The notes under the pieces are model-generated. The model was not told the DNA's origin. It saw only the letters and a list, made by a program, of their open reading frames with translations, and ran no database searches. The translations under genes were made by a program, and so were the position numbers. Below, in pieces: positions 1-64,000 of a DNA stretch of 64,000 nucleotides. Numbering within the stretch: the stretch's first letter is position 1; the number at the start of each line of letters is the position of its first letter. Origin of the DNA: Rhabdobacter roseus (lineage in GTDB: Bacteria > Bacteroidota > Bacteroidia > Cytophagales > Spirosomataceae). The stretch is from contig NZ_JACHGF010000004.1 in NCBI RefSeq assembly GCF_014202275.1, forward strand, positions 270,928-334,927. Reading direction: 5' to 3'.

Positions 1-736
1 GGGTTTTTGATCTAAAAATGGCTTCATTCTCCGGAGTCTTTAGGGCTGGGGGTGCGTCAAATCGCCCACCCGTAATGATATGGACGGGAATATTCGGAAG
101 CGGGCTTCCCTTGAGTTCTTTAAATTCCGATTCCCGTAATTCACCCAGTACTCTACCCTCCTCACGAATGGCTCTTGGCGCATCCTTGTTTCGGTTGGCC
201 AAGCCAGCGGCGAGCTCTGCAATTGTCCGGTCAATTTTCTCATCGTCCCATCCCAGCGCTGTGTAGTAGTCGCGTTGGTTTTGGTTGGTTTCGGTGAAAT
301 CAGCCGGATCAATGATGACGAGCCCGGCTAGTAGTTGGGGGTAGTACACAGCAAAGCCCCGGACGTAAAGCCCACCCAGGGAATGCCCCACGAGCACATA
401 GGGAGGCTTTATGTGGAGATGATTCAATAGCCTGACCAACCGATCCGAAACATGTTTGATGGTCGGTGCCTGATCATCGGGCTCGGAGGCACCAATGCCC
501 GGCCGGTCGTAGATAACCAAGGGAGCCAGGGCCGCAGCTCCTTGTACCATTCGGTCCCAGTGGCCCATGGGCGTTCCGTAGCCGCTTTCAAACACCAATA
601 CCGGCTGACCTTCCTGGCGCGCGTCCATGCCGACGACGTTCACCGCCATAGCCGTACTGTCGATCGTGACGAATCGGGTTTGCGAAAAAGCCTGGAGGCT
701 TACGAAGCTCGCCAGGGTAAGCACGGCTAATTTCAT
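1..736 (-). CDS. secreted alpha/beta hydrolase, C-terminus outside the window
   Basis: Reading the minus strand from the ATG at 736-734 gives an uninterrupted frame that leaves the window at base 1, so only the first 245 residues are visible. It starts with a signal peptide (MKLAVLTLASF...AFSQ). The nucleophile elbow GHSLGG lies at residues 117-122 (Ser119 predicted nucleophile), and a YDRPGIGAS segment sits at about 76-84, both typical of the alpha/beta hydrolase fold. A histidine expected near the end would be off the window. It is probably a periplasmic or secreted esterase-like enzyme; the substrate cannot be told. The gene is read in the same direction as the M56 genes that follow, 48 bases beyond the stop of the first one. 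Confidence 0.85.
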   Translation of the reverse strand, partial: MKLAVLTLASFVSLQAFSQTRFVTIDSTAMAVNVVGMDARQEGQPVLVFESGYGTPMGHWDRMVQGAAALAPLVIYDRPGIGASEPDDQAPTIKHVSDRLVRLLNHLHIKPPYVLVGHSLGGLYVRGFAVYYPQLLAGLVIIDPADFTETNQNQRDYYTALGWDDEKIDRTIAELAAGLANRNKDAPRAIREEGRVLGELRESEFKELKGSPLPNIPVHIITGGRFDAPPALKTPENEAIFRSKT

Positions 737-784
737 CTTTATCAACGATTAACGAGGAGAGCTTAGGAAGAAAAGAGAGGTACT

Positions 785-2821
785 TTACTTTTTGCCTTTC
801 TTCGTGCTAATAAGCACTACTCCATTTTTGCCTTTTTTACCATACATAGGGGAGTGGTCCCCTTTTTTAATCTCTATACTATGAATAGTATCCGGAGGTA
901 GATCCAAAAAGGTTTTCTGGTCCACCGGTACATTATCCAACAGATACAGGGGCTGATACTCTTTATCACCAATAAACTGGATGGATTCTAACGAATCGTC
1001 AGCAGGTACCTTGAGTATACCTAAGTTGGCCTTTTTAAAAGGAACAGAATACCGGTACTCCGACTCGTCGACGGGCTTGCCCTTGGCCGTAGCATCCATA
1101 TCGACGGCGTCTTCAAACCGGAATTTAGGCAGTACCAGGCCCGTCCGTTTTTCTTTATCTTCCTTCGGAGCTTCCAGCGGGGCTTTCAGCGGGACTTCGT
1201 CTTTTTCTAACATAAACTGAATCGGTAGCTGGTACAGCATCGCCACGGGACGGCCGTTTTGCCGGGCGGGTTTCCACCTGGGCATACTCAGCACCACGCG
1301 CAGGGCCTCTTCGTCGATCCCCGCGCCCAGCCCGTTCACGATTTTAGGCTCACGAATAGCTCCCTCCTCACTCACCAGGAAGCTCACCAGTACCCGCCCC
1401 TGCACCTCCTTACGGCTGGCTTCGGTGGGGTACATGATGTTCCGGGCCAGGTACTTGTAGAGCTCACTTGTCCCACCGGGAAACTCGGGCATTTGCTCCA
1501 CGATGGTGAAAGTACCTTCCGGGGTCGTTGCCCGCGCCGTGTCGGTAGAGGCCGGTTTTATAGAGCCATATCCTACTACTACGACCTCCTCCAGCGACTG
1601 TTTCTGGCGCAGAAGCCGGGCATTGATCGTTTGATTTTTCTCCGTGATGCGAATCTCTTGCGGCTGGTACCCCACAAAGCTAATGACGATTGTGCTGTTG
1701 AGCGGTACATCTTTCAGCTCAAAAGTACCCTGCTGGTTGGTGGTGGTACCCGCAGTGGTACCTTTGGCTATGATCGCGGCGCTCGGTAGCGGCTGGCCGT
1801 CTTGATTAGTGACAGTACCGGTTACGGTGGTTTTTTCTTCGGAAGCCGTGAGGAGGGCCAGGGGTTCTTCCAGGAAGGTTTCCAGGCGCTCACTCAGAGA
1901 GGTACTTGCGTCTGACAAAGTACCTTTGGGTACGTACTTGCCTTTTTCGATGGCGGTAATGAGCCGCTGGCGGGCGGCGGTGAGCATCAGCACCAGCCCG
2001 ATCAGCGGCACAACGGCCAGGTACCTACCCAGCGTCCAGGGCGAATTTCTGTTTTTATACAACATCTTGATCCGTTGTTTTAAGAGTGATGAAGTGAAAA
2101 AGTGATTGGTGAGCGTAGCCAGCGGCGCACCCAGCGCGTAGGAAACCAAAAACGCGGCGTAGCGATCCCGCTCGGGCGCTTCCTCGTCGGCCAGGTACTC
2201 GTGTACCTGTTGGAGGGAATTTTTGTAAAAAATAAGCACAGGGTTGAACCAGAAAAGTACCCGAAGTACCTCCACGAGCAGGATGTCGAAGCTATGGCGC
2301 TGCTGTACGTGCACCAGCTCGTGGCGCAGAATGGCGTCGAAGTGTTGCTCGTAGTCGCTGCGGCTCACAACTACCCACTTCCAGAACGAGAACGAACCTA
2401 CCTCGTCAGTATTCATCAGGACCAGGGTACATTCGTCGAGCTCGATGGTTTCGCCCTGGTGGAGGTAGTTAAAGAGATCGCGTAGGTAGTTGTAGAGCCG
2501 CCCGGCCATCAGGAGCACGCCCAGGCCGTACACCACCCACAGGAACTGGCTCCAATGGGTCGTTTGGGCAGCCGTGTACACCACGGCCTCCGGCGCTACC
2601 ACCACCACGGGTACTTTGGCTACGGCGTAGACGGCCGTGGGCATCACGGGTATGCGCTCGGGGTACTTGATCAGCGGCAGCACAAAGGCCAGCAGCAGCG
2701 CGCCGAGCAGGTAGGTGCGGTTCCAGCGGAAGAAGGTGTGCTGGCGCAGCAGGAACCAGTAGCAGGCGTAGAGCAGTACCCAGTACAGGCTCACTTTCCC
2801 GAGATAGATGAATGCTTCCAT
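785..2821 (-). CDS. BlaR1-like M56 metallopeptidase fused to CarboxypepD_reg-like, TonB-C and plug-like domains
   Basis: 678 residues. Membrane segments are seen near 5-25, 37-52, 92-107 and 266-284. The zinc peptidase motif HELVH is at 167-171, followed by HEYLADEEA at 207-215, as in M56 (BlaR1/MecR1) peptidases. After the last membrane segment come a beta-sandwich of the CarboxypepD_reg-like family (about 332-400), the SusC-receptor-like string LEEVVVVGYG (410-419), a TonB C-terminal domain (about 446-538, with EFPGG, YP and MPRWKP motifs) and a tail resembling the plug of TonB-dependent receptors (about 622-678). Family knowledge suggests a membrane sensor/protease that inactivates the BlaI-type repressor; the ligand is unknown. 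It is the last gene of the blaI-led array, 8 bases after its neighbour. Confidence 0.85.
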   Translation of the reverse strand: MEAFIYLGKVSLYWVLLYACYWFLLRQHTFFRWNRTYLLGALLLAFVLPLIKYPERIPVMPTAVYAVAKVPVVVVAPEAVVYTAAQTTHWSQFLWVVYGLGVLLMAGRLYNYLRDLFNYLHQGETIELDECTLVLMNTDEVGSFSFWKWVVVSRSDYEQHFDAILRHELVHVQQRHSFDILLVEVLRVLFWFNPVLIFYKNSLQQVHEYLADEEAPERDRYAAFLVSYALGAPLATLTNHFFTSSLLKQRIKMLYKNRNSPWTLGRYLAVVPLIGLVLMLTAARQRLITAIEKGKYVPKGTLSDASTSLSERLETFLEEPLALLTASEEKTTVTGTVTNQDGQPLPSAAIIAKGTTAGTTTNQQGTFELKDVPLNSTIVISFVGYQPQEIRITEKNQTINARLLRQKQSLEEVVVVGYGSIKPASTDTARATTPEGTFTIVEQMPEFPGGTSELYKYLARNIMYPTEASRKEVQGRVLVSFLVSEEGAIREPKIVNGLGAGIDEEALRVVLSMPRWKPARQNGRPVAMLYQLPIQFMLEKDEVPLKAPLEAPKEDKEKRTGLVLPKFRFEDAVDMDATAKGKPVDESEYRYSVPFKKANLGILKVPADDSLESIQFIGDKEYQPLYLLDNVPVDQKTFLDLPPDTIHSIEIKKGDHSPMYGKKGKNGVVLISTKKGKK

Positions 2822-2829
2822 GGTGAACC

Positions 2830-3594
2830 CTAGTTAGTCCGAAGTTCTCCTAGCTGGAAGGTAATCGGTAGGTTAAACCGCACGTTTTTTGCCTGGCCAT
2901 CCTGCGAGCCGGGCTTCCAGTGCGGCATGGTTGATACGAGACGGATTGCTTCTTCGTCCATACCGAAGCCGAGGCCTTTCTGGACCTGGATGTCCCGGAT
3001 CTGGCCATCGGCACCCACTACGAATCGTAAAAAGACTTTTCCTTCCACCTGCGCATCAATGGCCCTTTGGGGGTACTTTAAATGCTGCTTGACATAGGAA
3101 TACATGGCCTTTACGCCGCCCGGAAACTCGGGATGCTTTTCGATTACGGTGAAAATACTATCCCGACCGGCCACGGCTTTTAGGGCGGGATCTTGGGTAC
3201 TTCGCGCTTCGGCCTCCGTTTGCTTGTGGAGGGTAATCGAAATCGCCGCATTTTTTACTTCGTTTTCCAGCAAAGGGATCGTCATGGAGCGGTACCCCTC
3301 AAACCCGATGACCAGCTTTCCCCGGCTAGGCGCTCTAAGCTTAAATTTCCCTTCGGCATTCGTCAGGGTTTCGATGTCCTGCCCTTCTACCCGAATGAGC
3401 GCAGCTGGGAAGGGGTCTCCGTCCGGGAAGAGTACCATACCTTCTACCTCCGTGAGTTGCCCGAGGTCGGGCTGATCGTTGGTCTTGAGCTCGCGCTCGC
3501 AGCTCGTCATGAAGAGCAGCCCTGACGCGATGAAGAGTACAGCAGCGAGGTACTTACCCAGTGTCTTGTATGAATGTCGAGTGGTATGCGGCAT
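2830..3594 (-). CDS. CarboxypepD_reg-like/TonB-C lipoprotein-like protein, M56 domain missing
   Basis: 254 residues. It matches only the second half of its neighbours: the stretch TLGKYLAAVL...SCERE (11-35) aligns with SLGKYGAVALL...GCERE of the two M56 genes upstream in the operon. A CarboxypepD_reg-like domain (about 48-122) and a TonB C-terminal domain (about 155-247, EFPGG and MPHWKPG motifs) follow. No HELVH motif and no other membrane segments are present. The single hydrophobic segment ends at MTSC (Cys32), so the protein may be a lipoprotein or keep one anchor. It looks like a paralogue that lost its peptidase half, or one that works beside a complete partner. It has a proper ATG and an open frame, so it is not obviously broken. 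Confidence 0.8.
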   Translation of the reverse strand: MPHTTRHSYKTLGKYLAAVLFIASGLLFMTSCERELKTNDQPDLGQLTEVEGMVLFPDGDPFPAALIRVEGQDIETLTNAEGKFKLRAPSRGKLVIGFEGYRSMTIPLLENEVKNAAISITLHKQTEAEARSTQDPALKAVAGRDSIFTVIEKHPEFPGGVKAMYSYVKQHLKYPQRAIDAQVEGKVFLRFVVGADGQIRDIQVQKGLGFGMDEEAIRLVSTMPHWKPGSQDGQAKNVRFNLPITFQLGELRTN

Positions 3595-3658
3595 GGTGAT
3601 TCGCGTTTAAGGGTGGTAAATAAGGTGTTACAAAGCATGGGATCTGACAGCGGGTGGC

Positions 3659-5215
3659 CTACTCCTCGCTGGTCTTCGTATGCTCCGCCAGCTCAAAGGT
3701 GATCGGTAGGTTAAACTTCACGTTGACCGGCCTTCCGCTCTGGGCGCCGGGTACCCAGCGGGGCATCGCTTTGATCAACCGGATCGACTCTTCGTCCATA
3801 CCAAAGCCGAGTCCTTTCAGGATCTGGATGTCTTTGATATCACCCTCGGTGGTTACGATGAAGGTCAGGAATACCTTCCCTTCTACAAAGGCGCGCTGAG
3901 CGGGCACCGGGTACTTGAGTTCACGCCTGATGAAGTCGTACATGGCTCGCGCCCCGCCGGGAAATTCCGGCTGTTTCTCCACGACGGTGAAGATACGTTC
4001 GGGGGTATCTAAGGCCGGCTCAGGCAGGGTAAGCGGCGCTTCGGACTGGCTCACGACCACCGGTGGCTTGAAGGTTCTGGGAGTACCTTCCTCTTCTTCG
4101 GGAAGCATGAAGCGAGCGGACATTCTTTTTTGACCCACTACTTTCACGGAGGTACCTTGATACCCCACAAATTCCACGTCAAGCTCACTTCCTTTGGGGG
4201 CGCTGAGCTTGAATTTTCCTTCTCCATTGGTAGTGGTACCTTTGGTCGTGCCTTTTATTATTATACTAACGCCCGGCAAAGCAACATTTTCGTTATCCAC
4301 CACGAGTCCTTCCACCAGGATGTCTTCTTGGGAATCTGAGGCTACCACTTCCGGGAGGTCGGTGGTAGGTACTTCGCGCTCGCAACCGGCTACCAGTACC
4401 GCCACCAGACCAATGAGCAGCGCCACCGCCCCGTACTTACCCAGCGACCAGCGGGAGTTGCGCTGCCGGTAGAGCATCTTGATGCGCTCCTTGAGCAGCG
4501 AAGCGTTGAAGAAATGGTTGGTCAAAGCCGCCACGGGGGTACCTAGCGCGTACGACACCAGAAACTCGGCGTAGCGATCGCGCTCGGGCGCTTCTTCGTC
4601 GGCCAGGTACTCGTGTACTTGCTGGAGGGAATTTTTGTAAAAAATAAGAATGGGGTTGAACCAGAAAAGGACCCGAAGTACCTCCACGAGCAGGATATCA
4701 AAGCTATGGCGCTGCTGTACGTGCACCAGCTCGTGGCGCAGGATGGCGTCGAAGTGCTGCTCGTAGTCGGTACGGCTGACGACCACCCACTTTAGAAAGG
4801 AGAAAGAACCCACGCGGTCGGAATCCATCAGCACCAGGGTACATTCATCCAGCTCAATGGTTTCTCCCTGGCGAATGAAACTAAAAAGTTCTAGCAGGTA
4901 GTGGTAGAGCCGGTAGGCCATGACCAAGGCTCCGCTCAGGTAGAGGAGCGCCAGGAGCTTGAGCCAGGGAAAGGGTGCGGTAGGTACCTGGGCGGAAATC
5001 ACCAAGGGCGCAGCCGTGACCTCGTAGACCACCGGCAGCGGCGGAGCCGAGGCGGGGTACACTACCAGCGGCAGCACGAAGGCCAGCAGCAGCGCGCCCA
5101 GCAGGTAGGCGCGGTTCCAACGGAAGAAGGTGTGGTGGCGCAGCAAGAGCCAGTAGCAGGCGTAGAGCAGTACCCAGTACAGGCTCACTTTGCCGAGGTA
5201 GACGAGCGCTTCCAT
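3659..5215 (-). CDS. BlaR1-like M56 metallopeptidase fused to CarboxypepD_reg-like and TonB-C domains
   Basis: 518 residues. The order matches the other copies: membrane segments near 5-25, 37-53, 84-101 and 262-277, HELVH at 161-165, HEYLADEEA at 201-209, then a CarboxypepD_reg-like domain (about 298-370) and a TonB C-terminal domain (about 415-510). Unlike the genes at 785-2821 and 5220-7010 it has no plug-like tail. Bases 4728-4831 are identical over 104 bases to 6523-6626 of the next copy, showing recent duplication or gene conversion of the sensor half. It starts 4 bases after the stop of the 5220-7010 gene, so the two are co-transcribed. Confidence 0.85.
   Translation of the reverse strand: MEALVYLGKVSLYWVLLYACYWLLLRHHTFFRWNRAYLLGALLLAFVLPLVVYPASAPPLPVVYEVTAAPLVISAQVPTAPFPWLKLLALLYLSGALVMAYRLYHYLLELFSFIRQGETIELDECTLVLMDSDRVGSFSFLKWVVVSRTDYEQHFDAILRHELVHVQQRHSFDILLVEVLRVLFWFNPILIFYKNSLQQVHEYLADEEAPERDRYAEFLVSYALGTPVAALTNHFFNASLLKERIKMLYRQRNSRWSLGKYGAVALLIGLVAVLVAGCEREVPTTDLPEVVASDSQEDILVEGLVVDNENVALPGVSIIIKGTTKGTTTNGEGKFKLSAPKGSELDVEFVGYQGTSVKVVGQKRMSARFMLPEEEEGTPRTFKPPVVVSQSEAPLTLPEPALDTPERIFTVVEKQPEFPGGARAMYDFIRRELKYPVPAQRAFVEGKVFLTFIVTTEGDIKDIQILKGLGFGMDEESIRLIKAMPRWVPGAQSGRPVNVKFNLPITFELAEHTKTSEE
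4728..4831. repeat. 104-base exact repeat within an M56 gene (copy 1 of 2)
   Basis: Identical base for base to 6523-6626, at a constant offset of 1795. The flanking few hundred bases, and the first codons of both genes, are also nearly identical. It lies in the part encoding the segment just before and including HELVH. The third copy (about 2325-2430) is clearly related but diverged. Confidence 0.9.
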
Positions 5216-5219
5216 GTCT

Positions 5220-7010
5220 CTAATTTTTCTTGGTGGTGATCAGGATGACTCCGTTTTTCCCCTGCTCGCCGTAGATGTCGGTGGCGGATTTGTTTTTCAG
5301 TACATTGATGCTCTTGATGTCGTTGGGCTGTACTTTGTCCTGAAGGTTCACATTCTTCTCCTGCTTCACGCCGTCGATGATGAAGAGCGGTTGATTGGGA
5401 CTATTCGAATTCCAGATGTCTAATTTCGCCTCCTGGTTGGCCGGTTGGTTAATGGGCGAGTCAGGATTCAACGAAAAGCCAATGGGTAGGTTGAACCGCA
5501 CGTTGACGGGCTGTCCGCCTTCCGAGCCGGGCTTCCAGCGCGGCATGGTAGATACGACGCGCACGGCCTCCTCGTCGAGGCCGAAGCCCCGTCCCTTCAG
5601 GATTTTAATATCCTTGATTTCGCCCTGATCCGTCACCACGAAGTTCACGAACACCTTACCCTCTACCGAAGCCCGCGCGGCGGCATCGGGGTACTTGATG
5701 TTATTGCTCAGGTACTTGTACATTTCGGTGGTTCCTCCGGGAAATTCCGGCTGTTTTTCCACCACCCCAAAGATGGGCTTGCCGTCGGCCGTGGCAGCGG
5801 GCTGAACGATCACCCGCACCGTATCGGCGTTCAGCGAGGAAATGGTGTGGGTACTTGGCTTCACGTCTACCGAGCCCGCCTTGCCGTCGGAGAGCGTGAC
5901 TTCGTAGCGCATGGCTTTTTTGGCCAGTACCTGGAGCGACACAGGTTTGTGGCCCACAAAGGAAATTTCTAATTCGCCACCCGCGGGAGCGTTGAACTGG
6001 AACCGGCCCGCCGCGTCGGTGGTAGTACCGCTCTGGCCATCTTTTAGGACAATGGACGCGCCGGGTAGGGGCGCTCCGTTGGGGCCGGTTACGATACCTT
6101 CAATCGGTACCGCTTGCCCGGCGGGTACTTCCTGGGTGGGGCGCTGGTTTTGGGTACTGATAAGGCCTTCGCGCTCGCAGCCCGCGGCCACTATCGCTAC
6201 CAGACCAATCAGCAGCGCCACCGCGCCGTACTTGCCCAGCGACCAGCGCGAGTTGCGGGCTTTGTAGAGCATCTTGATGCGCTCCTTGAGCAGCGAGGCG
6301 TTGAAGAAGTGGTTGGTCAACACCGCCACGGGGGTACCTAGCGCGTACGACACCAGAAACTCGGCGTAGCGATCGCGCTCGGGGGCTTCTTCGTCGGCCA
6401 GGTACTCGTGTACCTGCTGGAGGGAGTTTTTATAAAAGATAAGTACGGGGTTGAACCAGAAAAGAACCCGAAGTACCTCCACGAGCAGGATGTCGAAGCT
6501 GTGGCGCTGCTGCACGTGCACGAGCTCGTGGCGCAGGATGGCGTCGAAGTGCTGCTCGTAGTCGGTACGGCTGACGACCACCCACTTTAGAAAGGAGAAA
6601 GAACCCACGCGGTCGGAATCCATCAGGACCAGGGTACATTCGTCCAGCTCGATGGTTTCTCCCTGGCGAATGAACACGACGAGCTGACGCAGGTACCCGG
6701 CTAGTTTTACCAGCATCACGCCCACGCCCGCCGCGTAGAGCAGCGCCAGGAGCTTGAGCCACGGAAAGGGTGCGGTAGGTACCTGGGCCGATACGACTAC
6801 CGTGGTGGCCGTGACTTCGTAGACTACCGGCAGGGGCGGGGCCGAGGCGGGGTACACCACCAGCGGCAGCACAAAGGCCAGCAACAGCGCGCCCAGCAGG
6901 TAGGCGCGGTTCCAGCGGAAGAAGGTGTGCTGGCGCAGCAGCAGCCAGTAACAAGCGTAGAGCAGTACCCAGTACAGGCTCACCTTGCCAATATAGGTAA
7001 GTAGTTCCAT
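5220..7010 (-). CDS. BlaR1-like M56 metallopeptidase fused to CarboxypepD_reg-like, TonB-C and plug-like domains
   Basis: 596 residues. HELVH at 161-165 and HEYLADEEA at 201-209 mark the M56 peptidase; four membrane segments surround it, the last at about 262-277. A CarboxypepD_reg-like domain (about 302-373), TonB C-terminal domain (about 421-515) and a receptor-plug-like tail (about 538-596, with FIIDGV, SINVLK, YGEQGKNG and ILITTKK) follow. It is the first gene after the BlaI-type repressor (64-base gap), the place BlaR1 holds in bla operons. By family knowledge it would cleave or help inactivate the repressor after sensing an envelope signal. Whether that signal is a beta-lactam is not shown; there is no penicillin-binding domain in it. 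Confidence 0.87.
   Translation of the reverse strand: MELLTYIGKVSLYWVLLYACYWLLLRQHTFFRWNRAYLLGALLLAFVLPLVVYPASAPPLPVVYEVTATTVVVSAQVPTAPFPWLKLLALLYAAGVGVMLVKLAGYLRQLVVFIRQGETIELDECTLVLMDSDRVGSFSFLKWVVVSRTDYEQHFDAILRHELVHVQQRHSFDILLVEVLRVLFWFNPVLIFYKNSLQQVHEYLADEEAPERDRYAEFLVSYALGTPVAVLTNHFFNASLLKERIKMLYKARNSRWSLGKYGAVALLIGLVAIVAAGCEREGLISTQNQRPTQEVPAGQAVPIEGIVTGPNGAPLPGASIVLKDGQSGTTTDAAGRFQFNAPAGGELEISFVGHKPVSLQVLAKKAMRYEVTLSDGKAGSVDVKPSTHTISSLNADTVRVIVQPAATADGKPIFGVVEKQPEFPGGTTEMYKYLSNNIKYPDAAARASVEGKVFVNFVVTDQGEIKDIKILKGRGFGLDEEAVRVVSTMPRWKPGSEGGQPVNVRFNLPIGFSLNPDSPINQPANQEAKLDIWNSNSPNQPLFIIDGVKQEKNVNLQDKVQPNDIKSINVLKNKSATDIYGEQGKNGVILITTKKN
6523..6626. repeat. 104-base exact repeat within an M56 gene (copy 2 of 2)
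   Basis: Partner of 4728-4831. Synonymous positions are conserved too, so this is recent duplication or gene conversion rather than protein-level constraint. Confidence 0.9.
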
Positions 7011-7074
7011 GATTTTCAGGTAGGTTTAGGTAAAAAAAATGGTATGAATACAGGTCGGAACGCGTAGCGGCTTG

Positions 7075-7449
7075 CTACTCGCTGTCTTTCTGGTTTTGCA
7101 TCATCTTGATGATCTCATCCAGGTCCTTGGTGTTCAGATCGTGGTCTTTTACAAAGAAGGAAACGAGCTTGGGCAGCGAGCTGTCAAAGTAGTTGCTGAG
7201 CAGCTGATTCATTTCGAAGCGTTTGTATTCCACCTCGGTGATCAGGGGGTAGTATTCGTGGGTTTTGCCGTAAGCCGTGTAGCCCACCACGCCCTTCTTT
7301 TCCAGAATCCGGATGATGGTCGAAACGGTATTGTAGGCGGGCTTGGGCTCGGGCATCTCGGCCAGTACGTCCTTGACAAAGCCTTTTCCCAATTGCCAGA
7401 GAATACGCATGATTTCTTCTTCGGCCCGAGTTAGGGATCTCATTTCCAT
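7075..7449 (-). CDS. BlaI/MecI/CopY-family transcriptional repressor
   Basis: 124 residues, the usual size. The N-terminal winged helix (LTRAEEEIMRILWQLG, about 6-21, and YNTVSTIIRILEKKG, about 39-53) is typical of BlaI/MecI, and the C-terminal part is a helical dimerisation region. It heads the array of M56 genes and is expected to repress its own promoter until an M56 partner inactivates it. Two ACTA-N6-TAGT dyads in the promoter (7500-7513 and 7520-7533) are good operator candidates. Start chosen at the ATG at 7449; a second ATG at 7443 would shorten it by two residues. Confidence 0.92.
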   Translation of the reverse strand: MEMRSLTRAEEEIMRILWQLGKGFVKDVLAEMPEPKPAYNTVSTIIRILEKKGVVGYTAYGKTHEYYPLITEVEYKRFEMNQLLSNYFDSSLPKLVSFFVKDHDLNTKDLDEIIKMMQNQKDSE

Positions 7450-7489
7450 ATTTATACGCTATTTTGGGTATACTGAATGAATTTTAATT

Positions 7490-7520
7490 CAAAGATAATA
7501 CTATTTAATTAGTTTCAAAA
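7490..7520 (-). promoter_or_regulatory. predicted promoter of the BlaI/M56 operon
   Basis: On the minus strand, TTTTG (7520-7516), an 18-base spacer and TATCTTTG (7497-7490) fit the Bacteroidota promoter (-33 TTG/TTTG, -7 TAnnTTTG). It lies about 40 bases before the repressor gene start. Confidence 0.75.
7500..7513. promoter_or_regulatory. candidate BlaI operator 1
   Basis: Dyad ACTATTTAATTAGT (ACTA-N6-TAGT) lying inside the spacer of the predicted promoter. ACTA/TAGT half-sites resemble those known for BlaI/MecI regulators. Its centre is exactly 20 bases from that of the second dyad. Confidence 0.7.
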
Positions 7521-7533
7521 CTATTTTGTTAGT
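7520..7533. promoter_or_regulatory. candidate BlaI operator 2
   Basis: Dyad ACTATTTTGTTAGT (ACTA-N6-TAGT), touching the -33 element. Two sites two helical turns apart would suit cooperative binding of two repressor dimers. Confidence 0.68.
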
Positions 7534-7552
7534 TATTTCGTATGTGTTAAAT

Positions 7553-7586
7553 AAAAAGCACCGCCAGGTACCTGGTGGCGCTTTTT
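7553..7586 (-). terminator. terminator after pyk
   Basis: Hairpin with arms AAAAAGCACCGCCAGG and CCTGGTGGCGCTTTTT (one mismatch, one G-U pair), about 34 bases beyond the pyk stop and T-rich on the minus strand. The centre holds a GGTACC motif. It separates pyk from the blaI promoter. Confidence 0.8.
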
Positions 7587-7619
7587 ATTTTTAATATATA
7601 AAAAAGGAAGCGGGAAGAA

Positions 7620-9059
7620 TTACTCCACCACGTTTAGCTTCAGGGCGTTGGTTTTGCGGTGCTTGGAAACCGGCATACTCAGCGTGTTGATGAAGATGTC
7701 GCCCTTGGATAGCTCGCCCTTTTCGATCAGAATCCGCTTGATGTCGTCGATGAGCTCGTCGGTCGATACATTATCGTCGCGGTCGTAGAAGAATACCTTC
7801 GTGCCCCAGTAGAGGCCCAGCGTATTCATGAGCTCGCGGTTGGAGGTAAAGATCAGCAGGTTGGCTTTGGGGCGGTGGTGCGACAGCCGGAACGACGTGT
7901 AGCCCGAGCGCGTGATGCCGATCAGCGCCTTGGCCTTGGTGTCGCGGGCCAGGCGGCAGGCGCTCATCACCACGTTGTCGTTGAGCTGATCCGCGCCGGG
8001 GTTTTCGTTCACGAAAGCGTGGTACTTGAAGTAAATCTTGTCCGTATTGGCCTCCACACGCTCGATGGTGCGCGTCATGTTTTCGACCGCCAGCAGGGGG
8101 TACTTGCCCGAGGCCGTTTCGGCGCTCAGCATCACGGCATCCGCGCCGTCCAGTACCGAGTTGGCCACGTCATTGACTTCCGCGCGGGTAGGGCGGGGGC
8201 TGTCGATCATGCTTTCGAGCATCTGCGTAGCCACAATAACCGGCTTGCCCGCTTTATTGCATTTCTCCACGATTAGCTTCTGGATCATAGGTACCTCCTC
8301 GGCGGGAAGCTCCACGCCCAGGTCACCGCGGGCCACCATCACGGCGTCCGTAGCGGCGATGATCTCGTCCAGGTTGTCAATCGCCTCGGGTTTTTCGAGC
8401 TTCGCCACCACGCGGGTATTTTTGCCCTTGCGGCGGATGTAATCCTTCACTTTCTCGATGTCCATTGCCTCCCGCACAAACGACAGCGCGATCCACTCCA
8501 CGTTGTGCTCCAGGCCAAAGTCCAGGTCTTCGTAGTCTTTATCCGTAACCGACGGCATGGATACCCGCGTGTTGGGTAGGTTCACGCCTTTCTTGGACTT
8601 CAGGTACCCGCCGTACACCACCTCCGTGATCACGTCGGAGCCTTCAATGTCCACCACCTTGACTTCCAGCTTGCCGTCGTCCATCAGGATGCGGTCGCCC
8701 ACGTGTACGTCGTTGTACATGCCGTCGTAGGGGGTACTTACGCGCTCGGCGGTACCTAGTACTTCGGTGTTGCTCAGGATCAGCCGGTTCCCGGCTTCGA
8801 TCAGCACGCCGTCTTTGCCTTCTACGTTTCCGATCCGGATTTTGGGTCCTTGCAAATCCTGAAGAATGCAGAGGTTCAGGCCGTGTTCTTCGTTTATTTC
8901 CCGAATCCGGGTGAGTCGTTCGAGGTGATCCTGGTGAGTACCGTGTGAAAAGTTAAGCCGAAATACATTTACGCCGGCTTTGGCCAACGCCAGCAGCGTT
9001 TCCTTGCTTTCAGAAGCGGGTCCTACGGTAGCAACAATTTTGGTTTTTTTGGAAGACAT
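7620..9059 (-). CDS. pyk: pyruvate kinase
   Basis: 479 residues with the start at the ATG 9059 (MSSKKTKIVATVGPAS), which matches the usual N-terminus; an upstream in-frame extension is ignored. It shows RLNFSHG near residue 36, the KLEKPEAI and ARGDLGVELP active-site strings, ATQMLESM, and the PTRAEVNDVANSVLDGADA segment binding phosphoenolpyruvate and metal. It makes pyruvate and ATP from phosphoenolpyruvate and ADP in the last step of glycolysis. It lies 49 bases after priA on the same strand and is probably read with it; a hairpin follows at 7553-7586. Confidence 0.97.
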   Translation of the reverse strand: MSSKKTKIVATVGPASESKETLLALAKAGVNVFRLNFSHGTHQDHLERLTRIREINEEHGLNLCILQDLQGPKIRIGNVEGKDGVLIEAGNRLILSNTEVLGTAERVSTPYDGMYNDVHVGDRILMDDGKLEVKVVDIEGSDVITEVVYGGYLKSKKGVNLPNTRVSMPSVTDKDYEDLDFGLEHNVEWIALSFVREAMDIEKVKDYIRRKGKNTRVVAKLEKPEAIDNLDEIIAATDAVMVARGDLGVELPAEEVPMIQKLIVEKCNKAGKPVIVATQMLESMIDSPRPTRAEVNDVANSVLDGADAVMLSAETASGKYPLLAVENMTRTIERVEANTDKIYFKYHAFVNENPGADQLNDNVVMSACRLARDTKAKALIGITRSGYTSFRLSHHRPKANLLIFTSNRELMNTLGLYWGTKVFFYDRDDNVSTDELIDDIKRILIEKGELSKGDIFINTLSMPVSKHRKTNALKLNVVE

Positions 9060-9108
9060 AGGTGATTTAATAAGTAAATAGCAGATTACAACTAGCTTAG
9101 CCAGGGCA

Positions 9109-11616
9109 TTACGTGCAGTCAACGTCGATCACGACCTGGATGTTTTTCAAGGTTTTGTCGGTCAGAATATCCGTGACTTTTTCTTGAATGAATGTCTTTG
9201 CGGCCTTAAAATTAATCTTTTCTCGCTCAAGTTTGATGAGAATATCAAACAAAAACTGATTCCGGACCCGCTCGACCAGCGGCGGCTCGGGTCCAAGTAC
9301 CCGGCTTCGGCCCATCTCGGCGATGAGTTTGTCGGCCAGCTGCGTAGCCGCGCGGCGCGAGGTTTCGTCGTCGGTATGCTTCACGGTGAGCTTGATGAGC
9401 CGCGTAAAAGGCGGGTAGTTATACTGTTGGCGTTCCGTTATTTCGGCTTCGTACATGCCCAGGTAGTCGTTTTGTACCACCCGCTGCAAAAGTACCTGGC
9501 TGGGGTTGGCGGTTTGGATAAGTACCTTGCCGGGCCTGCCCGCGCGGCGGCCCGCCCGGCCACTCACCTGGGTGAGCATCTGGAACGCCCGCTCCGAAGC
9601 CCGAAACTCCGGGAAGTTGATCATGCGGTCGGCGTCGAAAATTCCCACCACGCTCACGTTGCCGAAGTCCAGGCCCTTGCTGATCATCTGGGTACCTACC
9701 AGAATGTCAATCTGCTCGGTTTCAAACTCCTGGATAATCTGCTGGTAGGCATTCTTGGCGCGGGTGGTATCCAGGTCCATGCGCTGAATGCGCGCCTGCG
9801 GAAAGTGCAGCTGCAGCTCGTCTTCGATTTTCTCGGTGCCGAAGCCGATGGTCCTGACCTTCGTGGAGCCGCAGGCGGGGCAGGTGCGGGGTACTTCTTC
9901 CTTGTGGCCGCAGTAGTGGCAGCGCAGCTCGGCGGCCCGCATGTGGTAGGTCAGGCTCACGTCGCAGTTATTGCAGCCCGCAATCCAGCTGCACTCTTCG
10001 CACTGGATGTAGGGCGAATAGCCGCGCCGGTTCTGAAACAGGATCGTTTGCTCGCTATTTTGTAAATTATAGCTGAGGTACTCCATCAGTACCGACGAAA
10101 ACTCGTTCTTCATCTTGCGCTGTTTTTTTTCCAGCTTGGTATCAATCAGCAGGAATTCGGGCAGGGCGGCCTCGCCAAAGCGCTGCAGCATCTCCACCAG
10201 TCCGTAGCGGCCGTTGCGGGCGTGGTAGTAGCTTTCCAGCGAGGGCGTGGCCGAGCCCAGCAGGGTTTTGCCCCCATGCAGGTAGGCCATCATCACGGCC
10301 ACGTCGCGGGCGTGGTAGCGGGGGGCGGGGTCGTACTGCTTGTAGGAGGTTTCGTGCTCTTCGTCCACGATGATGAGGCCCAGGCTGTCGAAGGGCAAAA
10401 ACACCGCCGAGCGCACACCCACCACAAACTGGTACTTGCCCTCGATGATACCCTTCCAGACCTCCACGCGCTCATTGTCCGAAAACTTGGAGTGGTAAAT
10501 CCCCATGCGGTCGCCGAATACTTTGCGCAGCCGCACCACGATCTGCGTCGTGAGGGCTATTTCGGGCAGCAGGTAAAGTACCTGCGTGCCGCTGTCGAGC
10601 GCCTGCTGGATGAGGTTGATGTACACTTCGGTCTTGCCGCTGCCCGTAATACCGTGCAGCAGCACCACCTCTTTTTCCTGAAAGTACGTCTGGATCTGCC
10701 GGACGGCCAGCTGCTGCGACTCCGTGAGCTTGATTTCTACGGCGGGCGCGGCGGGCAGGTCGGCAAAGCGCGACACCACTACCTCGAAAGTCTCGAAAAT
10801 TCCTTTCTTGAGTAATGTTTGCAAAGACGAATCCGACAGGCCGTCGTCCTGCGAATAGACGCTCTTGTCGAGGCCGTTTTGGTTCAGGTCGGGGTTGTTC
10901 TGTACGGGTACGTAGCTCAGGTACCTTAGCAAAATCTCCTGTTGCTTGGGGTACTTTTCCAGCGCCACCATCAGCGCATTCACGGCCTCGCGCGAGGCGT
11001 ACTCGCTCGCCAGCCGTACCTTTCGCACGATCTTGGGCTTGTACTTTTCCCGTACTTCTTCGAAAAGAATTACCGCACGCTTGCCCACCAGCGACTTGAT
11101 GATCCCCGTCACGTTGGTTTGCTCCACCAACCGGGCTATTTCCTCGTACGACAGCGCCTGGTGCTTCTGGATTTCTTCCAGAATCATCACCTCTTGTTCC
11201 GTCAGCAGGTCGGGGTGGTCGAAGTCGGGGTTGTACTGTACCTTGGACTGGCTCGTGATCTTCAGGCCCGAGGGCAGCGCCACGTTTAGTACCTCCCCGA
11301 GGTGGCAGAGGTAGTAGTCGGCCATCCAGCGGAAAAGCTCCAGCTGGTGCGCCGTCACGAGGGGCTCTTCGTCGAGCAGCTCCAGGATGTACTTGGCCTG
11401 GTACTTAACGGGCGGCTGGGTGTGCAAGCGGCTCACAACGGCCGTGATGACGCGGTTTTTGCCAAACTGAACGATCACCCGCGCGCCTACCTTGATGAGC
11501 TCGTCCATGCCGCGCGGTACCCGGTACGTAAACAGGTTGGGCACGGGAACGGGCAGGATCAGATCGGCGAAGTAGGTAACCTCTTCTTCGAACAGAGAGG
11601 CAGTATACGAGCTCAT
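9109..11616 (-). CDS. priA: primosomal replication restart helicase PriA
   Basis: 835 residues from the ATG at 11616 (MSSYTASLFEE). The N-terminal 3'-DNA-binding domain is followed by the helicase core with Walker A GITGSGKT (322-329) and DEEH (418-421). The inserted zinc-binding region has eight cysteines between about 539 and 582 (CEEC, CNNC, CHYC, CPAC). PriA reloads the replisome at stalled forks. Its upstream spacer (11617-11862) shows no clear promoter to me. The length is slightly above the roughly 730-residue enterobacterial protein, as is usual in this phylum. Confidence 0.96.
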   Translation of the reverse strand: MSSYTASLFEEEVTYFADLILPVPVPNLFTYRVPRGMDELIKVGARVIVQFGKNRVITAVVSRLHTQPPVKYQAKYILELLDEEPLVTAHQLELFRWMADYYLCHLGEVLNVALPSGLKITSQSKVQYNPDFDHPDLLTEQEVMILEEIQKHQALSYEEIARLVEQTNVTGIIKSLVGKRAVILFEEVREKYKPKIVRKVRLASEYASREAVNALMVALEKYPKQQEILLRYLSYVPVQNNPDLNQNGLDKSVYSQDDGLSDSSLQTLLKKGIFETFEVVVSRFADLPAAPAVEIKLTESQQLAVRQIQTYFQEKEVVLLHGITGSGKTEVYINLIQQALDSGTQVLYLLPEIALTTQIVVRLRKVFGDRMGIYHSKFSDNERVEVWKGIIEGKYQFVVGVRSAVFLPFDSLGLIIVDEEHETSYKQYDPAPRYHARDVAVMMAYLHGGKTLLGSATPSLESYYHARNGRYGLVEMLQRFGEAALPEFLLIDTKLEKKQRKMKNEFSSVLMEYLSYNLQNSEQTILFQNRRGYSPYIQCEECSWIAGCNNCDVSLTYHMRAAELRCHYCGHKEEVPRTCPACGSTKVRTIGFGTEKIEDELQLHFPQARIQRMDLDTTRAKNAYQQIIQEFETEQIDILVGTQMISKGLDFGNVSVVGIFDADRMINFPEFRASERAFQMLTQVSGRAGRRAGRPGKVLIQTANPSQVLLQRVVQNDYLGMYEAEITERQQYNYPPFTRLIKLTVKHTDDETSRRAATQLADKLIAEMGRSRVLGPEPPLVERVRNQFLFDILIKLEREKINFKAAKTFIQEKVTDILTDKTLKNIQVVIDVDCT

Positions 11617-11862
11617 GCGGGGTATTGGGCCATGTTCATTATTACAGCGTGGCAAGTTACGCTTTTTCTGCGGGCTTTGGCGCAAGAACCAGGGAGCGGC
11701 AGGGGGGCGTTTTCAGATGGCCGTAAAAATGAATAACTTGCTGTAGCGTTTGCTGTCAGTGGTAGAACGAGCCTGGACTCGCACGAGGCAAGTACCCCCG
11801 TGCCCACGCACTAAAAACAGCTACGTTCAGTTTTATAGTTTACAACCAAAACACGCCCAGCC

Positions 11863-12102
11863 ATGTACACTTCCATCAAAGGGATTTACGAAAACGGAAA
11901 ACTAACCCTGCTCGAACCCGCCCCGGACGTCGAGAAAGCGGAGGTACTGATTACCTTTTTGCAGGAAGAAACGCCTGTTGACCCAACACAGAAAAAGCGT
12001 GTATTGGGCGGGCTGCGTCGCTTAAGTCATCTGGCGGATAAAACTATTTCCATTCCCCCCGATTTTAACGAACCTCTGGACGATCTCAAAGACTACATGT
12101 AA
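11863..12102 (+). CDS. antitoxin-like protein paired with a PIN toxin
   Basis: 79 residues starting MYTSIKGIYENGKLTLLEPAP, a beta-hairpin N-terminus typical of small antitoxins (DUF2281/AbrB-like set) that precede PIN-domain toxins. The stop codon is 2 bases before the ATG of the toxin remnant, as in a type II toxin-antitoxin operon. The frame is intact although its partner is broken. Family placement is by general resemblance and context. Confidence 0.65.
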   Translation: MYTSIKGIYENGKLTLLEPAPDVEKAEVLITFLQEETPVDPTQKKRVLGGLRRLSHLADKTISIPPDFNEPLDDLKDYM

Positions 12103-12104
12103 GG

Positions 12105-12507
12105 ATGAGGTACTTAATTGATACGCAAATCTTGATATGGTTTCAACTAAATGAAAACCGGCTGTCTCCGCGTCTTTATGATTTACTTAGCGATAGGCAG
12201 AATCAAATTTATGTGAGTCAGATCAACTTATTTGAAATAGCGATCAAATAAAAAACGGGAAAATTGCCTGAGTTTCCCGTCAGCATCCGTGATATTGCTT
12301 TCGTACTTGTTCAGGATGGTTTCGAACTGCTACCCCTCAAAACGGCCCACATAGCCCGCCTACGAACAGGTACCTCTACTGCCAGCCCATCGCGATCCCT
12401 TCGATCGGCTGCTGATTGCCACGGCGCTGGCCGAACGGGTACCTATCATCTCAGCCGACGAAAAGTTTGGCTTGTACGTCCCCCTCATTGAGCTGATTGT
12501 TCCCTGA
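12105..12507 (+). pseudogene. PIN-domain (VapC-like) toxin, inactivated
   Basis: The frame opens with MRYLIDTQILIWF, which has the first PIN aspartate, and runs 48 codons to FEIAIK, where TAA (12249-12251) stops it. It continues in the same frame as KTGKLPEFPVS... to HIAR, then one extra C in the run at 12356-12360 shifts it. In the new frame it reads YEQVPLLPAHRDPFDRLLIA...SADEKFGLYVPLIELIVP and stops at 12505-12507. The conserved acidic residues (LIDT, FEIA, DPFDRLLIA, SADEKF) are all still recognisable. So the toxin is dead by one stop and one frameshift while the antitoxin stays open, suggesting recent decay. Confidence 0.88.
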
Positions 12508-12525
12508 CTTTCTGCTACCTACCAG

Positions 12526-13128
12526 CTACCCCACCACCTGCTCGGTGCTGAGCGTTGGCCCTTCTTCCCAAGGCAGCATGGCGTTAAAGAGCCTTATTTG
12601 TTGAAATTGGCGTAAATCCTCCACGCGGATGGTGTCCTCGGAAAGTACCCCTTGGTCCAGTAGGTACTGGCGCTGGGTACCGGGCAGCAGCGGCGTGGCG
12701 GGCGTGCACCAGCGGGTGCCGTCAAAGAGGGCCAGGTTGCAGTAGGAAGTATCGGTCAGGCACCCCTTTTGCACAATCAACACGTCGTCGCAGGTACCTC
12801 GCTGGTCGAAAAGGTGCCGCAGGGCCGCGCGGTCGAGGTACTTGTAGGGGTACTTGAGGGCGTCGTCGTAGACCAGCCGCAGGCTCCTGATCGGGCGCGG
12901 CGCGTAGGACTCCCACTCCACGTTTTCTACCTCCTGCGCGTAGGTGAGGCGGCATTTGTAGGTACCTGGGCCCAGGGCTTCGGGTACTTTCAGGAGCTGG
13001 GCCAGCGGCCAGTGGTCGGTGCCCCAGCCCAGGGCGGCGCGGGTGCGGTGCAGGCGCTGCTCATGGTAGGCTAGGTGCTGCAGCTGGCGGTTGCGCAGGC
13101 AGATGGTCTCGATGCAGGGTAGGTTCAT
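12526..13128 (-). CDS. pabC: aminodeoxychorismate lyase-type class IV aminotransferase
   Basis: 200 residues, short for the family. The fold-type IV PLP signature is visible: KYPYKYLDR with the likely PLP lysine (about 95), TDTSYCNLALFDG and PLLPGTQRQYLLDQG. It should release pyruvate from 4-amino-4-deoxychorismate to give p-aminobenzoate for folate. The gene overlaps the end of pabB by 68 bases in another frame, so the two are translationally coupled. The role rests on the pairing with PabB; other class IV aminotransferases cannot be excluded from sequence alone. Confidence 0.85.
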   Translation of the reverse strand: MNLPCIETICLRNRQLQHLAYHEQRLHRTRAALGWGTDHWPLAQLLKVPEALGPGTYKCRLTYAQEVENVEWESYAPRPIRSLRLVYDDALKYPYKYLDRAALRHLFDQRGTCDDVLIVQKGCLTDTSYCNLALFDGTRWCTPATPLLPGTQRQYLLDQGVLSEDTIRVEDLRQFQQIRLFNAMLPWEEGPTLSTEQVVG

Positions 13129-14113
13129 GGGTAAAGGGCAGGTACACTTTGTCGATCAATTCCTGGTATTCGAGCTGGGCCTGGCTGCGGGCCGTAATGC
13201 CGCCGCCACTTTTGAAAACCAATTTCCCTTCCTGGTTTTCGATGTACCGGATCATGACGGCGCTCTCGAAGGTACTTCCGTCAAAGTACCCCATCACGCC
13301 GGTGTAGTAGCCCCGCTCGTAGCCTTCGGCTTCCCGGATAATCCGCAAAGTACTGGGCTTGGGCGCGCCGCTGATGGAGCCCGCGGGCAGGAGCTTGCGG
13401 AGCAGGTCGCCGTAGGCCCCGTCGAAGTCGGGTGGGAGCTGGCCGGTGATCTCCGAGCTTACCTGAAGCAGGGTTTTATCGTTCGTGAGCAGGCGGTCGA
13501 GGTAGCGGTAGCGCTCCACCACCACCCGGCGGGCCACCATGCTCAGGTCGTTCCGGATCAGGTCCACGATGGTGGCGTGCTCGGCGGCCTCCTTGGGGTC
13601 GCTGAGCAGTACCTGCTCGGCGTTGGGCCGGGCGGCGTCGAGGGTACCTTTCATGGGATACGACGCAATGCGGGTACCTTGGATCTTCACAAAAATCTCG
13701 GGCGAAAAACACACGAACCGATCCTTTCGCCACAGGCGGTACCGCGCCTGGCTGTGCCGGAAAATAGCGTGCAGGCTCAGGTCAGTCGCTACCGGTGTGG
13801 GAGCCGAGAGGTTGGTCAGGAAGGAGTTGCCGGCCCGGATCTGCCGCACCACGTAGTCAAACTTCGGGAGGTACTTTTCGAACGAAAGGGGGTACTTGTG
13901 GAAATAAAAATCCGGGATGGCGGTCGGCTCGGGTAGGTCGTTTGTGAAGCCGTTCAAATCGAAAAGTACCTCGGTGGGGTCCGCTTCGTCGAGCCGCCAG
14001 GCTTCGTGCTGCTGGCCCAGAAAATCGCTGATGAACACAAAAGGCACCTTGCGCCGTCCCCATTCGTTGAGGTGCGACGTAAATTTAGCTTCGGAAAGAA
14101 CGGGCTCACGCAT
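13061..14113 (-). CDS. pabB: aminodeoxychorismate synthase component I
   Basis: 350 residues, consisting essentially of the chorismate-binding domain (no long N-terminal TrpE-like domain), as in many Bacteroidota. Motifs include SYPMKGTL, the DLIRNDLS string, LLPAGSISGAPKP and FKSGGGITARS. It aminates chorismate, with a glutaminase partner not in this window, to make 4-amino-4-deoxychorismate. Start is the ATG at 14113. Its last 68 bases overlap the pabC start. Confidence 0.92.
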   Translation of the reverse strand: MREPVLSEAKFTSHLNEWGRRKVPFVFISDFLGQQHEAWRLDEADPTEVLFDLNGFTNDLPEPTAIPDFYFHKYPLSFEKYLPKFDYVVRQIRAGNSFLTNLSAPTPVATDLSLHAIFRHSQARYRLWRKDRFVCFSPEIFVKIQGTRIASYPMKGTLDAARPNAEQVLLSDPKEAAEHATIVDLIRNDLSMVARRVVVERYRYLDRLLTNDKTLLQVSSEITGQLPPDFDGAYGDLLRKLLPAGSISGAPKPSTLRIIREAEGYERGYYTGVMGYFDGSTFESAVMIRYIENQEGKLVFKSGGGITARSQAQLEYQELIDKVYLPFTHEPTLHRDHLPAQPPAAAPSLP

Positions 14114-14301
14114 AAAGGTACTTTACGGGGTACTTTGGTTTTGGGAAAACAGGTACCTGGGCCGCAAAGTTCGGTAAAATAGGCGGGTGTTGGGATAAGG
14201 GGGCTGCCTGGTACGTACCTTTTTTTGCTTCCCGGAACAGCAACCCCTGCTTTTGGAGTTGTAGGGAAGAAGTACTTCCGACGCAGTTCTATTAACTACC
14301 T

Positions 14302-15309
14302 ATGCCTATTTACGACTTACTCATTATTGGTGGCGGCCCCTGCGGCCTGGCGATGGGCATCGAAGCCGCCCGCAACGGGCTCGATCATATTATTCTGGAA
14401 AAAGGGAGCCTCACGGAGTCCATCCGCAAGTACCCCAAGCGGATGCGGTTTTTCTCCACGGCCGAAAACATTCAGATTGGCGACATCCCCTTTCCGGTGT
14501 CGGACGTGAAGGCCAACCGCAACGAGGCCCTGCAGTACTACCGCAAAGTAGCGGGGTACTTTAAGTTGAATTTCAAGCTCTTTACTGAAGTGGACCGCGC
14601 CGAGCAGCAAGCCGACGGTACCTTTCAGGTACATACGACCGCGGGCGATACCTACCACGCCCGGAAGGTAGTGCTGGCTACGGGTTACTTCGACGTGCCG
14701 CGGCAGCTGGGGATTCCCGGCGAAGACCTGCCGCACGTGTCGCACTACTACGACGAGCCTTTTCTGGCGTCGTTTACCAATGTCGTGATCGTGGGTGGGT
14801 CCAACTCGGCGGTGGAGGCCGCCATGGAGCTCTACCGGCACGACGCGCACGTGACGATTGTCCATAAGGGCGAAGATTTTCGCCGCACGGTGAAGTACTG
14901 GCTCGTGCCGGACGTCAAGAACCGCGTCAAGGAAGGGAAAATCCACACGCGCTTCGGTAGTTTGGCGCGGGCCATTGAGCCGGGCCGCCTCCTGATCCAG
15001 GACCTCAACACGGGCGAAGAGGAGTGGCTACCGGCCGATTTTGTGTACCTGCTCATTGGGTACATTCCCGACGAGTACCTGCTGCAGCGCTGCGGCGTGG
15101 CGCTCGACCCGGTGAGCAAAGTACCTACGTATGATCCAGATACGTTCGAAACCAACGTACCCGGCCTGTACCTATGCGGCACGGTGATGGCGGGGGTATT
15201 TACCGAAAAAGTATTTATCGAGAACGGCCGCGACCACGCGGCGGCCATTATCGACCACGTGCTGGGGCGTCCGGTCCGCAAAGTCAAGGAGCTACTCGAC
15301 CGAATTTAG
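14302..15309 (+). CDS. ypdA: YpdA-family bacillithiol disulfide reductase
   Basis: 335 residues. A first dinucleotide-binding loop GGGPCG is at 10-15 and a second, GGSNSA, at 165-170, with an ATGYFDVP segment (about 126-133) between. This is the YpdA/Bdr arrangement: a thioredoxin-reductase-like flavoprotein using NADPH, with the lone cysteine in GGGPCG instead of a CxxC pair. By family knowledge it reduces oxidised bacillithiol, which suggests that the host uses that thiol. It stands alone on the plus strand, diverging from pabB. Confidence 0.88.
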   Translation: MPIYDLLIIGGGPCGLAMGIEAARNGLDHIILEKGSLTESIRKYPKRMRFFSTAENIQIGDIPFPVSDVKANRNEALQYYRKVAGYFKLNFKLFTEVDRAEQQADGTFQVHTTAGDTYHARKVVLATGYFDVPRQLGIPGEDLPHVSHYYDEPFLASFTNVVIVGGSNSAVEAAMELYRHDAHVTIVHKGEDFRRTVKYWLVPDVKNRVKEGKIHTRFGSLARAIEPGRLLIQDLNTGEEEWLPADFVYLLIGYIPDEYLLQRCGVALDPVSKVPTYDPDTFETNVPGLYLCGTVMAGVFTEKVFIENGRDHAAAIIDHVLGRPVRKVKELLDRI

Positions 15310-15391
15310 GGCCAAGCAGGGTGGCACAGCTTTGTTGAAGGTTAGAAGCCGATTCAACTTTTTGTTTGCCACTTAACTACCTATAACCACC

Positions 15392-15871
15392 ATGAAAAGT
15401 ACATCTTCTGCCGTTCTGAAAACCGTGGGCTTAGGCGCTCTGACGGGTATGCGTGCCGTGTCGGGGCTGTCGGCGGTGAGCAACTCACTCAGCAAACAGC
15501 AAAGCCTGTACTACCTGGGCGGCACTCGCTACAGTTTTTTGCAATCGCCTTTTGTCGCTTCGGCGCTGTCCGTAGCTGCCAACGCCGAAATGGCCGGGGA
15601 CAAACTACCCACGGCCCCTAACCGCATCGCGCCGCTGGGCCTGGCGGGCCGCACGCTGGCGGGGGCACTACTGGGAGCCGCTATTTTTAAAGCCCACGGC
15701 GGCAGCGACATTCAGGGGGCGTTGTTAGGAGGCATCGTGGCCGCCGCTGCGGGCTTTGGCAGTTTCTTTTTACGCAAAAAAATAGCACAACGCACCAACC
15801 TCCCCGATCCGCTCCTGGGTTTGGTGGAAGACGCCATCGTCAGAAAAGCCGGAAAAAGGCTCATTGGCTAG
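15392..15871 (+). CDS. DUF4126-like membrane protein
   Basis: 159 residues, rich in Gly and Ala. Hydrophobic segments are seen near 10-25, 50-66, 85-105 and 112-132, with a KRLIG end. It resembles short DUF4126 membrane proteins whose function is not known. It lies 82 bases after ypdA, and its stop is only 6 bases from that of the convergent BNR-repeat gene, with no hairpin between them. Confidence 0.65.
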   Translation: MKSTSSAVLKTVGLGALTGMRAVSGLSAVSNSLSKQQSLYYLGGTRYSFLQSPFVASALSVAANAEMAGDKLPTAPNRIAPLGLAGRTLAGALLGAAIFKAHGGSDIQGALLGGIVAAAAGFGSFFLRKKIAQRTNLPDPLLGLVEDAIVRKAGKRLIG

Positions 15872-15877
15872 GTACCT

Positions 15878-16966
15878 TCACTCTTTGGGTGGGGGCGTAA
15901 AAAAGCCCTCAAACTTCCCGACCAGCCCCTGACCGCCCACGGCGTAACCAACGTTACCGGCCACGCTTACGGCGTGAAACGGGTGCTGGTCCAGGACAAC
16001 CCAGGTTTGGCCGTAGTTGGGAGAGTAGCCGCTGCCCGACGCCCCTATCACCAGCAACCACTGCCGGACCGCAGCCGGGTGGAGCCGTTTTTCTTTCTTG
16101 TTTACGCGGTATAAGCCCACGGCTTCTTTGAGTCCGTTGGGCCGGGCGTCTCCGCCGCGCTGCCAGGTAGCGCCGCCGTCTTGCGTCAGCAGCACGTTGG
16201 GGGTGGCGTCGAGGTAGTTGCGGTAGTCGCCCCCTACGGCCAGGCCGTGTTTTTCGTCCCAAAAGCGCAGCCCGAAGATACCGCTGGTAGGTCCAGCCGC
16301 CAGGGGCGTCTCGACTGCCTGCCACGACTGCCCCGAGTCTTCCGACCGCAGTACCCGCGCTACTTTACCGCCGCCCGTCCCGATCAGGACTTGCTTTTTA
16401 CCCACCACTACGAGTGAAGTACCACTGGCGGCAAAGGCGGCTTCGCCGGGGAGCGCCTCGGGGCGTTGGGCCAGGGGTACTTCCTGCCAGGTACGTCCGC
16501 CGTCTTGGGTGGTAAGGATAAAAAAGCGCCCGTCAATCGGATCACCAAAACCGATGCCCCGGCCTGCGTCCCAAAAATCCATTCCGTCCAGGAATACCCC
16601 TTTTTGGGTAGTTTGATACACTAATTGCCACGAGGTACCTCCGTCTTGGGTACGGTAGATCCGGGCTTTTCCTTCCTCGGCCAGCCCGGCGCTCATGGCC
16701 AGGGCAGTACGCTGATCGAAGGCCCGCACACAGCGAAAATCCAGCGAATCTGCCCCAGGTACCTGCATGACATTCCACGACTGCCCGCCGTCGGTTGTGT
16801 GCACTATGGTACCCTTAGTGCCTCCTATCCAGCAAGTTGTGCTGCTGAGAGCGTGTACGGTGCGAAAGCTGGCCGTGGTTTTAACATCCAGGAGGTGCCA
16901 CTGCGCGGCGAGTGGAGCGGAAAAAAGCAGGACAATGGGCAGGAGCCGGAGCGTTAAAGAAGGCAT
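15878..16966 (-). CDS. secreted BNR/Asp-box repeat protein (Ycf48-like beta-propeller)
   Basis: 362 residues with a signal peptide (about 1-21, cut after PLAA). At least six Asp-box-like strings recur: TTDGGQSW (about 57-64), TQDGGTSW, TQDGGRTW, SEDSGQSW, TQDGGATW and NYGQTW, which predict a beta-propeller as in Ycf48-like and sialidase-like proteins. No sialidase catalytic residues can be assigned, so an enzymatic role is not claimed. It diverges from the YtxH-like gene at 17056. Confidence 0.8.
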   Translation of the reverse strand: MPSLTLRLLPIVLLFSAPLAAQWHLLDVKTTASFRTVHALSSTTCWIGGTKGTIVHTTDGGQSWNVMQVPGADSLDFRCVRAFDQRTALAMSAGLAEEGKARIYRTQDGGTSWQLVYQTTQKGVFLDGMDFWDAGRGIGFGDPIDGRFFILTTQDGGRTWQEVPLAQRPEALPGEAAFAASGTSLVVVGKKQVLIGTGGGKVARVLRSEDSGQSWQAVETPLAAGPTSGIFGLRFWDEKHGLAVGGDYRNYLDATPNVLLTQDGGATWQRGGDARPNGLKEAVGLYRVNKKEKRLHPAAVRQWLLVIGASGSGYSPNYGQTWVVLDQHPFHAVSVAGNVGYAVGGQGLVGKFEGFFTPPPKE

Positions 16967-17055
16967 GATGACGGGCTGATGAACGAAATGGTCCGATTTT
17001 TTTAAAAAGATAGCTAGCGTAATTGTTACAAATCACTTAAACAAGAAAAATCTCC

Positions 17056-17361
17056 ATGAACGGAAATCAAAAATTTCTGCTAGGTACGCTGGGAGCGGCG
17101 GCAGCAGGTGTAGCAGTAGGTATGCTGGTAGCCCCTAAGAAAGGTGCTGACACCCGTAATTTGATCAAAGACAAGGCCAACGACCTGTCGGGCAACGCCA
17201 AAGATACCTACGAAAAAGGAATTAAAGAACTAGCTACTTTGACCGAGCGCCTCAAAGAAGGAGTGCTCCATAGCCTGGATCTGGCCAAAGATAAAGCCGA
17301 TGGCCTGGCCAAAACGGCGAGCGAAAACGGTAAAAAAGCCGTACAGAACGCCACCTACTAA
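17056..17361 (+). CDS. YtxH-domain protein
   Basis: 101 residues. A Gly/Ala-rich membrane segment (about 8-27) ends in APKKGADTRN, the YtxH signature, followed by a long amphipathic helix rich in Lys and Glu (about 33-97). Related small proteins are membrane-anchored and often stress-related; the precise role is unknown. A strong hairpin follows at 17388. Confidence 0.85.
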   Translation: MNGNQKFLLGTLGAAAAGVAVGMLVAPKKGADTRNLIKDKANDLSGNAKDTYEKGIKELATLTERLKEGVLHSLDLAKDKADGLAKTASENGKKAVQNATY

Positions 17362-17387
17362 GCGTAGCGCCTCACAAGAGCCTTATA

Positions 17388-17431
17388 AACAAAGCGGAGC
17401 AGTCTGGTCATACAGGCTGCTCCGCTTTGTT
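17388..17431. terminator. bidirectional terminator
   Basis: Arms AACAAAGCGGAGCAGTCTG and CAGGCTGCTCCGCTTTGTT pair over 19 bases with a single G-U. It lies between the ytxH-like gene (plus) and the DUF2911 gene (minus), whose stops face each other. Confidence 0.88.
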
Positions 17432-17451
17432 GTGTCATAGGGGGTTGCCCC

Positions 17452-18306
17452 TTACTTACCACACTGCTTGAGGAGCTTCTGATGATTGAGGATGTAGGCG
17501 TCGTCGCCCGCTTCCTGAGCCAGCTTTAGACCTTTCTGGGCGTCGGCTACGGCTACGTCGCACTGTCCTATTTTGGCGGCAATCTTGCCGCGTAGGTAGT
17601 AGGTCCAGTACTTTTGGTCTTGCTCTACCACTTTAGTAGCCCACTCGTAGGCCTTTTTGAGGTCACGGTTGGTATCGTAGTAGTAGTTAGCGGCGGCGGA
17701 GAGCGTGCCTATGTTTGCGTCGCTGGCGGTGGTTTTTTCCTGGATCTCGGCCAGGATTTTGGCCTCCGAGTCGTGCTTGATGCTAAACTTGGCCTGTACA
17801 TTCTCCCAGCGGATGGCCACGGCCGTTTCGGAGGCGGTGAAGTCCGTAAACTCAATGGTGAAGTACTCTTCGGGTTTGGCGAGCTTTTGAGCCTTCACGT
17901 TGAAGCGCAGCACGTCGTTCTCGGGCTTGTAGGTGTAAGCTCCCCATATGTTGGCATCCTTGCTCAGGATGATCGTCCACTCGTTCTGATTCGGAATGGT
18001 GAAGAGCCCGTAGGTACCTGCGGCCACTTTCTGGCCGTTGACCAGCATCTCGTCCGACAGGATCAGGTTGGTGATCTTGTTGGCGCCGGTGCGCCATACC
18101 TTGCCGTAAGGTACCTGCGTACCAAACATGGTGCGGCCTTTGAGGGCCGGGCGGCTGTACTCGACGGTCACTTTGCCCAGCCCTACCGCCTGCGAAATGG
18201 TGGCCGCCGGGCTTGGTTGAGGAGTCTGGATTTGGGCCTGGGCCAGGGTGATGCTGAAGGCCAGGAATAAGCCCAGCGCGCTGCGTTGTAAGAAATTGTT
18301 CTTCAT
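17452..18306 (-). CDS. DUF2911 periplasmic protein with TPR-like C-terminus
   Basis: 284 residues from the ATG at 18306, chosen because it begins a clean signal peptide (MKNNFLQRSALGLFLAFS...AQAQ). The DUF2911 domain fills about 35-190 (VTVEYSRPALKGR, WRTGANKITNL, GTYGLFTIP). The C-terminal 90 residues form helical repeats (NYYYDTNRDLKKAYEWA, LRGKIAAKIGQ) of TPR type. DUF2911 is common in Bacteroidota and has no settled function. It lies 53 bases after dnaG on the same strand. Confidence 0.88.
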   Translation of the reverse strand: MKNNFLQRSALGLFLAFSITLAQAQIQTPQPSPAATISQAVGLGKVTVEYSRPALKGRTMFGTQVPYGKVWRTGANKITNLILSDEMLVNGQKVAAGTYGLFTIPNQNEWTIILSKDANIWGAYTYKPENDVLRFNVKAQKLAKPEEYFTIEFTDFTASETAVAIRWENVQAKFSIKHDSEAKILAEIQEKTTASDANIGTLSAAANYYYDTNRDLKKAYEWATKVVEQDQKYWTYYLRGKIAAKIGQCDVAVADAQKGLKLAQEAGDDAYILNHQKLLKQCGK

Positions 18307-18359
18307 AGAATTGATCGGGTAGAAAAGGGATTGAAACAACGAAAAATTAAAGTTGATTT

Positions 18360-20333
18360 TCAGGATACGACCGTACCCAGTAGCTGTGCGATTTCTTTTT
18401 CAATGATTTTGTGCTGCATGAATTGTTGTAAAAGTGAATCGGTTTCGTCCGCGGTCGATGCGTGCATGAGTTTTTCCCGGATATTTTTCATGATCAAATC
18501 ATTATGCCCTTTTTTGAGGCGAAGGATGTTCGTATAGGCCAAATCGTGTAGCTTGTCCAGCTCGGTAGGTACGTAAATCTCGTACTTCTGCGACCACTGC
18601 TCACTCAGGTGGTGGCGTGGCGTCACCATGCCGATCGCCTCGGACTGAATTTCCGGGTCGAGGTGGTTGAGAAAATAATCCGTATCGGGTACTTCGCCGC
18701 GGCTAAAAGCCTGCCGAAAAACCAGCAGCAAATGATTGTACAGGGGCGTATGAAACTCCAGGCCGGCGAGCTCGCTCAGCATGTAGTGGCAGAGGGAAAT
18801 ACCCGGCTCCAGCTCCCGCCTGCCGTGGCTCACCAGGAGCCGGATGCATTCTTCTTCGTGGTAGGAAATCAGCTCGCGCTGGGGTACGGTTCGGGCGGGC
18901 GGGTCGGCAAAGAAATCCGGGCCGGGCTCGGGAGAGGTACTTATTTCCTGCGGACCACTGGGAGTGCGCGCTTCGGTGCGGTCGTGATCGCGCTGTTTTT
19001 GGCCCTGCTGCTTGCGCAGCAGCTTATTGCCTTCCGAGATGAGCATTTGCTCCTCCACCTTCAGCATTTCGGAGGTACGTCGGAAAAAGATCTGCCGCTT
19101 GATGGCGTCGGGGATCTTGACGATACTACCCACTACCTCGCTGATGACCTCGGCGCGCCGGAAGGGGTCCTGGCCCGCGTCGAGCAGGAGGGTTTCGGCC
19201 TTGAAGGTAATGAAGTCCCGGGCGGCGCGGCCCAGGTACTCCTTAAAAGCCTGCGCGCCCACGCGCTGTACGTAGCTGTCGGGGTCTTCACCTTCGGGAA
19301 AGGTCACGACGTTCACGTTGAGGCCTTCTTCCAGCACCAGATCCAGTCCGCGCAGGGCCGCTTTGATCCCCGCCGGGTCGCCGTCGTACAGAATGGTGAC
19401 GTTGGGTGTGAAGCGGCCAATAAGCCGGATCTGCTCCACCGTGAGCGAAGTACCCGAGGAAGCCACCACGTTTTCGATACCGGCCTGGTGCAGTGACACT
19501 ACGTCGGTGTAGCCCTCCACCAAGTAGCAGACGTCCTGCTGCCGGATGGCGTTCTTGGCCTGGAAGATGCCGTAAAGTACCTCACTCTTGTGGTATACGG
19601 ACGTTTCGGGAGAATTGAGGTACTTAGGCTGGTGGGCGGCTTTGCTCTTATCTACCTTAAGAATGCGCGCGCCAAAGGCAATGACTTTCCCGGCTACGTT
19701 ATGGATCGGAAAAATCACCCGGCCCCGGAAACGGTCGTAGCCCACGGTACTGCTACCTTCCTTCCGGATCAGCAAGCCCGCTTTTTCGAGCACATCGGCC
19801 TGGTAGCCTTTGGCCAAGGCGGCCTGCGTGAAGGCATCCCAGACGTCGGGACTATACCCCAGCTCGAATTTCTTCAGGATGGTATCGTTGAAGCCGCGCT
19901 CCCGGAAGTAGCTGAGGCCGATGGCCTGGCCTTCGTCGGTGCGCAGGAGCTGCTCCTGGTAGAAGCTCTTGGCGTAGTTAAGCACAATGTACAGGCTTTC
20001 GCGCTCGTTTTGGCGCAGGGCCTCTTCGTCAGTCACCTCCTCTTCCTGGATCTCGATATGGTACTTTTGGGCCAGGTAGCGGAGGGCCTCCCCGTAGCCC
20101 ACGTTGTCGATGTCCATTACGAACTTCACGGGGTCACCCGCCGCGCCGCAGCCGAAGCATTTAAAAATCTGCCGGGCCGGATTGACGTTGAACGAAGGCG
20201 TTTTTTCGTTATGAAAAGGACAGCAAGCCGTGTAGTTGGAGCCCCGCTTTTTCAGCGACACAAAGTCCCCCACTACCTCCACGATGTCGGCGGCCTGCTT
20301 GATACGCTCTACGGTTTCGGGATTGATTCGCAT
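18360..20333 (-). CDS. dnaG: DNA primase
   Basis: 657 residues from the ATG at 20333 (MRINPETVERIKQ). The zinc-binding CHC2 domain is near the N-terminus (CCPFHNEKTPSF...FKCFGCG), followed by the primase core and a Toprim fold (VEGYTDVVSL, GTSLT, DGDPAG). The C-terminal part after about 440 is low in similarity motifs and probably binds DnaB. It makes RNA primers for replication. A promoter is predicted just upstream, overlapping the hairpin at 20387. Confidence 0.96.
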   Translation of the reverse strand: MRINPETVERIKQAADIVEVVGDFVSLKKRGSNYTACCPFHNEKTPSFNVNPARQIFKCFGCGAAGDPVKFVMDIDNVGYGEALRYLAQKYHIEIQEEEVTDEEALRQNERESLYIVLNYAKSFYQEQLLRTDEGQAIGLSYFRERGFNDTILKKFELGYSPDVWDAFTQAALAKGYQADVLEKAGLLIRKEGSSTVGYDRFRGRVIFPIHNVAGKVIAFGARILKVDKSKAAHQPKYLNSPETSVYHKSEVLYGIFQAKNAIRQQDVCYLVEGYTDVVSLHQAGIENVVASSGTSLTVEQIRLIGRFTPNVTILYDGDPAGIKAALRGLDLVLEEGLNVNVVTFPEGEDPDSYVQRVGAQAFKEYLGRAARDFITFKAETLLLDAGQDPFRRAEVISEVVGSIVKIPDAIKRQIFFRRTSEMLKVEEQMLISEGNKLLRKQQGQKQRDHDRTEARTPSGPQEISTSPEPGPDFFADPPARTVPQRELISYHEEECIRLLVSHGRRELEPGISLCHYMLSELAGLEFHTPLYNHLLLVFRQAFSRGEVPDTDYFLNHLDPEIQSEAIGMVTPRHHLSEQWSQKYEIYVPTELDKLHDLAYTNILRLKKGHNDLIMKNIREKLMHASTADETDSLLQQFMQHKIIEKEIAQLLGTVVS

Positions 20334-20377
20334 GGTTACTATAAATGCCAAGGTAAGTCTACAGACCGACCGTAAAG

Positions 20378-20406
20378 CAAAGGTAGAAAAAGCCGCCCAT
20401 CATCAA
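20378..20406 (-). promoter_or_regulatory. predicted dnaG promoter
   Basis: Minus strand: TTG (20406-20404), 18-base spacer, TACCTTTG (20385-20378), a good Bacteroidota match 45 bases before the dnaG ATG. The -33 element lies in the loop/arm of the preceding terminator, so promoter and terminator overlap. Confidence 0.7.
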
Positions 20407-20416
20407 GCGGCTTTTT
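20387..20416 (-). terminator. terminator between the TerC pseudogene and dnaG
   Basis: Arms AAAAAGCCGC and GCGGCTTTTT with a 10-base loop; T-run on both strands. Confidence 0.8.
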
Positions 20417-20531
20417 CGTGAAAGTACCAGACCCGGTACGCACTAAAACCCAGACCCAGGGAAAGTACTTAGGAGACAAGCTGTTGAAAAATACAACAGT
20501 TTGAGATAAGTTTCGTCATAGTGGCGACCCG

Positions 20532-21280
20532 CTACTCCATCCAATCGCAGGGCTGTACGAGTGCCTGTTTTTTTTCGTAGCGCCTATTCAGCAGCTCTAC
20601 CACAAACGAAAACGCCATCGCAAAGTAGGCGTACCCTTCGGGGCTTTCGTCGTGGAAAGCCTCCGCTACCAGCCAGGTACCGATTATCAGTAGAAACGAT
20701 AAGGGGAGGATTTTGATTGACAAATGCTTGTTGGCAAAAGCCTCGATTCTGGCGGCCGAAATGATCATGATGAAAGTAGAAATTACTAAAGCTAGGATCA
20801 TGATTGTCACTTGCTTAACCAGGCCTACGGCCGTCAGAACGGAGTCGAAAGAGAAGATGGTATTCAGGAGTGTAATTTGTACTAAATCCTGACCGAACGA
20901 GCGCCTGGCTTTGCCCCCGCCGTTGTCCTGAGACAGGTGTTGGGTCTCACTTTCGAGCTTGTGGTAGATTTCTCACGTGGTGCTGTAAAGCAGACATCCC
21001 CCCCACCCAGTAGTATCAGATCCCGGCTGCTAAGGCCGTGCTCAAGCACCGTGGTCTGGTTTTCTTCCAAGACGATGCTCCAGGATATAGAAAAGAGCAA
21101 GGCTATGGGAAGTTCCAGAGCGATGAGAAGAGCATACTTCTAAATCTATATCTGCTGATTTTCAGGTAGTTTTGTTGATATAGCGATGGTAAAAATAATG
21201 TTGTTGCTACCCGGTCCTACCTCCAGAAGCGCCTGGGTGCGTAAACTAATAACTGCATCCGTAGTAAGGAGTAGGTCCAT
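20532..21280 (-). pseudogene. TerC-family membrane protein, disrupted
   Basis: Reading the minus strand from the ATG at 21280 gives MDLLLTTDAVISL...NNIIFTIAISTKLPENQQI, the TerC N-terminus. It is then cut by two TAG codons close together, resumes as KYALLIALELPIALLFSISW, and shifts frame in a run of six G near 21000. It resumes as CLLYSTT, meets a TGA, and continues EIYHKLESETQ...DLVQITLLNTIFSFDSVLTAVGLV into an open C-terminal half ending at 20532. At least three stops and one frameshift exist. The usual G-I-D-N metal-site string has also decayed to G-S-N-N. The open C-terminal fragment (20532-20810) should not be called as an intact gene. Confidence 0.9.
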
Positions 21281-21586
21281 GAGGCCGGACTAAGGGGATA
21301 TAATCTACGGTGATAGGTTAAAAATAAATTAATTCTCAGCGCTGTAGATAGCAATCTTCTTTTTTATTAGTTGTTTTGCAAACTTTTCAGGTGAGCCCAT
21401 GTAGGGCTGGCACAGAATTTGTACTTTTTTGTGACATCAGAAAGTAATTTTCCGGTTACAAATACTACAGAAGGTCCTGGCGCAAGATATGAGATCCTTC
21501 CCTCGAAGAGGGCGTAACGATAGTTAAAACATAGTGTGTGTATAGTGTGGAACAGAGCATGGATGTATGTCCGTGCTTTTGTTTTG
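21281..21586. other. intergenic stretch with a hairpin, no supported gene
   Basis: AT-rich spacer between the TerC remnant and the end of the polysaccharide operon. An open frame overlaps it and the last bases of the polymerase gene, but it shows no family I recognise. The only structure seen is the hairpin at 21556. Confidence 0.6.
21556..21577. terminator. possible terminator at the end of the polysaccharide operon
   Basis: Arms AGCATGGA and TCCGTGCT with a 6-base loop, 9 bases beyond the stop at 21587. The T-rich side is on the plus strand, so its role for the minus-strand operon is uncertain. Confidence 0.4.
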
Positions 21587-22849
21587 TTAGGGGGTGGCAG
21601 CAGGAAGTGAAGTCTTTTGCCATTGCTTGATCTGAATCTTAAGCTTGGCGAAAATGCGCGCATATCCCATGAGCAATATCATCATAAACCAGGGGAAAAA
21701 CAGAAATTGCCCGCCCGTAAGGTTGCTTTCAAAGTAGGGGATGATCATGAAAGGGGGGAGGAAAAGATACTGTTCCGAGAAAAAACGCATGAAGTTCCAG
21801 CCGGGGCGGATCACGATGAGGTAAAAGAAGAACGAGAACATCAGTAGCCCGGTGCCAAAAAGTACCTCAAAATAGGAATTATGGTAGCCCCCCCAGGAGG
21901 TAATTGACTTTATTTTTCGCTTATTAAAAATCCCGATTCCGGTAACCCACAAGGAGGGTTGGCTCTTGAAGTGAGTAATCATGGATCGGGCGACACCGGC
22001 TCGGGCTTCCCCTTTTTTGGCTTGTACTTCGGTCTTTTTTACCCGGGCATTTAGCGCTGATTTAGGATCTTTAAGCAGAAAAATAATAAGCCCCAGCGGA
22101 AGCAGGGCTAGTAAAAACTTGTAATAAATGGGAAACCGCTGATAGCGAAAGGTGAAAAGGAGCGCCACAAAGGACAAGCTTAACCAGGAGGTCCGGTTGC
22201 CAGAAATGAGGACCAGGTACATGGCTACGCCGCAAAAGGCGATGATCAACCAGCGTCGCCAAAAAGGGAGCGACTGCGAGCGTAAAAGATCGATTCCGGT
22301 AACCAAAAAGATGGTTCCCGACCAGCCGTAGTGGTTAGACACAAAGGCATTCCCTTCGTTTTCGGAGGAGATGAAATAGATGTTGGTGTTGCTAAGGCTA
22401 CCTCCGGTAAGAAAAAAGCTGACGAGCGGAATCATATACACCCAGTTGATACTACTCAGAAAGGCCCCCAGAATTTCTTTGATAGGGTAGCTAAGGAGTA
22501 AGCTCCCGACCGTAAGCGCTACGTATAAAAAGGGAACAATAAACGTGAGCGCCCGAACCATAGAAATAAGGGGCTCCGGCGTGAATACGGAGAAAAGAAA
22601 AAGAACGAGGGATAAAATGAATACCGACTGGGCATAGTGTACAACCAAGCGGAGTAAATGGATATTTAGCCTAATCAGGTAGATCAACGAAAACGCAAGG
22701 ACGCCGTACTTGATAAGCCGCATGGGCCCTACGCTGGCCATCCCCGACAATACCGCCAACGCGTAGCCCACAATTACGAGAGCCATATTCAGAACCAGTA
22801 GTCTGAACAGGGTATTCTGGTAGATGCTATGGTTGGTACGTTCTTTCAA
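21587..22849 (-). CDS. O-antigen polymerase/ligase-like membrane protein (Wzy-type)
   Basis: 420 residues with about ten to twelve hydrophobic segments. The region ISGNRTSWLSL (about 206-216) and the large loop ending in GGYHNSYFEVLFGTG fit the Wzy_C/O-antigen ligase family, in which the His-Asn pair is conserved. It would join lipid-linked repeat units or ligate glycan. The start is a TTG at 22849 overlapping the previous stop by 4 bases (TTGA); no ATG is better placed. It is the last gene of the locus. Confidence 0.8.
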   Translation of the reverse strand: MKERTNHSIYQNTLFRLLVLNMALVIVGYALAVLSGMASVGPMRLIKYGVLAFSLIYLIRLNIHLLRLVVHYAQSVFILSLVLFLFSVFTPEPLISMVRALTFIVPFLYVALTVGSLLLSYPIKEILGAFLSSINWVYMIPLVSFFLTGGSLSNTNIYFISSENEGNAFVSNHYGWSGTIFLVTGIDLLRSQSLPFWRRWLIIAFCGVAMYLVLISGNRTSWLSLSFVALLFTFRYQRFPIYYKFLLALLPLGLIIFLLKDPKSALNARVKKTEVQAKKGEARAGVARSMITHFKSQPSLWVTGIGIFNKRKIKSITSWGGYHNSYFEVLFGTGLLMFSFFFYLIVIRPGWNFMRFFSEQYLFLPPFMIIPYFESNLTGGQFLFFPWFMMILLMGYARIFAKLKIQIKQWQKTSLPAATP

Positions 22850-23955
22850 GAAGCAAGCAAGGAAAGAAAATTAGTCAGCAATTGTTCTTTAGAAAACCGC
22901 TGGGTTTGCTGCAGCCCAGCCTGAATTTTCTTCGTACGCAGCGCAGGGTTTTTTAGGCACTCTTCAATGGCGCGGGCCAGGGCGGAGGCGTTCCCCGGTG
23001 GAACCATCCAGCCGCAGGTACCTTGATCAAGTACCTCCGGGATTCCGCCCACCTGGGTAGTGATAACCGGCCTGGCCCGGGCCAGCGCTTCCAGGTTGGC
23101 TACTCCCAAAGCTTCTTTGTACGAAGGTACGCAAAATAGTGCGCAGGCTTCCATTTCCCGAAACACAATCTCTTGTGGTTGCTTCCCTAAAACGGTCAGG
23201 GTCGTATTTTCGGTATTTTTAAATAAAAGTTCGATGGCGGGCTGGTCCCGTGGATTGGAGCCAATGACGACCAGCTCAAACCGAAACGGAAGTACTTGCA
23301 AGGCTTGAGCGAGTACTGCCAGGCCGCCTCGTCTGTAATCATTTTTAACAAATAAAATACGGACGGGGCTCTGGTACTTATCGGCGGCCGGGAGCGAGGG
23401 TTGAACCAGCTCAATGCCTTTGTAAAGGCGCTGAATTTTTGCTGGGGGTACTTGGTAGGCGGTTATTATTTTATTTTTCAGGTAGTCGGAATTGACAATG
23501 ATCTGGCTGGCCCGGTGCGCCATGCGCTTTTCGGCCAGGCGGAAGGCCAGGTGCTTGAGGTAGTTTTTTAAAGAAACAGAACCCAGCGCTTCGGAGGAAT
23601 CCTCCACCAGGTTATCGTCATTGATCATACCCACGGTACGGCGGAAGCGATGCGCGCTCCACAGCCCCACCAGGGCATTATTATAGACCAGTACGTCGAA
23701 AGGGTACTGGTGCCGAAGGCGCATCGCTTCCCGGTGGTAGACCCACATGCGTATCAACTGGCTAAATAGAGAGGCTTTCCAGCGTGGCGGCATGGGTACT
23801 TGGTGTACGTAGGGGCGTGGCGCGCTAATGTCTTCCGTCAGGATACGGAGCTCGTGCTGAGGATACAGCTCATTGAGCTGCAGGAGCAGATTCGCAAACT
23901 TCACGGGGCCGTTTTCTACTACCTCGAAGACATTGGTACAAAACAGAATTTTCAT
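22846..23955 (-). CDS. GT4-family glycosyltransferase
   Basis: 369 residues, GT-B fold. The C-terminal donor-binding half has RILFVKNDYRRGGL (about 207-220), the E-x7-E string EALGVANLEAL (about 289-299) and VGGIPEVL. It would transfer a sugar from a nucleotide donor to the growing lipid-linked repeat; donor and acceptor are unknown. It overlaps both neighbours by 4 bases. Confidence 0.88.
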   Translation of the reverse strand: MKILFCTNVFEVVENGPVKFANLLLQLNELYPQHELRILTEDISAPRPYVHQVPMPPRWKASLFSQLIRMWVYHREAMRLRHQYPFDVLVYNNALVGLWSAHRFRRTVGMINDDNLVEDSSEALGSVSLKNYLKHLAFRLAEKRMAHRASQIIVNSDYLKNKIITAYQVPPAKIQRLYKGIELVQPSLPAADKYQSPVRILFVKNDYRRGGLAVLAQALQVLPFRFELVVIGSNPRDQPAIELLFKNTENTTLTVLGKQPQEIVFREMEACALFCVPSYKEALGVANLEALARARPVITTQVGGIPEVLDQGTCGWMVPPGNASALARAIEECLKNPALRTKKIQAGLQQTQRFSKEQLLTNFLSLLAS

Positions 23956-25001
23956 GCTTGTAAGAATCCGTGAGCGTTGACTAATTCGCTTTCTGCGGTT
24001 TCCCAGGTACAGTTTCGCCGCAGTGATTCATCAAAAGTATAGGCTTCCCGTTGTGTTTGCAGTTCCTGGGCTAGTTGGGGGTAGTTTATAGGAGCATACT
24101 GAGGTAGTACGTGCCCAAGCCGGTGCTGCTGCACCCAGCGGGCCACTTGTACCTCCGCGTTGATAATAACGGGCGTGCGGGTCTGGATGGCGTCATAAAT
24201 TTTGTTGGGACTGGCGTTGATGTTATTGGCATTGATGGGCGCGTAGACGCACAGGATGTAGTCGGCCCGGCGGGCAGCCAGCTGAAGGGCCTCGGCCTGC
24301 GGAAGTACCCCTAGCCACTCCACCTGCGGGTGCTGTGTCAGCGTACGGGAAGGCTCATCGGCCAGCCAGCCAGCCATCAGCAGGCGCACGTTTGGGTCGG
24401 CGGCCAGGAGATTTCGGGCCGTGGCGGTGCCGCGTTGCTCACCCAGCCAGCCGTAATACATGATCGTGAGGCCAGACGTACGTACCTTGGGCGGTAGGGC
24501 TGATAGGGTGTAGGGGTAGTTAGGAACAATATGGGCCTTCTTTTTCAAAAAATCGGGGAGCAGGGTCAGGCGGTTTTCGTCCGTTACAATTGCGCGATGA
24601 ATGGGCGCATAAACGAGCTTTTTTAGCCAAAGTACCTGGTTGCCGGGGCGGTTTTTTCGTAAAAAGATAGAATCAAAAATATCCAAAACTACCTGCTTTT
24701 GAAACCACAGCAAGGGCCAAAGTACCATGAGCTGAGGCTCGTTGATGATATGGACCGAGTGGTAGCGACGCGTAAGCAGCAGCCAGGCGCAGCGAAGAAA
24801 GTACCTCAGCAAGGTACCTGTAGAGGCCCTGGCCCCCGGGATGTAGTGTAGCTTGTGGGCGTACGCGGCGGCATAGCACAGGGAGGGGTCGGTACCTACC
24901 GCTACCAGCTCCACCGCGGCGTAGTGGCTGAGCGTTCGGACTTCTTTCGTAATCCGCATGTCGGAGCCATCGTTGAAGGAAAGGTAAAGGATGGTTGGCA
25001 T
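23952..25001 (-). CDS. glycosyltransferase, GT-B type
   Basis: 349 residues. The overall layout of a GT-B enzyme is seen: N-terminal ILYLSFNDGSDMRITKEV, central IMYYGWLGEQRGT and late SPNKIYDAIQTRTPVI, which takes the place of the usual E-x7-E region. I chose ATG at 25001 because it overlaps the previous stop as TGATG; a GTG one codon earlier at 25004 is possible. Sugar specificity cannot be read. Confidence 0.78.
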   Translation of the reverse strand: MPTILYLSFNDGSDMRITKEVRTLSHYAAVELVAVGTDPSLCYAAAYAHKLHYIPGARASTGTLLRYFLRCAWLLLTRRYHSVHIINEPQLMVLWPLLWFQKQVVLDIFDSIFLRKNRPGNQVLWLKKLVYAPIHRAIVTDENRLTLLPDFLKKKAHIVPNYPYTLSALPPKVRTSGLTIMYYGWLGEQRGTATARNLLAADPNVRLLMAGWLADEPSRTLTQHPQVEWLGVLPQAEALQLAARRADYILCVYAPINANNINASPNKIYDAIQTRTPVIINAEVQVARWVQQHRLGHVLPQYAPINYPQLAQELQTQREAYTFDESLRRNCTWETAESELVNAHGFLQA

Positions 25002-26263
25002 CACGTTATTTTAACAGCGTGGGGGTACTTGCGGCGCATTGCTTCGAGTACTTCGATGAGCCCCCATACCAGCAGAAGGTAGTTTCCATACATATAGGCT
25101 TGGATGGGGGGATAATAAAGTACATAGCCAGCCATACTAAGAACGACGAAAAGCAAGATTTTAAATTTCTTAAAGTACCAAAGTACCCCAACAAAAAGTA
25201 AGCCGCTGAATGAAACCAGGTAGTTAAGCCAATCGGGCGCTTTGTTGACGTAACCGATGCTAAAGCCGCCAAAAAAATTGATGACAGCATTTTTTAGCAG
25301 TAGGAAGGGCTTATCCTGCCAAATGGTTAAAAAGGTATGTTGAGTAATGTCGCGGTACTGTCTTTGTACAGGTAATTCAAAGTAATTTCCACCGGTAGAG
25401 GGGTTGAGCGGTATCCCCGTATGCTGCTCGTAGAGCGCGTAGGCGTCGTCGTCACTAAGGTTGATGCCATACGGATTGCTATAAGCTCCTACGCCTACGT
25501 ACATGGTATGCCAGGGATTTTTCTGATTGGGTACGTAGAGCCAGCTCCCTAGTAAGGCCAACCATACGGTGTATCCTATGGCCCATTTTTTCGATTTAAA
25601 CTTATACCAATACACGATACAGACCAGCACGGCAAATAAGGTAGTAGGACGAGCTAAAAGTACAAAAGGCAGTACGAACCAAAGTACCCCCCAACCTACG
25701 CGGTGACTAATTTTGAGACTGATAAACAGTAACCAAAACGAGGGTATTACCTGCCAGAAATAGTAATGGTTGAACGTAACAAATCGTAGGACTAGGGGAT
25801 TGAGAGCGTAAAGTACCAAAAAGAGTATTCGGAAGCTAGCTGAGAGATGCTGGGAAGAAAGCAGACTGTAACACAGGATGAGATGCACCAAACTTTGGAA
25901 TAAGATGATGGCCAACTGATGCCCTACGAAAGGAAAAAGAGTTGTAGCTGCCCGGATGAGGTAGGGGTACCCAATCGGATCGTAGATATAGGGGACTAGG
26001 ATAGTACTTTGGCGAAAGACATACGCATCTTCCTCGGCGACGCTTGCTAGCGCTTTGAAGTGCTTTACATCGTCAATGTCGATTAAAAATACCCGCTGGC
26101 CGGGCATAAGGTTTTGCGCGGCGGATAGAAAGGGGCCCATCCAATTGGAACTCATGCGCTGCCCCCGCCACTGGTAAAATGACCAACTTAAAGCAGCTAC
26201 CATTAAAATAACCGCGGCCAGAAGCAAGGCATTTTTGCGTTGAATCAAGGCTTGAGGTTTCAT
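25001..26263 (-). CDS. polytopic membrane protein, possible GT-C glycosyltransferase
   Basis: 420 residues with about ten membrane segments, the first at about 11-30. The first large loop carries acidic residues (FLIDIDDVKHF, about 79-89), as GT-C enzymes using lipid-linked sugars do, and later loops hold YDPIGYPYLIR and a long extracytoplasmic part around 250-310. I recognise no close family. The place between glycosyltransferases suggests sugar transfer on the outer face, or a subunit of repeat handling. Four-base overlaps on both sides. Confidence 0.6.
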   Translation of the reverse strand: MKPQALIQRKNALLLAAVILMVAALSWSFYQWRGQRMSSNWMGPFLSAAQNLMPGQRVFLIDIDDVKHFKALASVAEEDAYVFRQSTILVPYIYDPIGYPYLIRAATTLFPFVGHQLAIILFQSLVHLILCYSLLSSQHLSASFRILFLVLYALNPLVLRFVTFNHYYFWQVIPSFWLLFISLKISHRVGWGVLWFVLPFVLLARPTTLFAVLVCIVYWYKFKSKKWAIGYTVWLALLGSWLYVPNQKNPWHTMYVGVGAYSNPYGINLSDDDAYALYEQHTGIPLNPSTGGNYFELPVQRQYRDITQHTFLTIWQDKPFLLLKNAVINFFGGFSIGYVNKAPDWLNYLVSFSGLLFVGVLWYFKKFKILLFVVLSMAGYVLYYPPIQAYMYGNYLLLVWGLIEVLEAMRRKYPHAVKIT

Positions 26264-27366
26264 GTCGCTTTTTTAGTCAGGTAAGAAACAATCCGTTTGC
26301 TGGCTTGTCCGTCGCCGTAGGGGTTGTAGGTAGGCGTTGGAATGGGCTGGGCCCAGTAGGCCTCCACCGCTTCCACAATTCGTTGGGTACTGGCTCCCAC
26401 CAGGCGTACGGTACCGGCCTCTACGGCTTCGGGGCGCTCGGTGGTATCGCGCATCACGAGTACGGGTTTGCCCAGGGAGGGAGCTTCTTCCTGTACGCCT
26501 CCCGAGTCGGTCAGGATCATCCAGCTTTTGTTCATGGCGTACACAAAATCAGGGTAGTTGAGGGGAGCCGTAAGCAGGAGGTTGGGAATGCCCGACAGGT
26601 ACTTTCTGACGGGTTGCTGTACGTTGGGATTGAGGTGCACCGGGTACACAATGGTGAGCTCCGGCAGGCGCCCGGCCAGCGTTTGGAGGGCCCGACAGAT
26701 CTGCTCAAAGCCCGCGCCGAAGTTCTCGCGCCGGTGCCCCGTAACCAGCAGCACGCGCCGGTTTTCCAAAAATACTTTCTGCACGTCCGGGGGTACTTGA
26801 GCCGAAAATCCAAGTACTTTTTCCCTGGCCCAGAGTAGCGCGTCGATGACGGTATTGCCGGTCATTACGATGCGCTCGGGCTTTATTCCTTCTTTTAGGA
26901 GATTGTCCACATTGCGCTGGGTAGGCGCAAAGTAAGCCGAAGCGAGCCGGTCCACCAGCAGGCGGTTGGCTTCTTCGGGAAAGGGGGCCTGTAAGTCGCC
27001 GGTACGTAAGCCCGCCTCTACGTGTCCTACTTTTATCCCGGCATAAAAAGCCGCCAGGGTAGCGGCCAGGCAAGTGGTGGTGTCGCCGTGGACAAGTACC
27101 CAGTCGGGCCGGAATTGCGCGAATACGTCCCGCATGCCTTCCAGGATTCGGCAGGTAATGCCGGTGAGGTCTTGCCCCGGCTGCATGATGGCTAGGTCAA
27201 AGTCGGTTTTGATTTCAAAAAAAGCCATCACCTGCTCGAGCATTTGGCGGTGTTGCCCCGTTGAGCAGAGCCGGTGCTCAATACCCGGTGTGTGATTGAG
27301 CAATCGAACCAAGGGGGCCATCTTGATGGCTTCGGGACGGGTACCGAATACGGTGAGTACTTTCAT
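26260..27366 (-). CDS. wecB: UDP-N-acetylglucosamine 2-epimerase (non-hydrolysing)
   Basis: 368 residues, usual length. Motifs: VFGTRPEAIKMAPL at the start, VHGDTTTCLA, HVEAGLRTGDLQAPFPEE, TGHRRENFG and LTDSGGVQEEAPSLGKPVLV, all diagnostic. It interconverts UDP-GlcNAc and UDP-ManNAc. With the dehydrogenase at 46277 it could supply UDP-ManNAcA; that pairing is inferred. Overlaps both neighbours by 4 bases (ATGA). Confidence 0.96.
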   Translation of the reverse strand: MKVLTVFGTRPEAIKMAPLVRLLNHTPGIEHRLCSTGQHRQMLEQVMAFFEIKTDFDLAIMQPGQDLTGITCRILEGMRDVFAQFRPDWVLVHGDTTTCLAATLAAFYAGIKVGHVEAGLRTGDLQAPFPEEANRLLVDRLASAYFAPTQRNVDNLLKEGIKPERIVMTGNTVIDALLWAREKVLGFSAQVPPDVQKVFLENRRVLLVTGHRRENFGAGFEQICRALQTLAGRLPELTIVYPVHLNPNVQQPVRKYLSGIPNLLLTAPLNYPDFVYAMNKSWMILTDSGGVQEEAPSLGKPVLVMRDTTERPEAVEAGTVRLVGASTQRIVEAVEAYWAQPIPTPTYNPYGDGQASKRIVSYLTKKAT

Positions 27367-28412
27367 AGAAAAAGGGCCGCAAAATCTCCCCAGTGGTAGT
27401 TGGACAAAGCCCTAAAATTACGATTTCCTGCGCTTTCTAGTACGTCTTTAGGCATAGCAAGTACCATTTGTAGTTTTTCTTTTAAGGTTTCGCCCGGCTG
27501 GTACAGCAATTGGCTCTGTTGGGCCAGGCGCTCCTGCACCGCGCCCAGGGCGGGGGCTACGATCGGCTTAGAAAAACCCATGGCCAGAATCACCGAGCCC
27601 GAATTTTCGATTTGCTTAAAAGGAAGTACCACCAGATCGGCCGCGCTGAGGTAGTAGTGAAGTTCAGAAGGGGGGATGAACGCATCCACGAGCCGGATGC
27701 GCTCGCTAGGTACTTTTTTGATCGCCTCGCCGTAGGCCTGATCCATGATCTTCCCCGCCACCAGCAGGCAGGTATCCGGCGGGTCTATTTGTTGAAAAGC
27801 TTCAAGGAGCTCCAGCACGCCTTTGTAGGGCTTGATCAACCCCAGGTAGAGAAGTACCCTACCGGAGGACGGTATGCCCAGGTACTTGCGCGCTTCTTCT
27901 TGTTGACTATGGGTAGGGTAATACGTCGTGTAATCGCCCTCAGGTACAACCCGAAACCTCGTAGCAGGTACCTGTAGCTCTTGGGCGGCCTTTGCCACGG
28001 AAGTACCGGAGAAAACCCGTATCCACACGCAATGCCCAGCCATAAACCGCTGACAAAACCGGTGGACGGGCACCAGATCCAGGTCGTGCGGCAGGATGTT
28101 GTGCAGCGTCCAGACGAGTTTAACCCGAAAGAGGTACTTTATAATCAAAATCTGTAGGCAAAACAACGGCACGCTCAAGTACGTGAGCCAGCGCCACCGC
28201 CGGTAGTAGTACGACACAATCCAGTCGAAATGCAGGTAGTCGGGTTTGTGCTTCAGTACCGTGCGAAGTACCCCCAGAAACTTATCATCCGCACCGTTGA
28301 ACGCCCATAGCGTGCCGGATTCGTTCAGGCCTTCCATCATCAGGTGCTGGTAGGGGTTATCAGGCCCGGCTACGGGCAGGCAGGCTATTCTTGTGCGTTT
28401 TACCGAAACCAA
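27363..28412 (-). CDS. GT4-family glycosyltransferase
   Basis: 349 residues. LLYLGLIKPYKGVLELLEAF (about 187-206) and the GSVILAMGFSKPIVAPALGAVQE segment (about 272-294) are typical of the donor half of GT4 enzymes. The start is uncertain: the frame opens with TTG at 28412, 13 bases inside the preceding gene, and the first ATG (MMEGLNESG) would remove the first beta strand, so TTG is preferred. Confidence 0.83.
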   Translation of the reverse strand: MVSVKRTRIACLPVAGPDNPYQHLMMEGLNESGTLWAFNGADDKFLGVLRTVLKHKPDYLHFDWIVSYYYRRWRWLTYLSVPLFCLQILIIKYLFRVKLVWTLHNILPHDLDLVPVHRFCQRFMAGHCVWIRVFSGTSVAKAAQELQVPATRFRVVPEGDYTTYYPTHSQQEEARKYLGIPSSGRVLLYLGLIKPYKGVLELLEAFQQIDPPDTCLLVAGKIMDQAYGEAIKKVPSERIRLVDAFIPPSELHYYLSAADLVVLPFKQIENSGSVILAMGFSKPIVAPALGAVQERLAQQSQLLYQPGETLKEKLQMVLAMPKDVLESAGNRNFRALSNYHWGDFAALFL

Positions 28413-28942
28413 GGCTGGTAATTAAAAGTGTATTTTAGTTGACTCCCGCGTTGGCCAATTTTTCTGGCAGGTACCCCGGCTACAATGGTCATGGGAGGGA
28501 CATCTTTAGTTACAACGCTGCCGGCAGCAATCACACACCCTCTTCCTAGCCTGACCCTAGGTAAAATGGTGGCCCTAGAAGCGATCCATACATAATCTTC
28601 AATGAAAACATCGCCACCTTTATCGGCGTAGTAGTCATCATGGGGGTCATGGGAGAGAGTCCAGATATTTACCTCTTGGGCTATATCTACGTTTTTTCCT
28701 AATTGGATTTGCCCCCCTCTTCCATCTAGGAGTACTTTCTTGTTGATCACACTGCCCTCGCCTAAGCTTATATTTTTGCCGTTTCTGATATCCACTCCCA
28801 TAGCTACAAAGCAGCGGACATCCATTTGGCCAAGTACCCTTTTAAGGAAAAACTTTCTAACGAAAAAGAATGGAATATACATGATCCATTCCTGGAACAA
28901 GTAGTTCCTAAAGCTAAAAAAAACAACTAGCAACGACTTCAT
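28400..28942 (-). CDS. hexapeptide-repeat acyltransferase (WcaF/LbH family)
   Basis: 180 residues. A left-handed beta-helix is seen from about 45 to 165 (NISLGEGSVINKKVLLDG, VFIEDYVWIASRATI, VRLGRGCVIAAGSVVTKDVPPM), with TLSHDPHDDYYADKGG in the active-site loop. It is probably an O-acetyltransferase that decorates the glycan. The first 40 residues are hydrophobic and aromatic. It lies between a methyltransferase and a glycosyltransferase, so it is part of the decorating set. Confidence 0.85.
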   Translation of the reverse strand: MKSLLVVFFSFRNYLFQEWIMYIPFFFVRKFFLKRVLGQMDVRCFVAMGVDIRNGKNISLGEGSVINKKVLLDGRGGQIQLGKNVDIAQEVNIWTLSHDPHDDYYADKGGDVFIEDYVWIASRATILPRVRLGRGCVIAAGSVVTKDVPPMTIVAGVPARKIGQRGSQLKYTFNYQPWFR

Positions 28943-28958
28943 AAATCCAATAGCGGTT

Positions 28959-29747
28959 CTATTTTAATCCCCACTTTTTTAACTGTATATAAATACGTTG
29001 TTTTAGAGAAGGCTTATGTATATAAGTCGGAATGTAGAAACAGCGCAGGTCTTTTTCTAAGAAGGAAACCGTTTTATAGGCTAAGGGAAATCCCAAAGCA
29101 TAGTTTGATCGATGCGCTACATTGTCAAAGGCACTTGCGTATAAATTGTAATAGTTATTATGGACAATAAATAATTTGTTGAAACCGATAAGTAGAGCAG
29201 AGAAATTTGACGATTTTTTTAAAAACGCTATAAGCGCTTCGGTAACCCCCGGCCATTCGCTTCGAAAAGGATCGTCTAGAATAATTACTCCATAGGGATG
29301 AACGGCTTCTGCGGCTAGTTCTAAATCACTTAGGGCTTCCTGGCACGAATGCCCACCATCAATATGAAACATGCGGTAAGAACGGCCAATTTCTTTGACA
29401 GAAAGGTGATTAGAAGATTTTTCAAATAGGGTAATATCTGATCTTTTAAGTACCCTATGGAGGTGATTTAAGAAAATCACCTTGTCTCCTTTTCCAGAAG
29501 TAGAAATATTTTGCGTTTGATAGTTGAAAAGATCACAAATGCGTAGGTCCTCAGTGTCACTTAAAAACTGATGAAGAAATAGGGCACTTTTTCCATGGTG
29601 GACACCAATTTCAAATATATCTCCTGAATATTGGTTTTGTTTCTGTACTTCATCAAATAAAGCGAGAGCCATCGCGGCTTCCTCTGAAAACCATCCGGCA
29701 ATTTTATTTATATTTTGATAGGCCTTTTTGGCTTGGGAATATTCCAT
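28959..29747 (-). CDS. class I SAM-dependent methyltransferase (Methyltransf_24-like)
   Basis: 262 residues. The SAM-binding strand FEIGVHHGKSALFLHQF (about 45-61) and MFHIDGGHSCQEALSDLELA with VIILDDPF (about 131-160) fit the CmcI/Methyltransf_24 group of sugar and glycan methyltransferases. Base composition is AT-rich, unlike its neighbours, and the GTAC motif is nearly absent, so it was probably acquired. There are 19 bases between its start and the stop of the gene before it. Confidence 0.8.
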   Translation of the reverse strand: MEYSQAKKAYQNINKIAGWFSEEAAMALALFDEVQKQNQYSGDIFEIGVHHGKSALFLHQFLSDTEDLRICDLFNYQTQNISTSGKGDKVIFLNHLHRVLKRSDITLFEKSSNHLSVKEIGRSYRMFHIDGGHSCQEALSDLELAAEAVHPYGVIILDDPFRSEWPGVTEALIAFLKKSSNFSALLIGFNKLFIVHNNYYNLYASAFDNVAHRSNYALGFPLAYKTVSFLEKDLRCFYIPTYIHKPSLKQRIYIQLKKWGLK

Positions 29748-29766
29748 TTTGTAGCTGTGCTATTTT

Positions 29767-31035
29767 TTAGATAAGCCCTTGTACTAATTCCGTAAAAGAT
29801 TTCAACGGGTATTGCTGTTGCACTAGCTGGTTAAGCTCCTGGTATTTGGGCTGCGTTGGATCTTCCAGCACGGCCCGGAGCGCCTCTTCGGACTTAACCG
29901 CATTTTGCGGAGCTAAGTTAATCAAATGCCTGTCGTTTTGGTACTGGTGAATGAAGTTGTAGAGGCTTAGACCTTCCTGCGTGCTGTACCCAAAGTCCAG
30001 GATGAAGGAGGGCGTACCGGTAAAACAGGCCTCCAGGCCCATGGTAGTACCCAGGTGAAAAAACGCCTCTGCCTGCTCGATGGTAGCGTACTTTTGGTGA
30101 ATATGTACCTCGCTAACCGACGTATCACTGCCCCGGAAGTCATCATCAAGTACCAGATTAGGGAGCTGCCTTAGCTCTTCATAGTAAGTCCAGTTGGTCA
30201 GCACCGGGTAAGGCCGCACTACCAGCCGCCAAGTAGGTTGAGCCTGGGCAAGTACCTGGGCAAGTACCTTCACCCGCCGAAGCTCATCCGGTACCAGGTC
30301 CGTGATGCCAATGGCACAGCCAAAATACACGTAGGGAAAGGGGTACTTGGGCGCTGGCATTGGGGCGTGGCGTTTGTACTCATTAATATACCCAAACTGG
30401 CTGGCACCAAGTACCTTTACTTGGGCTGGCTCAATTCCTTGGAGCGAAACGACATCCGCCCGAATCCCTTCCGACCAGCAGAGGTACTTTACTTTTTTGG
30501 AAAAACACGTGTGCTTGCAGGGATGATCCCAACTGTACACGTAGACCCGCACGGCTTTTTTTTCGCGGATGAGGCGGGCCAGCAGGTAGTCATCAGCAAT
30601 GGCCGTAAAGCAGATAAAGTGATCGATGTCGTCTAGTAAAGTACCTTGCTGGTAGCGCAGTTGCCGCAGGTAGGTATCGTACGAAAGGAATTTAGGGAGC
30701 CGCTGTATCCATTGGAGGAGCCGTCGGCCTTTGGCTTGCTGGACCGGGTCGGGATTATTACTAACCTTGAAAAGCTCCATGAGAAAAAAGTTGGAGCGAC
30801 TTTGGGGTAATCGTTTGAATAGCAAATAAAATCGCTCCCAAAAACGATTCCAAGGGGTACTTTGGCGTTCTTGAATGAGGCGAAATTCGACCTGGGGAGG
30901 GATGTACTTTTGGATAACTCCGGCCTGCTCGGCCTTGGAAAACACAACGACCTCCTGTTGAGCGGCTACTTCGGCAATCACGCGCCGAACATCGTTACGG
31001 AAATCGAAAAAAGAAACGACGAAGGCGATTTTCAT
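29767..31035 (-). CDS. surface-polysaccharide protein, probable GT-B glycosyltransferase
   Basis: 422 residues, no membrane segment. KIAFVVSFFDFRNDV at the start, YVYSWDHPCKHTCF, VKYLCWSEGIRADV, WRLVVRPYPVLTNW and FHLGTTMGLEACFTGTPSFILDFG suggest two Rossmann halves as in GT-B enzymes; the last string recalls the donor site of CDP-glycerol or fucosyl-type transferases. I do not recognise the exact family. It overlaps the preceding GT4 gene by 4 bases, which supports a role in glycan assembly. Confidence 0.62.
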   Translation of the reverse strand: MKIAFVVSFFDFRNDVRRVIAEVAAQQEVVVFSKAEQAGVIQKYIPPQVEFRLIQERQSTPWNRFWERFYLLFKRLPQSRSNFFLMELFKVSNNPDPVQQAKGRRLLQWIQRLPKFLSYDTYLRQLRYQQGTLLDDIDHFICFTAIADDYLLARLIREKKAVRVYVYSWDHPCKHTCFSKKVKYLCWSEGIRADVVSLQGIEPAQVKVLGASQFGYINEYKRHAPMPAPKYPFPYVYFGCAIGITDLVPDELRRVKVLAQVLAQAQPTWRLVVRPYPVLTNWTYYEELRQLPNLVLDDDFRGSDTSVSEVHIHQKYATIEQAEAFFHLGTTMGLEACFTGTPSFILDFGYSTQEGLSLYNFIHQYQNDRHLINLAPQNAVKSEEALRAVLEDPTQPKYQELNQLVQQQYPLKSFTELVQGLI

Positions 31036-32204
31036 AACTGATTCAAAATGTCAAACCACTTTTTTACCTGTACCTGTGCCTCGAAGTTTTCCAGCACGCG
31101 CTGTCGGCCTTTGCGGCCCGCTTCCCGCCGCCGCTCCTCGCTTTCCAGAAAATACAGAATCCCCTCTGCCAGCCCTTCGGGCGTGCGGTCTTTAACCAGG
31201 TACCCCGTCTCGGCATCTACTACCTCGCGTACGCCGGCTACGTCCATGGCTACTACGGGTTTTTCCACTAAAAAAGCTTCTAATACCACCAATGGAAAAG
31301 CTTCCATACGGGAAGGCAGGACAAATATATCCAGCTGGCTATAGAAATCATTAACTTCTGAGGTATAAGGCAAAAACTGAAAGTAGGAAGATAGCCCTTC
31401 GCGCTCAATCGTTTTTAGCAAAGCCCGGTAGTAAGGGTGGTTTTGAGAGGCCCCTGGCTGACCGCCGAGCCATAAAAACTGAAACGGTTGGTGAGGTACT
31501 TTTCCTTTTAATAAAGCGCAAGCTTGGATAAAGGTATCTATACCTTTCCGGTAAATAAGGGAGCCCGCTCCGCCAATGAGGAGGGTATCAGCTTCAATGC
31601 CCTCTTTTAAAAGTGTATTTTTAGTAAGTTGAGAGGGACGAACATGGCTATCATGTACCGTTTCATGTACGATCGTCATTTTATTCTCGTCAACGCCGTA
31701 TACAGTGCTGTAAAATTTTAAAGCGGCCTGTGCCGGACTTATTATGACATCGGCTTTGTGCAAAAGTAAATCTACCCATTCGCTGCGCATACGCTGAGTA
31801 ACCACAAATCCCATTTCGTGAATATGTACTACTAATTTTCTGCCTGAATGGACGGCTGCCAGACTAAATTCGTGTTCGTTGATGGTATTGATGTAGATAG
31901 CGGCCGGATTTATCCTTTTTATAAGAAACTGACAATATACCTTTTTCAGACTTACAAAAATGGGCATAAAGAAGCGCCGCAGAAGGCGTCGAAGCCAGGA
32001 TGTCTCGTCCAGCGGAAAAGTATAAAGTACCCCAAACTGTCTAAATGATTCGTGCTTAGCCCCACGTTGATGACTGAGTATATGAAACTCTAACGAAGAA
32101 GCCGCTAAGGCTGATAAGAGATTGAAAAGTACCTGGGTATCACCACCAGCGCCCGTGTGGGACAAAATAAGTAGAATCTTTTTTTTGGAAGAGCGCTGAG
32201 ACAT
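31032..32204 (-). CDS. GT4-family glycosyltransferase
   Basis: 390 residues. Nucleotide-sugar half with GGAGSLIYRKGIDTFIQAC (about 209-227), FLPYTSEVNDFYSQLDIFVLPSRMEAFPLVVLEAF and DVAGVREVVD, a textbook GT4 profile. N-terminal KKKILLILSHTGAGGDTQVLF binds the acceptor side. It starts at the border of the AT-rich block: a 139-base spacer (32205-32343) separates it from the AT-rich gene upstream in the operon. Confidence 0.9.
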   Translation of the reverse strand: MSQRSSKKKILLILSHTGAGGDTQVLFNLLSALAASSLEFHILSHQRGAKHESFRQFGVLYTFPLDETSWLRRLLRRFFMPIFVSLKKVYCQFLIKRINPAAIYINTINEHEFSLAAVHSGRKLVVHIHEMGFVVTQRMRSEWVDLLLHKADVIISPAQAALKFYSTVYGVDENKMTIVHETVHDSHVRPSQLTKNTLLKEGIEADTLLIGGAGSLIYRKGIDTFIQACALLKGKVPHQPFQFLWLGGQPGASQNHPYYRALLKTIEREGLSSYFQFLPYTSEVNDFYSQLDIFVLPSRMEAFPLVVLEAFLVEKPVVAMDVAGVREVVDAETGYLVKDRTPEGLAEGILYFLESEERRREAGRKGRQRVLENFEAQVQVKKWFDILNQL

Positions 32205-32343
32205 AAGTACTTACGCAGATAAAATTTGCCGCCGAGCCTGGTTGCTCGACAGAAAAGCTTTGACCGGCTTCTTTCGAAGTAGTTTAGCTATTGATTGCGC
32301 TTTAATTCAACATCCAATTGCGCTTGGATATGGAATAGAAAAT
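32205..32343. other. spacer inside the polysaccharide operon
   Basis: The longest gap within the locus. I find no clear promoter or hairpin. It marks the junction between the AT-rich genes and GC-richer ones, so it may be a recombination border. Confidence 0.5.
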
Positions 32344-33570
32344 TTATTTATCCTGAAAAAAATTCAGGTATGATTCTACGCAATAATTCATATCAAATTT
32401 CTGAAAGGCCGCCTTAGCTATTTCCCCGTGCTTTATTTTTAAATTAGGATCTAGAATATAGGCCCTCATAGCGCTCGTTAAAGCCTCTTGGTCAGGTCTA
32501 TTTGATTCGGTAAGGGGTATTAGAAAGCCAGCTTTTTCATCCTGATCAGAAACCATAGTACTAATATCGCCCGTATTACAGGCAATGACTGGTTTGTTTG
32601 CGTATAAGTACTCAATTACAGAATTAGGTAGGCTTTCGCCAGAAAAATAGGTAGGAAGTATCGTAACATCCATCAAATGGACCCACTCTAAAGGGCTATA
32701 GCTGGGGCCCGTAAATAGAATATTGTCATGGGTATATTCCTCCTTGAGGCCATCAATGTATGGGGTACGATCGCACACCAAAATTAAATGTATATTACTA
32801 AACCCTTCATTTATTAATCCCATAAAGGAATTAAGCAAAAATTTCCATCCTTTTTCCTTAATTCCTCGAGCTACCATTCCGAAAATCAACCTGTCGCCTG
32901 GAATATTATATTCGCTTCTTTCTTTTTTTACAAAATGGTTTGGCTGAAACCCATAGTATATTTTTTTTTGTTTGACATTATTAACTGTTTCCTGAGAAAG
33001 GTAGCTGTTTATTTTTTTGTTTTTATCGGATGCTAGTATAATACCATTGGCCCTTTTGAAAACACATTCGGATTTTTCAATAAAATCATGGTCTATATAA
33101 TCTAATTTAAACTTTTCATAGTAACCACCGTGCAGAAAAGTTTCATAGCAGCCATGCATAGATACAAACCAACGAATGTTTGTATTTTTTATAATTTGAA
33201 AGACCATCCAATCACTCGCAAATAAATGAGAGTTTATAACATTTATTTTTTCAGATAGGATAATAAACTTAAGGCGGTTAACGATAAGTCTATCGGTTAT
33301 ATCCTTTCGGAAAGTTTTGTAGCCCAATCTATACAAGGCGTTACCTACTTTTCCTACAAGCCAATTCGAGATTTTAGTATAGGTGAAAACAGATACTATT
33401 TTTACATTTAAGCCATTTAAAAAGGATTGCTCTAGTTGCTTGTCGCGCTCGTTAGGGTATAGCACATAAATTATAATATTATGATTAGGAGCTAGGGCTC
33501 TTACAAGGCGCAGCAAGAAAGTTTGTGCTCCGCCAAGGTTTAAGCAGTCAATTACAAAAAGTATATTCAT
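32344..33570 (-). CDS. GT4-family glycosyltransferase (AT-rich, probably acquired)
   Basis: 408 residues. N-terminal NILFVIDCLNLGGAQTFLLRL, FGMVARGIKEKGWKFLLNSF (about 226-245), LPTYFSGESLPNSVIEYLYANKP (E-x7-E region, about 305-327) and NTGDISTMV identify a GT4 enzyme. The coding sequence is about one-third GC by eye in sampled lines, and the GTAC motif falls to chance level, both unlike the host genes. This points to horizontal acquisition of a serotype-specific segment. Confidence 0.88.
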   Translation of the reverse strand: MNILFVIDCLNLGGAQTFLLRLVRALAPNHNIIIYVLYPNERDKQLEQSFLNGLNVKIVSVFTYTKISNWLVGKVGNALYRLGYKTFRKDITDRLIVNRLKFIILSEKINVINSHLFASDWMVFQIIKNTNIRWFVSMHGCYETFLHGGYYEKFKLDYIDHDFIEKSECVFKRANGIILASDKNKKINSYLSQETVNNVKQKKIYYGFQPNHFVKKERSEYNIPGDRLIFGMVARGIKEKGWKFLLNSFMGLINEGFSNIHLILVCDRTPYIDGLKEEYTHDNILFTGPSYSPLEWVHLMDVTILPTYFSGESLPNSVIEYLYANKPVIACNTGDISTMVSDQDEKAGFLIPLTESNRPDQEALTSAMRAYILDPNLKIKHGEIAKAAFQKFDMNYCVESYLNFFQDK

Positions 33571-33588
33571 CTCTTACCCTGACAAAAA

Positions 33589-34302
33589 TTATTTAGTTGC
33601 TATAACACTAAACCCAAGCGGCATAACATGATCTGTGAATTTTTTGGGCGGACGATCTTTTTTTTGAAGCCATTCTATCAATGGGACACTAAACCGTATG
33701 AGCCATTTTCTATATAATCCTTTCGGCAAGTATATGCCAAACACGTGGGAAATCATTTGCCCTAAACAAGCATACCAGCCTCCAGTTGCTTTAACAGATA
33801 TGCTATTTTCTTCAAAGCCTGCTTCCATCAGTATGCGTTTTATTGAAAATGGTGTGTACCGATATTCATCATAGGGTACTTCATGAAGAGGCCATAAAAA
33901 GGGAACGGTTAAAAATAAAACACCCTCGGGCTTCAATATGCGGTAGGCTTCTTTTCCAACCTGCACAGGGTTTGATAAATGTTCAAATACCTCGGTAGCC
34001 ATACAACTTTCTACGCTTTCGTTGTCAAAAGGTAGTGTTTTGCCATCCCAATATTTCTCTGGCTTCACCCTTAAATGATATGAAGTTCCTTCCCATTCTA
34101 CGCCAATGTAGTTAGTAACAGACGAATTTTCTAAAATATATTCGCGATACGGCTTTATCCCACATCCTATATCTACCAATGTTCCCTTTAAGACGGGGAG
34201 AGTTTCTGTTACAGCATTGAGTAGGGCTTTCCGGATGACATACAAAATATAATGCTTCCGGATGGAGGGGGCTAAAAATACTTCTTTATCGATATTTTCC
34301 AT
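33589..34302 (-). CDS. class I SAM-dependent methyltransferase
   Basis: 237 residues. The SAM motif VDIGCGIKPYREYI (about 43-56), MATEVFEHLSNPVQ and the KEAYRILKPEGVLFLTVPF string identify a Methyltransf_11-type enzyme. It is AT-rich like its neighbours and starts 1 base after the TylF-type gene. In ABC-exported glycans, methylation of the terminal sugar often ends the chain; two methyltransferases next to wzt make that a reasonable guess here. Confidence 0.86.
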   Translation of the reverse strand: MENIDKEVFLAPSIRKHYILYVIRKALLNAVTETLPVLKGTLVDIGCGIKPYREYILENSSVTNYIGVEWEGTSYHLRVKPEKYWDGKTLPFDNESVESCMATEVFEHLSNPVQVGKEAYRILKPEGVLFLTVPFLWPLHEVPYDEYRYTPFSIKRILMEAGFEENSISVKATGGWYACLGQMISHVFGIYLPKGLYRKWLIRFSVPLIEWLQKKDRPPKKFTDHVMPLGFSVIATK

Positions 34303-34303
34303 A

Positions 34304-35104
34304 TTATATCTTTATGGCCATACGGCCTGTGTAATCAATGCGCATTAAAAAAATAGGTATATTATTCTCTTGAAAATATTCGTCTACTGCCTGTCTACAG
34401 CCTTTCCAATGGCCATAGTCATCAATAATCAAGATGCCTCCTGGGACTAATCTTGGAAATAGATGATTTAACTCGTGTTTAGTTGATTCATACCAATCAG
34501 TATCTAGTCTTAGCAAAGCGATTTTATCGGGCAAATGATGGGGAATGGTGTCTTCTACCTTCCCTTCGATAAAGTGTATATTTTCTTTAGGATATTCAGT
34601 TGATAGCAAATTTTGTTGAACTTCTTCTAAAGCAGAGTAACACCAAACACTGTCGGAAATAGATTTAGAGCTAGCATTTAATTGGATTTCCGCTTTTTGT
34701 CCATCTATGGATTCATCCTTTTCGGATGGCGTGCTCATGCCATCGAAGGTATCGTATAGATGAAGATTTCTCGTCTTTTCCCCGAGGTTAGCCAGAGTAA
34801 GAGCCATAACCATAGAACTACCCCCTTTCCACACCCCACATTCCACAAAATCGCCTTCGATTTTTTGCTTTACCAAGTATTCTATAGCCCTAATTAAATT
34901 TACTAGACGCTCCTGGCTCGTCATCGTATAGGGTAAAGCCTGCTGAATAATATCTTTTTCGAAAGAGGTAAAATCAGAATAGAGCCAGTACCAATAATCT
35001 TTTTCTTGGTCTGATGTTTCATTCTCTACTGGCTCTTGGATTGGTTTGCTTTCTTCTACCGGATAATTTATTAATTCCAGAACTTTTTTTGTCAATTTTT
35101 TCAT
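34304..35104 (-). CDS. TylF/MycF-family O-methyltransferase
   Basis: 266 residues from the ATG at 35104, which overlaps the wzt stop as ATGA; longer upstream starts lie inside wzt and are rejected. Motifs: FVECGVWKGGSSMVMALT (SAM loop), LYDTFDGMSTP, LRLDTDWYESTKHEL and ILIIDDYGHWKG, whose acidic residues bind the metal in MycF. It should methylate a sugar hydroxyl. The gene is AT-rich, so the composition break falls close to the wzt/tylF border. Confidence 0.9.
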   Translation of the reverse strand: MKKLTKKVLELINYPVEESKPIQEPVENETSDQEKDYWYWLYSDFTSFEKDIIQQALPYTMTSQERLVNLIRAIEYLVKQKIEGDFVECGVWKGGSSMVMALTLANLGEKTRNLHLYDTFDGMSTPSEKDESIDGQKAEIQLNASSKSISDSVWCYSALEEVQQNLLSTEYPKENIHFIEGKVEDTIPHHLPDKIALLRLDTDWYESTKHELNHLFPRLVPGGILIIDDYGHWKGCRQAVDEYFQENNIPIFLMRIDYTGRMAIKI

Positions 35105-36393
35105 AGGAGATAATGGGAAGAGCCTGTTGCTGATTTTTTTACAACCCATTCTGCATTTTCCAGATACGTACAGGTGCCTGGGTACCACTTGAATTCCCGG
35201 TACAGTTCAAACATTTCAACGGTAAAGGGGCAAATATATTCCAATATCTGGTAAGTTTCACCGCCAGGGGGGCCTGAAAAGTATACTTTGAGCGTATAAT
35301 TGCCCATGTAAACTCGAAAAGCTTGAATATCGCACCGTAATTGATATATCCCGGCTTCCCGACACATAGGACGTTCCGAATCGAACGTCCACAGGTGGGT
35401 GATTGGCTGATCACGATTGTTAACTACCTGAAAAGAAATACTGGCCCCTCGCAGGGGAAAAGGCGTATGAACGTCTATCTCTACTACCAGGGGAGCCAGG
35501 CAGGTATGGTGGTTATTTGGTAAATTGGTTTTTACTTCTGCCCGGATTATCTGGGGGCGGCTATCGGAGGGTGGAGCGGTGTAGATAAGATTCTTTTTTA
35601 CATAGCGATTCAGGTAGGCATTGATGGTTTCTGGAGTAGTACCTATGTGTGACACCTGTCCGTGGTCCATCAGGATCGCTCGCTGCGTAAGGGTAGATAT
35701 GGCGCTCATGTCATGGCTTACAAAGAGGATTGTCCGCCCCTCTCGCTCGCTGACGTCCTTCATTTTGCCCAGGCATTTTTTCTGAAATTCGGCGTCGCCT
35801 ACGGCCAGTACTTCGTCAATGACCAGGATTTCGGGCTCAAGGTGAGCTGCTACGGCAAAGGCCAGCCGCACGTACATACCCGACGAATACCGCTTTACGG
35901 GGGTATCGATATAGCGCTCAATGCCCGCAAAGTCGACGATCTCGTCAAATTTAGCCCGGATTTCGGCCTTAGTCATGCCTAGTATGGCACCGTTCAGGAA
36001 GATGTTTTCCCGGCCCGTTAGCTCCGGATGAAAGCCTGTTCCCACTTCCAGCAGGGAAGCAATGCGGCCCTTGACCCGGATACGACCACTGGTGGGCTTG
36101 GTAATGCGGGAAAGAATTTTCAGAAAAGTGGATTTGCCAGCGCCGTTTCGGCCAATGATGCCAAGTACCTCGCCCTGCTTTACTTCAAATGAAATGTCCT
36201 TGAGCGCCCATACGTAGTCGCTGGTGCCTTTGATAGTACGATCGTTGGCTTCGCCAATTTTCTGGAAGGGGTCTTCCTGCCCTCGTACGCGCGCCCACCA
36301 GCGGGATACATCCCGACTAAGGGTACCCGTTGAGATTTCACCCAGTTGGTAAAGTTTGGAAATGGTATCTACCTGAATAACCGTATCTGACAT
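35101..36393 (-). CDS. wzt: polysaccharide ABC transporter ATP-binding protein with C-terminal glycan-binding-type domain
   Basis: 430 residues. Walker A GIIGRNGAGKST at 78-89, signature RYSSGMYVRLAFA (about 168-180), Walker B EILVIDEVLAVGD (about 187-199). The first 60 residues include the Wzt-type pre-domain. After about 280 there is a beta-rich C-terminal domain of the Wzt_C type (PLVVEIDVHTPFPLRGASIS, LTFDSERP-like strand), which in known Wzt proteins recognises the modified end of the chain. It energises export of the finished glycan across the inner membrane with Wzm, 66 bases upstream. Confidence 0.93.
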   Translation of the reverse strand: MSDTVIQVDTISKLYQLGEISTGTLSRDVSRWWARVRGQEDPFQKIGEANDRTIKGTSDYVWALKDISFEVKQGEVLGIIGRNGAGKSTFLKILSRITKPTSGRIRVKGRIASLLEVGTGFHPELTGRENIFLNGAILGMTKAEIRAKFDEIVDFAGIERYIDTPVKRYSSGMYVRLAFAVAAHLEPEILVIDEVLAVGDAEFQKKCLGKMKDVSEREGRTILFVSHDMSAISTLTQRAILMDHGQVSHIGTTPETINAYLNRYVKKNLIYTAPPSDSRPQIIRAEVKTNLPNNHHTCLAPLVVEIDVHTPFPLRGASISFQVVNNRDQPITHLWTFDSERPMCREAGIYQLRCDIQAFRVYMGNYTLKVYFSGPPGGETYQILEYICPFTVEMFELYREFKWYPGTCTYLENAEWVVKKSATGSSHYLL

Positions 36394-36459
36394 TTCTTTG
36401 TGGGTTTATGCCGTATTAACCGCATAGCCCTTTTTGTGAGTTGATTTTTTACGTGGCCT

Positions 36460-37320
36460 TTATACCGTATCCATAAAGGATTTTTCTACCCGGTTAAATA
36501 CCAAAATACTGACGGCCAGGGTCACGAGCATGCATACAAAGCTATAAACTAAACCACTTACCGAAAAGTACCCTTCGCCCAGAAAAGAATATTTAAAAGC
36601 TTCTACAATGCTAGTGATGGGGTTGAGCTGGATGAGCCAGCGGTACTTTTCGGGCGCGATGGACAGCGGGTACACGATCGGAGTGGCGTACATGAGAAGC
36701 TGCACGCCAAATTGAATCAGGTACCTCAAATCGCGGTATTTGGTAGTCATAGACGAAATGAGTAAACCAAAACTTAGCCCCAGGCCCGAGAGTAGCAACA
36801 GGTAAATCGGGAATAGCAGCAAGGTACTATTAGGGTTTATATCACTCGTGGGCTTAACTAAGAAATAAACCCAGGTAACCAGGAACAACGTGAGCTGGAC
36901 AAAGAACTTGAAAAGGTTGGAAATAATGATGGATAGGGGGGCGATCAAACGGGGAAAGTACACCTTACCGAAGAGGTTCTGATTGAGTGAAAAGGTACTG
37001 GCGGTTTTCAGCAGGCATTCCTGAAAGTAGTTCCAGAGGGTAATGCCGCTGAGGTAGAAAAGTACCTTGGGTACGCCACCCGTGGAGATCCCGGCGATGT
37101 TGCCAAAGATAAGTACGTAAATAAGGGTGGTGAGAATGGGTTGGATAAAAAACCAGAGCGGCCCCAGTACCGTTTGCTTGTACGTAGACACGATGTCGCG
37201 CCGCACAAAAAGCCCCAGCAGGTCGCGGTACTGCCAGAGCTCGCGCCAGTTGATATCAAACAGCCCGGATAGGGGCTCAATTTCCAGATCCCATTTTTCC
37301 TCTTTGGGGGTACTTTTCAT
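36460..37320 (-). CDS. wzm: polysaccharide ABC transporter permease
   Basis: 286 residues from the ATG at 37320, which overlaps the phosphatase stop as ATGA; the longer frame upstream is read-through in the phosphatase gene. Six membrane segments of the ABC-2 type are seen between about 60 and 280, preceded by a cytoplasmic GLFDINWRELWQYRDLLGLFVRRDI amphipathic stretch typical of Wzm/TagG. It forms the channel for glycan export with Wzt. Confidence 0.93.
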   Translation of the reverse strand: MKSTPKEEKWDLEIEPLSGLFDINWRELWQYRDLLGLFVRRDIVSTYKQTVLGPLWFFIQPILTTLIYVLIFGNIAGISTGGVPKVLFYLSGITLWNYFQECLLKTASTFSLNQNLFGKVYFPRLIAPLSIIISNLFKFFVQLTLFLVTWVYFLVKPTSDINPNSTLLLFPIYLLLLSGLGLSFGLLISSMTTKYRDLRYLIQFGVQLLMYATPIVYPLSIAPEKYRWLIQLNPITSIVEAFKYSFLGEGYFSVSGLVYSFVCMLVTLAVSILVFNRVEKSFMDTV

Positions 37321-37793
37321 AGCGTCGTCAAAATTCTTTCTACCAATTCCCGCACGCAGCCTTCGCCGCCTTTTTTGTCCAGGATAAAAATACCGGGTAC
37401 TTGCTTTACCGCCTCGACGGCGTCGGCCGGGCAGGCGGCCAGACCGACCCGTTGGAGTAAGCCGAGGCAGTTGAGGTCGTCGCCGATGTAGGCTACTTCG
37501 CGGAGCGTAAGGCCTTCCTGTGCGCAAATCGCTTCGGCGGCGGCCAGCTTACCGCCGTCGCGCTGGCTCTGGTAAAGGTAGTCGGCTTTGAGCTTGGCCG
37601 CCCGGCGTGCCACGATCTGCGTGTTTTCGGAGGTGATCATGCCCGTTTTGATGCCCGCCTGGCGCAGCAGCTCGAAGGCCATGCCGTCGCGGGTATTGAA
37701 TTTCTTAAATTCGTCGCCGCTTTCGGTGTAGTACATGCCGCCGTCGGTAAGTACCCCGTCCACGTCGGTCAGGAAGAGCTTGATGCTTACCAT
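37317..37793 (-). CDS. KdsC-like HAD phosphatase of a nonulosonate pathway
   Basis: 158 residues from the ATG at 37793 (MVSIKLFLTDVDGVLTDGG); it overlaps the SDR stop by 7 bases. HAD motifs: DVDGVLTDG (9-17), MITSEN, and YIGDDLN near 112-118, with the GGEGCVREL end typical of KdsC and of KDN-9-phosphate phosphatase. KdsC-like C0 HAD enzymes remove phosphate from 8- or 9-phosphorylated keto-sugars. Next to neuB- and neuA-like genes it suggests that the synthase makes a phosphorylated product. The Asp that often follows GDDLN is Cys here. Confidence 0.85.
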   Translation of the reverse strand: MVSIKLFLTDVDGVLTDGGMYYTESGDEFKKFNTRDGMAFELLRQAGIKTGMITSENTQIVARRAAKLKADYLYQSQRDGGKLAAAEAICAQEGLTLREVAYIGDDLNCLGLLQRVGLAACPADAVEAVKQVPGIFILDKKGGEGCVRELVERILTTL

Positions 37794-38590
37794 GCCGTCC
37801 AGCCTCCATCTACGGTAAGTACGCTGCCCGTCATGTAGCTGGAGGCGTCGGAGGCCAGGAACTCGAAGGGCCCCCGCAACTCCTCGCGCTCGCACATGCG
37901 TCCCATCGGCGAGAGCCGGGCAAAGTTTTCCAGGAAGGCCTCGCCGTGCTTGTGAAGTACCCCGTGGGGCGCAATGGCGTTGCAGCGGATGTTCTCCGAA
38001 GCATAAAAGGTAGCCAGGTACCTGGTGAAGTTAGGAATGAACGACTTGGAAGCCACGTAGTCGACGGGCTTGTAGTGAATGGTACCCTGGCCGAAGTCGT
38101 ACAGGCTCTGGTTGGGCGCTACCAGCGAGTAGGTCGAGGCCACGTTGATGATGTTGCCGTGCCCCTGCCGGAGCATCTGCTTGCACACTTCCTGCGTGAT
38201 GACGATGGTCCCGATGACGTTCACCTCCACCGACTGCCGGAGGGCTTCCAGGGGGTAGTTTTCAAAGCGGCTCTGGTTCATGGGCGCGTCGGCGTCGTAC
38301 TTGGCGTCGATGGCGGCGCAGTTGACGAGTACGTCGATGCGCCCAAAGTACCCCGTGGCTTGCTCCACGGCTTGCTGGCAGCTTTCGGGCGAGGTAATAT
38401 CCAGCGGAAGTACCAGGAACGAAGCTTCGTCGAAGCGCTCGTGAAGTACCCGGATCACCTCGTTCTGAGGGCGCAGGTCGGCCCAGACCACGCGCGCGCC
38501 CTGCTCCATGAAGTAGGTAGCCACCTCCTGGCCAATGAGGCCGAAGGCACCGGTAAAAAAGATGACTTTGTCTCTTACAGAATGGCTCAT
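37787..38590 (-). CDS. short-chain dehydrogenase/reductase in the nonulosonate module
   Basis: 267 residues from the ATG at 38590, which overlaps the previous stop as ATGA; a second ATG at 38599 is less well placed. The cofactor loop is FFTGAFGLIGQEV (TGxxGxIG), with NVASTYSLV and the catalytic YVASK (Tyr-x3-Lys) in place. C-terminal TGSVLTVDGGWTAW is standard. It resembles PtmA-type SDRs found beside sialic- and legionaminic-type synthases; the substrate is not known. Confidence 0.87.
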   Translation of the reverse strand: MSHSVRDKVIFFTGAFGLIGQEVATYFMEQGARVVWADLRPQNEVIRVLHERFDEASFLVLPLDITSPESCQQAVEQATGYFGRIDVLVNCAAIDAKYDADAPMNQSRFENYPLEALRQSVEVNVIGTIVITQEVCKQMLRQGHGNIINVASTYSLVAPNQSLYDFGQGTIHYKPVDYVASKSFIPNFTRYLATFYASENIRCNAIAPHGVLHKHGEAFLENFARLSPMGRMCEREELRGPFEFLASDASSYMTGSVLTVDGGWTAW

Positions 38591-39552
38591 TGGGTACATT
38601 GGGTAATAAGTACCTCCGACTCGCGCAGGTACCTTTGGGAAAGGACGGCGCGGTGGGGTAGTTGGGTTTGTCTAAAAAAGTCCAGCAGTTGCTCCCGGAA
38701 CAGGTCGTTGCGCTCAAAGTCGGCAGCCACGTATTCCTCTTTTCCTTCGGGCGTCTGCACGGTGAGGGTACTTGCGTAATAGTCGAGCACCACGAGCGCC
38801 CGCTCAAAGGTATATTCGTAGCGCCGCTGGGGTACTTGCTGGTAGTAGTTGAGGTGGACGGTCCCCGTCACGCCGTGGGGGTAAGTCAGCAGGAAGGTCG
38901 CCCCCGCTTCGGTGTCTACCTCCAGCGAGGAGCGGTAGTTGTCGGCGCGCTGCCAAGTACTGGCCGAAGTACCCACCAGCCAGTGAGCCAGGTCCAGGTC
39001 GTGGCTGAGCGTGAGCGCCACGCCGCCGCCGAGTGCGCGCCGGGCGGCGTAGGAAGTCCGGTAGTCTTCCCAGGGGTGCCAGTGGGGCAGGTACTCGGCC
39101 CAGGTACTTTGGAACGATAGCAACGGACCGAAGGCCTCGGCGTCGATCCAGCCTTTGAGGCGTTGCAGCAGCGGGTGGTACCGCAGCATGTAGGCCGTTT
39201 GCACTAGTACGTTTTTTTCGGTAGCGTGTTGGCTGAGCTCAGCTATGCCTTGGGTGGTGTGCGAAAGCGGCTTTTCTACCAGCACGTGCAGGCCGCGCTC
39301 CACGCACCAGGTGGTTTGCTCCAGGTGCTGGGCCGTGGGGGTACTTATGATCGCCGCGTAGGGGCCGAATTCCTCCACTTCGCTGAGCTGGGTAAAGGTG
39401 CGTACCGCGTCAGCGGGCAGGGTACGCAGGGGTAGTTGGCGCTGCCGGTACAGGGCCACGTTCAGGTACCCCAGCTCCCGCAATAGCGTCGCGTGGCGCT
39501 CCCCAATGGAGCCCGCACCAAACACAACGAGGGGTACTTCGGGAGCGATCAT
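38587..39552 (-). CDS. Gfo/Idh/MocA-family oxidoreductase
   Basis: 321 residues. Rossmann loop VVFGAGSIGERHATLL (about 9-24), EKPLSHTTQG (about 93-102, the EKP signature), and a C-terminal alpha/beta domain with GGGVALTLSHDLDLAHWLVG. It probably oxidises or reduces a sugar carbon for the unusual acid made by its neighbours. It starts 1 base after the NeuA-like gene. Confidence 0.88.
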   Translation of the reverse strand: MIAPEVPLVVFGAGSIGERHATLLRELGYLNVALYRQRQLPLRTLPADAVRTFTQLSEVEEFGPYAAIISTPTAQHLEQTTWCVERGLHVLVEKPLSHTTQGIAELSQHATEKNVLVQTAYMLRYHPLLQRLKGWIDAEAFGPLLSFQSTWAEYLPHWHPWEDYRTSYAARRALGGGVALTLSHDLDLAHWLVGTSASTWQRADNYRSSLEVDTEAGATFLLTYPHGVTGTVHLNYYQQVPQRRYEYTFERALVVLDYYASTLTVQTPEGKEEYVAADFERNDLFREQLLDFFRQTQLPHRAVLSQRYLRESEVLITQCTQ

Positions 39553-39553
39553 G

Positions 39554-40276
39554 CTAAAATTTGATACAATCGTGTACTTTAATAATACTTTCGGCCCTGA
39601 GGAAACTACTGTAATCGTCGATGTCCACGGCGAAATCCTGGCTCACGATGTGCGGCAGAATGGTACTTCCCGACATGGAATTTTGCTCCAGGATCACCGC
39701 GGGCCGGATCACGTCCAGCGTGCCGATCTGCCAGTAAATGGTGGGTAGCTGCTGGCGGGGCTGGTTGTAGGGCTCAGGTACCCCGTCCAGGGTCAGCAGC
39801 GGCTGCATGGGGGTACTTTCGTCCGCCACGGTCCACATCTTGTAGGGGGTCACGGGCGCGGGCGTCACGACCCGCAGGCTGTCGGCTTCCGAAGTAAGCA
39901 TCCGCTGGATGCAGGCTTCGAGGTCCTGGACAAACCGGATGGGCGAGGTAGGCCGTAGCTGCACCACCAGGTCGGGATGGTAGTTTTCGTGCTGGCGCAG
40001 CCAGTGGAGGGCGTGTACAAATACCTCCAGGTCGGTGCTGTGGTCCTGGGCCAGTTCGGCGGGCCGCAGGAAGGGTACTTCGGCCCCGTAGCTGCGGCTG
40101 ATGGCCGCGATCCGCTCCGAGTCGGTCGATACGATCACCCGCGTGATGGCGGGCGTGACCAGCCCGGCCCGGATGCTGTAACCAATCAGCGGATGCCCGG
40201 CCAGCGGCAGGATGTTCTTGTCGGGCAGGCCCTTGCTACCGCCCCGGGCGGGTACTATCGCCAGGATTTCCTTCAT
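39554..40276 (-). CDS. CMP-nonulosonate cytidylyltransferase (NeuA-like)
   Basis: 240 residues. The CTP-binding strings IVPARGGSKGLPDKN (8-22) and QLRPTSPIR, with STDSERIA and a late VDIDDYSSF, identify the NeuA/PseF/LegF group. It activates an acid sugar with CMP for transfer. It overlaps the synthase gene by 4 bases (ATGA). Which nonulosonic acid it uses cannot be read from the sequence. Confidence 0.9.
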   Translation of the reverse strand: MKEILAIVPARGGSKGLPDKNILPLAGHPLIGYSIRAGLVTPAITRVIVSTDSERIAAISRSYGAEVPFLRPAELAQDHSTDLEVFVHALHWLRQHENYHPDLVVQLRPTSPIRFVQDLEACIQRMLTSEADSLRVVTPAPVTPYKMWTVADESTPMQPLLTLDGVPEPYNQPRQQLPTIYWQIGTLDVIRPAVILEQNSMSGSTILPHIVSQDFAVDIDDYSSFLRAESIIKVHDCIKF

Positions 40277-41145
40277 GCCGTACGGTACTTGAGTTTTTGG
40301 CGCTGTACTTCTTCAATCGCCAGAATCTCGCTGGGTTTATAGGTTAACGCCTCGAAGGTATGGTGCAAATCGCGCACGAGCTTTTGCAGGCCGGGTACTT
40401 CCAGCGAAGCGGCGTGGTCGGTGCCCCGCCAGGTGCGGTCTTTGGTAAAATGCCGCTCGATCCACGTTGCCCCCAGCGTGTAGGCCGCTACGTCAACGGC
40501 GATACCCAGGTGGTGGCCCGAGAAGCCGATCTCCTTCACGCGGGTTTCGAAGAGCTCGTAGAGGCGTCGGATCTCCAGCAGGCAAATATCCCCAAAAGGT
40601 ACCGGATAGCCCGAGGTACAGCTGTAAAGTACCAGGCGGTGGCGTGCCTGGCCCGTTTCCTCAAAAAACTGCACGAGGGTTTCGAGCTCCTCGGAGGTGG
40701 TCATGCCCGAAGACACGTGGACGTCGCCGGCGTAGGTATCGCGCAGCAGGGCCAGCATCTCGAAGTGGTTGTTGCAGGCCGAAGGTACCTTGATAAAATC
40801 CGGCTGTAGCCCGATAATTTCCTGCGCCGACGTCACGTCCCAGACCGAGGTAGCGTAGCCAATCCCGATGGACTCGGCGTAGATTTTGAGCTCGGCGTGT
40901 TGCTCGGTACTCAGCTCCAGGTACTCGCGGTGGGCGCCGTAGGTAGCGCCGTAGGCGTTGTAAGGTACCGGGTGCGGCGCGTTGTATTGTTCTTCGGTCA
41001 GCAGTTCGCGGGAGTTGCGCTTCTGAAATTTGGCGTAGTCGGCCCTACACTCTTTAGCCAGGCGGATGAGTTCCTTGGCGATTTCAAATTGCCCCAGGTG
41101 GTTGCAACCAATCTCGGCGATGACTTTGGGTAGTTTATAGGTCAT
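40273..41145 (-). CDS. NeuB-like nonulosonate synthase without C-terminal SAF domain
   Basis: 290 residues. TIM-barrel motifs are present: IAEIGCNHLG (9-18), YAKFQKR (37-43), FIKVPSACNN (117-126), SSGMTT (145-150), SGHHLGI (209-215, usually S-D-H-T) and IERHFTKDR (229-237). Sialic-acid synthases normally run to about 340-350 residues, with an antifreeze-like SAF domain supplying an active-site Arg from the partner subunit; here the chain stops just after the barrel. It should condense phosphoenolpyruvate with a six-carbon sugar, perhaps phosphorylated. It begins the five-gene nonulosonate module, 24 bases after wzc. Confidence 0.88.
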   Translation of the reverse strand: MTYKLPKVIAEIGCNHLGQFEIAKELIRLAKECRADYAKFQKRNSRELLTEEQYNAPHPVPYNAYGATYGAHREYLELSTEQHAELKIYAESIGIGYATSVWDVTSAQEIIGLQPDFIKVPSACNNHFEMLALLRDTYAGDVHVSSGMTTSEELETLVQFFEETGQARHRLVLYSCTSGYPVPFGDICLLEIRRLYELFETRVKEIGFSGHHLGIAVDVAAYTLGATWIERHFTKDRTWRGTDHAASLEVPGLQKLVRDLHHTFEALTYKPSEILAIEEVQRQKLKYRTA

Positions 41146-41169
41146 AATACTAGGTACAAGGCTTTGGGT

Positions 41170-43614
41170 CTACACGTTGTTCCGGCGGCGGAAGCCCTTC
41201 CGCAGGCGCTCCTTCCAGCTGGGCTGGCCGTTGGAGAGGTACCCGTTGTCGCGGTAGGCGTAGTCGTAGCGGTAGTGGCTGTAGCCTGAGCCGTAGCTGG
41301 GGCTGCTCGTGAAGCTACCGTGCAGATTATCCGGATAAAAATCATTTACAATTACTTTCACTTCGGGGAGGTCGTATTCGTCGGCCAGTTGGCCGGGTAT
41401 GCGGTAGGCCTCTTGGTCGGAGTAGAGCCAGCGCAAAATAAAAAGCACGTGGTCGCACTGCTGGAGGAGCGGTACGTTGTCGGCTACCAGGCCCACGGGA
41501 GCGGTATCGATCAGAACGTAGTCATACTGCTGGCGGCAGTAGGCGAGCAATGTCTCAAACAGCGGTTTTTGCAACAGTTCGCCGGGATTGAACGGAGCGG
41601 GCCCCGCCGGGATGTAGTACAGATTGGGCACGCTGGATGAAAGGGGTACTTTGGTGAGGTCGGTTATTTTTTCCTGAAGGAAATCACTAAGCCCGCGCTG
41701 ATTGGAGTCGTTAAAGAAAAGGTGCAGCCTGGACTTGCGCAGGTCAGCGCCGATCACCACCACGCGTTTACCAATTTTGGTCAGTGAAAGGGCCAGATTA
41801 ACCGTCACGAACGATTTGCCCTCGCCGGATTTTTCGGAGGTAATGATGATTTGCTTGCCTTCGCCGGGCAGGTACCCTTCGCGTTTGCTTTTGGAAAAGC
41901 TCAGCCGGGTACGGAGGGCGCTCATGGACTCGGTAAAGATGTTGCGGTCGGTCAGGAAATTGGTAAGATCCTGGCCGCTGTTGGTTATTTTCTGCGGGAA
42001 ATGGTGCACAATGCCCAGCAGGCTCACACGCGGGTGAGTATCTACCCGGCCTATATCCGAAAAAGATTGATTGAAGTAGCGGGCGGTTAGTACCGAGCCC
42101 AGACCCAAAAGTAGCCCCGCAAACACAAAAAGCGTGATGATTTGGAAAGACTTGGGCGAAACCTTGTCCGTCTCGGGCTGGGTAATGACCCGAAAGGAGG
42201 GCAACATACCGGCCCGCACGATGGACGATTCGATTTCTTTATTGATCAATAGGGAGTAAATATTCTGGTTGACATCGAAGCTGCTTTGCAGGTAGATGTA
42301 GTTTTTTTCCAGGGCCGGAATCTGGCCAAAACGACTTTTCTGCGTATTGATATTCTCAGTCAGGATTTTTATAGTACCTGTATTCTTTTGCTCCTGGAGC
42401 GCAATGTTTTCCAGAATCTGTTGCCGGTACTTGTTCAATTCTTCGTCCAGGTTCCGGATCGTAGCGGCATTCGGGCTAAACTTCAGGAGCAAATCTTTAC
42501 GCTGACTGATAAGGGTGTTGAATCGTTCCAGCAAGCCAATCAAAACGCCGTCCGTGGTGCCGTCGAGCCCAATCGAGAGGTAGTTGACGGGCTCAAAGGT
42601 ACTTCCCAGGTTTTTTTCCAGCATCGCAATATAAGCCCTTTGAATTTCCAGCTCATTTTTGCGTTGTTCCAGCTCCCGTACCTTCCCGGTGATCTCGCTG
42701 GCCGAAGAGGAGACGTTAAAAAGCTGGTTGCGCTGCTTGAAAAGCTCCAGATCACGGGCGGCTTCTTTCAACGAAGCGGCGTAAACCTCCACCTGATCTT
42801 TGATGAAGCGGATCGTCAGGTCCGACGACTGTTGCTTTTGTTTCAGGTCGTATTCGCCGTAGGCTTCCAGCAATTTTTCCAGAAAGTCCTCGGTGAATTT
42901 ATAGTTGTGGTGCCGAAACGAAAGGCTCATGACGGGCATGGCCTCTTCCACTTCGTCGAGGCTAATACGCCAGGCCAGACTACTTACCAGCCGCGCCGGA
43001 TCATTGAACGTAAATTCGTAAAGGTAGTCTTCCTGAGTATCTATTTTATTAATTCGAAAGGTAAGCCCCGGCACCGTTATGATAGCCCGAGCCGCTAGTT
43101 TGAAAGGTACTTCCTGCTCATTGACTTCGTAGAGCAGCTCAAAGTCAGTCTCTAAATGAAAAGTACCATGCTGGTACTTTTTGGGGTCGTAAGCCAGTAC
43201 TTCCAGCACCAGCGGCTTGTAAGGATACACGTCGATACGGCGCAGATCCTTCATTCGGTAGAATGTAAAGGAATTATTTAACTTAGATATAGCGTTCTGG
43301 ACTACCTCCGGCGACTGCACGTTGTACTTCTCGGTGAGGTAGTCGTTGCTACTGGTATTAAACAGAAAGGTAGGCTTGGAGCTGCTGATTTCGTCCAGTT
43401 CCGACTGCTTGTCGGAGTATTTCAGCGTAACGGAGGTAACGTACTGGGGGGTAGCCAGCTTCAGGTACAAAAAACAGAAAATGCCCGCCAGGATGAGTGC
43501 ACTGACGATCCAGTACCAGCGGCTCAGAAATACCTTGCCAACCCGCTGGAAGTTAATGCTTTCCGAACTTCCCAGTAGTTGCTCAAAAAAGGCATTTTCA
43601 TTCTCTCTATTCAT
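41170..43614 (-). CDS. wzc: Wzc-type polysaccharide co-polymerase / BY-kinase
   Basis: 814 residues. Membrane segments at about 33-50 and 487-507 border the periplasmic Wzz and coiled-coil region (QRKNELEIQRAYIAMLEK and similar). The cytoplasmic kinase has Walker A SGEGKS (596-601), Walker A' VVVIGADLRKSR (618-629) and Walker B YVLIDTAP (699-706). A tyrosine cluster (seven Tyr between 774 and 792) follows, the expected autophosphorylation site. It controls chain length and export together with Wza and the CpsB-type phosphatase; it overlaps the latter gene by 8 bases. Confidence 0.93.
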   Translation of the reverse strand: MNRENENAFFEQLLGSSESINFQRVGKVFLSRWYWIVSALILAGIFCFLYLKLATPQYVTSVTLKYSDKQSELDEISSSKPTFLFNTSSNDYLTEKYNVQSPEVVQNAISKLNNSFTFYRMKDLRRIDVYPYKPLVLEVLAYDPKKYQHGTFHLETDFELLYEVNEQEVPFKLAARAIITVPGLTFRINKIDTQEDYLYEFTFNDPARLVSSLAWRISLDEVEEAMPVMSLSFRHHNYKFTEDFLEKLLEAYGEYDLKQKQQSSDLTIRFIKDQVEVYAASLKEAARDLELFKQRNQLFNVSSSASEITGKVRELEQRKNELEIQRAYIAMLEKNLGSTFEPVNYLSIGLDGTTDGVLIGLLERFNTLISQRKDLLLKFSPNAATIRNLDEELNKYRQQILENIALQEQKNTGTIKILTENINTQKSRFGQIPALEKNYIYLQSSFDVNQNIYSLLINKEIESSIVRAGMLPSFRVITQPETDKVSPKSFQIITLFVFAGLLLGLGSVLTARYFNQSFSDIGRVDTHPRVSLLGIVHHFPQKITNSGQDLTNFLTDRNIFTESMSALRTRLSFSKSKREGYLPGEGKQIIITSEKSGEGKSFVTVNLALSLTKIGKRVVVIGADLRKSRLHLFFNDSNQRGLSDFLQEKITDLTKVPLSSSVPNLYYIPAGPAPFNPGELLQKPLFETLLAYCRQQYDYVLIDTAPVGLVADNVPLLQQCDHVLFILRWLYSDQEAYRIPGQLADEYDLPEVKVIVNDFYPDNLHGSFTSSPSYGSGYSHYRYDYAYRDNGYLSNGQPSWKERLRKGFRRRNNV

Positions 43615-44359
43615 TCCTGGTTGTGTGTAGTAGCGCGTGGTTTAGCAAAGGTACATCGTTCAACATCTGAAAGAACGGATTCTGAACGGCTTTTTGTATA
43701 TAATGGTACTGGTTGGGATGATGCAAATCGGAGCCCACGGCCCCTACCCAGCCCAGGTGAATGAGCTTTTCGGCCATCGCTTTTTCAGCCGGGCCGTACA
43801 CGCCCGCTAAGGAAAGCAAATTTACCTGAAAAATGACATTCATTTCGTGTAGTTCGGCGTAGCGGTCCGGGCGTTTGTGCCAGGGCCGGTACCTTTCGGG
43901 GTGGGCCAGCACGGGCTTCCATCCTTTGTCCAGTAAGGTACGGATAATCTCGCTCAGGTACGGACTTTCCCTGTTCATGGAGGTTTCCACCAGCAGGTAC
44001 CTGTCAAATAAAGGAAGCAGCTCCTCTTGCTCAATGAGGCTCATCAGGTAGTCGTCGGCAAAGTACTCGGCGGCGTAGGTCAGCCGCAGGTCGGGCCATT
44101 GCCGCTGGGCTTCCGGGTAGATGAGCTCCCAGGCGGCCCGGATGGAGGCCTGGGTGTTGAGAAAAAAATCGGCCCGCACGTGCGGCGTAGCTACGATGCT
44201 TCGAATACCCGACTGGTAGTGCTTTTCCAGCAGCGTCAGGCCATCCGCTACGGTGCGGGCTCCATCGTCGATACCGGGCAGCAGATGCACGTGCAGGTCG
44301 CTCCCCAGTGAAGCAAGTACCTGATTGGCATGGGTAATAGGTGCAGCTAGGGAAGCCAT
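43607..44359 (-). CDS. CpsB/CapC-type PHP-domain tyrosine phosphatase
   Basis: 250 residues. Metal-binding motifs of the PHP fold: SDLHVHLLPGIDDGA (19-33), ATPHVR (about 58-63), VLAHPER (about 154-160) and GSDLHHP near the end. It removes phosphate from the Wzc tyrosine tail, and so is the partner of the kinase gene that overlaps it. Its ATG shares one base with the wza stop (TAATG). Confidence 0.92.
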   Translation of the reverse strand: MASLAAPITHANQVLASLGSDLHVHLLPGIDDGARTVADGLTLLEKHYQSGIRSIVATPHVRADFFLNTQASIRAAWELIYPEAQRQWPDLRLTYAAEYFADDYLMSLIEQEELLPLFDRYLLVETSMNRESPYLSEIIRTLLDKGWKPVLAHPERYRPWHKRPDRYAELHEMNVIFQVNLLSLAGVYGPAEKAMAEKLIHLGWVGAVGSDLHHPNQYHYIQKAVQNPFFQMLNDVPLLNHALLHTTRNE

Positions 44360-45117
44360 TAGCGAACCAGGTTAATGATGAGAATGGTCAGGTTCATGGC
44401 AATGAGTATGGGTTGGACCAGGATAAGATTACGCTGAAGCTTAAGGGTACGGATGGTCTCTTTGGTAGGAGCAATGTACACGATGTCATTGTCATAAACG
44501 CGCTGATTCATGATATTGGGATTCCCCAAATCCCGGAAATCGTAATCGATCACAATTTGCTTCTGGCCGTCGCTGCGAATGATCTGTAGCCGATCGCTGG
44601 CATCGCTGTACCGAATCCCTCCCGCTTTGGCCAGCGTTTCACCCAGCGACTGAGACTCGCTTTCCAGCGGAAAAACCCCCTGGGTATTCACGGCTCCCAG
44701 TACTTTAATGCGCAAGTTCATAATGGAAACTTCAAATAAAGGATCACGAATAACATTACTGTATAGCACCGACAACGTATCCGTGAGGCGCTGCCGGGTG
44801 AGGCCTACTACGTTCAGCCGTCCGATCTCGGGCAGGCTGATATGCCCATCGGAGCTCACCAGGGCTATAAAACCCTCCGTACTGGCACCAACACCTACCT
44901 TGAGCTGGCTGGGGTCGGGAAAAAGCGCCGATGACCAGTTCAGGTTTCGAATCTGCAACTGGTCACCTACTTTGAGCACGTAGGCCGCCGTATCGGCTAC
45001 AATGGGGCGGGTCGTTAGCTCCTGCGAGGCGATGATGGGTAGCTCGCGCTGGGTACGGCAGGCGTTGAGTAGCCACAGGGCCACTACCATTCCAAGAATA
45101 CTTTTTATCGCTGCCAT
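44359..45117 (-). CDS. wza: Wza-like polysaccharide export lipoprotein
   Basis: 252 residues from the ATG at 45117, chosen over a TTG at 45138 because a purine-rich GGGGAGGAA lies just before it and it starts a lipoprotein signal (MAAIKSILGMVVALWLLNAC, Cys20). The Poly_export domain (YVLKVGDQLQIRNLNW, about 46-61) and a SLBB-type domain (IKVLGAVNTQGVFPLES) follow, and a final hydrophobic helix (about 230-250) would span a membrane. It should form the outer part of the export channel. Confidence 0.9.
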   Translation of the reverse strand: MAAIKSILGMVVALWLLNACRTQRELPIIASQELTTRPIVADTAAYVLKVGDQLQIRNLNWSSALFPDPSQLKVGVGASTEGFIALVSSDGHISLPEIGRLNVVGLTRQRLTDTLSVLYSNVIRDPLFEVSIMNLRIKVLGAVNTQGVFPLESESQSLGETLAKAGGIRYSDASDRLQIIRSDGQKQIVIDYDFRDLGNPNIMNQRVYDNDIVYIAPTKETIRTLKLQRNLILVQPILIAMNLTILIINLVR

Positions 45118-45124
45118 AAGCCGT

Positions 45125-46231
45125 TTATTCCTCCCCAAAATGTACCCTCGTTCTTTTCAACGCCGAGCCAATGACCTGGTGCATATCGTAGTAGCGGTAC
45201 TCGGCCAGGCGACCACCAAAAATCACGTTTTCCCGTTCGGCTAAGGCTTTATAGCGCCGGAACAGGCTATCATTCTTTTCGTCGTTGATGGGGTAGTAGG
45301 GCTCGGCACCGGGGGTCCATTCCTGCGGGTACTCGTGCGTAACGACGGTCTTGGGCTGGGTACCAAACTCAAAGTGCTTGTGCTCCAGAATACGCGTGTA
45401 AGGGGTTTCGGCGTCGGTGTAGTTGACTACGGCATTGCCCTGGTAGTTGTCGGTATCCAGCACCTGATGGTCAAACCGCAGGCTGCGGTACTCAAGCGCC
45501 CCAAACTGAAAATCAAAGTACTCGTCGATTTTCCCCGTGTAGACGAGCGTCTCGGCCAGGTTGCTGAGTTCTTGTCGGTGCTGGAAAAAATCCACGTTCA
45601 ATCGAAGCTCCGAGCCCTTGAGCAGTCCTTCGGTGAGCTTGTTATAACCGCCCATGGGAATGCCCTGGTAGCGGTCGTTGAAGTAGTTGTTATCGTACGT
45701 AAACCGGACCGGGAGCCGCTTGATGATGAAAGCAGGTAGTTCGGTGGCCTTGCGGCCCCACTGTTTTTCGGTATAACCCTTGATGAGCTTCTCGTACATA
45801 TCGGTTCCTACGAGCGATATGGCCTGCTCTTCCAGATTTTGCGGGTTTTTAATGCCCGCTTCCTGAACCTGCTCGGCTATTTTGGCTTTGGCTTCTTCGG
45901 GCGTACGTACCTTCCAGAGCTGGTAGAAGGTATTCATGTTAAAGGGTAAGTTATAGAGCTCGCTCTTGTAATTGGCCACCGGCGAATTGGTGTAGCGGTT
46001 AAATTCTACGAAGGAATTGACGTAGTCCCAAATCTCTTTATCGTTGGTGTGAAAGATGTGGGCTCCGTACACATGCACGTTGATTCCTTCGGTTGACTCA
46101 CAGTATGTATTGCCGCCGATGTGCGGGCGGCGGTCAATCACCAGGCACTTTTTACCTCGTTTGGTGGCTTCGTGGGCAAACACACTACCCCAGAGACCGG
46201 CTCCCACTATCAGATAATCGTATTGTTTCAT
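45125..46231 (-). CDS. glf: UDP-galactopyranose mutase
   Basis: 368 residues, usual length. FAD-binding YLIVGAGLWGSVFAHEA (6-22), VIDRRPHIGGNTYCE, HIFHTNDKEIWDYVN, YTEKQWGRKA and the late YRYYDMHQVI are diagnostic. It converts UDP-galactopyranose to the furanose form, so the glycan probably contains galactofuranose. It lies 7 bases before wza. Confidence 0.97.
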   Translation of the reverse strand: MKQYDYLIVGAGLWGSVFAHEATKRGKKCLVIDRRPHIGGNTYCESTEGINVHVYGAHIFHTNDKEIWDYVNSFVEFNRYTNSPVANYKSELYNLPFNMNTFYQLWKVRTPEEAKAKIAEQVQEAGIKNPQNLEEQAISLVGTDMYEKLIKGYTEKQWGRKATELPAFIIKRLPVRFTYDNNYFNDRYQGIPMGGYNKLTEGLLKGSELRLNVDFFQHRQELSNLAETLVYTGKIDEYFDFQFGALEYRSLRFDHQVLDTDNYQGNAVVNYTDAETPYTRILEHKHFEFGTQPKTVVTHEYPQEWTPGAEPYYPINDEKNDSLFRRYKALAERENVIFGGRLAEYRYYDMHQVIGSALKRTRVHFGEE

Positions 46232-46276
46232 ACAGCTAATTTAAAAACAAATAGTAATGGACAAATCATTTAGGAA

Positions 46277-47614
46277 TTATAAGCGCCAGTACGCCATGCG
46301 TGCTCGCTGCTGAGGATAGAGCCCTTTCAAATCCATCAGGATGGGATCAGCTTTAGTGATGGATTCAAAGTACCCCTCGTCCAGGTTTTGATACTCCTTG
46401 TGCGCCACGGCCACAATCACCGCATCGTAGTCGTTAGAGGGCGCTTGCTGCAACGTAAGGTTATAGGTACTGGCAACTTCTTCGGCGGAGGCCTGGGGAT
46501 CAACCAGGTGCACCCGAACCGAATACTCCATCAATTCTTTGATCAGATCCGCTACTTTGGAGTTACGGATGTCGGCCACGTTTTCTTTAAAGGTAATGCC
46601 CATCACCAGTACCTTCGTAGTGTGTGGACTTTTCCCTTTTTGGATAAGCATCTGCACTAGTTTTTTGGCCACATACGCGGGCATTTCGTCATTGATACGC
46701 CGACCGCTGTTGATGACCTGCGGGATGTACCCCAGTTTCTTGGATTTATGAAGCAAGTAGTACGGATCCACCCCGATGCAGTGCCCGCCTACCAATCCGG
46801 GATAAAACTTCAGGAAATTCCATTTGGTACCGGCGGCCTGAATCACCTCCTGGGTGTCGATGCCCATCAGGTCAAAAATAATGGCCAGCTCGTTCATGAG
46901 CGAGATATTTAGGTCGCGCTGGGTGTTTTCAATCACCTTGGCCGCCTCGGCCACCTTGATGCTCGGCGCTTGGTAGATACCGGCCTTGATGATACGCCCG
47001 TACACGGCGGCAATGGCTGCAAGTGCTTCCGGGTCACTGCCCGATACTACTTTAAGGATCGTCGTGAGCGTTTGTTTTTTATCGCCGGGATTGATGCGCT
47101 CCGGCGAATAGCCGATCTTGAAGTCCGCTCCTACGAGTAGGCCCGACTCTTTCTCCAGCACGGGTAGGCAATCTTCCTCGGTGCAGCCGGGATAAACGGT
47201 TGACTCGTACACTACATAGTCGCCCCTTTTAAGGGCTTTCCCCACCAGCTCGGAGGCTTTGTACAAGGGCCGTAAGTCGGGTACTTTAAATTCATTAACC
47301 GGGGTGGGGACGGTTACAATAAAAAAATGGGCTTCTCGGAGGTTGTCCGGGCAATGCGTAAAACGGATGGTTCGATCGGCAAACTCGGTAGCAGGTACTT
47401 CCCGGGAAGGATCTATGCTTTTTTGCATCAGGCCAATGCGGGCTTCGTTGATGTCAAAACCGATGACCTCAAAGTGACGGGCCAATTCCAGTGCCAGAGG
47501 GAGCCCAACGTACCCCAGGCCGATAACGGCGATTTTCTTTTCTTTATTGAGAAGTTGATGATACACCTGATCGAAGGAATGTGTATAGCCGGTTTTTGAA
47601 TTTGAACGGGGCAA
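46277..47614 (-). CDS. nucleotide-sugar dehydrogenase, TviB/WbpA type
   Basis: 445 residues as drawn. NAD loop VIGLGYVGLPLALEL (about 30-44), VVYESTVYPGCTEE, and the catalytic cysteine in GGHCIGVDPYYL. It oxidises UDP-GlcNAc or a related sugar at C6 to the uronic acid. The start is uncertain: the frame opens with TTG at 47614, and no ATG occurs before the NAD fold; a GTG at 47566 is an alternative. It is the first gene of the polysaccharide locus, only about 20 bases beyond the terminator of the OmpA-family gene. Confidence 0.88.
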   Translation of the reverse strand: MPRSNSKTGYTHSFDQVYHQLLNKEKKIAVIGLGYVGLPLALELARHFEVIGFDINEARIGLMQKSIDPSREVPATEFADRTIRFTHCPDNLREAHFFIVTVPTPVNEFKVPDLRPLYKASELVGKALKRGDYVVYESTVYPGCTEEDCLPVLEKESGLLVGADFKIGYSPERINPGDKKQTLTTILKVVSGSDPEALAAIAAVYGRIIKAGIYQAPSIKVAEAAKVIENTQRDLNISLMNELAIIFDLMGIDTQEVIQAAGTKWNFLKFYPGLVGGHCIGVDPYYLLHKSKKLGYIPQVINSGRRINDEMPAYVAKKLVQMLIQKGKSPHTTKVLVMGITFKENVADIRNSKVADLIKELMEYSVRVHLVDPQASAEEVASTYNLTLQQAPSNDYDAVIVAVAHKEYQNLDEGYFESITKADPILMDLKGLYPQQRARMAYWRL

Positions 47615-47632
47615 AGCTACATAAACGGGACG

Positions 47633-47659
47633 AAAAAAGGCCTCCCTGAGGAGGCCTTT
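47633..47659 (-). terminator. terminator of the OmpA-family gene
   Basis: Arms AAAGGCCTCC and GGAGGCCTTT with a 4-base loop and T-run on the minus strand, 30 bases beyond the OmpA stop and directly before the polysaccharide locus. Confidence 0.85.
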
Positions 47660-47688
47660 CTCTTGTTTATCAGAACCGGAGGCCTTGA

Positions 47689-49149
47689 TTACGGCATCAG
47701 TTTCAGCTCAACCCGACGGTTTTTCATGAGACCGTCACGCGTGGCGCTGTCAGCAATTGGTTTGAAAGCTCCGAAATAGTCAACGATGATTTTGCTGGCA
47801 TCCTGCAAGCCGGCTTCGTTAACAAGGTAGTTTCTTACGGCTTCAACCCGGCGGCGCGACAAGGCCATGTTGTAGCGATCAGAAGCGCGGCGGTCGGCGT
47901 GTCCGGCTAGTTGCAGACGGCATCCCGAGCGGTTCATGAGGGCAGCTACATTATTAAGCATTTCGCGGTATTCGGGTTTGAGCACGTTTTTGTCCGTATC
48001 GAACGTTACGTTAGCGAAGATTTCGGAACAGGTGATACCCGAAGCCAGGGCGTTTTTCACGTAGCTGTCGAAGTCAATCACCCGACCGCTACCATCCACT
48101 ACGCTACCGGCGGGTGAATTAGGCTCTTTATCAAAGAAGTCAGATACCCCGTCACCGTCGCTGTCAAGCAGAAGCCGTGGGTCGATGTCGGCGGGGCGGT
48201 TAGCCTTGGCCACCGAGTCCATTTCTTCCAGCGTAAGGATTTTAGGCGGTTTCACCAGCAATTTAGGATCGGTATAGCGCAGGTGGTAGTAACCGCCCTG
48301 ATCCGGATTGTACTCGTATTTGCCATCCACTTTGCTCACGCGCAGCGGGTTTTTGCCTAGCTTATACGTTAGCATCACCGAGCCGTAGCCGTATTTATCC
48401 AGGGCTGAATTTCCTTTCCGGGAAGTAGGCTGGTCAATAATCCGGAAGCCGTCACCGGGATCACGCGAGTAGTCACCACCGTAGGTAGCGTCGATAAAAT
48501 CGGAATTGGTGTGATTAACCCGGAAATCCAGGCCTAGGTCCAGGCGGCGGGTAAGTTCATAATTGATGGTTACGCCCATCGGTACAATCCAGTCGTTGGT
48601 AGTACCTTCGGTGCTACGCAATTCACGTCCAGTACCCAGTTCGTAGGCCGTTGAGTTATACCAAACCTGTCCGGCTCCTACGTACCCGTCTATCTTCCAG
48701 TGTTTCATTTTGGTAGGGCCAAACAGCAACCCTTTCAGGTTTACCGTACCCGACAGGGCGGCGTCCGTATAGGCACCCCGGAAATACCGGAAGTAGTTAC
48801 GGCGTTTCATCCCGCGAAGGGCACCGGTAGATACGTCCAGGCGAGCGCCAAATAGGTAGGTAAGCTGCTTGTTCAGGGTAAGGCCTCCCTGAAACGTTCC
48901 CCATTCGCTGTAGCTATCGGCGGAGTTCTTGGTTACGGGAGTGAAGTCGTATTCTCTCAAATCGCCAAAGAACTGCGATGGCCCACCGTGGATAGAAATA
49001 GACCAGGTATTTAACTTATAGGGGCCTTCGTAGGAGGCTCTCGGATTATAGTCCGGTGAGTTCGGCTGCTGCTGTTGTTGCGCGCTCAGTGGCAAAGCCA
49101 TAAGTGACCCCAAGGCAAGCGAACTAATCAACAGGGATACTTTTTTCAT
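47689..49149 (-). CDS. OmpA-family outer-membrane protein
   Basis: 486 residues from the ATG at 49149 (signal peptide MKKVSLLISSLALGSLMALPLSAQ). An N-terminal beta-barrel-like part (about 35-290) has alternating aromatic strands. A calcium-type DSDGDGVSDFFDKE linker (about 330-343) is followed by an OmpA peptidoglycan-binding domain (LAGHADRRASDRYNMALSRRR, NRRVELKL at the end). It ties outer membrane to cell wall; the reading fits the type seen in Bacteroidota gliding and envelope proteins, though no motility gene is nearby. Promoter predicted about 120 bases upstream. Confidence 0.92.
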   Translation of the reverse strand: MKKVSLLISSLALGSLMALPLSAQQQQQPNSPDYNPRASYEGPYKLNTWSISIHGGPSQFFGDLREYDFTPVTKNSADSYSEWGTFQGGLTLNKQLTYLFGARLDVSTGALRGMKRRNYFRYFRGAYTDAALSGTVNLKGLLFGPTKMKHWKIDGYVGAGQVWYNSTAYELGTGRELRSTEGTTNDWIVPMGVTINYELTRRLDLGLDFRVNHTNSDFIDATYGGDYSRDPGDGFRIIDQPTSRKGNSALDKYGYGSVMLTYKLGKNPLRVSKVDGKYEYNPDQGGYYHLRYTDPKLLVKPPKILTLEEMDSVAKANRPADIDPRLLLDSDGDGVSDFFDKEPNSPAGSVVDGSGRVIDFDSYVKNALASGITCSEIFANVTFDTDKNVLKPEYREMLNNVAALMNRSGCRLQLAGHADRRASDRYNMALSRRRVEAVRNYLVNEAGLQDASKIIVDYFGAFKPIADSATRDGLMKNRRVELKLMP

Positions 49150-49266
49150 ACTATACAGGTTAGCGTTATGAGATGAACAAGGATTCAACGTTAAGTAACA
49201 ACCGTCATACGATGCTATTTAGCAAATCTTCGGGCAGGAGATTTGGCTTTTGTTTTCGGGCTGACG

Positions 49267-49297
49267 CAAAAATAGGCTAACTATACGAGTTAACCAA
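49267..49297 (-). promoter_or_regulatory. predicted promoter of the OmpA-family gene
   Basis: Minus strand: TTG (49297-49295), 20-base spacer, TATTTTTG (49274-49267). It leaves a leader of roughly 110 bases. Confidence 0.6.
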
Positions 49298-49377
49298 CTT
49301 TGGAGGTTACCTAAAATTACCTTAAAGGCGTTATATTCCTAAAATTTTACCCGAAAAAAACGCCCTTTTTTTTTCTT

Positions 49378-50511
49378 TCAAAGGCGTTGCATCAATTTTT
49401 TTTCAATTCCTTTTTTCCAGCTGAGAAAATTTCCGGCCACGATCTGCTCACGAGCTTGACCAACCAGCCACAGATAGAAGGTAAGATTGTGTACGCTCGC
49501 AATCTGAGCGCCCAGCATTTCGTCCGACCGTATCAGGTGGCGAAGGTACGCTTTCGAATAAAAAGTACTGACGTATCCCCCCAGGTTTTTATCAATTGGC
49601 GACAAATCGTCCTTCCATTTCTCATTTCTGATATTGATAGTACCCTCAGTAGTAAAAATCATACCATTGCGGGCATTACGGGTCGGCATCACACAATCGA
49701 ACATATCTACCCCCAGTGCAATGCACTCCAGCAGGTTGGCAGGGGTACCTACGCCCATGAGGTAGCGCGGCTTGTCTTTGGGTAAGATGTCACACACATC
49801 TTCCGTCAATTCATACATGATTTCCGCGGGCTCTCCCACGGATAGTCCTCCGATGGCATTCCCTTCGCGTTCAAAGGAAGCGATGGTTTCAGCCGATTGC
49901 CTTCTAAGATCTTTATAAACACTGCCTTGCACAATGGGAAATAGGGCTTGACGATGGGTATATACGCTGTCGGTACTATCGAAGCGAACGCAGCAACGTT
50001 CCAGCCAGCGGTGGGTCATCTCCATGGAACTGCGCGCGTAGCCATAGTCGCAGGGGTAGGGGGTACATTCGTCAAAAGCCATGATGATGTCAGCCCCAAT
50101 AACCCGCTGAATATCCATGACCCGCTCGGGCGTGAAGGTGTGAACCGAACCGTCAATGTGGGACTTAAATGCCACACCCGATTCGTTGATTTTTCTCCCC
50201 GTTCCCGCTAAGGAATACACTTGATACCCGCCGCTGTCGGTCAGGATGGGCCGGTCCCAGCCGTTGAACCCGTGCAAACCACCCGCTTTCTGGATAATAT
50301 CCAGGCCGGGACGTAGGTATAAGTGATAAGTATTACCCAGAATGATTTGGGCTTTTACGTCGTCTTTGAGCTCGCGCTGGTGCACCGCCTTCACCGAGCC
50401 CGCTGTACCCACGGGCATAAAGATGGGGGTTTGGATGGTCCCGTGGTCGGTTTCGATTCGCCCGGCCCTGGCTTTAGTGGAGGGGTCAAAAGCTTCGAGG
50501 TGGAATTTCAT
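49378..50511 (-). CDS. tgt: queuine/preQ1 tRNA-ribosyltransferase
   Basis: 377 residues from the ATG at 50511 (MKFHLEAFDPSTKARAG). Catalytic DSGGYQV, AFDECTPYP, GGLSVGEP and MFDCVMPTRNARNG are present. It swaps guanine 34 for preQ1 in tRNAs with GUN anticodons, which include the tRNA-Asn at 53290. The usual zinc cluster C-x-C-x2-C before YSRAYLRHL is absent: the sequence there is LGGYVSTFYSKAYLRHL. Loss of these cysteines is, to my knowledge, shared by other Bacteroidota Tgt proteins. Confidence 0.95.
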   Translation of the reverse strand: MKFHLEAFDPSTKARAGRIETDHGTIQTPIFMPVGTAGSVKAVHQRELKDDVKAQIILGNTYHLYLRPGLDIIQKAGGLHGFNGWDRPILTDSGGYQVYSLAGTGRKINESGVAFKSHIDGSVHTFTPERVMDIQRVIGADIIMAFDECTPYPCDYGYARSSMEMTHRWLERCCVRFDSTDSVYTHRQALFPIVQGSVYKDLRRQSAETIASFEREGNAIGGLSVGEPAEIMYELTEDVCDILPKDKPRYLMGVGTPANLLECIALGVDMFDCVMPTRNARNGMIFTTEGTINIRNEKWKDDLSPIDKNLGGYVSTFYSKAYLRHLIRSDEMLGAQIASVHNLTFYLWLVGQAREQIVAGNFLSWKKGIEKKLMQRL

Positions 50512-50538
50512 GCTTGATCTGACTCGTTGATGAGGCCG

Positions 50539-50546
50539 CAAAAATA
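50539..50546 (-). promoter_or_regulatory. possible tgt promoter -7 element
   Basis: TATTTTTG on the minus strand, 28 bases before the tgt ATG. No TTG at a proper distance, so only half the promoter is supported. Confidence 0.4.
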
Positions 50547-50579
50547 AGAGGTTATCCGTCAACATTTCTGGCAGGCGCG

Positions 50580-50587
50580 TATATTTG
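50580..50587 (+). promoter_or_regulatory. possible promoter -7 element for the GT2 gene
   Basis: TATATTTG 32 bases before the GTG start at 50620, diverging from the tgt element. No clear -33 match. Confidence 0.4.
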
Positions 50588-50619
50588 CTTCTAAAAACGG
50601 CTGACTTAAAACCTACTGC

Positions 50620-51750
50620 GTGGCTATACCTCTACTTGTCTTACTGGGCCTTTTCACCCTGATCCAGCTCTTTTTCTACCTGTTCATTTTTACGCGGTTA
50701 ACGAGTTATCAGGGCCCTAAGCTGTTTGAAGCCGAATACCCGGCCGTTTCGGTGCTGGTATGCGCCTGGAACGAGCGTGAAAATCTGGAAGCGCTACTCC
50801 CTTTGCTGGATGCCCAGCAATACCACGCGTTTGAGGTACTGGTGCTCGACGACCGCTCTGAGGACGGTACCAAGGAGTACCTGGAACAAACCGCTACGCA
50901 GTGGAAACACGTACGCTTCATTCGCATCGAGCAGCAGCATGAGCACATCACCTCCAAAAAATACGCCCTGAGTGTAGGCATGAAGCACGCAAAGTACCCC
51001 GTGGCCTTGATGACCGACGCCGACTGCCGCCCCGTCGGAGAGCGCTGGATCGCCACCATGGCCGCCCGGCTCGGGGACAAACGGGACGTGGTGCTGGGGT
51101 TTTCTCCGTACTTCCGGGAAAAAGGATTGCTCAATTGGTTTATCCGCTGTGAAACATTCTATACTGCCGTACAGTACCTTTCCTTTGCCCGGGTAGGGTG
51201 GGCCTACATGGGCGTAGGGCGCAACCTCCTGTACCGGACCTCCCTGTTTTTTGCCCATCGGGGTTTTTACCGCCACAAACACATCGTGGGTGGTGACGAC
51301 GACTTGTTTATGAACCAGGTCGCTACCTCCACCAACGTAGCCATTGCCCTGGACCCGGATTCGTTCGTATACTCTTATCCCAAGAAAACCTGGCAAAGCT
51401 GGTTTGTCCAAAAAAAGCGGCATCTGTCGGTGGGAAAGCACTACCGCACGCGCAACAAGTGGCTGCTGGGGCTTCTGTCTGGTTCGCATTCAGGATTCTG
51501 GACGGTAGGACTCCTGGTACTTGGCTACGCCGTTTGGCAGCAGGAAGTACTGCTGATGCAGGCCGTGGCGGTAGTTTTTGGGGTACGTTGGCTGGTGCAG
51601 TGGGTTGTGCTGGCTTTCTTAAACCGCCGCCTCGACCGCACCGTGGAGTGGTATACCTTTCCGGCGATGGACCTGGCGCTCTACCTGTACTACCTGCGCA
51701 TGAGTACCCTGGTGCTATTCCGGCGCAAATCGAAAATTACGTGGCGGTAA
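50620..51750 (+). CDS. membrane GT2-family glycosyltransferase
   Basis: 376 residues from a GTG. An N-terminal membrane segment (about 3-25) is followed by the GT-A domain: VSVLVCAWNERENLEALL (about 43-60), DDRSEDGT, MTDADCRP (DxD-like), GGDDDLFMNQVA and QKKRHLSVGKHY (Q-x2-R-like). Three more membrane segments lie at about 285-375. It is a processive-type or lipid-linked glycosyltransferase; the substrate is unknown. It is not part of the polysaccharide operon, which lies on the other strand. Confidence 0.87.
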   Translation: MAIPLLVLLGLFTLIQLFFYLFIFTRLTSYQGPKLFEAEYPAVSVLVCAWNERENLEALLPLLDAQQYHAFEVLVLDDRSEDGTKEYLEQTATQWKHVRFIRIEQQHEHITSKKYALSVGMKHAKYPVALMTDADCRPVGERWIATMAARLGDKRDVVLGFSPYFREKGLLNWFIRCETFYTAVQYLSFARVGWAYMGVGRNLLYRTSLFFAHRGFYRHKHIVGGDDDLFMNQVATSTNVAIALDPDSFVYSYPKKTWQSWFVQKKRHLSVGKHYRTRNKWLLGLLSGSHSGFWTVGLLVLGYAVWQQEVLLMQAVAVVFGVRWLVQWVVLAFLNRRLDRTVEWYTFPAMDLALYLYYLRMSTLVLFRRKSKITWR

Positions 51751-51870
51751 TGGTTGTGCAAAGGGTACTTACCAGGTACCTTGCGCGCCTACCATGACCC
51801 ATCGCGGCATTCAATACACAAGTCTTTTAACCATAGACTCATTCAAAGTACCTTTATCAGGCATCAACCC

Positions 51871-52497
51871 ATGGAACTACTGCTCCGTTACTTTCCCCAC
51901 CTCAGCGAACACCAGCGGGCGCAATTTGCCCAGCTACAGGAGCTGTACCAGTACTGGAACGCCCAGATCAACGTCATCTCGCGCAAAGACGTAGACGCCC
52001 TGTACGAGCGGCACGTGCTGCATTCGCTCGGGATCGCCAAGGTACTTCAGTTCAAAGCAGGTACTACCGTGCTGGACGTAGGAACAGGCGGTGGCTTTCC
52101 GGGAATTCCCCTGGCCATCCTCTTCCCCGAAGCGCACTTTCACCTGGTGGATAGCATCGGGCGGAAGATCAAAGTGGTCAAAGAGGTCGCGGACGCCCTG
52201 CAGCTCCGGCAGGTCCGGGCCGAGCAGATCCGGGCCGAAAAACTACCCGCCGATACGTACGAGTTTGTGGTGAGCCGGGCGGTTACGCGCCTGCAACCCT
52301 TCATGGGCTGGGTACGGCATTGCATCAGCCCGAACTCCTTTCATGAGCTCCCCAACGGCGTGCTGTACCTCAAAGGCGGCGACCTCACCGAGGAGATTCA
52401 GGAATACGGCCGAAAAGTGAATGTCTTCGCGCTGTCGGACTACTTCACTGAAGAATTTTTCGAGACCAAAAAGGTACTTCACGTACCCAAGCGCTAA
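51871..52497 (+). CDS. rsmG: 16S rRNA (guanine527-N7)-methyltransferase
   Basis: 208 residues from the ATG at 51871 (MELLLRYFPHLSE), matching the family N-terminus; upstream starts are ignored. The string INVISRKDVDALYERHVLHSL and the SAM loop VLDVGTGGGFPGIPLAI are diagnostic, and SRAVTRLQPF follows. It methylates G527 of 16S rRNA. It lies 120 bases after the GT2 gene, with no terminator between. Confidence 0.95.
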   Translation: MELLLRYFPHLSEHQRAQFAQLQELYQYWNAQINVISRKDVDALYERHVLHSLGIAKVLQFKAGTTVLDVGTGGGFPGIPLAILFPEAHFHLVDSIGRKIKVVKEVADALQLRQVRAEQIRAEKLPADTYEFVVSRAVTRLQPFMGWVRHCISPNSFHELPNGVLYLKGGDLTEEIQEYGRKVNVFALSDYFTEEFFETKKVLHVPKR

Positions 52498-52718
52498 GGC
52501 AAGTGGCAGGGAGGGTTGCTTTCTTATATTCCAAAAAAGAACGGTAATTTTCCATTTTCCGAACAAAACCTACCATTCGTCGAAACCCGGGAGCCGGACT
52601 GGAGTATTTAGGGTACTTTTACAGCATGATCTCCCCGATAGCCAAGGGGCGGTTCGTATGCCCTCCTTACATTATACTACCCAAATACACACGAACACAC
52701 ACTAGTTGTAAGTTGTAC

Positions 52719-52760
52719 ATGGGCCGCCTTCTTCCTAGAAAGCGGCCCATTTGCCTTTTA
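52719..52760 (+). terminator. terminator downstream of rsmG
   Basis: Arms ATGGGCCGC (52719-52727) and GCGGCCCAT (52742-52750), followed by a T-rich tail. Confidence 0.7.
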
Positions 52761-52807
52761 TTGCCCGGCCAGTGTGGCCTCTTGCACCATTTGGCCAATA
52801 GTATTCT

Positions 52808-52815
52808 TATCTTTG
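52808..52815 (+). promoter_or_regulatory. predicted -7 promoter element of the PH-like gene
   Basis: TATCTTTG 29 bases before the ATG at 52845; a TTG stands 23 bases upstream of it. Confidence 0.55.
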
Positions 52816-52844
52816 TGCCATCCTAAAAACAACCTAACTAAACC

Positions 52845-53126
52845 ATGAACGAGCGTTTCAGAGCCAGCAGCCTAAAGAATCCACTTTTTCCGGATGAGGT
52901 CATCTTCGGAGACAAGGGCGTGACCTTCAAAGTCCGGAAGATGTTCAGCAGTTCAGACAACTTCGTTTTCTACGCCGATATTTCCGGCGTGGAGATCGAC
53001 AGCGGCGTGTTTTTCTCCACCATTCGGGTCATTCCCCGGATGCGCCCCGAAATAGTCATCTATAATTTTAGCAAAGGAGACGCCAAGAAAGTCAAGGAGT
53101 TAATTCTGGACCGGGTACGGAACTGA
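52845..53126 (+). CDS. small PH-like domain protein
   Basis: 93 residues, no signal peptide. Alternating beta strands (EVIFGDKGVTFKVRKMF, NFVFYADISGVEIDSGVFFSTIRVIPR, EIVIYNFSKGD) and a C-terminal helix (KKVKELILDRVR) look like a bacterial PH domain. The function is unknown. It is a single gene between its own promoter and the tRNA. Confidence 0.75.
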   Translation: MNERFRASSLKNPLFPDEVIFGDKGVTFKVRKMFSSSDNFVFYADISGVEIDSGVFFSTIRVIPRMRPEIVIYNFSKGDAKKVKELILDRVRN

Positions 53127-53146
53127 TATTTTTTTGGGAGCAACCC

Positions 53147-53177
53147 TTGCGCTGTACAAAAAGATGGCTTAGATTTG
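53147..53177 (+). promoter_or_regulatory. predicted promoter upstream of tRNA-Asn
   Basis: TTG (53147-53149), 20-base spacer, TAGATTTG (53170-53177). It starts about 110 bases before the mature tRNA, implying a 5' leader to be trimmed. Confidence 0.6.
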
Positions 53178-53289
53178 CACCCACAATTCGGAAAAACGCC
53201 GATTTGTATTCTTCTTACTTGTTCCTTAACCGTGCCGGTCGGTTGGAGCAGTTGAGTTCGCTCAGCAGAAGAGCCAAGGCAAAACATAC

Positions 53290-53363
53290 TCCCGAATAGC
53301 TCAGTCGGTTAGAGCATCTGACTGTTAATCAGAGGGTCGCTGGTTCGAGCCCAGCTTCGGGAG
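53290..53363 (+). tRNA. tRNA-Asn (anticodon GTT)
   Basis: 74 bases folding as a complete cloverleaf: acceptor TCCCGAA/TTCGGGA, D stem GCTC/GAGC, anticodon stem TCTGA/TCAGA with loop CTGTTAA, T stem GCTGG/CCAGC with TTCGAGC loop, discriminator G. CCA is not encoded. GTT is a GUN anticodon and so a substrate of the Tgt enzyme in this window. Confidence 0.98.
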
Positions 53364-53364
53364 C

Positions 53365-53400
53365 AAAAAGCCCCAAATCGTACGATTTGGGGCTTTTTTT
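53365..53400 (+). terminator. terminator after tRNA-Asn
   Basis: Perfect 34-base palindrome; arms AAAAAGCCCCAAATCG and CGATTTGGGGCTTTTT around a central TA, so the centre reads CGTACG. T-run follows. Confidence 0.9.
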
Positions 53401-53558
53401 GTTGATTTTTTTTACACCTTTGTGCTAGTAAGGATAGGCTTCGGCCTGTCATCCTAAGTCCGCCGTAAATACCGGAGAAAGTACCCGGCAGGTACTTTGG
53501 GCGCTTGAAGTACCCGCCCGCCGCTCAACAGAAAGACCATCCAAAAAACATAAAACAC

Positions 53559-54380
53559 ATGAAGTACCTTAGAAAAGAGGCGTATACAAGCAAGCTCCTA
53601 AGTACCCTGCTGCTGGGACTGCTGAGCCTGGGTACCTACGCGCAGGAGGTACTTCCCTACAGCGGGTACTTTCAGGAAGCGGGCGTGGAGGGTAGTTTTA
53701 GCCTGTATGATCTGAAGCAGAAAAAGTACTACACCACCAGCCGCGCCGAATTCACGAAGGGTACTTCGCCCGCCTCTACTTTCAAGATCCCTAACACCTT
53801 CATTGCCCTGGAAGAAAAAGTCATCCGGGACGAGAACGAGGTACTTAAGTGGGATGGAACCCCCAAGTGGCTCAAAGCCTGGGAGCAGGATTATGATTTG
53901 AAAAACGCCTACAAAAACTCAACGGTGTGGTTTTACCAGGAGCTGGCCCGGCGCATCGGCCCGGACAAGTACCGTAGCTACCTAAAAAAACTCGACTACG
54001 GCAACCAGGACATCAGCGGTGGACTGACGGAATTCTGGCTGGGGAGTGGGAATAGCCTGAAGATTTCGCCCAAAAACCAGCTGGAATTTTTGCAAAAGCT
54101 CCAGGCCGAAACGCTCCCTTTTAGCCCAAGTACCTACCGCATTGGCAAGGAGGTGATGGTGGAAGAACGTACCCCTACCTACACGCTGCGGGCCAAAACC
54201 GGCTGGGCCGACATCGAGCCGAAGGACGTGGGCTGGTACGTGGGGTACCTCGAAACTGCCGACAACGTGTATTTTTTTGCCACCCGGATCTACAAGCCCC
54301 GCCAGCAGCAAATGGACGACTTCGGGGCCAAGCGCAAAGAACTCACCCGCCGGATTCTGTCCGAGCTGAAGGTACTTTGA
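53559..54380 (+). CDS. class D (OXA-type) beta-lactamase
   Basis: 273 residues from the ATG at 53559, which begins a signal peptide cut after about 28 (GTYAQ). All class D motifs are in place: STFK (73-76, Ser73 nucleophile, Lys76 to be carboxylated), STV (121-123), YGN (147-149), LTEFWLGSG (omega-side Trp160) and KTG (213-215), followed by W. It should hydrolyse penicillins or oxacillin in the periplasm. Upstream and coding DNA is full of the host GTAC motif, so it looks native, not recently acquired. No ACTA-N6-TAGT dyad is seen before it, so control by the BlaI protein is not indicated. Confidence 0.95.
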   Translation: MKYLRKEAYTSKLLSTLLLGLLSLGTYAQEVLPYSGYFQEAGVEGSFSLYDLKQKKYYTTSRAEFTKGTSPASTFKIPNTFIALEEKVIRDENEVLKWDGTPKWLKAWEQDYDLKNAYKNSTVWFYQELARRIGPDKYRSYLKKLDYGNQDISGGLTEFWLGSGNSLKISPKNQLEFLQKLQAETLPFSPSTYRIGKEVMVEERTPTYTLRAKTGWADIEPKDVGWYVGYLETADNVYFFATRIYKPRQQQMDDFGAKRKELTRRILSELKVL

Positions 54381-54554
54381 GGGCCGCCAATGCCCTTGCA
54401 GGTACCTTGCGGACTGTTAGCCTTCCATGGACCTGTGAGAGGTACTTTCACGACTTTAGGTTAACAAACCCACTTCTTTTCCTTTTATACTAAAACAGCC
54501 GTAGAGCTGCCGTTGGATACTCTTAACTATATACCTAAGCAAGCCAAGTACCCC

Positions 54555-55355
54555 ATGAATGTAATCCAACAGTACCTTGATAAAAGCCGGGCTATTCTGG
54601 CCACGGTGGAGCAGCAGCAGGCGAATATCCAAACGGCGGCCCGCTGGTTTGCTGACACCATCCGGGCCGGGCGCATGGTACACTTATTCGGAAGCGGGCA
54701 CAGCCGCATCATGGTGGAGGAGATGTGGCCACGCTACGGGTCTTTTCCGGGATTCAACCCCATCGTGGAGCTATCGCTGACGTTTCATAACCTGGTCGTT
54801 GGGGCCAACGGGCAGCGGCAGGCCATGTTTCTGGAAAATGTACCCGGCCTGGCCGACCGCATCCTGCGGAACTTCGATCTCTCGGAACAAGATACCGCGC
54901 TGATTATTTCGTCGAGCGGCTGCAACGTGGTACCCATCGAAATGGCCGAACTGTTTCAGCAAAAAAAGATCAAGGTGGTGGCACTGGTGACGCAGGCGCA
55001 CTTGGACCAAAGTACCTCCAAACGCGCCGACGGCAAGAAACTCAGCGACTTCGCCGATCTGATCCTGGATACGGGAGCGCCCGTGGGCGACGCCATGGTG
55101 CAGGTGCCGGGGCTGGATACGCCCGTAGCGCCGGGAAGTACCCTCGGAGGTACCTTACTCATCAATTGCCTGAAAGCCGAAACGGCCCGCCTGCTGACCG
55201 AAGCCGGTTGTCCGCCCAAGGTACTTAGCGCCGGGGTGGTGGTAGGTACCCAGCGGGCTACGGAGCTTTTTGAAGCCGCCTACGACGAGCACGCCCACCG
55301 CCTGGCCCGGCTGTACGCGCAGGTAGGGGTACCTTCGTACGTCAGCGAGAAATAA
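54555..55355 (+). CDS. SIS-domain sugar-phosphate-binding protein (UPF0309-like)
   Basis: 266 residues from the ATG at 54555 (MNVIQQYLDKSRAIL); a TTG at 54513 is less likely. The SIS fold shows HLFGSGHSRIMVEEMW (about 44-59), LIISSSGCNVVPIEMAELF (about 117-135) and VVALVTQAHLDQSTS. UPF0309 proteins bind phosphosugars; no reaction is assigned. It starts a co-oriented group of genes to 62476. Confidence 0.88.
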   Translation: MNVIQQYLDKSRAILATVEQQQANIQTAARWFADTIRAGRMVHLFGSGHSRIMVEEMWPRYGSFPGFNPIVELSLTFHNLVVGANGQRQAMFLENVPGLADRILRNFDLSEQDTALIISSSGCNVVPIEMAELFQQKKIKVVALVTQAHLDQSTSKRADGKKLSDFADLILDTGAPVGDAMVQVPGLDTPVAPGSTLGGTLLINCLKAETARLLTEAGCPPKVLSAGVVVGTQRATELFEAAYDEHAHRLARLYAQVGVPSYVSEK

Positions 55356-55388
55356 ATTTCCAAGTACCTTGTTCTAAACCCCTTCGCC

Positions 55389-56429
55389 ATGCAACCCATT
55401 CCCCTACGTACTACCGTCATTGGCAGCTACCCCTTTCCGGGCTGGCTGGAATTTGCTTCCCAGAATTTGGAACAATTTGGTCCCGCCGATATTGAAGAGA
55501 TGATCGACGACGCCGTGGTGGCGGCCATCCACGACCAGGTGACGGCCGGCCTGGACGTGATCACCGACGGCGAGCAAACCCGCCTGGATTTTAACCTGTC
55601 GTTCTACGGCTTCATCAAAGGCCTGCGGCCTAACCACGCCGAAACGCGGAAGTTTGGCCCGCCCGCCCACGACCAGCGGGGCAAGCACAGCATTGTGGAG
55701 CTGCTCACGGCCCCCAACGGCCTGGGAGCGGTGGCTGAGTACACCCGCCTGGCGCGCCTGGCCCCGGCCGGGCCTACTCTGAAGGCCTCCATTCCGGGGC
55801 CTTACACGCTGAGCGGCCGCATGATTCCCGACGGGAAGCTGTACCAGGATCGCTTTGATGTGACGGAGGCGCTGCTGCCTTTTGTGAGCCGGGAGCTGGA
55901 AGCGCTCGTGGCGGCGGGTTGCACCGAAATAACCGTGGACGAACCCTCCATGAGCTGCTACGCCTACAAGGAAGACACCCGTCGCTTCGTGGAGCTCTTC
56001 AACCGCACCATTGCGCCCGTGGTAGGGAAGTGCCGCTTGTCCACGCACCTGTGCTTCGGCAATTTTAAGGGGCGGCCCGTGGGGTACCGCAAGCTCCACC
56101 CCATGCTGCCGGATTTTCTGGATTTGAAGGTAGACGAAGTACATATCGAAATGGCCAACCGCGAGTTTGACGAAATTGAGCGACTGGCCGACTTTGCGGA
56201 AGCCATGGACGTAGCCGTGGGGATCATCGACGTGAAGAACTACTACGTGGAAACCGTGGCCGACGTGGCCGAGCGCATTCATCGTTGCCTGCGGTATGTA
56301 CCCGCCCATAAGCTGGCCGTAGCGCCCGACTGCGGCCTGAGCCAAACCGCCCGCTGGGCCTCGCGCCGCAAACTGGCCAGTATGTGCGCCGGTGCCCGGC
56401 AGGTACGGCAGGAGCTAGGCCTGGAGTAG
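55389..56429 (+). CDS. core MetE-like methyltransferase (cobalamin-independent methionine synthase C-terminal domain)
   Basis: 346 residues, i.e. only the catalytic half of MetE (about 750). Zinc ligands are visible as His220-x-Cys222 (STHLCFGN), Glu254 (HIEMAN) and Cys315 (PDCGLSQ). N-terminal TTVIGSYPFP and DGEQTRLDF match the family. Short MetE homologues lack the folate-binding N-terminal half and may take methyl groups from other donors; methionine synthesis is possible but not shown. It follows the SIS gene by 33 bases. Confidence 0.85.
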   Translation: MQPIPLRTTVIGSYPFPGWLEFASQNLEQFGPADIEEMIDDAVVAAIHDQVTAGLDVITDGEQTRLDFNLSFYGFIKGLRPNHAETRKFGPPAHDQRGKHSIVELLTAPNGLGAVAEYTRLARLAPAGPTLKASIPGPYTLSGRMIPDGKLYQDRFDVTEALLPFVSRELEALVAAGCTEITVDEPSMSCYAYKEDTRRFVELFNRTIAPVVGKCRLSTHLCFGNFKGRPVGYRKLHPMLPDFLDLKVDEVHIEMANREFDEIERLADFAEAMDVAVGIIDVKNYYVETVADVAERIHRCLRYVPAHKLAVAPDCGLSQTARWASRRKLASMCAGARQVRQELGLE

Positions 56430-56668
56430 CAGCGTCAGGTACTTGGGAACTACCCCAAAACCGGGTACTTTACCGCGATTAGCACTAGGAGCACCTTCGT
56501 CGGGGGCGGCAGGTACTTATGGCAGGATTACGTACTTTTATTATACTTTTTCGGGAAGCATCGAGCCGGGTTTGGATTTGACGTACCTTTTTTATTTATT
56601 TCTCAGTGCAAGAAAGCCTTGGGGCGATCCAGGCACACCTATTTTTAATAAAAAGTACCTCCTGACCT

Positions 56669-57676
56669 ATGCTAAGCCGCGTTGCTAATTCGATCTACTG
56701 GATGAACCGCTACATGGAGCGGGTAGAAAACTACGCCCGTTTTGTGGGCGTGAATTTCAGCATGGCGCTGGACTTACCCCCCGATGTGGACGAGCAGTGG
56801 GAACCTCTCCTGATCGCTACGGCGGATAATTTTCTGTTCAATCAGTACTACGATAGTCCCAGCCGCGAGGACGTGGTCCATTTCATGGCCTTCGATAAGC
56901 GCAATCCCAATTCCATCGTGAGTTGCTTGTCAGAAGCCCGCGAAAATGCCCGTACCATCCGCGAGACGATCTCGAAGGAGATGTGGGAGAGCATCAATAC
57001 GTTTTACCTCATGATGCGCGACACGGCCCCGGACGACTTCCGGAACATGGATCACATGCAGGCGTTCTTCGAAGAAATCAAGCGGCGCTGTCAGCTGTTT
57101 CACGGCGTCGTGGACTCCACCATCACCCGCAACGAAGCCTGGCACTTTGGGCGCCTGGGCCGGCATATCGAGCGGGCCGACAAAAGCTCGCGCTTTCTGG
57201 ATGTGAAGTACTTCACGCTGCTTCAGGACACCGGTACTACCGGCTCCACCCTGGACCTCATGATGTGGACCGCCGTACTAAAGTCCGTGAGTGCCTACAA
57301 CATGTACCGGCAGACCCACCGGGCCCTCACACCCATGAACATCGTGGCGTTCCTGATTCTGGACAAGCTTTTTCCGCGCGCACTGGCCTACTGCGTGCGG
57401 CAGGCGGAGCTATCGCTCTACGCCATCGAAGGGGCCGTGCCCGAAAAGGGGTACACCAACCTGGCCCAGAAAAAGCTCAGCAAGCTGCGGAGCGAAATTG
57501 ATTTTACGGACGTGGAAGATGTATTCAAATCGGGGCTGCATCAGTACCTGGATCAGTTCCAGATCAAAAACAACGAAGTAGACAACGCCATCTACGATTT
57601 GTATTTCGGGCTAAAACCGGTACAGTCGCAATCCCAGGGAAGTATGGGGCAGTTCCAAAGTCAGCGGATGGACTGA
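56669..57676 (+). CDS. alpha-E domain protein (DUF403)
   Basis: 335 residues, almost all helix. MLSRVANSIYWMNRYMERVENYARF at the start and FGRLGRHIERADKSSRFLDVKYF (about 154-176) are the two characteristic segments. In many genomes this family lies with a circularly permuted ATP-grasp ligase, a transglutaminase-like protein and the Anbu protease, as a proposed peptide-making or peptide-tagging system. Here the ATP-grasp partner is missing from the neighbourhood. Confidence 0.92.
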   Translation: MLSRVANSIYWMNRYMERVENYARFVGVNFSMALDLPPDVDEQWEPLLIATADNFLFNQYYDSPSREDVVHFMAFDKRNPNSIVSCLSEARENARTIRETISKEMWESINTFYLMMRDTAPDDFRNMDHMQAFFEEIKRRCQLFHGVVDSTITRNEAWHFGRLGRHIERADKSSRFLDVKYFTLLQDTGTTGSTLDLMMWTAVLKSVSAYNMYRQTHRALTPMNIVAFLILDKLFPRALAYCVRQAELSLYAIEGAVPEKGYTNLAQKKLSKLRSEIDFTDVEDVFKSGLHQYLDQFQIKNNEVDNAIYDLYFGLKPVQSQSQGSMGQFQSQRMD

Positions 57677-57778
57677 CCAAAACTTTTCTTAACTTAGCAG
57701 TTCGGTAAAGGGTAGTTAAAAACAACTATTTTTTACTATTCAGACCCCTTTAACACGTACGTTTACCGTTTCCTAATT

Positions 57779-58513
57779 ATGACCTATTGTCTCGGCATCA
57801 AGGTAGCTTCCGGCTTAGTGGCCATCGCTGACACACGCCTAACGTCCGGTACCGAAGTGTCTACCAATAAAAAAGTATCGGTACATCAGCTCGAAAACCA
57901 CTCGATGTTTATCATGACGGCAGGCCTGCGGTCGGTGCGTGATAAAGCCATTACCTATTTCAAAGAAGTACTCGACGAGCAGGATTCGTCTTTTAATAAG
58001 CTCTACAAGGCCGTCAATGCCTTCGGAGCGCAGGTGAGGCGGGTGGCCGAGGAAGACAAAAGCTCGCTGATCGACGCGGGCTTGTCGTTCAACCTCTTTT
58101 CCATCGTGGGCGGGCAGCTCGAAAACGACGAAGAACATAAGCTATTTCTGCTTTACCCCGAAGGAAACTGGGTGGAAATAGGGGCGGGATCTCCCTTTTT
58201 TATCATCGGGAACTCGGGCTACGGGAAGCCGCTGCTGTACCGCAGCCTGCGGTTTGATTCCTCCATGCAGGACGCCCTCAAGGTAGGTTTTCTGTCTTTC
58301 GATTCCACGCGCGTGAGTTCCAACGACGTCGACTACCCCATCGACGTGGTGCTGTACGAAAAGGATACTTTCCGGATCATCGAGCACCGCTTCGAGAAGG
58401 ACGACCTGGACTACATCGCCAAGCAGTGGAGTGCCCTGCTCAAAAACTCGGTGCAGAAACTACCCGTGGAGTGGATGGAGCCAATCTTTTCCAAAATTAT
58501 GGAGGCTTCATGA
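57779..58513 (+). CDS. Anbu, ancestral proteasome/HslV-type peptidase
   Basis: 244 residues. MTYCLGIKVASGLVAIADTR: Thr2 would be the N-terminal nucleophile after Met removal, Asp18 and Lys31/32 the helper residues of the Ntn fold. GNSGYGKPLLYRSL (about 143-156) is typical of Anbu. Anbu forms open helical or ring assemblies; its substrates are not known. Its stop overlaps the next start as ATGA, and it follows the alpha-E gene by 102 bases. Confidence 0.93.
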   Translation: MTYCLGIKVASGLVAIADTRLTSGTEVSTNKKVSVHQLENHSMFIMTAGLRSVRDKAITYFKEVLDEQDSSFNKLYKAVNAFGAQVRRVAEEDKSSLIDAGLSFNLFSIVGGQLENDEEHKLFLLYPEGNWVEIGAGSPFFIIGNSGYGKPLLYRSLRFDSSMQDALKVGFLSFDSTRVSSNDVDYPIDVVLYEKDTFRIIEHRFEKDDLDYIAKQWSALLKNSVQKLPVEWMEPIFSKIMEAS

Positions 58514-59349
58514 ACCTACAAGTAAAGCATTCGCTCCGGTACGAGTACGACAAATCCGTGAGCCTGGACCCGCATACGCTTTACCTTTATCCCAGGGCTT
58601 ACCCGCACCAAAAAGTACTTGACTATACCTTAACGCTCCAACCCGAGCCCTTCAAGGTAGTTCGGAATGTTGACGTAGAAGGGAACGTGCAGCAAATCAT
58701 TTATTTCAATCAGCCCACCGACCAGCTCTTGGTGGAAGCCAGCCTGGTACTTAGCTCGGACGAGGTAAACGTGTTCGACTTTGTACTTTTCCCTTTTGAA
58801 ACCAAGAATATTCCTTTCCAGTACCCGGAGCACATCCAGAAGTACCTGGCCCCCTACCTAAACCGCAGCGACGTCACCTCCTACGTGGAGCAGTTTGCCC
58901 GCAAAATGGCCTACGACGCCCAGTGGGAAACCGTGCCGTTTCTAATGGCGCTCAGCCGCTACATGTACGAGCATTTTACCTACGAAGTGCGCGAAGTAGG
59001 CGATGCCCATTCACCGGAAACTACCCTTCTCAACCGCTTTGGCTCCTGCCGCGACTACGCCCGCTTGTTTATGGCCAGTTGCCGTAGCCTGGGCCTGGCG
59101 GCGCGCTTTGTGAGTGGGTACCTGTACGGCAGTCCGCAGCAGGAGCACGAACTACACGCCTGGGCCGAGGTGTACCTGCCCGGAGCGGGCTGGCGGGGCT
59201 TCGACCCTACGGAGGGCAAAGCCGTTGCCAACCACCACATTAGCCTGGGTGCCTCCGCCGACTACGACCGGCTGGCCCCCGTGATGGGTACCTTTCGGGG
59301 TATGGCCACCTCGCTGCTTACTACCGAGGTGTCCATCACGCAGGTATAA
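58510..59349 (+). CDS. transglutaminase-like cysteine protease
   Basis: 279 residues from the ATG at 58510, set by the ATGA overlap with the Anbu gene. An N-terminal beta domain (VKHSLRYEYDKSVSLDPHTLYLYPR) precedes the transglutaminase core: RFGSCRDYARLFMA (catalytic Cys), ELHAWAEVYLP (His) and FDPTEG (Asp). No signal peptide is seen. Such proteins are usually proteases or amide-bond remodelling enzymes; with Anbu and alpha-E it forms the conserved three-gene core. Confidence 0.93.
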   Translation: MNLQVKHSLRYEYDKSVSLDPHTLYLYPRAYPHQKVLDYTLTLQPEPFKVVRNVDVEGNVQQIIYFNQPTDQLLVEASLVLSSDEVNVFDFVLFPFETKNIPFQYPEHIQKYLAPYLNRSDVTSYVEQFARKMAYDAQWETVPFLMALSRYMYEHFTYEVREVGDAHSPETTLLNRFGSCRDYARLFMASCRSLGLAARFVSGYLYGSPQQEHELHAWAEVYLPGAGWRGFDPTEGKAVANHHISLGASADYDRLAPVMGTFRGMATSLLTTEVSITQV

Positions 59350-59391
59350 GTGCCTTCAATAAATAATCTGCCTAAGGCGCGGGAAAATCGC

Positions 59392-59399
59392 TATTTTTG
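59392..59399 (+). promoter_or_regulatory. possible -7 promoter element before glmM
   Basis: TATTTTTG 29 bases before the GTG at 59428; no clear -33 match. Confidence 0.45.
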
Positions 59400-59427
59400 C
59401 CCCGAACTAATTTTAAGTATACTCATC

Positions 59428-60828
59428 GTGACGTTGATTAAATCAATTTCGGGGATTCGTGGCATAGTAGGTGGCAAAACGGGCGAGGCGCTAACACCGG
59501 TGGATGTCGTGAAGTTTGCGGCTGCCTACGGAACCTGGCTCCGCCGAAGTAATCCGGCTAATACCAAGGTAGTTATTGGGCGCGACGCCCGGCTCTCGGG
59601 CGAAATGGTGAGCCGCCTGGTGGCGGCCTCACTCCAGGGCGTGGGCCTGCACGTGATCGATTTGGGGCTGTCAACGACCCCCACGGTCGAAATCGCCGTG
59701 CCCGCCGAAGAAGCCGCCGGAGGAATTATTTTGACGGCCAGCCACAATCCGATCCAGTGGAACGCCCTCAAGCTACTTAATGGCCTCGGTGAGTTTATTT
59801 CCGGAGAAGAAGGCGCGGAGGTACTTCGCCTGGCCGAAGAAGAAGATTTTGATTTCGTGGAGGTCCGGAAACTGGGCTCCTACCGCATCGACGATACCTA
59901 CCTGGCCAGGCACATCAACCAGATCCTGGCCCTGCCGCTGGTAGACCGCGAGGCCATCGTGGCGGCCAACTTCCGGATTGTCGTGGATGCCGTCAACTCC
60001 ACGGGAGGCCTGGCGGTACCGATGCTGCTGGAAGCGCTGGGCGTCCATACGGAGCAAATCCTGAAGCTCAACTGCGAGCCCACGGGCCTTTTTGCCCACA
60101 ACCCGGAGCCACTGCCGGAGCACCTGCGCGAAATTCGTAATGAAATCAAGAATGGTTCGTACCACCTGGGTATCGTGGTAGATCCCGACGTGGACCGCCT
60201 GGCGCTCATCTGCGAAGACGGCTCGCCCTTTGGCGAGGAGTACACCTTGGTGGCCGTGGCCGACTACGTCCTCAAAAACCAGGTGGGCAACACGGTTTCG
60301 AACCTGTCGTCCACGGCGGCCCTGCGGGACGTTACCCTCAAAGCGGGCGGCCAGTACTTTGCTTCGGCCGTCGGGGAGGTGAACGTCGTGACCATGATGA
60401 AGGAACACAACGCCATCATTGGGGGCGAAGGCAACGGGGGCGTCATCTACCCCGAGGCGCACTACGGGCGCGACGCCCTGGTGGGGATTGCGCTGTTTTT
60501 GAGCCACCTGGCCAAGTTTGGCAAGTCGGCTTCGGTGCTACGGAAGATGTACCCCAAGTACTTCATTTCCAAAAATAAAATTGAATTGACGCCCGACATC
60601 GACGTTGACAAGGTACTGGATAGCATCAAGACGCGCTACGCCCGGCAGCCCATCAATACCGTCGACGGCGTACGCATTGAGTTTGACCGCGAGTGGGTCC
60701 ATTTGCGCAAATCCAACACCGAGCCCATTATCCGGATCTACTCCGAGTCCGAAACCCTGGCGACGGCCGATAACCTGGCCAATAAAATCATCTCCGATAT
60801 CAAGGAAATCATCTCGGAGCGAAAATAG
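59428..60828 (+). CDS. glmM: phosphoglucosamine mutase / phosphomannomutase family
   Basis: 466 residues from GTG 59428, giving (M)TLIKSISGIRGIVGG, the normal start; an upstream GTG at 59350 would add an unlikely hydrophobic extension. Active-site serine loop ILTASHNPIQWNALK (about 96-110), metal loop DPDVDRLALI (about 251-260), sugar loop GEGNGGV and phosphate loop RKSNTEP. It probably converts glucosamine-6-phosphate to the 1-phosphate for UDP-GlcNAc, the precursor used by the polysaccharide locus. A phosphomannomutase role cannot be excluded. Confidence 0.9.
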   Translation: MTLIKSISGIRGIVGGKTGEALTPVDVVKFAAAYGTWLRRSNPANTKVVIGRDARLSGEMVSRLVAASLQGVGLHVIDLGLSTTPTVEIAVPAEEAAGGIILTASHNPIQWNALKLLNGLGEFISGEEGAEVLRLAEEEDFDFVEVRKLGSYRIDDTYLARHINQILALPLVDREAIVAANFRIVVDAVNSTGGLAVPMLLEALGVHTEQILKLNCEPTGLFAHNPEPLPEHLREIRNEIKNGSYHLGIVVDPDVDRLALICEDGSPFGEEYTLVAVADYVLKNQVGNTVSNLSSTAALRDVTLKAGGQYFASAVGEVNVVTMMKEHNAIIGGEGNGGVIYPEAHYGRDALVGIALFLSHLAKFGKSASVLRKMYPKYFISKNKIELTPDIDVDKVLDSIKTRYARQPINTVDGVRIEFDREWVHLRKSNTEPIIRIYSESETLATADNLANKIISDIKEIISERK

Positions 60829-60892
60829 ACGTTCCAACCATTTTGTGTACCAGGTACTCTTCCTTTTGTCTTTTATCAAAAAGCAAAATACG

Positions 60893-61258
60893 ATGAAGAA
60901 GTACCTGGTATTTTTTGGGCTAACCGTTCTGGTATCAGGACTCTCCTGTCAGAAAAAAGAGCCCGCTCCCGGCTGTCTGGATTGTGGGAAAAAAGTAGAG
61001 GAAATCCAGGAACGTCCGGGCAGGATCGCCTACGACTCGGCGGCGGTACGTTACTACGTTTGGATGCATGTACCCGGCACCATTGATTCCTTCAGGGTAG
61101 GCTACGTTTGCGAGCTACCCGAAGCGTATCAGGAAGAGGGACAGCAGGTAGTTGTCAGTGGTACTTTGTATGAAACCTCCCTGCGCACTACGAGCGCCAT
61201 TTGCTGCCTGGACGGCTTTTACTGCCTGGCGTTGACGTCCGTTCGAGCTACTTATTGA
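60893..61258 (+). CDS. small lipoprotein of unknown function
   Basis: 121 residues from the ATG at 60893. The signal MKKYLVFFGLTVLVSGLSC places a lipobox cysteine at 19. The mature part has CLDC (about 29-32) and four further cysteines (VCELPEAY, ICCLDGFYC), so disulfides are likely. I recognise no family. It sits 64 bases after glmM. Confidence 0.75.
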   Translation: MKKYLVFFGLTVLVSGLSCQKKEPAPGCLDCGKKVEEIQERPGRIAYDSAAVRYYVWMHVPGTIDSFRVGYVCELPEAYQEEGQQVVVSGTLYETSLRTTSAICCLDGFYCLALTSVRATY

Positions 61259-61291
61259 CTGGTTGTTATAGCAATCATCGGGCAATAAACG

Positions 61292-61299
61292 TATATTTG
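61292..61299 (+). promoter_or_regulatory. possible -7 promoter element before the cysteine desulfurase gene
   Basis: TATATTTG 31 bases before the ATG at 61331; no -33 element at a proper distance. Confidence 0.42.
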
Positions 61300-61330
61300 C
61301 GGCTTGTATCTTTGATGCCCCATAAAGCTC

Positions 61331-62476
61331 ATGAAAGCCTACCTCGACAACGCCGCCACCACCCGCCTCGACCCGGAAGTACTGGAAGCCATGCTGCCGC
61401 TCATGACCGAGCAGTTTGGAAATCCCTCGTCCATTCATGCCCACGGGCGCGCCGTGCGCTCAGCCCTCGAGCGGGCACGCAAGACCGTAGCGGGCCTGCT
61501 CCATGCTGCACCGGCGGAGATTTTCTTCACCTCGGGCGGCACCGAGGCCGACAATACGGCCATTCGCGGTAGCATCGAAACGCTGGGCCTTACCCACGCC
61601 ATCACGTCGCCGCTGGAGCACCACGCCGTGCTGCACACGTTGGAGCATCTGGCCCGGCAGGGGCGCATCACGCTGAGTCTGGTGCGGGTAGACGAAAAGG
61701 GGCAGATTGACCTGGATCACCTAGAGGAGCTTTTAAGTACCCAGCCGCGCGCGCTGGTGTCGCTCATGCACGGCAACAACGAGATCGGCAACCTGCTGGA
61801 TCTGGACGCGGTAGGGGAGCTTTGTAGTCGCTACGACGCTATTTTTCATTGTGATACGGTGCAAACGATGGGCCACTACCCCCACGATTTGCAGCAGCTC
61901 AGCGCGCACTTCATCGTGGGGGCGGCGCACAAATTTCACGGGCCGAAGGGCGTGGGTTTTCTGTACGTGCGCCCAGGTACCCGCATCCATCCGTTTGTGC
62001 ACGGCGGCGCGCAGGAGCGCAACATGCGCGGCGGAACCGAAAACGTATACGGTATCGTAGGCCTGGCCAAGGCGCTCGAAATAGCCTACCGCGACATGGA
62101 TGAGCACCGGCGGCACATCGAAGGGCTGAAAAAAAGGATGATCGACCAGCTGCGGGAAAAGATAGAAGGGGTACTTTTTAACGGCCTCTCGGCCGATCTG
62201 GACCGCAGCCTGTACACCGTGCTGAGCGTAAGCCTGCCGCCGTCGGACATCAACGATATGCTGCTCTTCAACCTGGATATTGCCGGGATTTCGGCTTCGG
62301 GCGGGAGTGCTTGCTCCAGCGGCTCGGAGGTGGGCTCGCACGTACTGGGCGCGTTGCAGGTACCTGCCGACCGCGCCAACGTCCGGTTTTCGTTCAGCAA
62401 ATTCACCACCGCCCAGGAAGTAGACCACGCCGTACAGGTAGTGGCCGAGCTCTACAAGCGGGAGCCGATCTGCTAG
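61331..62476 (+). CDS. cysteine desulfurase (NifS/IscS type)
   Basis: 381 residues. YLDNAATTRLDPEV at the start, TSGGTEADNTAIRG, the PLP lysine in AAHKFHGPKGVGFLY (about 203-217) and the catalytic cysteine loop SASGGSACSSGSEVGSHVLGAL (Cys about 324). It takes sulfur from cysteine for iron-sulfur clusters or tRNA thiolation. No scaffold gene (iscU or sufU) is adjacent, so its pathway is open. Confidence 0.94.
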   Translation: MKAYLDNAATTRLDPEVLEAMLPLMTEQFGNPSSIHAHGRAVRSALERARKTVAGLLHAAPAEIFFTSGGTEADNTAIRGSIETLGLTHAITSPLEHHAVLHTLEHLARQGRITLSLVRVDEKGQIDLDHLEELLSTQPRALVSLMHGNNEIGNLLDLDAVGELCSRYDAIFHCDTVQTMGHYPHDLQQLSAHFIVGAAHKFHGPKGVGFLYVRPGTRIHPFVHGGAQERNMRGGTENVYGIVGLAKALEIAYRDMDEHRRHIEGLKKRMIDQLREKIEGVLFNGLSADLDRSLYTVLSVSLPPSDINDMLLFNLDIAGISASGGSACSSGSEVGSHVLGALQVPADRANVRFSFSKFTTAQEVDHAVQVVAELYKREPIC

Positions 62477-62526
62477 ATTCGCCCGGGTAGGTAAGGTACT
62501 TTTAAAAGTAAGGTACTTTGGCCAAA

Positions 62527-62577
62527 AAAGTACCCCTCGCCATGGGGATCGTTTCCAATTCCAGCGAAGGGTACTTT
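62527..62577. terminator. convergent hairpin built on the GTAC motif
   Basis: Arms AAAGTACCCCTCGC (62527-62540) and GCGAAGGGTACTTT (62564-62577), one mismatch, 23-base loop, between two converging genes. Each arm holds one AAAGTACC/GGTACTTT motif. Confidence 0.7.
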
Positions 62578-62610
62578 GGGAAGTAGTTCAAAAAAAGCAG
62601 GCTAGCAGGA

Positions 62611-63204
62611 TCAGGTACCTACGGCTACGCCGTGCCAGCGGCGGGCTATTTTCAGCGTGTAGTCTACAAAGTCCTTGACGCCCTTTTCGTACACACCATT
62701 GCCGGTGGAATTGCCCGCTTCGTCCAGGTTTTTCCCGGTCTCGTGCGACTCAAAAAGTTTGGGCGACACCACCGACGACTGGTTCAGAAAGCTAATGAGC
62801 TTATTGAGTACAACGGTCATTTCCAGGCAGGGACGCCGCCCGCCGCGCCCCGACGATACACCTACCAGCGCAAATACTTTTTCGTGAAACAGCGAAGCAA
62901 AGGCCTTCCCGCCCAACTGGTGCATGGCGTTGATGAGCTCCCCGCTGGTGGTCCAGTTGTATTCAGGAATGGTGAAAATCACCACTTCTGCTTCTTCCCA
63001 GGTACTTACGAGCTTCTGCTGAAAGGGCGTCAGTTTTTCTTTGTCCAGGCTACCGCGCCCTACCATCGGGATGTCTACCTCTTCAAAATTCAGGAGCTCT
63101 ACTTCCTCCTGGCCCGACTCGCGCAGGGTACTTTCGAGGTAGCGGGCGGCTTTCAGGGAGCTACTCCCCTTACGCGGGGACGTAGAAATAACGGCAATTT
63201 TCAT
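62611..63204 (-). CDS. NAD(P)H-dependent FMN reductase
   Basis: 197 residues, flavodoxin-like fold. FMN phosphate loop STSPRKGSSSLKAA (7-20), IFTIPEYNWTTSGELINAM (about 76-94) and VGVSSGRGGRRPCLEM (about 114-129) are the family motifs. It would reduce flavin, quinones or azo compounds; the physiological substrate is not known. It follows hemH on the minus strand, separated by a strong hairpin. Confidence 0.9.
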   Translation of the reverse strand: MKIAVISTSPRKGSSSLKAARYLESTLRESGQEEVELLNFEEVDIPMVGRGSLDKEKLTPFQQKLVSTWEEAEVVIFTIPEYNWTTSGELINAMHQLGGKAFASLFHEKVFALVGVSSGRGGRRPCLEMTVVLNKLISFLNQSSVVSPKLFESHETGKNLDEAGNSTGNGVYEKGVKDFVDYTLKIARRWHGVAVGT

Positions 63205-63231
63205 AGGTACATCAGTTAATGGGATTCCCGG

Positions 63232-63269
63232 AAAGTACCCCGGCCTGGAATTCCAGGCCGGGGTACTTT
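63232..63269. terminator. perfect 38-base palindrome beyond hemH
   Basis: Arms AAAGTACCCCGGCCTGG and CCAGGCCGGGGTACTTT around AATT; fully symmetrical. It lies 39 bases beyond the hemH stop and would end its transcript, but there is little T-run beyond the stem itself. Confidence 0.7.
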
Positions 63270-63308
63270 GCTGTCAAAATAACAAACAGGATAGGAATGG
63301 TAAAAAGA

Positions 63309-64000
63309 CTATGCCTTTTGGACGAGGTCGGCCAGGGTATCGACCCAGATCGCACTGTCGTTGAGGCTCTCCACCAGCTGCCAGTGCTCGCCGCCCAGCT
63401 CTTCAAAGAGCTCCTTGTACTCTTCACCTACCTCGATGGTCGTCTCCAGGCAGTCGGCCACGAAGGCCGGCGAAAAGGCCAACACGCTTTTGACGCCTTT
63501 TTTGGGTAGTTCTTTAACCAGCTCCTCGGTGTAGGGTTGTATCCAGGGCTCTTTGCCCAGGCGAGACTGAAAGCAGGTCGTGTATTTTCCTTCGGGAATA
63601 TTAAGTTCTTTGACGAGCCGCCGTGTGGTCTCGAAGCACTGAGCCCGGTAGCAGTGCTGGTTGCGGGCGTGCAGGCTGTCGCAGCAGCTTCCCAGCTGGC
63701 ATTGCTGCCCCGTGACGTCCCCCTTCCGGATCTGGCGCTCGGGCAGGCCGTGGTAGCTGAATACGTAGTGGTCGTAGGGGCGCTGCTGCATGTACTTTTG
63801 GCCCAGACGCACAAAGCCCTCAATGAAGCCGGGGTGGTCCAGGAAGCTGTTGATAAAGCGCATCTCGGGCATAATCTGCCAGCTTTTAAGTACCCGCATC
63901 ACTTCTTCGTAGATGGAACCCGTGGTGGCCGAGGCGTATTGCGGAAAGAAGGGAACGACCGTGAGCTTGGATAAGCCGAGCTTTTGAAATGCCATCAGGC
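63309..64000 (-). CDS. hemH: ferrochelatase, N-terminus outside the window
   Basis: The frame enters from the right edge (codon before the visible Met is Leu), so only about the last 230 residues are present. FPQYASATTGSIYEEV, FSYHGLPERQIRKGD (His in SYHGLP is the ferrochelatase active-site residue), TCFQSRLGKEPWIQPYTEE and VLAFSPAFVADCLETTIEV (the conserved Glu) fit class I ferrochelatases. It inserts iron into a porphyrin in heme synthesis. A cluster of cysteines (CQLGSCC, HCYRAQC) near the middle recalls the iron-sulfur-type cysteines of some family members. Confidence 0.93.
   Translation of the reverse strand, partial: LMAFQKLGLSKLTVVPFFPQYASATTGSIYEEVMRVLKSWQIMPEMRFINSFLDHPGFIEGFVRLGQKYMQQRPYDHYVFSYHGLPERQIRKGDVTGQQCQLGSCCDSLHARNQHCYRAQCFETTRRLVKELNIPEGKYTTCFQSRLGKEPWIQPYTEELVKELPKKGVKSVLAFSPAFVADCLETTIEVGEEYKELFEELGGEHWQLVESLNDSAIWVDTLADLVQKA

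Follow-up and report, generated by a model that had tools for sequence, protein, structure and literature searches.

A blaI-linked array of M56 proteases with Ton-system tails in Rhabdobacter roseus and its putative role in reporting on TonB-dependent transport

The closest described systems are BlaR1–BlaI and MecR1–MecI of Staphylococcus, which pair a repressor with an M56 zinc protease and whose operators are of the TACA–TGTA type. The array described here has the same two components, but it contains no penicillin-binding sensor, carries tails built from Ton-system parts, sets several receptors beside one repressor and is preceded by a doubled ACTA-N6-TAGT palindrome. M56-TonB fusions of the same domain order stand beside BlaI in many Bacteroidota genera, among them Pedobacter, Mucilaginibacter and members of the Flavobacteriaceae, and the TonB family survey of Chu et al. 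from 2007 reportedly mentions BlaR1-linked TonB proteins. The fusion itself, which the sequence-only reading had presented as a departure from the usual bla operons, is therefore not unusual in this group. Its proposal of several receptors per repressor fared better, as a comparison of related loci found that arrays recur in related genera. Since such fusions are widespread among Bacteroidota and this family has repeated instances of arrays, the system is of a known kind; the R. roseus array differs from other fusions in its three receptors plus a tail-only gene (tail-only genes also occur in arrays of relatives), its homogenised proteases and its two hinge classes. Among the literature matches listed, in which subscription journals are thinly covered, none described M56/TonB arrays, an ACTA-N6-TAGT operator or a lipobox inside an M56 protein.

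We know of no established account of how Bacteroidota adjust their supply of TonB to the needs of their many TonB-dependent transporters. A direct candidate for this adjustment would be a repressor whose predicted operator precedes the genes of its own Ton-tailed proteases and, in certain relatives, tonB or exbD as well. A similar relay concept underlies cell-surface signalling by STN transporters and anti-sigma factors, in which, according to PMC7782687, a transporter-linked periplasmic signal is relayed via an inner-membrane protein; the array would share this concept, with a protease/BlaI output where those systems use an anti-sigma factor and the N-terminal extension (NTE) of SusC-type transporters in place of STN.

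The window, a 64,000-nucleotide stretch of contig NZ_JACHGF010000004.1, carries the array on its minus strand at positions 785–7449, in the order blaI, g1, g2, g3, g4 according to the ORF list and Pfam. The blaI gene (7075..7449, 124 aa) encodes a BlaI/MecI-family repressor (PF03965, Penicillinase_R, E 5e-32), with phmmer matches to MecI (1okr, E 4e-8 over residues 6–117) and BlaI (1sd4, E 8e-6). The ORFs and Pfam agree with the earlier description of one repressor gene followed by three full M56 receptors and one gene with the outer part only, and Pfam also bears out the differences between the tails. M56, CarbopepD_reg_2, TonB_C and a half-length Plug domain follow one another in g1 (5220..7010, 596 aa; Pfam, NCBIfam, AF2 model and Foldseek) and in g4 (785..2821, 678 aa); g2 (3659..5215, 518 aa) stops at TonB_C, and g3 (2830..3594, 254 aa) consists of CarbopepD_reg_2 and TonB_C without a peptidase. 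The M56 domain (PF05569) scored above its cut-off in g1, g2 and g4 and was absent from g3, and HELVH has the same distribution in the ORF translations. The intergenic gaps from blaI to g4 measure 64, 4, 64 and 8 bp, and a scan from blaI through g4 gave only two terminator-like minus-strand matches, both weak and both within g4. One predicted promoter with a BlaI-type double operator stands before blaI. We disfavour g3 as a pseudogene because it lies 64 bp from g2, has an open frame and resembles tail-only copies that recur near related receptors. A sixth co-directional gene, an alpha/beta hydrolase by Pfam, follows g4 at a distance of 39–48 bp, which varies with the start codon chosen, and leaves the window.

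All four tails contain TonB_C (PF03544). The CarbopepD_reg_2 domain (PF13715) matches the non-catalytic NTE of SusC transporters in NCBIfam and Foldseek, and the Plug match of g1 and g4 covers the C-terminal part of the plug only. The claim that the sensor had been replaced by carboxypeptidase-like and TonB-type domains accordingly holds for the Ton-system parts, while "carboxypeptidase-like" has to be read as a non-enzymatic domain of the SusC NTE type. Pfam, NCBIfam and the models revealed no barrel in the array proteins. They thus resemble SusC/RagA transporters in the NTE, the C-terminal plug part and a TonB-box-like motif of g4 (LEEVVVVGYG, 1565..1594, minus strand, between NTE and TonB_C), and differ from them in lacking the 22-strand barrel and in being fused to a TonB C-terminal domain and an inner-membrane protease. 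In SusC the NTE lies before the TonB box, as stated in PMC7782687. A TonB box as a feature of every tail was rejected, being present in 9 of 149 fusions.

The AF2 model of g1 had a mean pLDDT of 83.9 and a pTM of only 0.53. Foldseek aligned it with S. aureus BlaR1 (8exq, 8exp; E ~1e-5, TM-scores ~0.3), with the transmembrane and protease part of BlaR1 (8exr_A; TM-score 0.51 by target, rmsd 6.6), with SusC NTE and with the TonB C-terminal domain of P. aeruginosa (6i97_D). Both the M56 half and the BlaI half belong to the bla system, which would suit a sensor of BlaR1 type for beta-lactams or the cell wall in general, with the Ton-like domains as no more than structural spacers. Against such sensing, which we regard as highly improbable, no penicillin-binding, transpeptidase or beta-lactamase domain was found in the tails by Pfam or NCBIfam at E ≤ 0.001, as the sequence-only reading had implied, and no penicillin-binding-protein or beta-lactamase gene was recognised beside the array, its neighbours having mostly been read by eye.

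Upstream of blaI, two ACTA-N6-TAGT palindromes (7520..7533 and 7500..7513) stand 20 bp apart, and a TTTG-N18-TATCTTTG match (7490..7519, minus strand), which we take to be a promoter of the Bacteroidota type, lies over both. The strict form of this promoter occurs in 22 of 88 upstream regions holding at least two palindrome sites. Comparison of 100 distinct blaI upstream regions recovered a double palindrome with sites 16–32 bp apart in 86, versus 0 of 2000 mononucleotide shuffles, and 68 spacings were exactly 20 bp. The 6.9 Mb genome of R. roseus holds only two double sites, each at a blaI/M56 array; the double site is absent from three other blaI genes of this genome. Single palindromes were not enriched there (18 and 16, where the reversed pattern gave 50 and 40), and a regulon defined by single sites was dropped because they are rarer than this control. 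Thirteen single-palindrome loci, five of them with a full AACTA-N6-TAGTT away from blaI, pointed to no consistent gene. We infer that BlaI controls its own operon through the double palindrome, which lies over the promoter; this signature eases the search for candidate regulons in other genomes.

A stricter form of the double operator was present in 35 of the 59 genomes searched, R. roseus included, with a reversed-pattern match in 1, and a class-wide draw gave 51 of 295 genomes with the double operator and 3 with the reversed pattern. Thirty class-wide sites were returned as loci, including 4 from earlier sets, our own among them: 27 lay directly before blaI and 1 was separated from it by an intervening gene, and all 28 had M56. 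The 59-genome search also yielded 16 strict sites outside the arrays already fetched, all of which were inspected (L207 through the class-wide set). Seven immediately precede tonB, with exbB and two exbD genes ahead of the site, and one precedes exbD; six mark other blaI/M56 loci, one a blaI without recognised M56, and one has no blaI nearby. Pfam confirmed tonB at all seven tonB sites and exbD at L193 and L203. The exbB-exbD-exbD-tonB operon of R. roseus itself carries no operator, so the link to tonB is seen only in relatives. Five further loci have the gene order blaI-exbD-M56/TonB (exbD by Pfam), with tonB as the next gene in four and the contig end in the fifth (L080). In addition, five loci have exbB, in most cases together with exbD, no more than 2.4 kb from the array (in our own, exbB and exbD by Pfam). 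The second operators at tonB and exbD of relatives speak further against sensing of the BlaR1 type, and the whole pattern supports a BlaI/M56 circuit that regulates itself and is linked to the Ton system, with the nature of its signal an extrapolation.

Adjacent exbB/exbD genes, the conserved YP and W of the TonB C-terminal domain, and recurrent tail-only copies would also be expected if the tails were working TonB-like energy couplers or decoys, with M56 mainly a membrane anchor and a minority of copies regulating BlaI. The array indeed shares with TonB/ExbB–ExbD the C-terminal domain, the nearby exbB/exbD and, in seven relatives, the operator at tonB. Its receptors probably lack the N-terminal helix by which TonB couples to ExbB–ExbD, the N terminus of the fusions being the M56 membrane domain in Pfam and in the g1 model, and energy coupling by them is putative. 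Moreover, M56 residues H161, E162, H165 and E202 are invariant in 48 aligned fusions, as are Y440, P441 and W492 of TonB_C, and invariant protease residues are more than an anchor would need. Together with the linkage to blaI and its operator, this makes the coupler or decoy reading quite unlikely.

We favour, with a probability of roughly 55%, an autoregulated operon of BlaI and M56 antirepressors whose receptors report on TonB-dependent transport. BlaI would sit on the double palindrome over the promoter and repress the whole operon. Each receptor, if its topology follows that of BlaR1, would place a zinc protease in the cytoplasm and, beyond TM4, a tail in the periplasm; this tail joins parts that meet in Ton-dependent uptake, namely the SusC NTE and the TonB C-terminal domain, with a half-plug added in two of the three receptors. 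Altered contact of the tail with TonB boxes, TonB or transporters may activate the protease, which, by analogy to BlaR1/BlaI, would cut BlaI. Derepression would then supply more of the array and, in some relatives, where operators stand at these genes, more TonB or ExbD. Three receptors with near-interchangeable proteases and distinct tails could feed several inputs into one repressor, and g3, exported and probably anchored by a lipid, may compete for the partners of these tails or serve as an adaptor to them. The array is probably a multi-input switch that adapts gene expression to the status of transport at the outer membrane, for which a constant protease with variable tails would be a simple design.

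The catalytic cores of g1 and g2 are 98% identical, g1 and g4 show mosaic identity, and the cores of g1, g2 and g4 form one group (support 94/87, under the star threshold). A single clade for their TonB_C domains was rejected (AU p 0.00017). The TonB_C domains of last genes from several genera cluster instead (80/87 for six rows), that of g4 joining those of L046 and L083 (93/89); these tree tests covered 12 of 40 arrays. In 58 of 71 within-array pairs, the cores resembled each other more closely than the TonB_C domains did (64.7 vs 51.7% on average), in a comparison from which nine loci were left out as overlapping, overlap being presumed for two (L112, L146). General concerted evolution was rejected: core pairs at least 90% identical were found in 5 of 40 arrays, and in the Spirosoma-type arrays (L120–L133) cores were less alike than TonB_C in 8 of 9. 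The nearest core belonged to the same array for only 18 of 93 proteins. For the R. roseus array, these trees suggest a less expected arrangement, in which homogenised protease halves are joined to older tails common to several genera, so that a single kind of protease serves several sensors. Duplication and gene conversion of a neutral kind, without division of labour, would account for the g1/g4 mosaic and for the range of 1 to 5 full receptor copies per locus. It would not predict the clustering of last-gene TonB_C domains across genera with their Cys-less hinge, nor a Cys hinge kept in the first gene throughout 20 Dyadobacter arrays, and we consider it unlikely.

This hinge lies at the end of TM4, where g1 and g2 each carry a lipobox-like motif with Cys278 (VAAGC-E, 6177..6179, and LVAGC-E, 4382..4384, both minus strand), while TM4 of g4 ends without Cys (LTAARQR, 1964..1984, minus strand). 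The g3 protein starts at the equivalent of the TM4 helix and has a predicted lipidation site at Cys32 (MTSC-E, 3499..3501, minus strand); it reads as a lipoprotein signal peptide followed by SusC-NTE and TonB_C. All three cysteines were assigned by what we take to be the lipobox motif rule. The pattern alone was not accepted as evidence, because in its loose form it recurs elsewhere in the same fusions (80 matches in the first 35 residues, 61 in the tails and 17 in the remaining M56 half); position, array order and recurrence were therefore used. Among 162 distinct fusions, 3 of which lacked the anchor and were dropped, 39 of 159 have a Cys with a lipobox match exactly 36 residues past the K-x-R-I-x-x-M anchor. 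Of 45 arrays, 29 have the box in their first receptor and only 3 in their last (Fisher p 8e-9, with kinship ignored and only identical arrays merged). In Dyadobacter it marks 20 of 20 first and 0 of 22 later receptors, the 20 being those of 25 loci that have this array; the other five are other M56 loci, with no box listed. Box state changed at least 10 times on a FastTree tree of the cores, and two tail-only genes, g3 and L046 7820–8647, start just ahead of a TM4-type helix and retain the box.

These regularities raise the tentative possibility, which we rate as rather unlikely, that first receptors are self-splitting sensors: TM4 would double as an internal lipoprotein signal, Lgt and LspA would lipidate the Ton-type tail of g1 and g2 and free it as a g3-like lipoprotein, and the protease would stay behind, controlled by or reporting lipoprotein maturation. 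An uncleavable class of the box-less g4 type would remain intact at the array end, and the BlaI circuit would read both Ton traffic and lipoprotein maturation. If the TM4 lipobox were used, it would be an unusual way for a lipoprotein to arise from an internal segment of a membrane protein. Apart from the stray loose matches, this idea is weakened by 11 of 42 boxes that fail a stricter lipobox form and by the g1 model, in which the TM4 helix runs ten residues beyond Cys, at low confidence. Cleavage would also separate sensor and protease and so break a BlaR1-like relay, which equally means that a lipobox cut in g1 or g2 would count against the transport-reporting operon that we favour.

The search for similar arrays that had been suggested found them in Spirosomataceae relatives, some with tail-only genes. 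The related loci are the best 80 of at least 500 relatives; copy-number figures count loci, of which the sets L046–L082 and L083–L160 partly overlap (e.g., L046/L090 and L057/L117), and peptidase-less totals from this count were set aside as including canonical TonB genes. Of 43 distinct tail-only TonB_C proteins, some outside arrays, 12 fit the loose lipobox rule, 6 have an M56 remnant without lipobox, and 25 have neither, several of them secreted-looking by eye. Finally, a lead comes from Porphyromonas gingivalis, in which, according to PMC10470040, expression is reduced under excess hemin for a BlaI-family gene whose locus tag adjoins that of an M56 gene.

The sequence-only reading had described one repressor gene followed by several receptor-like genes, and this observation was confirmed: all five genes were found in place on the minus strand by ORF, Pfam and NCBIfam analysis. 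The BlaI-family repressor gene (blaI, 7449–7075) comes first, and 64 bp separate it from g1 (7010–5220), which encodes an M56 domain, a domain resembling the SusC N-terminal extension (NTE), a TonB_C domain and a half-plug. Downstream are g2 (5215–3659; 4 bp after g1), with M56, NTE-like and TonB_C domains and without the plug, g3 (3594–2830; 64 bp after g2), with the NTE-like and TonB_C domains only, and g4 (2821–785; 8 bp after g3), with the full set of M56, NTE-like, TonB_C and half-plug. An alpha/beta hydrolase gene identified by Pfam lies 39–48 bp past g4 on the same strand (window 1–745, running off the window; 8756–9673 in L009, the array locus as fetched from its own genome) and possibly ends the array operon; phmmer found no counterpart of it in loci L046–L082. 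Beyond the hydrolase, on the opposite strand and convergent with the array, Pfam identified exbB and exbD (L009 7470–8660), and near the array both are retained in L047, L048 and L052, and exbB in L051. Since the upstream pyruvate kinase gene has a hairpin with a T-run at its 3′ side, and the minus-strand terminator-like matches within the array are two, weak and both in g4, the array genes are likely co-transcribed. The genome (6.9 Mb, 27 contigs) contains ten M56 matches. Elsewhere in the window, 21587–50565 holds a long series of ORFs, most of them on the minus strand.

The domain previously labeled carboxypeptidase-like proved to be PF13715, the NTE preceding the TonB box of SusC transporters. 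One report (PMC7782687) describes the NTE as an Ig-like fold located before the SusC TonB box, and growth on levan as undetectable after its deletion from one SusC. In a profile search against solved structures, the tails matched the SusC/RagA NTE and plug and the TonB C-terminal domain (CTD). For g1, AlphaFold produced a model from 48 sequences with mean pLDDT 83.9 and pTM 0.53, which Foldseek matched to a SusC NTE at E 7e-7, to the TonB CTD at E 1.5e-4 and, at E 8e-6 with a TM-score near 0.3, to S. aureus BlaR1; the g4 model has a mean pLDDT of 77.4 and a pTM of 0.49. A TonB-box-like motif, LEEVVVVGYG, stands immediately after the NTE in g4, and a motif of this sort occurs in 9 of 149 fusions. 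Given the NTE, TonB-box-like, plug and TonB CTD matches, pieces of both sides of the TonB–transporter contact are thus joined in a single chain.

Identity between the protease cores is 98% for g1/g2, 89% for g1/g4 and 88% for g2/g4, and between the TonB_C domains 63%, 55% and 47%, respectively. Along g1 and g2, protein identity dips to 57% over residues 85–114, reaches 93–100% over residues 115–264, where third codon positions are 80–90% alike, and falls to 27% just past the cysteine of TM4, with third positions also at 27%. Phylogenetic analysis of 34 proteins drawn from 12 arrays placed the g1, g2 and g4 cores in one group (support 94/87, not starred) and rejected a single clade for their TonB_C domains (AU p 0.00017); the g4 TonB_C domain clustered with tails encoded by the last genes of arrays in other genera (93/89 for the grouping with L046 and L083). 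This pattern fits either an exchange of tails or gene conversion affecting the protease half. Core homogenization is not a general trend among arrays; across 93 proteins from 40 arrays, the nearest relative lay in the same array for 18 cores and 8 TonB_C domains. In the two-receptor arrays L120, L122–L125, L127, L128 and L132, the TonB_C domains are closer than the cores, the opposite of the window.

TM4, the helix joining protease to tail, ends in VAAGC-E in g1 and LVAGC-E in g2, which match the lipobox motif rule and are candidate internal sites for Lgt and LspA; in the g1 model, the helix extends beyond the cysteine, with low confidence there. A lipobox match is present in the TM4 window of 43 out of 159 anchored distinct fusions, at the same offset in 39, and cysteine is more frequent in this window (2.7%) than in the M56 half (0.7%) or the tail (0.2%). 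Elsewhere, the same loose pattern has 80 matches near the N terminus (first 35 residues), another 17 over what remains of the M56 half, and 61 in tails. The box marks the first receptor in 29 of 45 arrays versus the last in 3 of 45; in Dyadobacter, the counts are 20/20 first receptors and 0/22 later ones. A core phylogeny made with FastTree requires at least 10 changes in the state of the box, and arginine is the commonest residue at the Cys position of box-less proteins (46/117). Both g3 and its counterpart in L046 (7820–8647) begin shortly before TM4 and retain the cysteine, so TM4 becomes a predicted N-terminal lipoprotein-like signal. Eleven of the 117 non-lipobox proteins have a cysteine at offset 32, and the second receptors of L058 (3510–4919) and L059 (3397–4791) have a TM4 cysteine placed a few residues sooner (MCTQ) that does not fit the lipobox rule.

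Upstream of blaI, two ACTA-N6-TAGT palindromes start 20 bp apart, both overlapping the promoter TTTG-N18-TATCTTTG. Among 100 distinct blaI upstream regions, 88 contained at least two sites and 8 a single site, and the 4 without any include three other blaI genes of the same R. roseus genome; consecutive sites were spaced by exactly 20 bp in 68 cases. A pair 16–32 bp apart was found in 86 of the 100 regions versus 0 of 2000 mononucleotide shuffles. The R. roseus genome has two copies of the double site, at the window array and at L010 on contig C5, and no double site of the reversed control pattern. In L010 (5268–9434), two M56 genes in tandem, neither with a recognized TonB_C tail, come after a second blaI; as this locus holds the sole other double operator of the genome, its BlaI and that of the window may have operator sites in common. 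Around position 1501 of L186 (contig C12 of the same genome), CRISPR-type repeats, recognized by eye, flank one chance single-palindrome copy.

The stricter operator form was present in 35 of the 59 genomes searched, R. roseus included, and the reversed pattern in one; a class-wide draw of 295 genomes gave 51 and 3, respectively. Of 30 sites from this draw retrieved as loci, 27 immediately precede blaI, one has a single gene between, and two (L215, L238) are elsewhere, as double operators with no blaI recognized nearby, one operator before an ABC-permease-like gene (by eye) and the other in the gap separating a divergent pair of small genes. In the 59-genome search, 16 strict sites fell outside the previously collected arrays (in 15 new regions and L074), and every one was inspected. 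Seven separate exbD from tonB within an exbB-exbD-exbD-tonB operon (L074, L193–L198; tonB identified by Pfam in 7/7), one is before exbD (L203, Pfam), six are at additional blaI/M56 loci, one at a blaI without a recognized M56 gene (L204) and one without a nearby blaI (L205). Another group of loci has the gene order blaI-exbD-M56/TonB-tonB. The exbB-exbD-exbD-tonB operon of R. roseus (L208 2434–5412, contig C11) lacks the operator found ahead of tonB in seven relatives. The placement across genomes thus ties the operator to BlaI-M56 systems, of which it is a feature, with a BlaI probably reaching tonB in part of the family.

Anatomy, operator, linkage and variation are observed directly. A mechanism is proposed by analogy with BlaR1/BlaI, in which a signal at the tail would activate the M56 protease, and the activated protease would cut BlaI and raise operon expression. 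The tail make-up and the operators at tonB/exbD suggest that the signal concerns Ton-dependent transport. In a published table (PMC10470040), a P. gingivalis BlaI-family gene whose locus tag adjoins an M56 gene was under-expressed in excess hemin (LFC −1.74), in keeping with induction on Ton-substrate scarcity. The earlier interpretation, sensing of outer-membrane transport or envelope state, stands in part, favored by the Ton-part tails and the operators at tonB/exbD in relatives, without its carboxypeptidase-like component. The array logic and the hinge cysteine of TM4 deserve experiment.

Arrays of this form, which the sequence-only reading had proposed to seek in other genomes, do recur. 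BlaI next to M56/TonB fusions is widespread, with named loci in Dyadobacter, Spirosoma, Runella, Pedobacter, Mucilaginibacter and Flavobacteriaceae. Among 36 loci from relatives, 14 have runs of at least two M56 receptors, as do 36 of the 78 named loci; the two sets share members, and both were picked by similarity to the window. The largest number of full copies in one array is five, in L046.
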